A stretch of DNA of 33,514 nt from Holophagaceae bacterium (GTDB lineage: Bacteria > Acidobacteriota > Holophagae > Holophagales > Holophagaceae): contig PLUC01000260.1 in the NCBI GenBank assembly GCA_003165415.1, positions 217-33,730 on the forward strand, written 5' to 3'. The translations under genes were made by a program, and so were the position numbers. The notes beneath the pieces are model-generated. The model had not been told where the DNA came from. It worked only from the letters and a program-made list of their open reading frames with translations, and made no database searches. This document shows positions 1 to 33,514 of the stretch, in pieces (the stretch's first letter is position 1; each line of letters opens with the position of its first letter).

Positions 1-434
1 AAGTAGGCCGGGACGGTGATGACGGCCTGGGTGACCTTTTCGCCCAGGTAGGCCTCGGCGCTGTCCTTCATCTTGAGCAGGACCATGGCGCTGATTTCTT
101 CGGGGGTGTAGTGCTTGCCCATGATATTGACGACACAGCTGCCCTTGTCGCTGCGCTCCACGAGGTAGGGCACCAGGTGCTGCTCCTTGTCCGAATCGTT
201 GAAGGGCAGGCCCATGAACCGCTTGATGGAGGCCACGGTGTTTTTGGGCTGGGCCACCGCCTGGCGCTTGGCTGAGGCGCCCACCAGGCGCTCACTGGTC
301 TTGGGGTTGAAGCCCACCACGCTGGGGGTGGTGTTGGAACCTTCCGCGTTGGGAATGACCTTGGGCTGGCCGCCCTCCATGATGGCCACGCAACTGTTGG
401 TGGTGCCCAAATCGATGCCGATGATCTTGCCCAT
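1..434 (-). CDS. dnaK: Chaperone DnaK (Hsp70), N-terminal part, runs off the window
   Basis: Cytoplasmic Hsp70 chaperone that binds and releases unfolded polypeptides in an ATP-driven cycle with DnaJ and GrpE. The 144 visible residues are the first lobe of the nucleotide-binding domain. The phosphate-1 motif [13 protein letters not shown] lies near residues 5-17, followed by the typical NTTPSVV and KRFMG segments and, at the window edge, [13 protein letters not shown]. The ATG is preceded by GGAGG at a 5-base spacing. The C-terminal two thirds of the gene lie outside the window. It is divergent from yacG. No CIRCE inverted repeat (the HrcA operator) is visible in the upstream region. Family identity is certain; whether this is the only dnaK of the genome cannot be told. 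Confidence 0.97.
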
Positions 435-485
435 GCCTGCCTCCGTGAAGAGTCCTGGATGACCCCGGGCCACCCTTGTCCATCC

Positions 486-513
486 AGTTTAGGCCGGCGG
501 GAAGCCCTGTCAA
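486..513 (-). promoter_or_regulatory. Candidate sigma-70-type promoter for dnaK
   Basis: On the minus strand a perfect TTGACA (508-513) is followed after 16 bases by TAAACT (486-491), about 50 bases before the dnaK start. This is a plausible housekeeping -35/-10 pair. A heat-shock sigma-32 consensus was not seen. Predicted by eye only. Confidence 0.45.
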
Positions 514-596
514 CTAAATCTTCCGTTTTTGACTAAGATTTGTTTAAGCCTTTGTAGGCAAGGCAGGAAGGCGGCCAGGGTTGGTAGACTGTTCCC

Positions 597-791
597 ATGC
601 TGGTCCGCCCCTGCCCCGTCTGCCGCAAACCGGTTTCCTGGGAAACCGCCCCCGCCCGCCCCTTCTGCTCCGAGCGGTGCCGGCTCAGGGATCTGGGGGC
701 GTGGAGCGCGGAGGCCTACCGCGTCGCCGAGGCCCCGGACGAGGAAGACGGCGAGGGCTGGTCGGAACCTAACCTACTTGGTAAAGAATGA
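597..791 (+). CDS. yacG: DNA gyrase inhibitor YacG-type zinc protein
   Basis: Small zinc-ribbon protein of 64 residues. Four cysteines arranged as CPVCRK (residues 6-11) and CSERCR (about 26-31) are the zinc ligands, and the following DLGAWSAEAYRV is the family signature (D-L-G-x-W-x-x-E-x-Y-R). In E. coli YacG binds GyrB and inhibits gyrase. The length is typical. An acidic tail (EAPDEEDGEG) follows the core. No strong Shine-Dalgarno sequence is visible before the ATG. The gene ends 24 bases before trmD, so the two are probably cotranscribed, together with rplS. Confidence 0.88.
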   Translation: MLVRPCPVCRKPVSWETAPARPFCSERCRLRDLGAWSAEAYRVAEAPDEEDGEGWSEPNLLGKE

Positions 792-815
792 AACTATTCT
801 GATTGGTAGGCACCC

Positions 816-1604
816 ATGCGCTTCGACGTGCTCACTCTCTTCCCGGAACTGTTCGACGCCGCCCGCGTCGGCGTCACCGGCCGCGCGTTCCGGGAGCTGG
901 GGCACGAGCTGGAGGCCTCCAGCTACCGCCCCTTCGCCGGCAACGCCTTCGGCCACGTGGACGCGGCGCCCTTCGGCGGGGGTCCGGGCATGGTCCTGCG
1001 GCCGGACGTGCTGCGCGACGCCCTGGCCTCCCTGCCGCGCCGGGGCGCGGGCCGGGTGATCCACTTCTCGCCCGCGGCGCCCGCCCTCGACCACGCCAAG
1101 GTATTGGAACTGGCCGCCCTGGACCAGGTGATCCTGGTGTGCACCCGCTTCGAGGGCGTGGACCAGCGCGCGGTGGAGCTCTACGTGGACGAGGAGCTCA
1201 GCGTGGGCGAGGCGGTACTGTCCGGGGGGGAACTGCCCGCCCTCTTCCTCATCGACGCCGTCTGCCGTTGGCTGCCCGGGGTGCTGGGCAACGAGGCTTC
1301 GGCCGGGGCGGACAGCTTCGCCACCGGGCTGCTGGACCACCCCCATTTCACCCGCCCGGCGCTGTTCGAAGGCCTGGAGGCCCCGGCCGTCCTGGTGGGC
1401 GGGAACCACGAAGCGATCCGGCTCTGGCGCCTGCGCGAGGCCATGGAGCGGACCCGGCGGCTGCGTCCCGGGCTGTGGGCGGCCTTCCTGGCCCGGCGTC
1501 TGGCGGCCCTGCCCCGGGCCGACCAGTGGTGCGCGTGGCAGGCGGAACACCCCGAGGACCGCGACCGCGCCAAGCCGAAGGGATGGAAAGGCTGGAATCT
1601 TTGA
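816..1604 (+). CDS. trmD: tRNA (guanine-N1-)-methyltransferase TrmD
   Basis: SPOUT methyltransferase that uses S-adenosylmethionine to make m1G37 in tRNAs reading CUN, CCN and CGG codons, which prevents +1 frameshifting. The 262 residues start with MRFDVLTLFPELF and contain the GGGPGMVL loop near residue 50. The trefoil-knot SAM-binding signature is LSGGELPALFLIDAV (about 135-150), followed by PGVLGNEAS and GLLDHPHFTRP. Length and order match the family. The C-terminal part is Arg/Trp-rich and less conserved. The gene sits in the common trmD-rplS pair. The rpsP and rimM genes that often precede trmD are absent here and yacG takes that position. Confidence 0.97.
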   Translation: MRFDVLTLFPELFDAARVGVTGRAFRELGHELEASSYRPFAGNAFGHVDAAPFGGGPGMVLRPDVLRDALASLPRRGAGRVIHFSPAAPALDHAKVLELAALDQVILVCTRFEGVDQRAVELYVDEELSVGEAVLSGGELPALFLIDAVCRWLPGVLGNEASAGADSFATGLLDHPHFTRPALFEGLEAPAVLVGGNHEAIRLWRLREAMERTRRLRPGLWAAFLARRLAALPRADQWCAWQAEHPEDRDRAKPKGWKGWNL

Positions 1605-1711
1605 CTTCCATTCAGGCCCCTTTCCGTTAAACTATAGGGCCCCCAATCAGGGCTCGGGTTTCATGTCCCGCCATTGTTGGTGTCCGGACCGCTGGCCCCA
1701 CAGGAGATGTC

Positions 1712-2074
1712 ATGACAAACGTAATCGACCGCCTCGAGGCCGGCATGGTCCGCACCGATCTGCCCAGGATCGCTCCGGGCGACACGGTCAAGGTCCACGT
1801 GAAGGTCAAGGAAGGCGAGAAAGAGCGCATCCAGGTCTACCAGGGCGTGGTGATCAGCATCCGCGGCGGCGGCATGCGCACCTCCTTCACCGTGCGCAAG
1901 ATCAGCGTCGGGGTCGGGGTGGAGCGCATCTTCCCGCTGCACAGCCCCTCCATCGACCATCTGGAGATTCTCCGCAGCGGCAAGGTGCGGCGCGCCAAGC
2001 TGTACTTCCTCCGGGAGAAGCTGGGCAAGGCCGGCCGCCTCAAGGAGCGCCGCCGCTCGGAAGAGGCCGAATAG
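1712..2074 (+). CDS. rplS: 50S ribosomal protein L19
   Basis: Ribosomal protein L19, located at the 30S-50S interface. The 120 residues show the family core: [19 protein letters not shown] near residues 23-42, then [10 protein letters not shown], and a C-terminal [21 protein letters not shown] good AGGAG ribosome-binding site lies 5 bases before the ATG. It follows trmD by about 100 bases and is followed by a strong intrinsic terminator, so it ends this transcription unit. The 107-base gap before it contains TTAAACTATAG, which may be part of an internal promoter, but no well-spaced -35 was found. Confidence 0.97.
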
Positions 2075-2090
2075 GCCCCAGACGCGCAAC

Positions 2091-2122
2091 AAAAATGCCC
2101 GGCACCCAGCCGGGCATTTTTT
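2091..2122 (+). terminator. Intrinsic terminator after rplS
   Basis: An 8-bp perfect stem ATGCCCGG/CCGGGCAT (2095-2102 with 2110-2117) has a 7-base loop and is followed by a T tract (2117-2122). Five A residues precede it, so it could also work in the opposite direction. It lies 17 bases after the rplS stop. Confidence 0.9.
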
Positions 2123-2164
2123 CTGCGCCTGATGGTACCCTATAACCTTCGGCTAGGAGTTTCG

Positions 2165-2704
2165 ATGCGCATGAAGACGTTGTTGCCAGCCCTTTGCTTT
2201 GCCGCGGCCATTCTGCCCCTCTCCGCCCAGGAGACCGAGGCCGGCATCCAGGGCGGCTTGATTTTTCCCCAGAGCGATCTGCGCAGCGCCGTGAACGGGC
2301 GCACCGGCTTCACCCTGGGCGTGCACGGGGGGATCGACCTCCAGGGCGGCAACGAGCTGCGGCCCCGCATCGACTACACCCGCATCGACGGCGGATCCTT
2401 CAGCCTGTCCTCCCTGAACTCCACCACCACGGTCCAGGCGGTGGGCGTGGGCATCGACTACCTGCGCTACCTGGAGGGGCGCCGCCGGGGTTCCTATGCC
2501 GTGGCCGGGATCGAGCTGAACTGGTGGGAATCGCAGTACCGCTTCCGCGGCAGCGACCGGGAAACCTCACCGAGCCTCATGGTCGGCGTGGGGCACCGGT
2601 TCAATTCATCCTGGTCGATGGAGTTCAACCTGGATTGGGGCCAGTTCCGCTCCTACGTGGGCACGGCCAGCGATATCAAGGGCGGCGTATTCTATCGTTT
2701 CTGA
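2165..2704 (+). CDS. Outer-membrane beta-barrel protein of unknown role
   Basis: A 179-residue exported protein. The first 20 or so residues (MRMKTLLPALCFAAAILPLS, then AQ) form a standard signal peptide with a likely cleavage after SAQ. The mature part alternates polar and hydrophobic/aromatic residues in short strands and ends in GGVFYRF; a terminal Phe is the usual recognition signal for the BAM complex. It resembles small 8-strand barrels (OmpX/OmpA-transmembrane type) in size, but no specific family can be assigned. The start is placed at the ATG 5 bases after AGGAG; an upstream in-frame ATG at 2132 overlaps the promoter region and would spoil the signal peptide. Confidence 0.75.
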   Translation: MRMKTLLPALCFAAAILPLSAQETEAGIQGGLIFPQSDLRSAVNGRTGFTLGVHGGIDLQGGNELRPRIDYTRIDGGSFSLSSLNSTTTVQAVGVGIDYLRYLEGRRRGSYAVAGIELNWWESQYRFRGSDRETSPSLMVGVGHRFNSSWSMEFNLDWGQFRSYVGTASDIKGGVFYRF

Positions 2705-2732
2705 GCGTCGCCCAGGGTCCAGGAGATTGTCG

Positions 2733-3596
2733 ATGACCACCCCAGCCAGCCACCCCGAGGGTCCGCAAGGCGACATCCCGTGGGGCGACGGGAGCGCCCT
2801 GCCGGACACCCAGAACCTGAAGCCCAGCGTCCTCTTCATCGACGACGACGCCTACATGAGGCGGCTCATGACCGCGCGCCTGGAGCACCTGGGCGCCGCG
2901 GTGGATGCGCTGTCCAGCGCCCAGGAGGCCCTCTCCTTCCTGGAAAGCCACCGGCCGGACCTCATCATCAGCGACGCGGTGATGCCGGCCATGGACGGGT
3001 TCGAGCTGTGCCGGGTGGTCAAGGCCAACCCGCTGTTGCAGTCCATTCCGTTCGTGATCCTCACGGCCCTGAGGGGCGACCTGCGCCAGCGCAGCACCCA
3101 GGCGGGCGCCGACGATTACCTGTCGAAGCTGGAACACGAAGTGGTCTTCCGGCTGCGGGCCCGGCTGGCCTTCGACCTGGGGGTGAGGCTGGCGGCCGCG
3201 GGGGGCGACCTGGACCCGGAGCCGGGCGGTTCGCTGCTGGTGGTCTCGGGTTCCAAAGTGATCCACGCGCAGATGGAAACCCACCTGCAGAAGGAAGGCA
3301 TCCAGGTGCGCGGCGCCGCGACCCTGGCCGAGGCGCTGCCCCTGATCCATGCCGCGCGGCCGGACGTCATGACCCTGGACCTGGCCTTCGGCCAGGCTGA
3401 GGTCCTGGACTGGATCAAGGAGGTGCGGGCCCTGGAGGGATGCGCGGCCCTGCCCATCATGGTCCTCGCCGCCAAGGCCGAGGAGCCCGGGCTGGCCACC
3501 CTGGAAGCCCACATCCAGGACCGCCTGCCCAAGCCCCTGGACGGCCAGGAGAGCCGGCACCGGGTGAACCTGCTGCTGCGGATCGCCCGGGCGTGA
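2733..3596 (+). CDS. Response regulator with two receiver domains, no output domain
   Basis: A 287-residue signalling protein. After a flexible 30-residue start comes a canonical receiver (about residues 32-155): acidic pocket D37-D38-D39, phospho-acceptor D81 in SDAVMPAMDG, T111 in the LTAL segment and K132 in DDYLSKL. A second receiver-like fold follows (about 165-287). There the acidic pocket is replaced by VVSGSK, although an aspartate in MTLDLAFG remains near the acceptor position and a KPL motif near the end. No DNA-binding or enzymatic output domain is present, so it probably acts through protein contacts or as a phosphate sink. The ATG is 7 bases after AGGAG; a TTG at 2727 is too close to that site. 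No kinase gene is adjacent. Confidence 0.85.
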   Translation: MTTPASHPEGPQGDIPWGDGSALPDTQNLKPSVLFIDDDAYMRRLMTARLEHLGAAVDALSSAQEALSFLESHRPDLIISDAVMPAMDGFELCRVVKANPLLQSIPFVILTALRGDLRQRSTQAGADDYLSKLEHEVVFRLRARLAFDLGVRLAAAGGDLDPEPGGSLLVVSGSKVIHAQMETHLQKEGIQVRGAATLAEALPLIHAARPDVMTLDLAFGQAEVLDWIKEVRALEGCAALPIMVLAAKAEEPGLATLEAHIQDRLPKPLDGQESRHRVNLLLRIARA

Positions 3597-3603
3597 TTTA
3601 TGA

Positions 3604-3652
3604 CTGAGGGGGGACCGACCGCTCGCGGTGCTCGCTCTTCGTCCCCCCTCAG
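3604..3652. repeat. Long intergenic hairpin (12-bp perfect arms)
   Basis: CTGAGGGGGGAC at 3604-3615 is the exact reverse complement of GTCCCCCCTCAG at 3641-3652. The 25-base loop contains a smaller hairpin, ACCG/CGGT at 3618-3629. It lies between the receiver protein and the M16 peptidase. There is no T tract, so it may be a factor-dependent terminator or an extragenic palindrome. Confidence 0.6.
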
Positions 3653-3678
3653 ACTCCCCCGCGGGCTACACTCAGGGG

Positions 3679-4956
3679 ATGCCCAACCGCCCCTCCCGCA
3701 CCGTCACCCCCCAGGGCACCGAGATCCTGGTGGAGCCCCTGTCCCATGTGCGGAGCTGCTCCGTGGGCTTCTGGGTGCGGCGGGGATCCTGCTGCGAGCT
3801 GGCCGAGGAGGAGGGCCTGGCCCACTTCATCGAGCACACCGTGTTCAAGGGCACCGAGCGCTACCCCGGACCGCAGGTCATGGCCGAGGCCACCGACCGC
3901 CTGGGCGGCAATGTGGACGCCTTCACCGGCAAGGAGACCGCCTGCTTCTATGGCAAGGTCCTGCGGGAACAGCTGCCGGCCCTGGTGGACCTGCTGGGCG
4001 AACTGGTGACCACGCCCCGCTTCGCGGAAGATGAACTGGCCCGGGAGCGGAAGGTGATCCTGGAAGAGATCAGCCAGAGCGAGGACCAGCCCGATGACTG
4101 GGCGAGCGAATTGTTCTACGCGCATTTCTGGCCCGGCGGCACCCTGGCCCACCCCATCCTCGGCACCCGGAAGCAGGTGGCGAGCTATGGCCCCGACCAG
4201 GCCCGGGCCTTCTTCCAGAAGACCTACCGGGCCCCCAACCTGCTCATCGCCGCGGCCGGGGATATCCAGGCCGAGGCCTTCCTGGAGCTGCTCCAGCCCA
4301 TCCTCGCCCGGCTCCCCGATGGGCCGGCCGGGACTTGGCCCGCCCCCAACCAGCCCAGTGCGTTCCTGCTCAACACACCCCGCAAGGATCTCCAGCAGGC
4401 CAGCCTGGTCATGGGCTTCCCGGCCTTCCCCCACCAGCATCCGGACCGGGCGGCGGTGAACCTGCTGGGCTATGTGCTCGGGGGCGGCATGTCCTCCCGG
4501 CTGTTCATGGAACTCCGGGAAAAACACGCCCTGTGCTACCAGGTGGGCAGCTACCTCAGCCAGTACCGGGACACCGGCGCCCTCCAGATCGCCGCCAGCT
4601 GCGCCCCGGACCGGGCCCAGGAGCTGGTGCGGCGAACCGTGGCGGAGTGCGCCGCGGTGCGCCGGGCCGGCGTGACCGCCGATGAGCTGGACCGGGCCAA
4701 GCTGCAGTTGCGCACCAGCCTGGTGCTCAACCAGGAATCCGCCAGCAGCCGCATGTTCGCCCTGGCCCACCAGGCCATCCACATGGAACGGGTGCTGAGC
4801 CTGGACGAACAGATCCAGGAAATCGACCGGGTGGACCTGGACCAGGTCCACCGGGTCGCCAGGGAGGTGCTGAGGCCCGAGGCCTTCGGGGTTTCCGCCC
4901 TGGGCACCGGCCGCGCCACCGGGATCCGGCGCGCGGACCTGGCGGATGTCGTTTGA
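3679..4956 (+). CDS. M16-family zinc metallopeptidase (insulinase/PqqL-like)
   Basis: Processing peptidase-type protein of 425 residues, the usual size of a single-chain bacterial M16B enzyme. The inverted zinc motif HxxEH is HFIEH at residues 49-53 (H49, E52 catalytic, H53). The third ligand is expected in the ERKVILEEISQSEDQPDD segment near residues 120-135. The C-terminal half is the inactive homologous lobe, with GMSSRLFMELREKHALCYQV as its hallmark. No signal peptide is visible, so a cytoplasmic location is likely. The ATG preceded by AGGGG was chosen over an upstream GTG at 3628, which lies inside the hairpin. The FKBP gene follows after 17 bases. The substrate is unknown. Confidence 0.9.
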   Translation: MPNRPSRTVTPQGTEILVEPLSHVRSCSVGFWVRRGSCCELAEEEGLAHFIEHTVFKGTERYPGPQVMAEATDRLGGNVDAFTGKETACFYGKVLREQLPALVDLLGELVTTPRFAEDELARERKVILEEISQSEDQPDDWASELFYAHFWPGGTLAHPILGTRKQVASYGPDQARAFFQKTYRAPNLLIAAAGDIQAEAFLELLQPILARLPDGPAGTWPAPNQPSAFLLNTPRKDLQQASLVMGFPAFPHQHPDRAAVNLLGYVLGGGMSSRLFMELREKHALCYQVGSYLSQYRDTGALQIAASCAPDRAQELVRRTVAECAAVRRAGVTADELDRAKLQLRTSLVLNQESASSRMFALAHQAIHMERVLSLDEQIQEIDRVDLDQVHRVAREVLRPEAFGVSALGTGRATGIRRADLADVV

Positions 4957-4973
4957 ATGCATAGGAGTTGTTC

Positions 4974-5402
4974 ATGAAAATGCGTTTGCCCTGGATCGCG
5001 GCAGCCCTGCTGAGCATCGGACTGTGCGCCGCCAGGCCGCCCCTTCCGCCCTTCACCACCACGCCCAGCGGCCTTCAGTTCGTCGACATGCGGCCGGGGC
5101 GGGGCAGATCGCCGCAGCCCGGACAGATCTGCAAGGTGCTCTACCGCGGCTGGCTGTACAACGACAAGATCCGGGGCCCCCTGTTCGACTCGGCCCAGGA
5201 TCGCAAGAATCCGTTCCGGTTCCCGGTGGGCCGGGGCCAGGTCATCCCCGGCTGGGACGAGGGCATTGCCACCATGAAGGCCGGCGGCATGCGGGTCCTC
5301 ATCATCCCGCCGGCCCTGGGCTACGGGGACCGTGGCGCGGGCGCCGCCATCCCGCCCGGGTCCATCCTGCTGTTCGAGGTGCAGCTGCTTTCGTTCCAGT
5401 AG
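4974..5402 (+). CDS. Exported FKBP-type peptidyl-prolyl isomerase
   Basis: A 142-residue protein that catalyses cis/trans isomerisation of prolyl bonds. An N-terminal hydrophobic stretch (about residues 5-22) followed by ARPPLPP is a signal peptide; the Cys in GLCAA does not fit a lipobox. The FKBP domain has the expected segments: TTPSGLQFVD, YRGWLYNDKI, the active-site strand FRFPVGRGQVIPGWDEGI, MKAGGMRVLIIPPALGYGD and IPPGSILLFEVQLL. The start is an ATG 6 bases after AGGAG. It probably folds proteins in the periplasm. It is likely cotranscribed with the upstream M16 peptidase. Confidence 0.93.
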   Translation: MKMRLPWIAAALLSIGLCAARPPLPPFTTTPSGLQFVDMRPGRGRSPQPGQICKVLYRGWLYNDKIRGPLFDSAQDRKNPFRFPVGRGQVIPGWDEGIATMKAGGMRVLIIPPALGYGDRGAGAAIPPGSILLFEVQLLSFQ

Positions 5403-5527
5403 ACCGGTCTGTGCTGGTATGGAAAGGCGCAAAACCGCCCGAGGACCCGGCGGCGGTCTGTTATGACCTATCCATTGACCCCTTAATGAGTGACTTTTCC
5501 TTATAAAAGGCCCAAACTTTGGGGGTC
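5403..5527 (+). promoter_or_regulatory. Upstream region of the MocR regulator, with GACC direct repeats
   Basis: This 125-base gap has a GC-rich inverted repeat (ACCGCC/GGCGGT, 5434-5439 with 5452-5457) that may end the previous transcript. An AT-rich segment follows with TTGACC (5475-5480) and TTATAA (5501-5506), a loosely spaced promoter candidate. ATGACC (5463-5468) and TTGACC (5475-5480) form a direct repeat with a 12-base period. Direct repeats near the promoter are typical operators of MocR/GabR regulators, so autoregulation is possible. By-eye prediction only. Confidence 0.3.
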
Positions 5528-7006
5528 ATGTCCCCGACCCATCCCCTCAACCCCGAAGCGGCCAGCCCTCTCTATCTCCAGCTGCAGAGGTCTCTGCGCA
5601 TGCTCATCCAGAAGAGCGAGTGGCACCCTGGCATGCGCCTGCCCGCGGTGCCGGAGCTGGCCTCGCGCTTCCAAGTGCACCGGCTGACCGTGCTCAAGGC
5701 CCTGGCGGGGCTCAAGCGCACCGGCTGGGTGCAGACCGTCACCGGCCGGGGCAGCTTCGTGGCGGATCACCTGCCCGAGGCCCCCGCCCTGCGCGACCCC
5801 GAGAACTTCCCCTTCGAGGGTTCATCCCTGAAGGTGCGGGAGCACGAACTGGGCCCCTGGCTGGGGGAGACCCTGGGCCTGGCCCAGAACCGTTCGCTGG
5901 TGAGCTTCTCCGCCAACTTCCCGCCGGCCGACCTGCTGCCCACGGAGGCGCTGCGCCGGCTGCACCTGCAGACCATGAAGGAGCTGGGCGCCGAGGCCTG
6001 GTCCTACGGCGCCCCCGCCGGCTACAAAGGCTACCTGCAGGCCGTGGCCCAGTGGCTGGCCAACGAAGGCGAGCCCATCCTGGACGGCTGGGGCATCCGC
6101 GCCGTGCCGGGCGCCCAGGCCGGACTGGCCCTGGTGCTCGAGTCGCTCACCATCCCGGGCGACCGGGTGCTGGTGGAGAGCCCCTGTTACGTGGGCGCCC
6201 TGGCCCTGATCCAGACCCTGGGCCGGGAGGCGGTGCCGGTGCCGGTGGACCGCAACGGCATGAATACGGAACGGCTGGCCTCGCTCCTGCAGAAGGGCGA
6301 CGCCAAGCTGCTGTTCACGGTGCCCACCTTCCACAACCCCACGGGCCTCACCTTCGGCCGCACCCGCCGGGAAAGGATCCTGGCCCTCACCAAGACCTAC
6401 GGCGTGCCGGTGGTGGAGGACGACACCTACGGCGACCTGCGCTTCATCGGCGCCCGCATCCCCTCCTGCCGCAGCCTGGCGCCGGCGGACCACGTGATCC
6501 AGCTGGGCAGCTTTTCCAAGTCCCTGGCCCCGGGCCTCAGGCTGGGCTACCTCATCGCCCCCAACCGGGTGCTGGAGCGCCTGGCCCCGGTGCAGGAAGT
6601 CCACAACATCTCGGTGCCCACCCTGTCCCAGGCGGTGGTGGGCCATTTCCTGGCCGAGGGCGGCTTCAAGCGCCACCTCTCCAAGCTGCGCAAGGCCATG
6701 CGCGAGCGCCGCGACGCCATGCTGGAGGCCATCCACGCCAGCTTCCCGCGGGACTCGGAAATCACCGAGCCCAAGGGCGGCATGCACCTGTGGGTGGTCC
6801 TGCCCGAAGATCTCTCCTCCCTGGAGTTGAACCGCGTCGCCCTCACCCATGGACTCGGCTTCGCCCCCGGGCCGCTGTTCTTCCCCGACGGCAGGGGCAC
6901 CAACTGCCTCAGGCTCAATTTTTCCACCCATGAGCCACGCGTGAACCGCGAGGCCATCGCGCGCCTGGGGGGGCTGATCCATGCCCACCCCGTCGCCTCC
7001 ACCTAA
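5528..7006 (+). CDS. MocR/GabR-type regulator: GntR winged helix fused to class I aminotransferase
   Basis: A 492-residue fusion. Residues about 10-80 form a GntR-type winged helix-turn-helix (PLYLQLQRSLRMLI, LPAVPELASRFQVHRLTVLKAL, GRGSFVAD). Residues about 120-485 form a fold-type I aminotransferase domain with all PLP contacts: HNPTG (N270), EDDTYGD (D298/D299) and the Schiff-base lysine K331 in GSFSKSLAPGLRLG. Family members such as PdxR and GabR are PLP-responsive regulators; some relatives with this architecture are described as aminotransferases. The start is the ATG after GGGGGT, since a TTG at 5519 has no ribosome-binding site. The aminotransferase gene ilvE begins 10 bases downstream on the same strand, suggesting control of or cooperation in amino-acid transamination. 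Confidence 0.9.
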   Translation: MSPTHPLNPEAASPLYLQLQRSLRMLIQKSEWHPGMRLPAVPELASRFQVHRLTVLKALAGLKRTGWVQTVTGRGSFVADHLPEAPALRDPENFPFEGSSLKVREHELGPWLGETLGLAQNRSLVSFSANFPPADLLPTEALRRLHLQTMKELGAEAWSYGAPAGYKGYLQAVAQWLANEGEPILDGWGIRAVPGAQAGLALVLESLTIPGDRVLVESPCYVGALALIQTLGREAVPVPVDRNGMNTERLASLLQKGDAKLLFTVPTFHNPTGLTFGRTRRERILALTKTYGVPVVEDDTYGDLRFIGARIPSCRSLAPADHVIQLGSFSKSLAPGLRLGYLIAPNRVLERLAPVQEVHNISVPTLSQAVVGHFLAEGGFKRHLSKLRKAMRERRDAMLEAIHASFPRDSEITEPKGGMHLWVVLPEDLSSLELNRVALTHGLGFAPGPLFFPDGRGTNCLRLNFSTHEPRVNREAIARLGGLIHAHPVAST

Positions 7007-7016
7007 AGGAGATCCC

Positions 7017-8129
7017 GTGAGTCCCCTCACCGCCCCCCCCACCAACCTCGACATCCAGCTGGCCAAGGAGTCCATCTCTCCCGCCGAGCGGGCCAAGCGG
7101 ATGCAGAACCCCGGTTTCGGCAAGGTCTTCACCGAGTACATGGTGGTCATCCCCTACAACGAAGACACCGGCTGGGGCCGGGGCACCCTCAAGCCTTACG
7201 GCCCAATCAGCCTGGATCCCGCCGCGTCGGTGCTGCACTACGGCCAGGCCATCTTCGAAGGCTTCAAGGCCTACCGCCAGCCCGACGGCCACGTCAAGAC
7301 CTTCCGGCCCGAAGCCAACGCGAACCGGTTCAATGCCTCCGCCCGGCGCCTGGCCATGCCGGAGCTCCCGGTGGAACGGTTCGTGGAAGCCGCCGACACC
7401 CTCATCCGCCAGGAGCGGGACTGGGTCCCCTCCGCCATCGGCGAAAGCCTCTACATCCGCCCCTTCATGATCGCCACTGAGGCGGCCCTGGGCGTCAAGC
7501 CTTCCCACGAGTACCTGTTCCTCATGATCGCCTCGCCCTCCGGGGCCTACTTCGCCCAGGGCGTGAAGCCGGTCACCGTGTGGATCTCCGAGAACTACGT
7601 CCGGGCCGCGCCCGGCGGCACCGGGTCGGCCAAGTGCGCCGGCAACTATGCCGCCAGCCTCATCGCCCAGAAGGAGGCCAAGGAGGAGGGCTGCGACCAG
7701 GTGGTCTGGCTGGACGCCGTGCATCGCCGCTACGTGGAGGAGATGGGCGGCATGAATATCTTCTTCGTGTACCAGGAAGAAGGCAAAACCGTGCTGGTCA
7801 CCCCGCAGCTCACCGGCACCCTGCTCCCCGGCATCACCCGCATCACCCTCATGGAGCTGGGCAAGTCCCTGGGCTTCGCCGCCGAGGAACGGCGCATTTC
7901 CGTGGAAGACTGGCAGGCCGCCCTCCAGGATGGCCGCATGACCGAAGCCTTCGCCTGCGGCACCGCCGCCGTCATCACCCCCATCGGAACGGTCAAGTCC
8001 AACCACGGCCAGTGGATCATCAACAAGGGCGAATCCGGACCGGTGGCCATGCAACTGCGCAAAGCCCTGCTGGACCTCCAGCACGGCCTGGCCCCCGACA
8101 CCCACCACTGGCTGCACGAAATCTGCTAG
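7017..8129 (+). CDS. ilvE: Branched-chain-amino-acid aminotransferase
   Basis: Fold-type IV PLP enzyme that interconverts Leu/Ile/Val and their 2-oxoacids with 2-oxoglutarate/glutamate. At 370 residues it belongs to the longer BCAT-II (eukaryote-like) type rather than the 310-residue E. coli type. Visible motifs are HYGQAIFEGFKAYR (about 74-87), YIRPF (146-150), the PLP lysine K206 in GSAKCAGNYAASL, the family signature around VEEMGGMNIFFVY, and the phosphate-binding ACGTAAVITPIG. The start is a GTG 5 bases after AAGGAG; the upstream ATG at 6981 lies inside the preceding gene. It is probably cotranscribed with the MocR gene and ends at a strong terminator. Confidence 0.95.
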   Translation: MSPLTAPPTNLDIQLAKESISPAERAKRMQNPGFGKVFTEYMVVIPYNEDTGWGRGTLKPYGPISLDPAASVLHYGQAIFEGFKAYRQPDGHVKTFRPEANANRFNASARRLAMPELPVERFVEAADTLIRQERDWVPSAIGESLYIRPFMIATEAALGVKPSHEYLFLMIASPSGAYFAQGVKPVTVWISENYVRAAPGGTGSAKCAGNYAASLIAQKEAKEEGCDQVVWLDAVHRRYVEEMGGMNIFFVYQEEGKTVLVTPQLTGTLLPGITRITLMELGKSLGFAAEERRISVEDWQAALQDGRMTEAFACGTAAVITPIGTVKSNHGQWIINKGESGPVAMQLRKALLDLQHGLAPDTHHWLHEIC

Positions 8130-8184
8130 CAGCCGTTCGCTTAATCCAAACCTGATCCAACGGTGCTAAACATAGAGCGGTCAC

Positions 8185-8220
8185 AAAAAGAGAGGACCCA
8201 TCGCTGGGTCCTCTCTTTTA
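8185..8220. terminator. Bidirectional intrinsic terminator between convergent genes
   Basis: A perfect 15-bp stem AAAAGAGAGGACCCA/TGGGTCCTCTCTTTT (8186-8200 with 8205-8219) encloses a 4-base loop TCGC. T runs leave the stem on both strands, so it can stop ilvE transcripts from the left and the repeat-protein transcripts from the right. Confidence 0.93.
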
Positions 8221-8235
8221 TTGGATGTTGAGAAC

Positions 8236-8835
8236 TTAGGCCTTGGGAGCGGCTTCCTTCTTGGGGGCGGCCTTCTTGACCTTCTTCGCGGGCTTGGCGG
8301 CCGGGGTGGCAGGCGCGGGGGCGGCGGCCGGAGCGGCAGTAGTCTGGGCGGTCAGCGCGGGGGCGGCGGGAGCGGCTTCCTTCTTGGGGGCAACCTTCTT
8401 GACGGCCTTCTTCTTCGCGGGCTTGGCGGGCTTGGCGGCCGGGGTGGCGGGCGCGGTGGCGGCGGCCGGAGCGGCAGTAGTCTGGGCGGTCAGCGCGGGG
8501 GCGGCGGGAGCGGCTTCCTTCTTGGGGGCGACCTTCTTGACGGCCTTCTTCTTCGCGGGCTTGGCGGGCTTGGCGGCCGGGGTGGCGGGCGCAGTGGCGG
8601 CGGCCGGAGCGGCAGTAGCCTGGGCGGTCAGCGCGGGGGCCTTGGGGGCGGCGGCAGCGGCGGGAGCCTTCTTCTCGACCTTCTTGTCGGTCTTGACGAC
8701 GGTGGTCTTCTTGACTTCGGTGGTCTTCTTGACTTCGACCTTCTTGGTCTCTTCTTTCTTAACGGGCGCAGGGGCCTGGGCGAAAGCGGGGCTGATGAGG
8801 ACGGCTGCGATGAGCAGGGCAGCGAGTTTGTTCAT
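8236..8835 (-). CDS. Exported Lys/Ala/Pro-rich repeat protein, histone-H1-like tail
   Basis: A 199-residue, strongly basic, low-complexity protein. MNKLAALLIAAVLISPAFAQ is a clear Sec signal peptide. Next comes a Lys/Val/Thr-rich stretch (KKVEVKKTTEVKKTTVVK) and then about three in-frame tandem units of 41-46 residues of the kind KPAKPAKKKAVKKVAPKKE followed by AAPAAPALTAQTTAAPAAA. The Lys-Ala-Pro pattern resembles histone H1 or AlgP C-terminal tails, but the signal peptide argues for a periplasmic or cell-surface site, for example binding acidic envelope polymers. GGAGA lies a few bases before the ATG. A small hairpin (ACCGGC/GCCGGT, 8854-8868) lies in the leader. No enzymatic domain is present and the function is unknown. 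An alternative reading in the opposite strand was rejected. Confidence 0.8.
   Translation of the reverse strand: MNKLAALLIAAVLISPAFAQAPAPVKKEETKKVEVKKTTEVKKTTVVKTDKKVEKKAPAAAAAPKAPALTAQATAAPAAATAPATPAAKPAKPAKKKAVKKVAPKKEAAPAAPALTAQTTAAPAAATAPATPAAKPAKPAKKKAVKKVAPKKEAAPAAPALTAQTTAAPAAAPAPATPAAKPAKKVKKAAPKKEAAPKA
8251..8640 (-). repeat. In-frame tandem repeat array, units of 123 and 138 bp
   Basis: Near-identical units begin at 8251, 8374 and 8512 (plus-strand orientation GGCTTCCTTCTTGGGGGC), 123 and then 138 bases apart, the third being partial. Both periods are multiples of three and lie within the repeat protein, encoding 41 and 46 residues. The 15-base difference removes one KPAKK-type pentad. 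Such arrays change copy number by slippage or recombination. Confidence 0.85.
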
Positions 8836-8983
8836 TGGGTTTCTCCAGTAGAAACCGGCACGGCCGGTGATGGCTTCCAAATAAGCACGATTCGGGCCAA
8901 TTTTTAATGATTGAAATTACGCGAGTTGACAAAAGGCGTTGACAAATCCCAACGTCGATTCCTGCAACGTGTGGCAATCTGCA

Positions 8984-10420
8984 TCACGGGTTGGATTCCT
9001 CGCTCCCGTCCGCCAGCCCCAGTTCCTTCAACTTCCGGTACAGGGTGGTGCGGTCCTTGCCGAGGATTTCCGCCACCCGGCTCTTCCGGTGCTCGTGCTT
9101 GAGCAGTACCTGGATGTAGCGGCTTTCCAGCTCATCCAGGGTTGGGAGGTGGTCCCAGGCCTCGATCAGTTCCAGCAGGGGGGTGGGAGCCTGGGGCAGC
9201 CCGCCGCCCCGGGTGCGCAGCTCGTCCCGGATCTTGTCGGGAAAGTCCTCCGGGGTGATCTCCCGGCCCCGGCTGAGCTGGGTGAGGTGCTCGATGATGT
9301 TGGCCATCTCCCGCACGTTGCCCGGCCAGCTGTAGCCGTGCAGCTGCTTGCGCGCGTCCGCGCGGATGCGGTAGGACTGGTGGTCCTTGCGCGAGCACTC
9401 CCCCAGGAAATGATCGATCAGGGCCGGGATGTCGGAGAGGATCTGGCCGGTGCGGGCATCCCTGGACCAGCGGTCCCGCACCGGTGGCACCCGGATCTCC
9501 ACCACACAAAGACGATAGTAGAGGTCCTCGCGGAACTTGCCGGCCTTGACCATGGTCGCCAGGTCCCTGTTGGAGGCCGCGATCACCCGCACGTCCACCT
9601 TGACCGTCCGGTTCCCGCCCACCCTGCGCACCTCCTGCTCCTGGAGCACCCGCAGCAGGCGGACCTGGAAGTTGGCCGAGGTCTCGCCGATCTCGTCCAG
9701 GAAGATGGTGCCGCCGGTGGCCTCCTCAAAGAAGCCCTTCTTGTCCGACACGGCGCCGGTGAAGGCCCCCTTGACGTGGCCGAACAGCTCCGACTCCAGC
9801 AGCCCCTCGGAGAGGGCTCCGCAGTTGATGGCTACGAACGGACGCTCCTTGCGGTCGCTGCTCATGTGGATGTTCTGGGCCACCAGCTCCTTGCCGGTCC
9901 CGCTCTCGCCGATGATAAGCACCGTGGTCCGGCTGTTCTGCAGGGAGGCGATGGTCCGGTAGACCTCCATCATCGCCGGGCTGGAGCCGATCATCAGGCT
10001 GTGGCGCAGGCTGGGCGCCGCATCCGTCTGCTTGCGCCCCTCCTTGCTCTCCTTCATGACAATGGCTCGCTTCACCAGCGACTTGAGCTCCTCGTTGTTC
10101 CAGGGCTTGGAGATGAAATCGAAGGCCCCTTCCCGCACCGCCTCCAGGGCCTTTTCCAGGGTGCCGAAGCCGGTGAGGAGGATGGTCTCCACCCCCAGGG
10201 GCTTGGCCACCCGCAGCAGGTCCAGCCCGTCCTGGGCGGCCTCCAGGTTGATGTCCGAGAGCATGAGGTCGAACCCGCCCGCCTGGAGCTGGCGGATGGC
10301 CTCATCGGGCCGGGTGGCCTTGACCACCTCCACCCCGGGGCTGCCCATGCCTTCCCCCAGCAACAATTCCAGGAGATCGCAGGTTTCCTGGCTATCATCC
10401 ACCACCAGCACTCTCGTCAT
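8984..10420 (-). CDS. Sigma-54-dependent response regulator, NtrC family
   Basis: A 478-residue transcription activator. The receiver domain occupies about residues 1-120 (D8-D9, phospho-acceptor D56, K105 in ISKPW). The AAA+ domain runs about 140-385 with Walker A GESGTGKE (171-178), the sigma-54 contact loop GAFTGA (218-223), Walker B GGTIFLDE (236-243) and WPGNVREM. A Fis-type helix-turn-helix ends the protein ([23 protein letters not shown]). It should open sigma-54 promoters once phosphorylated. Between the VPPVRDR segment and SDIPAL there is an extra stretch of about ten residues (317-329) where most relatives have only REDIP. No histidine kinase or obvious -24/-12 promoter lies next to it, so its targets are unknown. 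Confidence 0.95.
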
Positions 10421-10445
10421 CGCCCACCCGTCCCATCTCCGAAGT

Positions 10446-10515
10446 TAAGGCAGCGCGTCAAAATAATCTGTTCTTTCCCAGATTATTTTGCTGCGGTGCC
10501 TTATGCCGGGACACG
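10446..10515. repeat. Palindromic element copy 1 (REP/MITE-like)
   Basis: Inner stem CAAAATAATCTG/CAGATTATTTTG (10459-10470 with 10479-10490, 12 bp, loop TTCTTTCC). The outer stem TAAGGCA/TGCCTTA (10446-10452 with 10497-10503) is partly continued by CGCG/TGCG. The hairpin is followed by TTATGCCGGGACACG (10501-10515). It lies just upstream of the NtrC-family gene, outside any coding region. The same architecture recurs 145 bases downstream. Confidence 0.7.
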
Positions 10516-10596
10516 AATTGAATGTCCAGGCTATCTTGTCTCGTAGGCTAACGCATCCTGCGCTGGAATCGTACTGCGAAGGGACCTAACCTTTAG

Positions 10597-10660
10597 GGGG
10601 CGTTCAGAATAACCTGCGCTTCCCAGGTTATTCTGTTACGCCCCATTATGCCGGGACACG
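10597..10660. repeat. Palindromic element copy 2 (REP/MITE-like)
   Basis: Inner stem CAGAATAACCTG/CAGGTTATTCTG (10605-10616 with 10624-10635, 12 bp, loop CGCTTCC), outer stem GGGGCGT/ACGCCCC (10597-10603 with 10638-10644), then the same TTATGCCGGGACACG (10646-10660). Differences from copy 1 within the stems are matched on both arms, so the fold is conserved while the sequence is not. It ends about 40 bases before xseB. Confidence 0.7.
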
Positions 10661-10698
10661 TAACAATGGGCTGGTATTCCATGACACAGGCGAACCTT

Positions 10699-10935
10699 AT
10701 GACGACCCAACCCGCTTCCTTCGACGATGGCCTGGACCGGCTGGAGACCCTGGTCCAGAAGCTGGAGGGCGGGCACCTGAGCCTGGAGGAAGCCCTGCTG
10801 GGCTTCGAGGAAGGGGTGAACCTGAGCCGGGCCCTGCAGCAGCAGCTGGCGGACGCCCAGCGCCGGGTGGAGGTGCTCAAGCAGGGCCTGGGCGGGGAAT
10901 ACCGCACGGATCCCCTGGAAGGAGACGCGTCTTGA
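10699..10935 (+). CDS. xseB: Exodeoxyribonuclease VII small subunit
   Basis: Small coiled-coil subunit of exonuclease VII, which degrades single-stranded DNA from both ends together with XseA. The core ASFDDGLDRLETLVQKLEGG, then LSLEEALLGFEEGVNL and QQQLADAQRRVEVL, is the full XseB helical hairpin; length from this ATG is 78 residues, normal for the family. In-frame ATGs at 10681 and 10648 are alternatives, but 10648 lies inside the palindromic element and neither has a good ribosome-binding site; AGG lies 8 bases before the chosen ATG. The gene overlaps ispA by four bases (TTGA). xseA is not in the window; the xseB-ispA-dxs order is common in bacteria. Confidence 0.88.
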   Translation: MTTQPASFDDGLDRLETLVQKLEGGHLSLEEALLGFEEGVNLSRALQQQLADAQRRVEVLKQGLGGEYRTDPLEGDAS

Positions 10936-11837
10936 GCCCTTCCGCCCAGACCCAGGTCCAGGCCGACCTGGAGCGCCTGCTGCCCCTGCTGGAATCCCGC
11001 TACCTCCTGCCCTTCGCTTCCGGCGAAGCGGCCAATCTGGCCGAGGCCATGACCTACAGCCTCAAGGCCGGCGGCAAGCGGATCCGCCCCGTGCTGTGCA
11101 TGCTGGCCGCCGAATCGGTGGGCGCGGACGCCGAGAGCGCCCTGGGCTGCGCCGTGGCGCTGGAGTACATCCACACCTACTCGCTGATCCACGATGACCT
11201 GCCGGCCATGGACGACGACGACCTGCGCCGCGGCAAACCCACCTGCCACATCGTGTTCGGCGAAGGCCAGGCGATCCTGGCGGGGGACGGCCTGCTCACC
11301 GAGGCGTTCACCTTCCTGGCCGGGGACCCCGCGCTGCCGCCCTCCCGGCGGGTGGAGGCCCTGCGCGTCCTGGGCGAGGCCGCCGGCTGGCAGGGCATGG
11401 TGGGCGGACAGTCCCTGGACCTGGAAGGGGAGCAGCGCACCCGGAGCGGCGAGCCGGTGAGCCTGGCCCAGCTGCAGGTCATCCATCGCCTGAAGACCGG
11501 CGCCCTGCTTCGGGCCTCCCTGGAACTGGGCGCCATCGCCGGCAACGCCGGACCGGAGGCGCGCGCTGCCCTGCGGGACGCCGGAGCGGCCATGGGCCTG
11601 GCCTTCCAGATCAAGGACGACCTGCTGGACGCCACCGCCACCGAAGCCGCCATGGGCAAGAGGGTTGGCAAGGACCAGGGCAAGGGTAAAATCACCTACC
11701 CCCTGCTGCTGGGGCTCACCGGAGCCCAGAACGCCTTGCGGGAGGCCACCGAGCGAGCCCTATGTCTGCTTCAGTCGCTGCCGAATCCCCAATCCTTGAT
11801 CCAATTGGCCACCTACTTGGCGGAGCGGAGCGCGTGA
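10932..11837 (+). CDS. ispA: Short-chain polyprenyl diphosphate synthase (geranyl/farnesyl type)
   Basis: Condenses isopentenyl diphosphate with dimethylallyl or geranyl diphosphate to make C10-C15 prenyl diphosphates for quinones and undecaprenyl carriers. The 301 residues contain GGKRIRPVLC (47-56), the first aspartate-rich motif DDLPAMD (88-94, with the two-residue insert typical of bacterial FPP synthases), GQSLDLEGE, and the second motif KDDLLD followed by GKRVGKDQGKGKITYP. The start is a TTG 7 bases after AAGGAG, overlapping the xseB stop; this implies translational coupling. The 3' end overlaps dxs (GTGA). Exact product chain length cannot be read from sequence alone. Confidence 0.95.
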   Translation: MSPSAQTQVQADLERLLPLLESRYLLPFASGEAANLAEAMTYSLKAGGKRIRPVLCMLAAESVGADAESALGCAVALEYIHTYSLIHDDLPAMDDDDLRRGKPTCHIVFGEGQAILAGDGLLTEAFTFLAGDPALPPSRRVEALRVLGEAAGWQGMVGGQSLDLEGEQRTRSGEPVSLAQLQVIHRLKTGALLRASLELGAIAGNAGPEARAALRDAGAAMGLAFQIKDDLLDATATEAAMGKRVGKDQGKGKITYPLLLGLTGAQNALREATERALCLLQSLPNPQSLIQLATYLAERSA

Positions 11838-13759
11838 AACCCTCTCCGCTGCTCGACTCCATCGCCTCCCCCCAGCAGATCCAACACTTCTCGCCGGCGC
11901 AACTGGACCAGCTCACCGTGGAGCTGAGGCAGTTTCTCATCGATTCCATCAGCGAGACCGGGGGGCATTTCAGCTCCAACCTGGGCACGGTGGAACTCAC
12001 CGTGGCCCTGGCCCACCAGTTCGACTTCATGGTGGACCGCATCATCTGGGACGTGGGGCACCAGGCCTATCCCTACAAGATCCTCACCGGCCGCAAGGAC
12101 CGCTTCCCCACCCTGCGCAAGCACGGCGGGCTGTCCGGCTTCCAGAAGCGGGACGAAAGCCCCTACGACCATTTCGGCGCCGGCCACGCCAGCACCTCCA
12201 TCTCGGCGGCCCTGGGCATGGCCACCGCCCGGGATCTGCAGAAGCAGGATTTCGCCTGCATCGCCGTGATCGGGGACGGCTCCATGACCGCCGGAATGGC
12301 GTTCGAGGGCCTCAACCAGGCCGGGTTCCTGGAAACCAGGAACTTCATGGTGATCCTCAACGACAACGACATGAGCATCAACCCCAACGTGGGCTCGCTC
12401 CAGGGCTACCTGAACCAGATGATCTCCGGGCAATACTACAAGCGCTGGCGGGACCGCATCGAGTACGCCATCAAGGCCATCCCGGTGCAGAGCGTGAGCA
12501 TGCGCCTGGCCAAGGCCGCCAAGTGGAGCGAGGAGTCTTTCAAGCGGATCGCAGTGCCCGGGCTGCTGTTCGAGGACCTGGGCTTCAGCTACCTGGGGCC
12601 GGTGAACGGCCACGATCTGCAAGCCACCCTGAAGATCCTCGGGGAAGCCAAGAAGAAGATGGAAACCGGACCCGTGCTGCTGCACGTGCAGACCAAGAAG
12701 GGCTATGGCTATGCCCCGGCGCTCAAGGACCCGCTCAAGTGGCACGGCGTCACCGCCTTCGACGCGGAGACCGGGGAAATCCGCAAAGTCCTGGTCAATC
12801 CCGGCGCCCCGCAGCCGCCCACCTACACCTCCGTGTTCGGCAACACCCTCACCGACCTGGCCCGGCGCGACCCCAAGATTGTGGCCGTCACCGCCGCCAT
12901 GCTGGACGGCACCGGCCTCAATATCTTCCAGAAGGCCTTCCCCGAGCGGTGCTTCGACGTGGGCATCGCCGAGCAGCACGCAGTGACCTTCTCGGCCGGG
13001 CTGGCGGCGCAGGGCATGCGCCCGGTGGCGGCCATCTACTCCACCTTCCTCCAGCGCGGCTTCGATCAGGTGCTGCACGACGTCTGCCTGCAGAACCTGC
13101 CGGTGACCTTCGCCATGGACCGGGCCGGGCTGGTGGGGGCCGACGGCCCCACCCACCACGGCTTGTATGACATGGCCTACCTGCGGTGCATGCCCAACCT
13201 CATCCTCATGGCGCCCAAGGATGAGAACGAGCTGAGGCAGATGCTCCAGACCGCCCTCTACAGCAACCGCCCCGCCGCCCTGCGCTACCCCCGCGGCGCC
13301 GCCGCCGGCGTGCCCCTGCAGGACCCGGTGGTGGCCCTGCCCATCGGCAAGGGCGAGCTGCTGCGGGAAGGGGACCAGCTGCTGCTGGTGGCCATCGGCA
13401 CCATGGTCCTGCCGGCCGTGGAGGTGGCCGCGCGCCTGGAGGCGGAGGGGATCTCCTGCGCCGTGGTCAACGCCCGCTTCATCAAGCCCCTGGACCGGGA
13501 GCTCATCGGCCACTGGGCCCGCGACACCCGCAAGGTGGTGGCCCTGGAGGAGGGCTGCGCCCCGGGCGGCTTCACCTCCGCCATCGCCGAACTGCTGGCC
13601 GACGAGGGCATCCTCCGCCCGCTCCTGCGCTGCGCCATGCCCGACCACCTGGTCCAGCACGGCGACCAGGCCCGGCTCATGGACGAGCAGGGGCTGAGCG
13701 TGGAGGCGTTGCACCGGCGCATCCTGGCTTTCGCTAAGGAGCCGCCGCAGATCGGATAG
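11834..13759 (+). CDS. dxs: 1-deoxy-D-xylulose-5-phosphate synthase
   Basis: First enzyme of the MEP (non-mevalonate) isoprenoid pathway: thiamine-diphosphate-dependent condensation of pyruvate and glyceraldehyde 3-phosphate. At 641 residues it has normal length. Motifs: GGHFSSNLGTVELTVALA near the N-terminus, DVGHQAYPYKILTGR, the thiamine-binding GDGSMTAGMAFEGLNQAG with NDNDMSI, and in the transketolase-like middle AEQHAVTFSAGLA and FLQRGFDQVLHDV; the C-terminal domain has EEGCAPGGF. The GTG start overlaps the ispA stop; an upstream ATG at 11762 would add a tail without homologous character. The last 26 bases overlap the convergent ankyrin gene and no terminator is seen between them. Confidence 0.96.
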   Translation: MKPSPLLDSIASPQQIQHFSPAQLDQLTVELRQFLIDSISETGGHFSSNLGTVELTVALAHQFDFMVDRIIWDVGHQAYPYKILTGRKDRFPTLRKHGGLSGFQKRDESPYDHFGAGHASTSISAALGMATARDLQKQDFACIAVIGDGSMTAGMAFEGLNQAGFLETRNFMVILNDNDMSINPNVGSLQGYLNQMISGQYYKRWRDRIEYAIKAIPVQSVSMRLAKAAKWSEESFKRIAVPGLLFEDLGFSYLGPVNGHDLQATLKILGEAKKKMETGPVLLHVQTKKGYGYAPALKDPLKWHGVTAFDAETGEIRKVLVNPGAPQPPTYTSVFGNTLTDLARRDPKIVAVTAAMLDGTGLNIFQKAFPERCFDVGIAEQHAVTFSAGLAAQGMRPVAAIYSTFLQRGFDQVLHDVCLQNLPVTFAMDRAGLVGADGPTHHGLYDMAYLRCMPNLILMAPKDENELRQMLQTALYSNRPAALRYPRGAAAGVPLQDPVVALPIGKGELLREGDQLLLVAIGTMVLPAVEVAARLEAEGISCAVVNARFIKPLDRELIGHWARDTRKVVALEEGCAPGGFTSAIAELLADEGILRPLLRCAMPDHLVQHGDQARLMDEQGLSVEALHRRILAFAKEPPQIG

Positions 13760-15230
13760 GCGGGGGTCCCGCGGGCGCTTCACTGGATTTTTTCTTGGTC
13801 TCCTCGGCTTCCTTCAGCGCCTGTTCCAGGAATCGGGTGATGGCGTCCTTTCCCGCTTCTTTCGACACATCCAAGAGCGTTCTGCCACTGGTCAGCCTTA
13901 CATGAACATCGGCCCCTGCCCGGACCAGATCCTTGACCGAATTTTCCAGACCAAATACCAACGCAAGTCCGAGTGCAGAGGAGCCAGCTGGCGTTCTGGC
14001 GTTGGGGTCAGCCCCGGCCCGCAAGAGCATCGCGGCTATGGCCTCTCGGTTAAAGGAAATTGCTTCAAATAGTATCGGTTTCCCATCCTCGTCCCTCGTG
14101 TTGGCATTGGCCCCGTGGTCCAGCAAGAGCCTTACGGTGTAAAAGCTGTTTCTATCTACGGCTATTTTCAACAGGTCATCCTTTTGGACTTGTGGTTTCC
14201 CCAGGAACAGGTCCAAAGGATAGAATCGGTGATCACCGGTGATCCTTTCATTTGACAAAAGGATTTCGGAAAGTTGATCAAGCGCATAAACATCGAATGG
14301 TATTCTTTTTTTAATGATTAGGTTCAATGTTTGAAAATATTCAGGGTCATCGCGAGACACAATGGCCTTTACCATGCGGATGGCCTGCCCGTCATACGTC
14401 AGGCTATATGTATAAATGTCATAGGGATTCCCAATTACAATGGATTCCTTGTTGTCGTTTTTACAACGTTGCAAGTACATATCGGCCCATATATCTATAG
14501 GTTTATAACCAATCTTCGCGAACCAGCACCGCTCATCAAGGTTAATTAATGGGTTGATGGTAAAATGCCCACTATTGAAGCTCCATGAAAACGACCGGAT
14601 CCCGTTGATCACAAATTCAATTGTTAAAAAGTCCTGGTCGATCTTTTTCCCCCCGTTGTTCCATTCAAGATGGAAACCTTCCCGGGAGACGAGTTCACAC
14701 AGGCGCGTGAGTTTCCTCTCCACCAGTTCATGCTGCGCGACTTTTTCCGCCGGCCATGGGGTTTCCAGAATCGGATCAGGCAGGATGTGCGCGATCAGGT
14801 TCAGCATATTCTGGATACCAATCCCCTGCAGGTTATGGGTGCCCTTGTTGCGATAGGTGATCGGGAGACGATCTCCTGGCGCATTGAGATTGGATACGAC
14901 TTCGTTCCAATCAACATGGGCCTCCTCTGACCATTGCTGCGAAAGGGCATGGTATTTCCTGAAGTAGGCAGATAAATCATCCAGCCTGCCACCGTGAGCC
15001 AGACTTTTCCCTCCCTTGGTTTCCCGATCCAAGTGGGACGGAAATCGGGATATAAATTTTTCGATCGTGGCATCGGAGATGTTGCCCCCACTCCTGAACA
15101 CGATGATGAAAAAATTCCTCAAGGCTGTTTCACCACAATTGGGGAAGGGGTCCTTCCTGTAGGTCGTTGTCTTGAACGGCACGAGAACGGGGATGTTCGA
15201 CTCGAAGGCCTGGTAGCCATACAGAAACAA
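13734..15230 (-). pseudogene. Ankyrin-repeat protein, C-terminal part downstream of a frameshift
   Basis: Open frame of 498 codons that continues, in the -1 frame, the exported protein described next. Read back to the frameshift it begins PEELALFLYGYQAFESN; the first start-like codon is a TTG without ribosome-binding site, so independent translation is unlikely. The beginning has a Cys-centred motif, PFPNCGETALRNFF. A long domain of about 330 residues follows without recognisable family. Roughly residues 365-475 form about three ankyrin repeats (VRLLLDHGANANTRDEDGK, AAMLLRAGADPNARTPAG, VKDLVRAGADVHVRLTSG). The tail is basic/proline-rich. Much of 14.0-15.1 kb is visibly AT-richer than the surrounding genes, suggesting transfer. 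Function unknown; the ankyrin part points to protein binding. Confidence 0.65.
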
Positions 15231-16183
15231 AGCGAGTTCCTCCGGGGAGGGGGGGCTCCCGAGAAGGAGCTTCCGGAGGCTGCCTCCAGGTGCCGCAGGA
15301 AGCCCGGCAGATTTTCCCGGTAATAGCCTTTATCAAAGGCCACCCGCGGTGCCCCGGGTTCGGGTCTGGCGAGAAGCTCCCCGCCGAAGGCCTCGTAGAG
15401 CTCATCCACCTTGTCCGCGGCCTTCCAGGCATAGGCAAGGAGGGTCACCTCGACGATGTCAGGGGGATATTTGCGTCTGGTGTCCGTCACTTCCTCCAGG
15501 GTCGCTTGCTGGAGCAAGGCGGCAAACTGGCGGCGCAGACGGTTGAACGCTGTCCCTTCACCTTCGGCCGAGGCTGAACTGCCGGCACGGTCCAGGATGC
15601 GGTAGGCGGCCTCTCTGAACTCCTCGGACGCCGATCCACTTCCAGCGGACGTGGGCGGGGCAGGCGGAGGCGAAAGACTCGTCTTGTAGTGAGTGATGGC
15701 ATCCAGAAGGGCCAGAATCTTCTTCAGGCCCCCCGGGCCTCCGCCCCGTTTCCTGTTCTCTTTATTCTCAAAGGCGATCTGTCCGATGGGATCCTTCGTC
15801 AGTTCATTGTGGACGAAGTTGATTCCATCGGGAGACGGGAAGAGGTACTCCATCACAGCGCACACGGCATCCTGCGGGCATTCGTACTGGGGACCCAGGG
15901 GCGGCAGATGCTCCCGGGGCACCGACGAGTAGGCGCCGAAAAACCTGATATTGGCCAGGACCCCTGATCTCAAGGCCACCATGCCCCAAAGGGGGGAAAG
16001 ATTCCGGTGCTCGGGATTCGTGTCGGCATACACCCCCACCACCTGCTCCGGGGGGATTTCAGCCACCGAACAAACGCCCATGAGGGCACACAGGAGGGTG
16101 ATCCACAGCCTTCCCTTGCCCCGCGGGCCACCCCAACGATGTGGCTTTGGGCAGGTTCTGTTCCGGAGCGGCGGCATCGTCAT
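15119..16183 (-). pseudogene. Exported protein, N-terminal part of the frameshifted ankyrin protein
   Basis: Begins at an ATG preceded by GGGGA. A long basic N-region is followed by a hydrophobic segment, LWITLLCALMGVCSVA, a likely signal peptide. The mature part (PPEQVVGVYADTNPEHRN and onward) has no recognised family. The frame stays protein-like up to NLPGFLRHLEAASGSSF, then at a run of seven C on the coding strand (plus-strand G run 15249-15255) it turns into an Arg/Ser/Pro-rich tail of the kind seen out of frame and stops at 15119. Shifting by -1 at GCC-CCC-CCT restores a continuous reading into the ankyrin frame. Real mutation, sequencing error in the homopolymer, or a programmed shift are all possible. 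Confidence 0.65.
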
Positions 16184-16295
16184 TTTCCCCGTGGGCAAGT
16201 GCGGCGACACCTTGCGGTGGTCGCCTGCGGCGAACCGGTCAACCCGATCTCCCTCAAATATGATTATTTATTAATTTCTCGCCAGCTTGGCGCTC

Positions 16296-16358
16296 ATGAT
16301 CAACTGGATCACGGTTTCCGAACATCTACCGCCGGTCTACGCCGTCTTGTTCGCCTGA
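16296..16358 (+). other. Possible remnant of a DUF551-like reading frame (20 codons)
   Basis: A short frame reads MINWITVSEHLPPVYAVLFA then stop. The W-I-x-V-S-E-x-L-P-P pattern matches the start of DUF551-type proteins often found in phages and mobile DNA. There is no ribosome-binding site and the frame ends early, so it is more likely debris than a gene. The rest of the 16184-16433 gap is AT-rich (ATATGATTATTTATTAATTT region near 16258-16277) and probably carries promoters for both flanking units; TTGCCA (16377-16382) and CAATTA (16401-16406) are a weak candidate for the downstream pair. Confidence 0.25.
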
Positions 16359-16433
16359 ACGGTCACTCCGCCGGGCTTGCCAACGAAGAATTCAGGCGCA
16401 CAATTAAGGTCGAAGTAGACGCCTGGAGTTTTC

Positions 16434-16703
16434 ATGCCCCGCACCGCAACCCTGCATGTTCCCCTGAATCTCAAGTTGCCCGCCGACCGGATCCTGATGG
16501 GGAAAAAGTTCGCCCATCTTCACGGCACGACGGTCTCCGCGCTGGTGAGCGAGGTCTTCGGAGCCCTGGGCCAGATCGAAGCCGAACCCCTGCGCCTGCA
16601 TCCGCTCCTGGAGCAGCTGGCCGGCATCGTCCCTGATCCCGGGAAGGCCCGGCAGGATGTCGTCATGGAGGAGCTGGAACGGAAATACGGGTCCAGGTCA
16701 TGA
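16434..16703 (+). CDS. Antitoxin-like protein (probable RHH type) paired with a PIN toxin
   Basis: An 89-residue protein starting RTATLHVPLNLKLPADRILMG, a beta-strand followed by two helices (KFAHLHGTTVSALVSEVFGAL) as expected of ribbon-helix-helix antitoxins such as the DUF6364 group. The C-terminal part (about residues 50-89, GIVPDPGKARQDVVMEELERKYG) would be the toxin-neutralising tail. TGGAG lies 5 bases before the ATG. It overlaps the PIN gene by four bases (ATGA), the usual arrangement of type II toxin-antitoxin pairs, in which the complex represses its own promoter. Family assignment is by pattern, not by search. Confidence 0.75.
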   Translation: MPRTATLHVPLNLKLPADRILMGKKFAHLHGTTVSALVSEVFGALGQIEAEPLRLHPLLEQLAGIVPDPGKARQDVVMEELERKYGSRS

Positions 16704-17155
16704 CCAGCCCCTTCAAGGTATTTCTGGATACCGACGTGATCCTGGATTTCGTGCTGAGACGGGAGCCGTTCTTCCGGCCCGCCGCAAGGCTCTTCCAGAG
16801 TGGAATGGAGCGGAAGATCATCCTTATGGCTTCGGCCGGGGCCCTGAAGGACGTCCTGTATTTCGCCCGCAAGCCCGCGGGAGCGGAAAGGGCCGGCAAC
16901 GAGAGACGGGGCCGCGAGACCATCCGTATCCTCCTTCAAGTGGTGGAGGTATGCCCCCTGGACCGCTTGCTGTGGGACGAGGTGCTGGCCTCCCCGGTCA
17001 AGGACACCGAAGACGCCCTCCAGCTCGCCTGTGCGGGGCGGAACCACGCGGATTTCCTGGTCACCCGGAACGTGCGGGATTATGTGGGCGCCGTTTTCCC
17101 CCAGGTCATCCAGCCGGAGATCCTGCTGGCCACCCTGGCCGCGGGAACGACCTAG
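16700..17155 (+). CDS. PIN-domain ribonuclease, probable VapC-like toxin
   Basis: A 151-residue PIN domain, a Mg-dependent ribonuclease that in VapC toxins cuts tRNA or rRNA. Acidic residues expected in the active site are visible: D10 and D12 in VFLDTDVILDFVL, the DTEDALQLACA segment around residue 108, and a downstream D in LVTRNVRDY. The middle segment contains ALKDVLYFARKPAG. Length and order fit the PIN family. It is translationally coupled to the upstream antitoxin gene and convergent with the yhaM operon, whose last gene ends 4 bases inside it. Toxicity and target are inferred. Confidence 0.85.
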   Translation: MTSPFKVFLDTDVILDFVLRREPFFRPAARLFQSGMERKIILMASAGALKDVLYFARKPAGAERAGNERRGRETIRILLQVVEVCPLDRLLWDEVLASPVKDTEDALQLACAGRNHADFLVTRNVRDYVGAVFPQVIQPEILLATLAAGTT

Positions 17156-17643
17156 GCCGGGCTCAGCACCTGCCGGAGGTCGCCCTTGAGCCGCTCCAGG
17201 TCCGCCTCGCTGAGGTTCAGGGGCACCTGCCGCTTGACTTCGTCCCGGCGGGAGAAGGCGATTCGCTTCACTTCCACCCGGTCCTGGCCGATGCGGATCT
17301 CGTTGAACTGGATCTGGAGGTCGTCCTTGTAGGGCGGCAGGCTGCGCAACTGGATGTACATGCCCCGCCGGTCGTGATCCACGATCTCCAGGCGCTCGTC
17401 CAGGTAGGTGACCTGGCGGCTGAAGAACTCGGCCCGGGATTTCAGCTTGGCGAAGGTCTGCTTCCGGGTGGAAAACCACTCCAGGGCCAGTTCTCCCAGT
17501 TCGACGCTGGCCCCGGTCCGGCGCAGGGCGCCGTGGACCATCCCGTCCAGCATGGGATCCCCGTCCCGGAACGGCTCGAAGTCCAGGAAGTCCCCAGGGA
17601 GGATGGCGTCGTCGTAACGCTTGGCTTTCCTGGAGAGATTCAT
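17152..17643 (-). CDS. Conserved-looking protein of unknown function in the yhaM operon
   Basis: A 163-residue soluble protein without signal peptide or membrane segment. The first part is MNLSRKAKRYDDAILPGDFL. A helical region around residues 35-80 contains GELALEWFSTRKQTFAKLKSRAEFF. The rest alternates strand-like charged segments (RRGMYIQLRSLPPYKDDLQI, QDRVEVKRIAFSRRDEV) and ends in a helix (SEADLERLKGDLRQVL). I do not recognise a family. The start overlaps the stop of the YhaM-like gene (ATGA), so the two are coupled and likely act together, possibly in RNA metabolism. The stop overlaps the PIN gene by four bases tail to tail. Confidence 0.7.
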   Translation of the reverse strand: MNLSRKAKRYDDAILPGDFLDFEPFRDGDPMLDGMVHGALRRTGASVELGELALEWFSTRKQTFAKLKSRAEFFSRQVTYLDERLEIVDHDRRGMYIQLRSLPPYKDDLQIQFNEIRIGQDRVEVKRIAFSRRDEVKRQVPLNLSEADLERLKGDLRQVLSPA

Positions 17644-18629
17644 TGATTGTTTTCGCCCGGCACGGCGGGCCAGCGGGGCTTGTAGAACATCCGCTCCAGG
17701 TTCCTGGAAAAGGGGGTCCAGTTGCCGACGCCGGCGTCCTCCCGGATGGCCCGGAACATGGCTTCCAGCTTGCCGTCCAGGTCGTCCAGGTAGTGCACCA
17801 GGAGCGCCTCGGGGGTCTTGGGCACCACCGGGGAGCCGTATTCCAGCTTGCCGTGGTGGCTGAGCACGATGTGCAGGATGAGCAGGCGCAGGGCCTCCGG
17901 GAAATCAGGGATCTCGGCCACGGCCCGGTTGATCCACTCGGACTCCATGGAAATGTGGCCGATGAGGTTGCCGGCGTCGGAATAGCCGAAGGACCTCTGG
18001 TAGGTGAGCTCGGCGGTCTTGCCCAGGTCGTGCAGGAGCACGCCGGCCAGCACCAGGTCCCGGTTCAGCTCCCGGTAGTGGGCGCAGGCCCGGTCGGCCA
18101 TGCCCGCCACCGAGAGGGTGTGCTCCAGCAGGCCGCCCAGGAAGGTGTGGTGGAGGCTCTTGGCCGCGGGGGCCTGGGCGAAGGCCGCGCGCAGGGCGGG
18201 GTCCTCCTGGAACAGCAGCTCCAGCAGCCGGCGGATCCAGGGATCGCCCACCCCCGCCACCAGCGCGTCCAGCTCCTGCAGCATCGCCTCCGCCGGGCGC
18301 TTGCTGGTGGGGAAGAACCGGGAAAAATCACCGATCTCCTGGTCCTGGGCGAAGCGCACCTTGTCCAGGCGCAACTGGGTCCGGCCGTTGTACACGGAAA
18401 CCTGGCCCTTGACCCTGAGGAACGCGTCCGGCGCCACCTGGTCCATGTCCCCTTCGATGGCCCGGAGGTCCCAGAGGAAGGCCTTGAGGTCGCCCGAGGC
18501 GTCCGCCAGCTTCAGTTCCAGGTATTCGGACCCCTTGGCGCTGGTCTTGAAGGCGACTTCCTGGGCGAGCAGGAAACCGGTGAAGACGTCCCCTTCTTTG
18601 AGGGACCGGAGTTCGGGCTGTTCGGCCAT
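17640..18629 (-). CDS. yhaM: YhaM-type 3'-5' exoribonuclease (OB fold + HD domain)
   Basis: A 329-residue protein in which an N-terminal OB-fold of the nucleic-acid-binding type (about 12-100: FLLAQEVAFKTSAKGSEYLEL, DASGDLKAFLWD, VKGQVSVYNGRTQLRLD) precedes an HD phosphohydrolase domain. Metal-binding motifs are LHHTFLGGLLEHTLSV (about 159-174), the HD pair in LLHDLGKTAEL, IGHISM and LSHHGKLEYGSP. In Bacillus subtilis YhaM degrades single-stranded RNA and DNA from the 3' end. The length fits. It is cotranscribed with S4-domain and foldase genes upstream and an unknown gene that it overlaps downstream. Nuclease activity is inferred from the family. Confidence 0.9.
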   Translation of the reverse strand: MAEQPELRSLKEGDVFTGFLLAQEVAFKTSAKGSEYLELKLADASGDLKAFLWDLRAIEGDMDQVAPDAFLRVKGQVSVYNGRTQLRLDKVRFAQDQEIGDFSRFFPTSKRPAEAMLQELDALVAGVGDPWIRRLLELLFQEDPALRAAFAQAPAAKSLHHTFLGGLLEHTLSVAGMADRACAHYRELNRDLVLAGVLLHDLGKTAELTYQRSFGYSDAGNLIGHISMESEWINRAVAEIPDFPEALRLLILHIVLSHHGKLEYGSPVVPKTPEALLVHYLDDLDGKLEAMFRAIREDAGVGNWTPFSRNLERMFYKPRWPAVPGENNQ

Positions 18630-18641
18630 AAGGCTCCCTGC

Positions 18642-18968
18642 TCAGTGGTTGGTGGGGGTCTTGGGCCGGGCGGCCATGGGGTCCTGCCCAAGGGAATCCT
18701 CCATGGGCGCCCGTTTCTCCTCCAGCACCTCGATGAAGGACCACTGGTCGCCCCGGGGGACCGAGCCCTCGGGCAGGTTCAGCACCCGGGCCTTGATGAT
18801 CCGGTTGTAGAGGGGGAACAGGAGTTCGTCGCCCAGGCGCACTTCGTGGCTCGCCTTGCGCGGGGTGCCGTTCACCCGGACCATCCCCTCCTCGCAGAGC
18901 TCCCTCGCCAACTCCCGCCGTTTGACCAGGTGGGTCTTTTTCAGGAACAGGTCCAAGCGCACGTTCAC
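18642..18968 (-). CDS. S4-domain RNA-binding protein (Hsp15/HslR-like)
   Basis: A 108-residue protein. Residues 1-60 are an S4 domain: VRLDLFLKKTHLVKRRELAR, the RNA-binding turn EGMVRVNGTPRKASHEVRLGDEL and the strand LLFPLYNRIIKARVLNL. The tail (about 65-108) is charged and probably disordered. Hsp15 of E. coli binds 50S subunits carrying stalled nascent chains; the assignment to that exact role is tentative. The start is a GTG overlapping the stop of the upstream foldase gene (GTGA), so it is translationally coupled. The YhaM-like gene follows 12 bases later. Confidence 0.83.
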   Translation of the reverse strand: MNVRLDLFLKKTHLVKRRELARELCEEGMVRVNGTPRKASHEVRLGDELLFPLYNRIIKARVLNLPEGSVPRGDQWSFIEVLEEKRAPMEDSLGQDPMAARPKTPTNH

Positions 18969-19942
18969 CCTTTCAGAATCGTATCCTTGGGAACCATGTA
19001 GCGGATGTTGGCCCGGATCCGGAGGCCCTGGATGTAGGCCTCGATGGCGCTCTGCGCCTTGGGTTCCTGGAGCTTCTCCAGGATCGAGGCGCGCACCTCG
19101 GCGAAGGGCTTGGCCTTGTCCATCTCCGAGTCGGTCAACTGCAGCAGGTAGACATCCTTGTCGGTGGTCACCGGCGCCGAGACCTGCCCCGGCTTGAGGC
19201 CGAGGACGGCTTCCTCCAGGTCCGGGCGCAACACGCCCTTGTTCAGCCAGCCCAGGTCCCCTCCGGTGCTCCGGCTCGGGGCCGTGGAGTACTTCACCAG
19301 GGTCTCGAAGGGGGTGCCCTTCTTGAGTTCGGCCTGGATCTCGGCCAGCCTGGTCTCGGTGTCCTTCTGCTCTTCGGGGGTGACCCCCTTGGGCAGGACC
19401 AGTTCCCGGATCCGGAACCGGCTGGGCAGCCGGTATTCCAACCGGTGTTCCTGGTAGTAGGCCAGGAGTTCCTGTTCATCCACGGCGACCCTGGAATAGA
19501 CATCCCGGCGCAGCACCTCCTGTTTCAGCAGATCCTGTCTCGACCGGTCCAGGTAGGCCTGGAGGCCGATGCCCAGGCTGCCCTTGAGGGCCCGTTCGAA
19601 ATCGGCGTCCGAGGTGAAATTGTTCTGCTTCTTGAGCTCCTCCACATAGGAGCGCAGCCCTTCGTCGGAGATCACCACACCCAGGTCGGCGGCCTTGTCC
19701 GCCAGGACGAAGCTGTCGATCAGGCCCTGGAGGGTCTTCTCCCTGGCGCCGCGCAGTTTGGCGTCCAGCTCCTGGCCGGAGAACTCGCGGTAGAGGGCGG
19801 CGCTCCCCTGTTCCACGGCCTGCTGGTAGTCCCGGAGGGTGATGATGTGGGCGTTGACCACCACCAGGATCTCCTCCCGCACCTCGCCGGCGCTCAGGAC
19901 CAGGCAGGGAATGCAGAAGGGGGCCAACCCGCGCAGGTTCAT
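18965..19942 (-). CDS. SurA-like periplasmic chaperone with parvulin isomerase domain
   Basis: A 325-residue protein with a hydrophobic N-terminus (LAPFCIPCLVLSAGEV) acting as signal peptide. A SurA-N-like helical region follows (about 20-165: VVVNAHIITLRDYQQAVEQG, LQGLIDSFVLADKAADLGV, LDRSRQDLLKQEVLRRDVYS). Then one parvulin PPIase domain (about 178-275) with FRIRELVLPKG, LVKYSTAPSRSTGGDLGWL and LKPGQVSAPVTT. Such proteins escort unfolded outer-membrane proteins to the BAM complex. Its start overlaps the stop of the neighbouring PpiC gene (ATGA). The final Ile-rich strand resembles the SurA C-terminal tail. The symbol surA would be reasonable but the gene is one of two paralogues here. Confidence 0.87.
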   Translation of the reverse strand: MNLRGLAPFCIPCLVLSAGEVREEILVVVNAHIITLRDYQQAVEQGSAALYREFSGQELDAKLRGAREKTLQGLIDSFVLADKAADLGVVISDEGLRSYVEELKKQNNFTSDADFERALKGSLGIGLQAYLDRSRQDLLKQEVLRRDVYSRVAVDEQELLAYYQEHRLEYRLPSRFRIRELVLPKGVTPEEQKDTETRLAEIQAELKKGTPFETLVKYSTAPSRSTGGDLGWLNKGVLRPDLEEAVLGLKPGQVSAPVTTDKDVYLLQLTDSEMDKAKPFAEVRASILEKLQEPKAQSAIEAYIQGLRIRANIRYMVPKDTILKG

Positions 19943-20922
19943 TCCGCCGCCGCCTTCTGGAGCTTGACGGAAGACTTGAAGCCGACCTCCTTCTTGACCT
20001 GGCCGATATAGGCCTGCATCACCTGCTCCTGGCGTTCGGCGGTGGCCTGTTCCTTGGCCGCGTCCTTGACCGCGTCGAAAGTCTGCGCCACCGCCGGGGT
20101 GATCTTCTCCACCTCGATCAAGTGGTAGCCGTACATGGTCTTCACCGGATCACCCACCTTGCCGATGGGCTGGCTGCGCACGGCCTGGTCGAACTCGGGC
20201 ACGAACTTGCCGAAGGCGGTGTCCTCGTAGAGGCCGCCCTTGTCCTTGCTGCCGGGGTCGTCGGAGTATTCCTTGGCGGCCGCATCGAAGGACTTGCCGG
20301 CCTTGATCTCGGCCAGCACCTTGTCCGCCTTGGCCTTGGCTTCGGTGTCAGTGAGCGCCTTCTTGTCCCCGCTGGCCCGGGTGCCGATGAGGATATGCCG
20401 GGCCGAGAAGGACTCGGGGGTCCTGAACTTGTCGGGATGGGCGTCGAAATAGGCCTTCACATCCTCGTCCTTGAGGTTGAGCTTGACCTGGAGCGCCGGA
20501 CCGTCCTTGTCCATCAGGGCCTGGATGAGCAGCTGCATGTCCATGACGGCCAGCTTCTTGGCGTGGTCGGGCCGCTTCTGCAGGCCCTCCTGCCTGGCCT
20601 TGGCGGCCAGGGCCTTGAACTCCAGGAACCGGGTGAGGTACTGCGCCCTGGCGCCTTCGATGAACTGGAGCTGCATGCGCTGCTGGTCGGTCATGGTGAT
20701 GTCCAGGAACAGCTCGAAGTCCGATTCCCGGATGACCTCCTTGCCGATGGTGGCCAGGACCGGATCCGCCGGGGGTTTCGGCGCGGCCTTGGCCTTGGGC
20801 GCTGCCGGGGTGTTCGCCGCGGCCGGGGCGGCGGTGACGACGGCCTCCTTCGGGGCCTCGGGAGCGGGGGTCTGGGCGGCCATGGCCAGGGTGGCCGAGG
20901 CGAGAATCACGCTGCGGAGCAT
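19939..20922 (-). CDS. PpiC/PrsA-like parvulin peptidyl-prolyl isomerase, exported
   Basis: A 327-residue foldase. The N-terminus (MLRSVILASATLAMAAQTPAP) is a signal peptide, followed by an Ala/Pro/Lys-rich linker (about residues 22-55). A helical chaperone region then leads to a parvulin domain with FSARHILIGTRASGDKKALT (about 175-195), AAAKEYSDDPGSKDKGGLYE, FDQAVRSQPIGKVGDPVKT and YGYHLIEVEKI. It resembles the downstream SurA-like protein in plan but carries more of the catalytic parvulin signature. The ATG was chosen because AAGG lies 6 bases before it; an ATG at 20928 is too close to that site, and further upstream extension runs into the neighbouring gene. Confidence 0.88.
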   Translation of the reverse strand: MLRSVILASATLAMAAQTPAPEAPKEAVVTAAPAAANTPAAPKAKAAPKPPADPVLATIGKEVIRESDFELFLDITMTDQQRMQLQFIEGARAQYLTRFLEFKALAAKARQEGLQKRPDHAKKLAVMDMQLLIQALMDKDGPALQVKLNLKDEDVKAYFDAHPDKFRTPESFSARHILIGTRASGDKKALTDTEAKAKADKVLAEIKAGKSFDAAAKEYSDDPGSKDKGGLYEDTAFGKFVPEFDQAVRSQPIGKVGDPVKTMYGYHLIEVEKITPAVAQTFDAVKDAAKEQATAERQEQVMQAYIGQVKKEVGFKSSVKLQKAAAE

Positions 20923-20948
20923 GGGCATCCTTTTGGGAGAAGGGCGGT

Positions 20949-21635
20949 TCAGGTGCGGCGCCCGCCGAGAAGGCGGAGCAGGGAAAGGAAGATGTTGTAG
21001 AGGCTCACGAACAGCGAAAGGGCGAAGCCCGCGGGATCGCTGTAGTCCTCCGTCTTGAGCATGGCGGAAGTATCCCACAGGATCTTGGCGGAGCAGGCGA
21101 TGACCGCCACGGCGGAGATGAGCAGGCCGAAGGTCTCCAGGTGGAAGATGGCCGCGATCAGGCTGCCGAAGAACATGACGCCGATGCCCACGATCACGAA
21201 GCTGCGCAGGAAGCTGAAGTCGGCCTTGGAGAACACGGCGACCCCGGTGAGCAGCAGGAAGTCGGCGGCGGTCATGCCGAAGGCGGCCAGGACGATGCCC
21301 GGGCCCGAGGTCCGGGCCACCATGAGCATGACGATGCCGGCGAAGATCCCGCAGATGAACGTGAACAGGGTATAGGCGTAGCGGTTGAGGGGCTTGCGCC
21401 GGCTCACCGCGCTGGCCCAGATCAGCGACCCGAACTGGGCGCCGAACAGGACCCACACGAAGGCCCCGCCCAGGGCCGGCACCAGGGCGTTGGCGACGTA
21501 CGGGGCGCTGAGCGCTCCCACCGCGGCCACCGCGAAGCCGCCCATGAGCCACATATATACGTTCCGCACGAAAGCCACCCGGTCCTCGGCCCGGGAGCGT
21601 CCATAGGGAGTTCTGCTTTCCATGTCGTATTGCAT
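20949..21635 (-). CDS. Bax inhibitor-1 / YccA family membrane protein
   Basis: A 228-residue integral membrane protein with about seven hydrophobic segments, starting near FVRNVYMWLMGGFAVAAVGA and ending with the family-typical SLFVSLYNIFLSLLRLLGG. Asp residues near the C-terminus (WDTSAMLKTEDYSDP) correspond to the region that in bacterial homologues such as BsYetJ forms a pH-dependent calcium leak. The physiological role in this organism is unknown. GAGG lies 8 bases before the ATG. It is the first gene of a long minus-strand cluster; 26 bases separate it from the PpiC gene. The upstream 136 bases include a CATAAT that may be its -10. Confidence 0.92.
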   Translation of the reverse strand: MQYDMESRTPYGRSRAEDRVAFVRNVYMWLMGGFAVAAVGALSAPYVANALVPALGGAFVWVLFGAQFGSLIWASAVSRRKPLNRYAYTLFTFICGIFAGIVMLMVARTSGPGIVLAAFGMTAADFLLLTGVAVFSKADFSFLRSFVIVGIGVMFFGSLIAAIFHLETFGLLISAVAVIACSAKILWDTSAMLKTEDYSDPAGFALSLFVSLYNIFLSLLRLLGGRRT

Positions 21636-21726
21636 GTTTTAAACCTCACAGGGTCCCGGGGAGGGGGACACTCAATCGTAACATTATGGCACCCAGGGAA
21701 GCCTACTGCCGCCCCGAATGGCCTGT

Positions 21727-21749
21727 AAAAACCTTGGACCACCCAAGGT
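21727..21749 (-). terminator. Intrinsic terminator after the HD hydrolase gene
   Basis: On the minus strand the stem ACCTTGG/CCAAGGT (21743-21749 with 21731-21737) with a 5-base loop is followed by TTTTTA. It lies about 22 bases after the stop of the HD-domain gene, so it separates that gene from the Bax-inhibitor-like cluster. Confidence 0.8.
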
Positions 21750-21771
21750 GTTGAAAGGTTGCAAGGTCGCT

Positions 21772-22491
21772 TCAGCCTTCCATCCTTCCCACCGATTCGC
21801 GCAGTTCGCGGATCATGGCGCGCAGGCCGGCGTCGAGCCCGGGTTCGTCCTGGATCAGGGCCCCGAACAGCCGGGCGATGCTCCGGTAGTACCAGAGGGT
21901 CCCTTCCCGGTCGCCCCGGAACCGCTCGAACACCCCGGCGCCATGGTTGCGCAGGTCCCTGCCGATGGCCTGGACATTGTGCAGCTTGTCCGCGCAGACC
22001 ACCCGCAGCACCGGGATGGGCGCCTGCACCAGGTGGGCCATGTAGGTCCGTTTCCGTTCCAGCCAGGGGGCCTTTTCGCCCACCGACTCGTCGTCGGTGC
22101 AGCTCTTGACGATGGCCGCGACCTGGGGCCCGAACAGGGCCTGGATCTCGTCCAGCACCGGGGCCCCGCCCCCGTCCTCCACCGCGTCGTGGAGCATTCC
22201 GGCGATGACCTCGTCCTCGCTGCCGCCGGACTCGCCCACCAGGGAGGCCACGGCCAGCAGGTGGGTGAGGTAGGCGGTGGAGGTGCCCTTGCGGACCTGG
22301 CAGCCGTGCTTCTGAATGGCGAAGGCCACGGCTTCGGCGACCCGGGGTCCCAGGGCGTGGCCCGGGTCCAGCGGCGGGGTCTCGGGAGCACCGGGGTTCC
22401 TGGCGGGCAGTACCCCTTCATAGGCGCCAATGACGCCTTCGAGCGCTTGGGCCATGGCTGAGCGTGAGGGAAAGAGACCTGGCGTATTCAT
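21772..22491 (-). CDS. SpoT/Mesh1-like HD-domain hydrolase (stand-alone)
   Basis: A 239-residue protein resembling the hydrolase half of RelA/SpoT without synthetase, TGS or ACT domains. Visible motifs: QVRKGTSTAYLTHLLAVA (H77), the HD box MLHDAVEDGG (H101, D102, E105, D106), FGPQVAAIVKSCTDDESV, and the conserved ADKLHN segment near residue 168. In SpoT and Mesh1 these residues hold Mn and remove the 3'-diphosphate of (p)ppGpp; small alarmone hydrolases also act on other nucleotides. The first 45 residues are family-unlike and Pro-rich at their end. The ATG directly follows GAAGGAAGG. It is divergent from htpG. Substrate is inferred. Confidence 0.8.
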   Translation of the reverse strand: MNTPGLFPSRSAMAQALEGVIGAYEGVLPARNPGAPETPPLDPGHALGPRVAEAVAFAIQKHGCQVRKGTSTAYLTHLLAVASLVGESGGSEDEVIAGMLHDAVEDGGGAPVLDEIQALFGPQVAAIVKSCTDDESVGEKAPWLERKRTYMAHLVQAPIPVLRVVCADKLHNVQAIGRDLRNHGAGVFERFRGDREGTLWYYRSIARLFGALIQDEPGLDAGLRAMIRELRESVGRMEG

Positions 22492-22572
22492 CCTTCCTTC
22501 ATCCTAGCGGCATCGACCCGAACCTGTCACTTTCGGGCTAAAATGTTCCCTGATGAATGGAGAGGCACACCC

Positions 22573-24477
22573 ATGACCGACGTGACTGTAGAAAAACGAG
22601 CTTTCAAAAGCGAGCTCCAGCAGATCCTCAATCTCATTACCCACTCCTTGTATTCCCACAAGGAGATCTTCCTGCGCGAACTGATCAGCAACGCCAGCGA
22701 CGCCATCGACAAGATCCGCTTCAACTCGCTTCAGAATGAGCATCTGGTGGAAGGCAACCGGGACTGGCGGATCAAGCTCAGCGCCGACAAGGCCGTCGGC
22801 ACCCTCACCGTCTCGGACAACGGCATCGGCATGTCCCGGGAGGACATCATCGAGAACCTCGGCACCATCGCCCGCTCCGGCACCCGGGCGTTCCTGGACA
22901 GCCTCAAGCAGGCGGACGCGGCCGTACGGCCTGAGCTCATTGGCCAGTTCGGCGTGGGCTTCTATTCTGCATTCATGGTGGCCGACCAGGTGACCGTGAT
23001 CTCCCGGGCAGCCGGGGAAGCCCAGGGAGTGCGCTGGCAATCCGACGGCCTGGGCGAGTACACCGTGGAGCCGGCGGAAAAGCCCGAGCGCGGCACCGAA
23101 GTGATCCTGCGGCTCAAGGCGGAGGAGAAGGAGTTCCTGGAGCCCTGGCGGCTGCGGACCATCGTCAAGCAGTTCTCGGACTTCATCGAGCATCCGATCG
23201 TCATGGACGTTGAGAAGACCGAAGGCGAGACCAAGACCGTGGCTGAGGAGACCCTCAACTCCCGCAAAGCCCTGTGGCTGCGCAGCAAGGCCGATGTCAC
23301 CGCCGAGGAGCACAATGCCTTCTACCGGCAGATCGCCAACGCCTTCGACGACCCGGTCAAGGTGATCCACTACGCCGCCGAGGGCATGCTCGACTTCAAG
23401 GCCCTGCTCTACATCCCCAAGACCAAGGGGTTCGACCTGCAGTTCGCCGAGGCCAAGGTGGGGCCCAAGCTCTACATCAACCGGGTGCAGATCATGGACC
23501 ACTGCGAGCAGCTGCTGCCGCCGTACCTGCGCTTCGTCAAGGGCGTGGTGGACTGCTCTGACCTGCCCCTGAACGTCTCCCGGGAGGTCATCCAGCACAG
23601 CCCGCTGCTGGAGAAGATCCAGAAGAGCCTGGTGAAGAACGTCCTGGCGGCCCTGGAAGAACTCAAGACCAGCGACTACGACACCTATGTGGGCGTTTTC
23701 GGTGAGCTGGGCGGGATCCTGAAGGAGGGCCTCGCCCGGGACTGGGACCACCGCACCCAGATCGCCGACCTGCTGCTGTTCCAGAGCCTCAAGACCGAGG
23801 CCGGGAAGTTCACCACCCTGGCCCAGTACCGGGAGGCCATGCCCGCCGACCAGACCGACATCTACTACTTGGCGGGGGAGCAGCGCTCGGCCCTGGAGCA
23901 TTCCCCGTCCCTGGAGGTGTTCCGCCACCGCGGCTGGGACGTGCTGCTGCTCACCGACCCCATCGACGAGTTCGTGTTCCCGTCCCTGGCCGACTACAAG
24001 GGCATGGCCCTCAAGGCCGCCGACCGTGAAGCGCCGGAGCTGCCGGCCGAGGAGCTGAAGAAGACCGAGGAGGCCAGCGGCGTGTTCGCGCCGCTGCTCC
24101 AGGCATTGAAGGGTACCCTCTCCGAGCTCAAGGACATCCGCCTGTCCCGGCGGCTGAAGGAGAGCGCGGCCTGCCTGGTGGCCGACGAAGGGGACCTGAG
24201 CCCGAACATGGAGCGCCTGCTGCAGAAGATGGGCCGGGCCGACGCCATGGGCCTGGGCGGCCCCGCCCAGCGCATCCTGGAGCTGAACCCCGACCACCCC
24301 GCGGTCCAGGCCCTGTTCCAGCTGCACCAGGCCGACCCCGGTGACGCGAGGATCGGAACCTACGCCCACCTGCTGCACGATGAGGCGGTGCTGGCGGAGG
24401 GGTCCAAGCTGCCCGATCCCAGCGCCTTTGCCAAGCGGATCAACGAACTCATCGCCAAGGATGCGGCCAGGAGCTAG
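22573..24477 (+). CDS. htpG: Chaperone protein HtpG (Hsp90)
   Basis: Cytoplasmic Hsp90 of 634 residues. The N-terminal GHKL ATPase domain shows ELISNASDAIDKIRF (N40 and D43 region), DNGIGM, and the lid/glycine box GQFGVGFYSAFMVA. The middle domain includes LWLRSKADVTAEEHNAFY, YIPKTKGFDLQFAEAKVGPK, YINRVQIMD and the LPLNVSREVIQ segment with the catalytic Arg. The C-terminal dimerisation domain covers the last 130 residues. The ATG follows GGAGAGG; a longer frame from 22543 would add residues not seen in the family. Upstream TAAAAT (22539-22544) may be its -10; a heat-shock element was not identified. Confidence 0.97.
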   Translation: MTDVTVEKRAFKSELQQILNLITHSLYSHKEIFLRELISNASDAIDKIRFNSLQNEHLVEGNRDWRIKLSADKAVGTLTVSDNGIGMSREDIIENLGTIARSGTRAFLDSLKQADAAVRPELIGQFGVGFYSAFMVADQVTVISRAAGEAQGVRWQSDGLGEYTVEPAEKPERGTEVILRLKAEEKEFLEPWRLRTIVKQFSDFIEHPIVMDVEKTEGETKTVAEETLNSRKALWLRSKADVTAEEHNAFYRQIANAFDDPVKVIHYAAEGMLDFKALLYIPKTKGFDLQFAEAKVGPKLYINRVQIMDHCEQLLPPYLRFVKGVVDCSDLPLNVSREVIQHSPLLEKIQKSLVKNVLAALEELKTSDYDTYVGVFGELGGILKEGLARDWDHRTQIADLLLFQSLKTEAGKFTTLAQYREAMPADQTDIYYLAGEQRSALEHSPSLEVFRHRGWDVLLLTDPIDEFVFPSLADYKGMALKAADREAPELPAEELKKTEEASGVFAPLLQALKGTLSELKDIRLSRRLKESAACLVADEGDLSPNMERLLQKMGRADAMGLGGPAQRILELNPDHPAVQALFQLHQADPGDARIGTYAHLLHDEAVLAEGSKLPDPSAFAKRINELIAKDAARS

Positions 24478-24509
24478 CAGCCATTAGGTCGCTGGCGACC
24501 TTATGGCTG
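24478..24509. terminator. Hairpin between convergent htpG and mscS
   Basis: CAGCCATTAGGTCGC (24478-24492) pairs with GCGACCTTATGGCTG (24495-24509) with a single mismatch and a 2-base loop. It starts right after the htpG stop. There is no T run, so it is probably a factor-dependent or weak terminator for both genes. Confidence 0.5.
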
Positions 24510-24550
24510 TGCCCAGCACGGACGTCGAATCAGAACGGATTCCACCGGTG

Positions 24551-25423
24551 CTAATGCGGCGCCTCCCAGTGCCGGTTCCATACCAGCCGCTGGGGCATGG
24601 GCCGGGAGAAACCTTCCTTCTGGAAGCGGACCGCGATCCGCAGGCGGTATTCCCGGCCCACGGCCCACTGCTGGCCGGGGGCGCACTTGGTGAGGGTGCG
24701 GATGACGCAGCTGTGCGGGGTCATGCTGACGATGCCCGGCACTTCGGTGGGCTCGAGCACGGTGTCCAGTTCGGCGGCCATCGCCACCCCCAGCTCCCGC
24801 AGCACGGCCATGACCCGGACCACGTCCTCGTCCAGGCTCACTTCCACCTCCACCAGCGCCTTGGCGAACACCTTGCTCATCACCACCAAGTCGGAAATGG
24901 TGCCGTTGGGGATGTAGTGCGCCTGGCCCTCCACGTCCCGGAGCATGGTGACCCGCAGGGTCATGCGCTCCACGGTGCCGATATGCTTGTCGCCGATGGA
25001 GATGATGTCGCCCACGCCGAACTGGTTCTCCACCAGGAGGAAGAAGCCGCCGATCACGTCCTTGACGATGCTCTGGGAACCGAAGCCCAGGGCGGCGCCC
25101 ATGATGCCCACGCCGGCGATGAGGGGGCCCACGCTCACATTGAACTCCTGGAGGGTCTCCAGGATGAAGAAGGAGACCACCAGCACCCGGGCGAAGTTCT
25201 CCAGCACCGAGCCCAGGGTCTTGGCCCGGCGCACGGCGTCGGGATTGCCCTCCTTCAGCGCCGCGCCCAGGGACCGGTTCACGGCCTTGCCCACCAGGCT
25301 CATGGCCCAGAGGATGATGAGGCAGGTGATCATCACCAGGCACAGCTTCTGCAGCTTCTGCCAGCCGGTCTGGTCGAACCAGGCGCCCAGGGCTTCCAGC
25401 CGGTCGGTGAAAACGAGGAACAT
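24551..25423 (-). CDS. mscS: Small-conductance mechanosensitive channel, MscS family
   Basis: A 290-residue inner-membrane channel that opens under hypo-osmotic stress. About three transmembrane helices precede the pore: one near LCLVMITCLIILWAMSLVG, one near FARVLVVSFFILETL, and the pore-lining TM3 GPLIAGVGIMGAALGFGSQS followed by VKDVIGGFFLLVENQFGVGD, the family hallmark. The soluble beta domain (ISIGDKHIGTVERMTLRVT, YIPNGTISDLVV) and an alpha/beta C-terminal cage follow. The ATG lies 6 bases after AGAGG; a GTG at 25450 would add nine residues before the ribosome-binding site. It is last in a three-gene unit behind moeA. Confidence 0.95.
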   Translation of the reverse strand: MFLVFTDRLEALGAWFDQTGWQKLQKLCLVMITCLIILWAMSLVGKAVNRSLGAALKEGNPDAVRRAKTLGSVLENFARVLVVSFFILETLQEFNVSVGPLIAGVGIMGAALGFGSQSIVKDVIGGFFLLVENQFGVGDIISIGDKHIGTVERMTLRVTMLRDVEGQAHYIPNGTISDLVVMSKVFAKALVEVEVSLDEDVVRVMAVLRELGVAMAAELDTVLEPTEVPGIVSMTPHSCVIRTLTKCAPGQQWAVGREYRLRIAVRFQKEGFSRPMPQRLVWNRHWEAPH

Positions 25424-25451
25424 CCAAAACCTCTGAAGGGTGAAGCCCACT

Positions 25452-25811
25452 CTACCGTGGATCCCCGCCTTTGATGAACGAGAAATGCCGCCAGGCGCCG
25501 GGCATGTGCGAGCCGATGGAGGCCACCACCGTGGCCGCCAGGTACCATTGCAGCCGGACCCCGGCGAACCAGCAGCCCAGGCCCAGCAGCGCCAGCTTCA
25601 GCAGCAGCGCAACGCCGCTGCCCTGGAGCAGGAACGCCGGGCCCTTGGCCAGGTCGATGACGGCGAGCAGCAGGCCGCTGGCGATGGTCAGCAGGATGGC
25701 GCCGCGCAGCCGCTCGTAGCCGCCGCCCAGCCAGATCCCGCCCAGCACCAGGCCCATGGCGGCGATGTGCACGGAACGCAGGGCCACCTGGGCGGCCCGG
25801 GACCAGGTCAT
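25452..25811 (-). CDS. Small four-helix membrane protein of unknown function
   Basis: A 119-residue hydrophobic protein with about four transmembrane helices (around residues 10-30, 37-53, 63-80 and 85-103). It ends with the polar motif IGSHMPGAWRHFSFIKGGDP, which looks conserved-type but which I cannot assign to a named family. GGAG lies 6 bases before the ATG. The gene sits 17 bases after moeA and 28 bases before mscS, on the same strand, so it is most likely part of their transcript. A relation to CopD/DUF-type membrane proteins is possible but unsupported. Confidence 0.72.
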   Translation of the reverse strand: MTWSRAAQVALRSVHIAAMGLVLGGIWLGGGYERLRGAILLTIASGLLLAVIDLAKGPAFLLQGSGVALLLKLALLGLGCWFAGVRLQWYLAATVVASIGSHMPGAWRHFSFIKGGDPR

Positions 25812-25828
25812 CCTGCGCTCCGCGGCGC

Positions 25829-27058
25829 TCAATGGTCCTCCGGCTGGTCGATGAGGTGCAGCAGGATCCCGCCGCCGGCGGGGATGGCCAGGGTGTCCGG
25901 GGGGATCAGCGCCAGCGCGTCGGCCGCCATCATGGAGGACAGCAGGCCCGAGCCCTGGGGCCCGGTGAGCTCCACCAGCAGTTCCTGGCCCTGGGCCCGG
26001 GTGCGCACCCGCAGCAGGTTCATGCGGCCGTCGGCGCCGCGCTTGCGCCAGGGGACGGCCATCACCCCCATCCGCTCCGGACGGTGCAGGCGGCTGAGCC
26101 CCATCATCCGCAGCAGGGCAGGCCGGACGAACTCCTCGAACATGAGCATGGCCGCCACCGGGTTGCCGGGAATGCCGAACACCAGCCTGCCCCGCAGCTG
26201 CCATAGTCCCAGCGGGCCCCCGGGCTTCTGGGCCACCCGCCAGAACACCTGCTCGGCGCCCAGTTCCTCCAGCACCTGCTTGATGTAGTCGAAGTCCCCC
26301 ACCGAGATCCCGCCGTTGGTGAGCACCACGTCCGCGCCGTCCAGGGCCTGCTCCAGCGCCGCGGTCACCGCCTCGCGCCGGTCGGGCACCCGCGGGAAGC
26401 ACACCGGGAGGGCCCCGGCGGCCCGCACCTGGGCGGCCAGAGAATGGATGTTGGCGTCCCGGATCTGCCCGGGCCCCGGATGCTCCCCGGCGTCCACCAG
26501 CTCGTTGCCGGTGGTGATGACGGCCACCCGCGCCCGGGGGTGCGCGGGCACCCGGGCGCAGCCGATGGACGCCAGCACCCCGATCTCCGCCGGCCGCAGG
26601 ATCCGGCCCCGGGGCACCACGAGCCCGCCGGCCGGGATGTCCTCCCCCGCCAGACGCACGTGGGCCCCCAGGCGCGCCGGGCCGCACAGGGTGACCCAGC
26701 CCCCGGCCGCATCGGCCTCTTCCACCGGCACGACCGCATCGGCCCCTTCCGGCATGGCCGCCCCGGTCATGATGCGGTAGGCCGCTCCCGGCCCCAGGGC
26801 GGGCGCGCAGGGCCGGCCGGCGGCGATCTCCCCCTGCACGGTGAGCCGGACCGGCGCGGTCCCGGAGGCGGCGGCGCAGTCCCCGGCCCGCACGGCGAAC
26901 CCGTCCATGGCCGAGTTGGTGAACGGCGGCACCGGTTCCAGGGCCAGGATGTCCTCCCCCGCCACCAGCCCCAGGGCCTCTTCCAGCGGCACGGGCCGGG
27001 GCGGCAGGGGGACCGCGCGGTCCAGGACAAGCTGCAGGGCTTCTTGGAATGTCGTCAT
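25829..27058 (-). CDS. moeA: Molybdopterin molybdenumtransferase MoeA
   Basis: Inserts molybdate (or, for tungstoenzymes, tungstate) into adenylylated molybdopterin, the last step of pterin cofactor assembly. The 409 residues follow the MoeA plan: FQEALQLVLDRAVPL, the PPFTNSAMDGFAVRA signature (about 46-60), GAAYRIMTGAAMPEGADAVV, ITTGNELVDAGEHPGPGQIRD, TNGGISVGDFDYIKQVLEEL, and GIPGNPVAAMLMFEEFVRP, with the small C-terminal domain IV. The ATG follows GAAGG by 6 bases; a TTG at 27064 was rejected. It is divergent from the ModE-like regulator with only 51 bases between, and belongs functionally with the tungstate uptake and AOR genes on the other strand. Confidence 0.95.
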   Translation of the reverse strand: MTTFQEALQLVLDRAVPLPPRPVPLEEALGLVAGEDILALEPVPPFTNSAMDGFAVRAGDCAAASGTAPVRLTVQGEIAAGRPCAPALGPGAAYRIMTGAAMPEGADAVVPVEEADAAGGWVTLCGPARLGAHVRLAGEDIPAGGLVVPRGRILRPAEIGVLASIGCARVPAHPRARVAVITTGNELVDAGEHPGPGQIRDANIHSLAAQVRAAGALPVCFPRVPDRREAVTAALEQALDGADVVLTNGGISVGDFDYIKQVLEELGAEQVFWRVAQKPGGPLGLWQLRGRLVFGIPGNPVAAMLMFEEFVRPALLRMMGLSRLHRPERMGVMAVPWRKRGADGRMNLLRVRTRAQGQELLVELTGPQGSGLLSSMMAADALALIPPDTLAIPAGGGILLHLIDQPEDH

Positions 27059-27109
27059 GGCCAACCTTCAACTTGTATCATCATAGTGCCTGGACCCCAC
27101 GGAGCCGCC

Positions 27110-27478
27110 ATGGATACCCTGCTCAGGAAAGTCGTCCGCATCGGCATCCCGCTGGGGGACAGCTACGCCATGGGGCCCGGCAAGGCCGACCTGCTGGACG
27201 CCATCCACGCCACCGGTTCCATCTCCGCGGCCGGACGCAAGCTGGGCATGAGCTACCGGAGGGCCTGGCTGCTGGTGGACGAGATGAACCGCTGCTTCCG
27301 CGCCCCCCTGGTGGAGGCCCGGCTGGGCGGCTCCGGGGGCGGCGGGGCCAAGGTCACGGAGCTGGGCTTTGAAGCGCTGCGGCGCTACCGGGAACTCCAG
27401 GACCAGGCCTGGGTCGCGGTGCGCAAGGCCGTGCACGAGTACCAGCATCTGCTGCAGCCGTCCGGAAACGGGCACTGA
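27110..27478 (+). CDS. ModE-type winged-helix regulator without metal-binding MOP domains
   Basis: A 122-residue protein matching the N-terminal DNA-binding domain of the molybdate regulator ModE (LysR-type HTH). The core is ADLLDAIHATGSISAAGRKL, then GMSYRRAWLLVDEMN, and the glycine-rich wing LGGSGGGGAKVTELGFEAL, which is the signature stretch of this group. The C-terminal MOP/TOBE domains that bind oxyanion in E. coli ModE are missing; such short versions exist in several lineages. GGAG lies 5 bases before the ATG. The location between moeA and tupA makes control of tungstate/molybdate genes the best inference. An effector-sensing partner, if any, is not obvious. Confidence 0.88.
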   Translation: MDTLLRKVVRIGIPLGDSYAMGPGKADLLDAIHATGSISAAGRKLGMSYRRAWLLVDEMNRCFRAPLVEARLGGSGGGGAKVTELGFEALRRYRELQDQAWVAVRKAVHEYQHLLQPSGNGH

Positions 27479-27515
27479 CCTTCTAGGCTCCGTGGCCGAA
27501 TGATCGGCTGTTTTA

Positions 27516-27539
27516 CGTTATATTCAGAGACAACCAACG
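27516..27539. promoter_or_regulatory. Candidate ModE-like operator overlapping the tupA -10 region
   Basis: CGTTATAT (27516-27523) matches the classic ModE half-site. Eight bases further, AACCAACG (27532-27539) matches the inverted half ATATAACG at 5 of 8 positions, giving an imperfect palindrome 16 bases before the tupA start. TATATT (27519-27524) within it could be the -10 box, so a bound regulator would block the promoter. By-eye prediction from known E. coli sites. Confidence 0.4.
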
Positions 27540-27554
27540 AATCGGGGGTTCATC

Positions 27555-28385
27555 GTGAACAAGGTTTTCCGTTCTCTCCTGGCCTTGGGGCTCCTGTCCT
27601 TCGCCGGCGGCCGGGCCATGGCCACCCCCAGGAGCATCATCCTGGCCACCACCACCAGCACCCAGGATTCCGGCCTGCTGGACGTGCTCATCCCCATGTT
27701 CCAGCGCCAGACCGGGATCCAGGTGAAGACCATCGCCGTGGGCTCCGGCCAGGCCCTGGCCATGGGCGCCAAGGGGGAAGCGGACGTGCTCCTGTCCCAC
27801 TCCCCGGACGCCGAGAAGAAATTCATGGCCGAGGGCAACGGCTCCCGGCGCCGGCTGGTCATGCACAACGACTTCGTGGTCCTGGGGCCCCCGGCCGATC
27901 CGGCGGGCGTCAAGGGCGCCCGCACGGCTCCCGAGGCCTTCAAGAAGATCGCAGCCCAGGGCGCGCTCTGGGTCTCCCGCAGCGACAACTCCGGCACCCA
28001 CGCCGAAGAGCAGAAGGTCTGGAAGGCGGCGGGCCTCGATCCCGTTGGGGCGAAATGGTATCTGCAGACCGGACTGGGCATGGGCCAGACGCTCAACGTC
28101 GCGGCGGAAAAACGCGGCTACACCCTGTCCGACCGGGGCACCTTCCTGGCCATGCAGAAGGTCCTGGGCATGGCCATCCTCTGCCAGGGGGACCCCACGC
28201 TGCTCAACATCTACCACGTCATCGAAGTGGATCCCGCCCGGTTCCCCAAGGTGAACGGCCCCGGCGCCACCGCCTTCGCCGAGTTCATGCTGGCCCCGGC
28301 CACCCAGGAGACCATCCGCACCTTCGGTGTCGAAAAGTTCGGATCTCCTCTCTTTTTTCCTGATGCCGGCAAGCGGGTGGACTAA
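27555..28385 (+). CDS. tupA: Tungstate ABC transporter, periplasmic binding protein
   Basis: Exported 276-residue solute-binding protein. A signal peptide (KVFRSLLALGLLSFAGGRAMA) precedes the highly typical TupA oxyanion motif ILATTTSTQDSGLLDVLIP (about 28-46). Other contacts are visible in VGSGQALAMGAKGEADVLL, VSRSDNSGTHAEEQKVW and YTLSDRGTFLAM. TupA proteins bind tungstate far more tightly than molybdate. The GTG start lies 6 bases after GGGGG. The permease and ATPase genes follow, but only after an intervening pruA-type gene. Specificity for tungstate is supported by the downstream tungsten-enzyme gene. Confidence 0.93.
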   Translation: MNKVFRSLLALGLLSFAGGRAMATPRSIILATTTSTQDSGLLDVLIPMFQRQTGIQVKTIAVGSGQALAMGAKGEADVLLSHSPDAEKKFMAEGNGSRRRLVMHNDFVVLGPPADPAGVKGARTAPEAFKKIAAQGALWVSRSDNSGTHAEEQKVWKAAGLDPVGAKWYLQTGLGMGQTLNVAAEKRGYTLSDRGTFLAMQKVLGMAILCQGDPTLLNIYHVIEVDPARFPKVNGPGATAFAEFMLAPATQETIRTFGVEKFGSPLFFPDAGKRVD

Positions 28386-28415
28386 CCTGGACAGGCAACC
28401 TACGGAAAGGAAGCC

Positions 28416-30043
<1,628 letters not shown>

Positions 30044-30047
<4 letters not shown>

Positions 30048-30742
30048 GCCTGATCTGGGAAGGCATCAAGAAGGCCGCTGAGCTGCTCTGGACCCTCGAT
30101 CCCGAGGTGCTGGGCATCACCCTCTTCTCCCTCAAGGTCTCCATCCTGGCCACCGGGGTCAGCCTGGCCATCGGCGGCGCCACCGGCATGGCCCTGGCCC
30201 TGGCCCGCTTCCCGGGCAGGCGCCTGGTCATCAGCCTGGTCAACACCGGCATGGGCCTGCCGCCGGTGGTGGTGGGGCTGTTCGTGACCATCCTGCTCTG
30301 GCGCAATGGCCCCCTGGGCTTCCTTGACATTCTGTACACCCCGTCGGCCATCATCCTGGCCCAGACCGTCATCGCCACCCCCATCATCGCCGGCATCAGC
30401 CTGGCGGCCATCCAGCAGCTCCCCCCGGACCTGCGCCTGCAGATCCTCTCCCTGGGCGCCAGCCGCTGGCAGACGGTGCTGTGGCTGGCCCGGGAGGCCC
30501 GGCTGCCGCTCATGGCCGCGGTCATGGCCGGCTTCGGCGGGGTGATTTCGGAGGTGGGCGCCTCCATCATGGTGGGCGGCAACATCAAGGGCAGCACCCG
30601 GGTGCTCACCACCGCCACGGTCATGGAGACCGGCAAGGGCAACTTCGACACCGCCATCGCCCTGAGCCTGATCCTCATGGTCCTGATGTTCGCCGTGAAC
30701 GGCGCGCTCACCCACATCCAGCAGCGGGACCGGCCCCGGTGA
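30044..30742 (+). CDS. tupB: Tungstate ABC transporter permease, probable CTG start
   Basis: Integral membrane permease of 232 residues. It starts with SLIWEGIKKAAELLWTLDPE, the same opening as known TupB proteins, followed by about five transmembrane helices. The coupling motif is in QILSLGASRWQTVLWLAREA (EAA loop), and GGVISEVGASIMVGGNIKG is a TupB/ModB-like signature. No ATG, GTG or TTG precedes the conserved start in frame. A CTG at 30044 overlaps the pruA stop (CTGA) and follows GGAGG by 4 bases; a second CTG at 30050 is an alternative. Other junctions here use ATGA, GTGA or TTGA, so CTGA fits the pattern. It overlaps tupC by GTGA. Confidence 0.88.
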
Positions 30743-31824
30743 GCGCCCCGGTCCTGGAGGCCCGGGGGCTCACCGTCCGCCGGGGCGGGGTCCAAGTGCT
30801 GGAGATCCCGGCCCTGGAGCTGCTCCCCGGCACCGTGCTGGCCCTCATCGGCCCCAACGGCTCCGGCAAGACCACCCTGCTCAAGACCCTGGCCAGCCTG
30901 CAGGACCCCGCCGCCGGCGTGCTCAGCTTCCAGGGCCGGCCCCTGGATTCCCGCCCGGCCCGGGAAGCCTACCGCCAGCGGGTGACCATGGTGTTTCAGG
31001 AGCCCCTTCTGTTCGACACCACCGTCGCCCACAACCTGGAGGCCGGGCTGAAACTTCACGGGATCGCCGCTCCCCAGCGGGCCCGGCGGGTGCTGGCGGT
31101 GGCCCGTCAGTTCGGCATCGAGGCGCTGCTGGGGCGACAGGCCCGCAAGCTCTCCGGCGGCGAAGCCCAGCGCACCAGCCTGGCCCGGGCCTTCGCCCTG
31201 GAGCCGGAGATCCTGTTCCTGGACGAGCCCTTCTCCAAACTGGACCCGCCCACCCGGGAGGCCCTCCTGGCCGACCTGGGCGCGGCCCTGCGCCAGACGG
31301 CCACCACTGCGGTGCTGGCCACCCACGACCGGATGGAGGCGCTGCAGCTGGCGGACCGGCTGGCGGTGATGCACCAGGGCCGGATCAAGCAGATCGGCAC
31401 CGGCACCGAGGTGGTCAACCAGCCCGTGGACGAGTTCGTGGCCGAATTCGTGGGCATGGAGACCCTGCTCCCGGGCGTGGTCACCGCCAGCGGCCTGGGG
31501 CTGTGCCAGGTTTCGGTGGGCGGCCGCACCGTGGAGGCGGTGGGTTCCGCCGGCCTGGGCGAGGCGGTGCTCCTGGGCGTGCGCCCCGAGAACGTCACTC
31601 TGGCCACCCATGCGGAATCCGGCAGCAGCGCCCGCAACAGCTTTCCCGGCACGGTCACCCGGATCGCGCCCCGGGGGCCCTATTTCAAGGTCGAGCTGGA
31701 CTGCGGCTTCTGGATTTCCGCCTTCGTCACCCCGCACTCCCTTGAGGAGCTGGCCCTGGCGCCGGGACGCCAGGTGGTGGCCACCTTCAAGGCCACCGCG
31801 GTGCACCTGATCCTGCGAAAATAG
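30739..31824 (+). CDS. tupC: Tungstate ABC transporter ATPase with C-terminal TOBE domain
   Basis: ATP-binding subunit of 361 residues. Walker A GPNGSGKTT (38-46), Q-loop in VFQEPLLF, ABC signature LSGGEAQR (138-145), Walker B ILFLDEPFSKLD (158-169) and the switch His in ATHDRMEAL are all intact. From about residue 235 the chain continues with FVGMETLLPGVV, VLLGVRPENVTL and GTVTRIAPRGPYFKVEL, a TOBE/MOP-like regulatory domain that in ModC-type ATPases can bind the oxyanion and inhibit transport. The GTG start overlaps the tupB stop. It closes the import operon; 149 bases separate it from the ferredoxin gene. Confidence 0.94.
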   Translation: MSAPVLEARGLTVRRGGVQVLEIPALELLPGTVLALIGPNGSGKTTLLKTLASLQDPAAGVLSFQGRPLDSRPAREAYRQRVTMVFQEPLLFDTTVAHNLEAGLKLHGIAAPQRARRVLAVARQFGIEALLGRQARKLSGGEAQRTSLARAFALEPEILFLDEPFSKLDPPTREALLADLGAALRQTATTAVLATHDRMEALQLADRLAVMHQGRIKQIGTGTEVVNQPVDEFVAEFVGMETLLPGVVTASGLGLCQVSVGGRTVEAVGSAGLGEAVLLGVRPENVTLATHAESGSSARNSFPGTVTRIAPRGPYFKVELDCGFWISAFVTPHSLEELALAPGRQVVATFKATAVHLILRK

Positions 31825-31847
31825 GGGCGCGATATCCGGCCGTATAC

Positions 31848-31863
31848 GGTGAGACAGATCACA
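31848..31863. promoter_or_regulatory. CRP/FNR-family-like palindrome upstream of the ferredoxin gene
   Basis: GGTGA-N6-TCACA (31848-31852 and 31859-31863) differs from the CRP consensus TGTGA-N6-TCACA by one base. It overlaps the 10-bp palindrome CCGTATACGG (31840-31849). It lies 110 bases before the ferredoxin start, in a position suited to activation, and the rest of the 31825-31973 gap is AT-rich towards its end. Prediction only; the regulator is unknown. Confidence 0.35.
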
Positions 31864-31973
31864 TGACCACGCCTGTTCATTGCCGGGAATGATGGTGCAC
31901 TGTACTTTTATCTTGGGGTAAGTTCAGCTTTTAATCATTTTGGTGGATCAGCCTCAGATGGGAGCGGCTCGGC

Positions 31974-32396
31974 ATGAGACAGCTGAAGATCAACCTGCCC
32001 AAGTGCGACGGTGGACGCAATTGCGACCATGAGTGCGAGGAAGCCTGCGCCACCAAGGTGTTCAAGCTGGACGACCGCCAGTCTGCGGCGCTCCATGTGC
32101 AGGAGCTGGCCGACGGCGAAAGCGCCGCGGTCATCTGCGACCAGTGCGGCGACTGCGTGACGGTCTGCCCCGCGGACGCCCTGAAGCGGAACAAGCTGGG
32201 CGTGGTGATGATCGACAAGAAGTTGTGCGTGGGCTGCTACATGTGCATCGGCTTCTGCGAAAAGGGCGCCTTCGAGCGCAACCCCGGCTGGCTGGAGCCA
32301 TACAAGTGCACCGCCTGCGGCATCTGCGTCAAGGCCTGCCCACACGCGGCGCTGGAAATCGTCGACGTGCCCGCCCCCGCCCCCCATATCATCTGA
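31974..32396 (+). CDS. aorA: Four-cluster ferredoxin subunit associated with tungsten AOR
   Basis: A 140-residue cytoplasmic electron carrier with 16 cysteines, enough for four [4Fe-4S] clusters. The first group is unusual (KCDGGRNCDHECEEAC, residues 10-25, spacing C-x5-C-x3-C-x3-C). The other three are canonical CxxCxxCxxxC: CDQCGDCVTVCP (55-66), CVGCYMCIGFC (83-93) and CTACGICVKACP (about 111-122). Size and cluster number resemble AorA, the Fe-S subunit of the Aromatoleum aldehyde oxidoreductase complex, and HycB-like proteins. GGGAG lies upstream at a long spacing. It precedes the AOR gene by 15 bases and should pass its electrons to an acceptor. The symbol is by analogy. Confidence 0.85.
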   Translation: MRQLKINLPKCDGGRNCDHECEEACATKVFKLDDRQSAALHVQELADGESAAVICDQCGDCVTVCPADALKRNKLGVVMIDKKLCVGCYMCIGFCEKGAFERNPGWLEPYKCTACGICVKACPHAALEIVDVPAPAPHII

Positions 32397-32411
32397 ACCA
32401 AGGATTCCCCG

Positions 32412-33514
32412 ATGAGCGTCAATGCAGCCGTTCCGATTATCACCCCTTGCGATGTGGACTTCACCAAGCGCACCGAGTACCACGAGGGCCTCGAGACCAT
32501 CCGGGCCGCCCACCAGGTGCTGAAGGAGGTCAAGTTCACCCCCAGCCTGCCGCAGAAGGGCTACAACGACCGCACCCTGTACGTGGACCTGACCACCCGG
32601 GAGATCCGGGAGAAGCCGGTCACCCAGCAGATGAAGGACCTGTTCGTGGGCGGGCGCGGCTTCGGCCTGTGGCACCTGTGGAACGCGGTCACCCCCGCCA
32701 CCCGCTGGAACGACCCCGAGAACGAGATCATCATCAGCCCCGGGCCGGTGGCCGGCATCACCCAGTACCCGGGCAGCGGCAAGTCCCTGGTGGTCTCCAT
32801 CTCGCCCCAGACCGACATCCCCATCGACTCCAACGTGGGCGGCTACTTCGGCCCCCTGCTCAAGTTCTCAGGCTTCGACGCCCTGGAACTGCAGGGCAAG
32901 TCGGACCAGGACGTGATCCTGTTCATCGACGGCCAGAAGGGGATCATCCGGGTGGAGACGGCGCCGCTGGAACCCGCCGACAGCCACGTCCTGGCCGAGA
33001 TCCTCACCCGGATGTACGCCGAGAACGAGGCCGACCGGGTGAACATCTCGGTGGTGTGCTCAGGCGCGGCCGCCGAACATAGCCTCATCGGCATGCTCAA
33101 CTTCACCTGGTGGGACAAGCGGCGCGGCTGCATCCGGCTCAAGCAGGCGGGCCGGGGCGGCATCGGCACCGTGTTCCGGAACAAGAAGATCCGGGCCCTG
33201 GTGTGCCGCGGACCCGTGATCAAGGCCGACCTGAACCACCCCGTGGACTTCGAGACCCTGGCCCAGACCGGCATCAAGCTGCACAAGGAGATCCGCACCC
33301 AGGACAACCTCCAGTGCAAGATGCGCCGGAACGGCACCGCCCACATCGTGGAGATCATGGACGCCTATGATCTGCTGCCGGTCCACAACTTCCAGTACGG
33401 CTCCCACCCCGACACGCACAAGATCGCGTCCTACGTGTGGGAAGGCCGCTGCAGCCAGATGACCTCCGACGGCTGCTGGTACGGCTGCTCCATGGGCTGC
33501 GCCAAGGGCGCCGA
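32412..33514 (+). CDS. Tungsten aldehyde:ferredoxin oxidoreductase, N-terminal part (runs off the window)
   Basis: Oxidises aldehydes to acids at a tungsten bis-pterin centre and passes electrons through a cubane cluster. 367 residues are present. The AOR N-terminal pterin-binding domain begins at RTLYVDLTTREIREKPV (about 54) with FVGGRGFGLWHLW, IIISPGPVAGITQYPGSGKS, and AGRGGIGTVFRNKKIRALV. It is preceded by about 50 extra residues absent from the classic family start. At the window end a Cys group GCWYGCSMGCAKG (C355, C359, C363) occupies the cluster-ligand position but with Cx3Cx3C spacing rather than the usual Cx2Cx3C. AAGGA precedes the ATG. Substrate is unknown; close subfamily cannot be fixed without the missing half. 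Confidence 0.9.
   Translation, partial: MSVNAAVPIITPCDVDFTKRTEYHEGLETIRAAHQVLKEVKFTPSLPQKGYNDRTLYVDLTTREIREKPVTQQMKDLFVGGRGFGLWHLWNAVTPATRWNDPENEIIISPGPVAGITQYPGSGKSLVVSISPQTDIPIDSNVGGYFGPLLKFSGFDALELQGKSDQDVILFIDGQKGIIRVETAPLEPADSHVLAEILTRMYAENEADRVNISVVCSGAAAEHSLIGMLNFTWWDKRRGCIRLKQAGRGGIGTVFRNKKIRALVCRGPVIKADLNHPVDFETLAQTGIKLHKEIRTQDNLQCKMRRNGTAHIVEIMDAYDLLPVHNFQYGSHPDTHKIASYVWEGRCSQMTSDGCWYGCSMGCAKGA

What the first reader, a model, noticed from the sequence alone, without database searches (positions are those of the whole stretch)
10446..10660. Two copies of a palindromic element with compensatory stem changes
Both copies have a 12-bp inner stem, an outer stem and the same trailing TTATGCCGGGACACG, 145 bases apart in the same orientation. 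Stem sequences differ (AAAATAATCTG versus CAGAATAACCTG) but both arms changed together, so the folded form is under selection or is regenerated. The layout (a constant GTGTCCCGGCATAA box next to a palindrome on the other strand) recalls REP sequences mobilised by IS200-like/RAYT transposases, but no transposase is present here. It could also be a structured RNA upstream of xseB or the NtrC-family gene.
Basis: partly seen in the sequence, partly recalled or inferred. Interest (0 to 1): 0.6.

Follow-up and report, generated by a model that had tools for sequence, protein, structure and literature searches.

The report
Dispersed hairpin MITE family in Holophagaceae
The two look-alike hairpins upstream of xseB are two copies of a roughly 100-base non-coding mobile repeat present about 50 times in this bacterium and in several related genera, inserted between genes and often exactly at stop codons; it is an apparently undescribed family of a known kind of bacterial mobile element.

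Summary
The two copies (10444-10551 and 10591-10694) belong to a ~107-nt family. A covariance model built from seven copies finds about 49 in this genome (45 nearly full, 4 halves) and 43-63 matches in each of seven genomes of other genera of the same family, but 0-2 in its closest relatives and none outside the family. Each copy has a long 5' hairpin, the constant box TTATGCCGG, a weak second hairpin, and a third copy of the hairpin-arm motif at the 3' end, between TTA and TTA. Hairpin 1 shows strong compensatory change (19 of 25 pairs; 0 of 500 shuffles). Copies are intergenic in every gene orientation, so this is not an xseB riboswitch or a terminator. Three orthologous empty sites in a relative show ~104-bp insertions at stop codons; TAA/TAA and TTC/TTC flanks and a TTA-core-TTA-core-TTA tandem suggest a 3-bp TTA-type target duplication. 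REP/RAYT is not supported: several copy-rich genomes lack any Y1 transposase, and the Y1 genes here are an ordinary IS200 without the box. Best reading: a new bacterial MITE family resembling CIR, NEMIS and RUP; the mobilising transposase was not found. Ordinary in kind, apparently undescribed.

The parts
10444..10551 (+). Element copy a (whole model match). Core 10449-10548 between TAA (10446-10448) and TAA (10549-10551), the presumed 3-bp target duplication
   Evidence: R1 match 111.9 bits, E 4e-31 (this copy was in the seed); flanking TAA/TAA read; boundary statistics
10446..10503 (+). Hairpin 1 of copy a: outer and inner stem, 8-nt loop, conserved mismatch/wobble in the middle
10501..10515 (+). 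Constant box TTATGCCGGGACACG of copy a (TTATGCCGG is the family-wide part)
10505..10531 (+). Weak hairpin 2 of copy a (GCC.GGACA...TGTCC.GGC); about 70-83% paired over the family, much weaker than hairpin 1
10526..10551 (+). 3'-terminal third copy of the arm motif (CAGGYTATYTTG...CG..GGC TAA), imperfect terminal inverted repeat to the 5' end
   Evidence: 5' arm against 3' end 62% paired, 61 double changes
10591..10694 (+). Element copy b (whole model match), starting with CTTTAGG, 3' end decayed (GGCGAA), ending about 5 nt before the probable xseB start codon at 10699
   Evidence: R1 match 85.1 bits (in the seed)
10605..10635 (+). Inner stem-loop of hairpin 1, copy b (CAGAATAACCTG / CAGGTTATTCTG)
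10646..10660 (+). Constant box TTATGCCGGGACACG of copy b
8984..10420 (-). Neighbour: NtrC-type response regulator (receiver, Sigma54_activat, HTH_8), divergent from xseB; not part of the element
10699..10935 (+). Neighbour: xseB, exonuclease VII small subunit; not part of the element
   Evidence: PF02609; start chosen by comparison with L220

Best explanation
The two palindromes are copies of a ~100-bp non-autonomous, non-coding mobile element (a bacterial MITE) that has spread through the intergenic regions of several Holophagaceae genera (Acidobacteriota). A transposase not identified here would act on the shared arm motif, which occurs three times per element: twice inverted, forming hairpin 1, and once at the 3' end. 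The element inserts at TTA-like sites and leaves a 3-bp direct repeat. In this 66% GC genome such sites are scarce and often stop codons, so copies frequently abut or supply the stop codon of the neighbouring gene. The hairpin changes in a compensated way between copies, either because hairpin-forming master copies are selected for mobility or because one arm templates repair of the other. Shown: family, copy number, structure and covariation, intergenic placement, presence against empty sites. Inferred: transposition, duplication length, the transposase, the cause of the covariation.
For: About 49 copies in this genome from R1, with sharp boundaries: left TTAG conserved in 41-44 of 44 copies per position, right GGC+TTA in 34-44, no conservation outside except a weak GW before the left TTA. 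Patchy distribution: 43-63 matches in G007, G015, G017, G023, G028, G032, G034; 11-15 in G014, G019, G026, G031; 0-2 in same-genus G001-G005; none in 23 genomes of other families (counts include matches on both strands of some copies), and none above noise in 55 loci of Holophagaceae and outgroups. Three orthologous empty sites in G005 (L103, L162, L168). Direct repeats TTA/TTA in 24 of 44; TAA/TAA and TTC/TTC in two of the four copies with an unusual left triplet. Tandem copies in L151 of period 102 with one shared TTA. Covariation: 24 double-changed pairs and 157 cells against 47 +/- 5.5 in shuffles. Element GC 46-52% against 66% for the window; TTA and TAA are each about 0.15% of trinucleotides. 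Identical 3' ends in eight copies of G015 suggest recent amplification there.
Against: No autonomous partner was found: no Y1 with these ends, no IS630 with element ends, no DDE_Tnp_4 in copy-rich genomes; DDE_Tnp_1 genes exist in seven of eight copy-rich genomes but their ends could not be read. Only three clean empty sites, and only L103 fits a 3-bp duplication without a further substitution or indel. The window's own site is not a clean empty/filled pair. Terminal inverted repeats are weaker than hairpin 1. The model was trained on seven copies from the same genome, so counts in other genera are approximate.
Confidence: 0.85

Rival explanations
1. REP/REPIN-type repeat mobilised by a Y1 (RAYT/TIRYT) transposase that cuts single-stranded hairpins.
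For: Imperfect hairpin with a conserved mismatch next to a constant box; extragenic; high copy number. Acidobacteria carry TIRYT genes flanked by long TIRs, and REP termini also supply stop codons (PMC3733652).
Against: This genome's Y1 genes are an IS200 with CCGGCAGAGCCGG-type ends plus a remnant, with no element or box beside them. G017, G023 and G028 have 47-61 matches and no Y1_Tnp, although these MAGs are 71-91% complete. No GTAG tag at the foot of the hairpin. Length ~100 bp against 20-40 bp for REPs.
Confidence: 0.07
2. A cis-acting structured RNA (leader, riboswitch or RNase-processing site) selected for its fold at each locus.
For: Strong covariation of hairpin 1 and a two-hairpin fold; some copies end 0-30 nt before a start codon, including copy b before xseB.
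Against: 44 copies beside unrelated genes: 15 <<, 10 >>, 10 <>, 7 ><, two without a left gene, so no sense-strand preference; no Rfam match near threshold; absent at the same locus in relatives; decayed copies persist (L159, L164, L166). A secondary RNA effect at some loci is not excluded.
Confidence: 0.05
3. A bidirectional transcription terminator or protein-bound (nucleoid) site family.
For: Abuts stop codons in many cases and occurs between convergent genes.
Against: Ten of 42 scorable copies lie between divergent genes, including both window copies; the hairpin is followed by TTATGCCGG, not a T-run; filled/empty sites and patchy distribution need mobility anyway.
Confidence: 0.03

Closest known systems
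CIR (CerM/CcrM-associated intergenic repeats of Caulobacter and Brucella), as reviewed in PMC2229807
   Same: About 110 bp, intergenic, two hairpin arms joined by a linker rather than one end-to-end stem, abundant in one lineage, mobility mechanism unknown
   Different: No sequence relation known (not tested directly); no conserved GANTC site in the family consensus; Acidobacteriota, not Alphaproteobacteria; a third arm copy and TTA flanks
Correia/NEMIS elements of Neisseria (PMC2229807)
   Same: ~107-bp short form and a longer form with an internal insert (here 36 nt giving ~143 nt), TA-containing termini, terminal inverted repeats, stable predicted RNA fold
   Different: Different sequence; the strong pairing here is the internal hairpin 1, not end to end; the insert is itself a hairpin
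RUP of Streptococcus pneumoniae (PMC2229807)
   Same: ~107 bp, intergenic, TA-containing target
   Different: RUP has a proposed IS630 partner; here no IS630 with matching ends was found
REP/REPIN with RAYT; GTAG and CGTC palindromic repeats (PMC3733652, PMC3116915)
   Same: Extragenic hairpins that can supply stop codons; CGTC repeats also lack a known transposase
   Different: Longer, no GTAG tag, no RAYT association, apparent 3-bp target duplication

Membership tests
Bacterial MITE (general class) | Short (<200 bp), no protein encoded, many dispersed copies | tested here: met
   107 nt, ~49 copies in this genome
Bacterial MITE (general class) | Filled and empty orthologous sites | tested here: met
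   L103, L162, L168 filled here and empty in G005
Bacterial MITE (general class) | Target site duplication | tested here: inconclusive
   TTA/TTA in 24 of 44, TAA/TAA and TTC/TTC in one each; L103 fits, L162 needs one substitution, L168 does not fit exactly
Bacterial MITE (general class) | Terminal inverted repeats | tested here: met
   5' arm and 3' end 62% paired at the best register with 61 double changes; next best register 50%; imperfect
Bacterial MITE (general class) | Partner transposon with matching ends | tested here: inconclusive
   Not found among PF01797, PF13358 or PF13359 genes or by a 3'-end pattern in this genome; ends of PF01609 genes could not be read. Most accepted bacterial MITEs of this size lack a named partner too (PMC2229807)
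REP/RAYT | Y1 (PF01797) transposase gene flanked by the repeat | tested here: not met
REP/RAYT | GTAG tetranucleotide at the foot of the hairpin | tested here: not met
   Family consensus is (GW)TTAGG...CCTTATGCCGG
CIR | Two hairpin arms joined by a linker | tested here: met
   Hairpin 1 strong, hairpin 2 weak
CIR | Conserved GANTC site in a terminal loop | tested here: not met
   No GANTC at a conserved position in the aligned copies
Known Rfam RNA family | Match above the gathering score | tested here: not met
   Only sub-threshold matches outside the elements

The most novel reading that the evidence does not exclude
A hairpin-dependent mobile element moved by an enzyme other than a Y1/RAYT transposase, whose stem is actively regenerated by one arm templating the other, so that compensatory changes appear even between nearly identical copies.
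Probability: 0.15. Interest if true: 0.6.

Novelty: new member of a known kind. Interest (0 to 1): 0.35.

Why it matters
It adds an apparently undescribed, high-copy intergenic mobile family to Acidobacteriota and explains a conspicuous hairpin pair without invoking a new riboswitch. Its compensated stem changes between close copies offer a natural data set for asking whether bacterial palindromes are kept by selection or by templated repair, and its stop-codon placement shows how a TTA-like target can steer insertions to gene ends in a GC-rich genome.

Tried and rejected
Integron attC (the TTAGGC start resembles GTTAGGC): rejected by eye, no constant core-site pair and the copies are scattered; no integrase search was made. 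REP/RAYT: see rivals. IS630 partner: DDE_3 genes found, but only L347 holds an element, about 1 kb away and not at the ends. DDE_Tnp_4 (suggested by the TTA repeat): no hit in copy-rich genomes. The repeat CTGCAGTTTGGAC was first suspected as the autonomous form; it also follows many unrelated palindromes, so it is a separate repeat. Window locus as empty-site test: relatives carry a DUF4412 gene there, so not clean. Plasmids, phages and viral contigs: no match. A first gene caller trained on all long ORFs chose wrong strands and was replaced.

Full report
The window holds two exact boxes TTATGCCGGGACACG 145 nt apart, each preceded by a hairpin whose inner 12-bp stems are perfect. Such stems occur at only four places in the window and in none of 20 dinucleotide shuffles. 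The genome has the exact box six times and nine more with one or two mismatches; four of the five with two mismatches look like chance matches in other contexts.

Reading the other copies showed that the repeated unit is about 107 nt, not just the hairpin and box. An alignment of seven copies gave a model that finds, in this genome, 45 nearly full copies and 4 halves at E below 2e-4 (my count of distinct places; many places also match weakly on the other strand). Anatomy: (i) GW TTA; (ii) hairpin 1, about 25 pairs with a conserved mismatch or wobble in the middle; (iii) CCTTATGCCGG; (iv) a weak second hairpin; (v) a third copy of the arm motif, CAGGTTATTTTG..GCAACGGC; (vi) TTA. The window copies are 10444-10551 and 10591-10694.

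Hairpin 1 covaries strongly. On 54 copies from several genomes, 19 of its 25 pairs show a change on both sides, and no shuffle of 500 reaches the observed values; slid controls fall to about 34-46% paired. That alignment was fitted to the structure, which inflates the figure, but the seven-copy MAFFT alignment made before any model gives the same sign. In 27 of 33 own-genome copies the 3' arm is the best or tied-best partner of its own 5' arm. Between copies less than 10% different there are 10 compensated double changes, 22 one-sided ones and no uncompensated double change; these pairs of copies are not independent. So the palindrome is selected or regenerated; I cannot tell which.

Distribution. 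Of 60 genomes searched (this one included), 19 have matches, all within the same family, and 23 genomes of other families have none. Seven have 43-63 matches each (both strands counted), four have 11-15, and the rest few or none; the same-genus genomes G001-G005 have 0-2. Fourteen named Holophagaceae and other Acidobacteriota/outgroup loci around dxs, and 41 further outgroup loci, hold none above noise. This patchiness suits a mobile element better than an inherited regulatory RNA.

Context. A simple codon-usage gene caller places all 44 examined copies between genes, apart from two where a predicted gene overlaps the 3' half (L121, L128). Orientation classes are 15 <<, 10 >>, 10 <>, 7 >< and two undetermined. 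Neither a terminator nor a sense leader explains this. Many genes pointing at the element end within 6 nt of its boundary, using TAG of the TTAG start or the 3' TTA/CTA as stop. TTA and TAA are each only about 0.15% of trinucleotides in the window, so a TTA-like target would often be met at stop codons.

Insertion. About 2.4 Mb of G005, whose DNA is about 83% identical at this locus, was compared with the flanks. Three loci are clean: L103 (GTCTAGACG empty; GTTTAG...GGCTTAGACG filled), L162 (GGATAAGGAC; GGATTAG...GGCTAAGGAC) and L168 (TTCTGAGG; TTTTTAG...GCCTGAGG). L103 fits a 3-bp duplication; L162 needs one substitution; L168 is one base off. Copy a has TAA on both sides and L124 has TTC on both sides, where most copies have TTA on both. 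A tandem pair in L151 has period 102 with one shared TTA. I take a 3-bp TTA-type duplication as likely, not proven.

At the window's own locus the relatives read here (G005, L220; G003, L222) have a DUF4412 gene between the NtrC gene and xseB, and G001 and G002 have a gap of the same size; this genome lacks that gene and holds the two elements instead. Copy b ends about 5 nt before xseB.

Mobiliser. Y1_Tnp hits here are an IS200 with its own ends and a remnant; G017, G023 and G028 have none. IS630 genes carry no element at their ends. DDE_Tnp_4 is absent from copy-rich genomes. A 3'-end pattern finds in this genome only known copies. DDE_Tnp_1 remains open. The MAGs are incomplete, so absence is weak evidence genome by genome.

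Comparison. The closest described kinds are the small intergenic MITEs: CIR with two hairpin arms, NEMIS with 107/155-bp forms, RUP with 107 bp (PMC2229807). The ~143-nt variants here carry a 36-nt hairpin insert between hairpin 1 and the box, which parallels NEMIS. I found no paper describing this family in Acidobacteriota, within an open-access library only. I therefore file it as a new member of a known kind.

Noticed in passing
G000 contig ends, e.g. L189-L208: A repeat beginning CTGCAGTTTGGAC(A/T)TT(C/T)CGTCC occurs about 53 times, mostly near contig ends, and starts directly after many different perfect palindromes, including a likely terminator; it looks like a high-copy insertion that targets hairpins.
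   Followed up: partly
L157, L161, L163, L165, L169, L172, L174: About seven copies are a ~143-nt form with a 36-nt hairpin insert (CAGGTCAACGCAGGCGTTGACCTG or CTGGCGACGCATGCGTCGCCAG) at the same point between hairpin 1 and the box; the CTGCAG repeat is sometimes inserted after that hairpin (L170, L171, L005).
   Followed up: partly
window 10421-10698; L220 2972-3766, L222: Relatives carry a DUF4412 gene between the NtrC-type regulator and xseB; it is missing here, where the two elements lie.
   Followed up: partly
G015: Eight copies share an identical 25-nt 3' end CAGATTATTTTGCAGCAACGACTTA, some at contig ends: a probably recent amplification.
   Followed up: no
window 2084-2128 and 8186-8220: Two other perfect 12-bp hairpins; the first lies between predicted genes and matches the model weakly (15 bits), the second lies between the converging genes ending at 8129 and 8236. 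Probably terminators.
   Followed up: no
window 8236-8880 (-): Alanine/lysine/proline-rich low-complexity protein with internal repeats.
   Followed up: no
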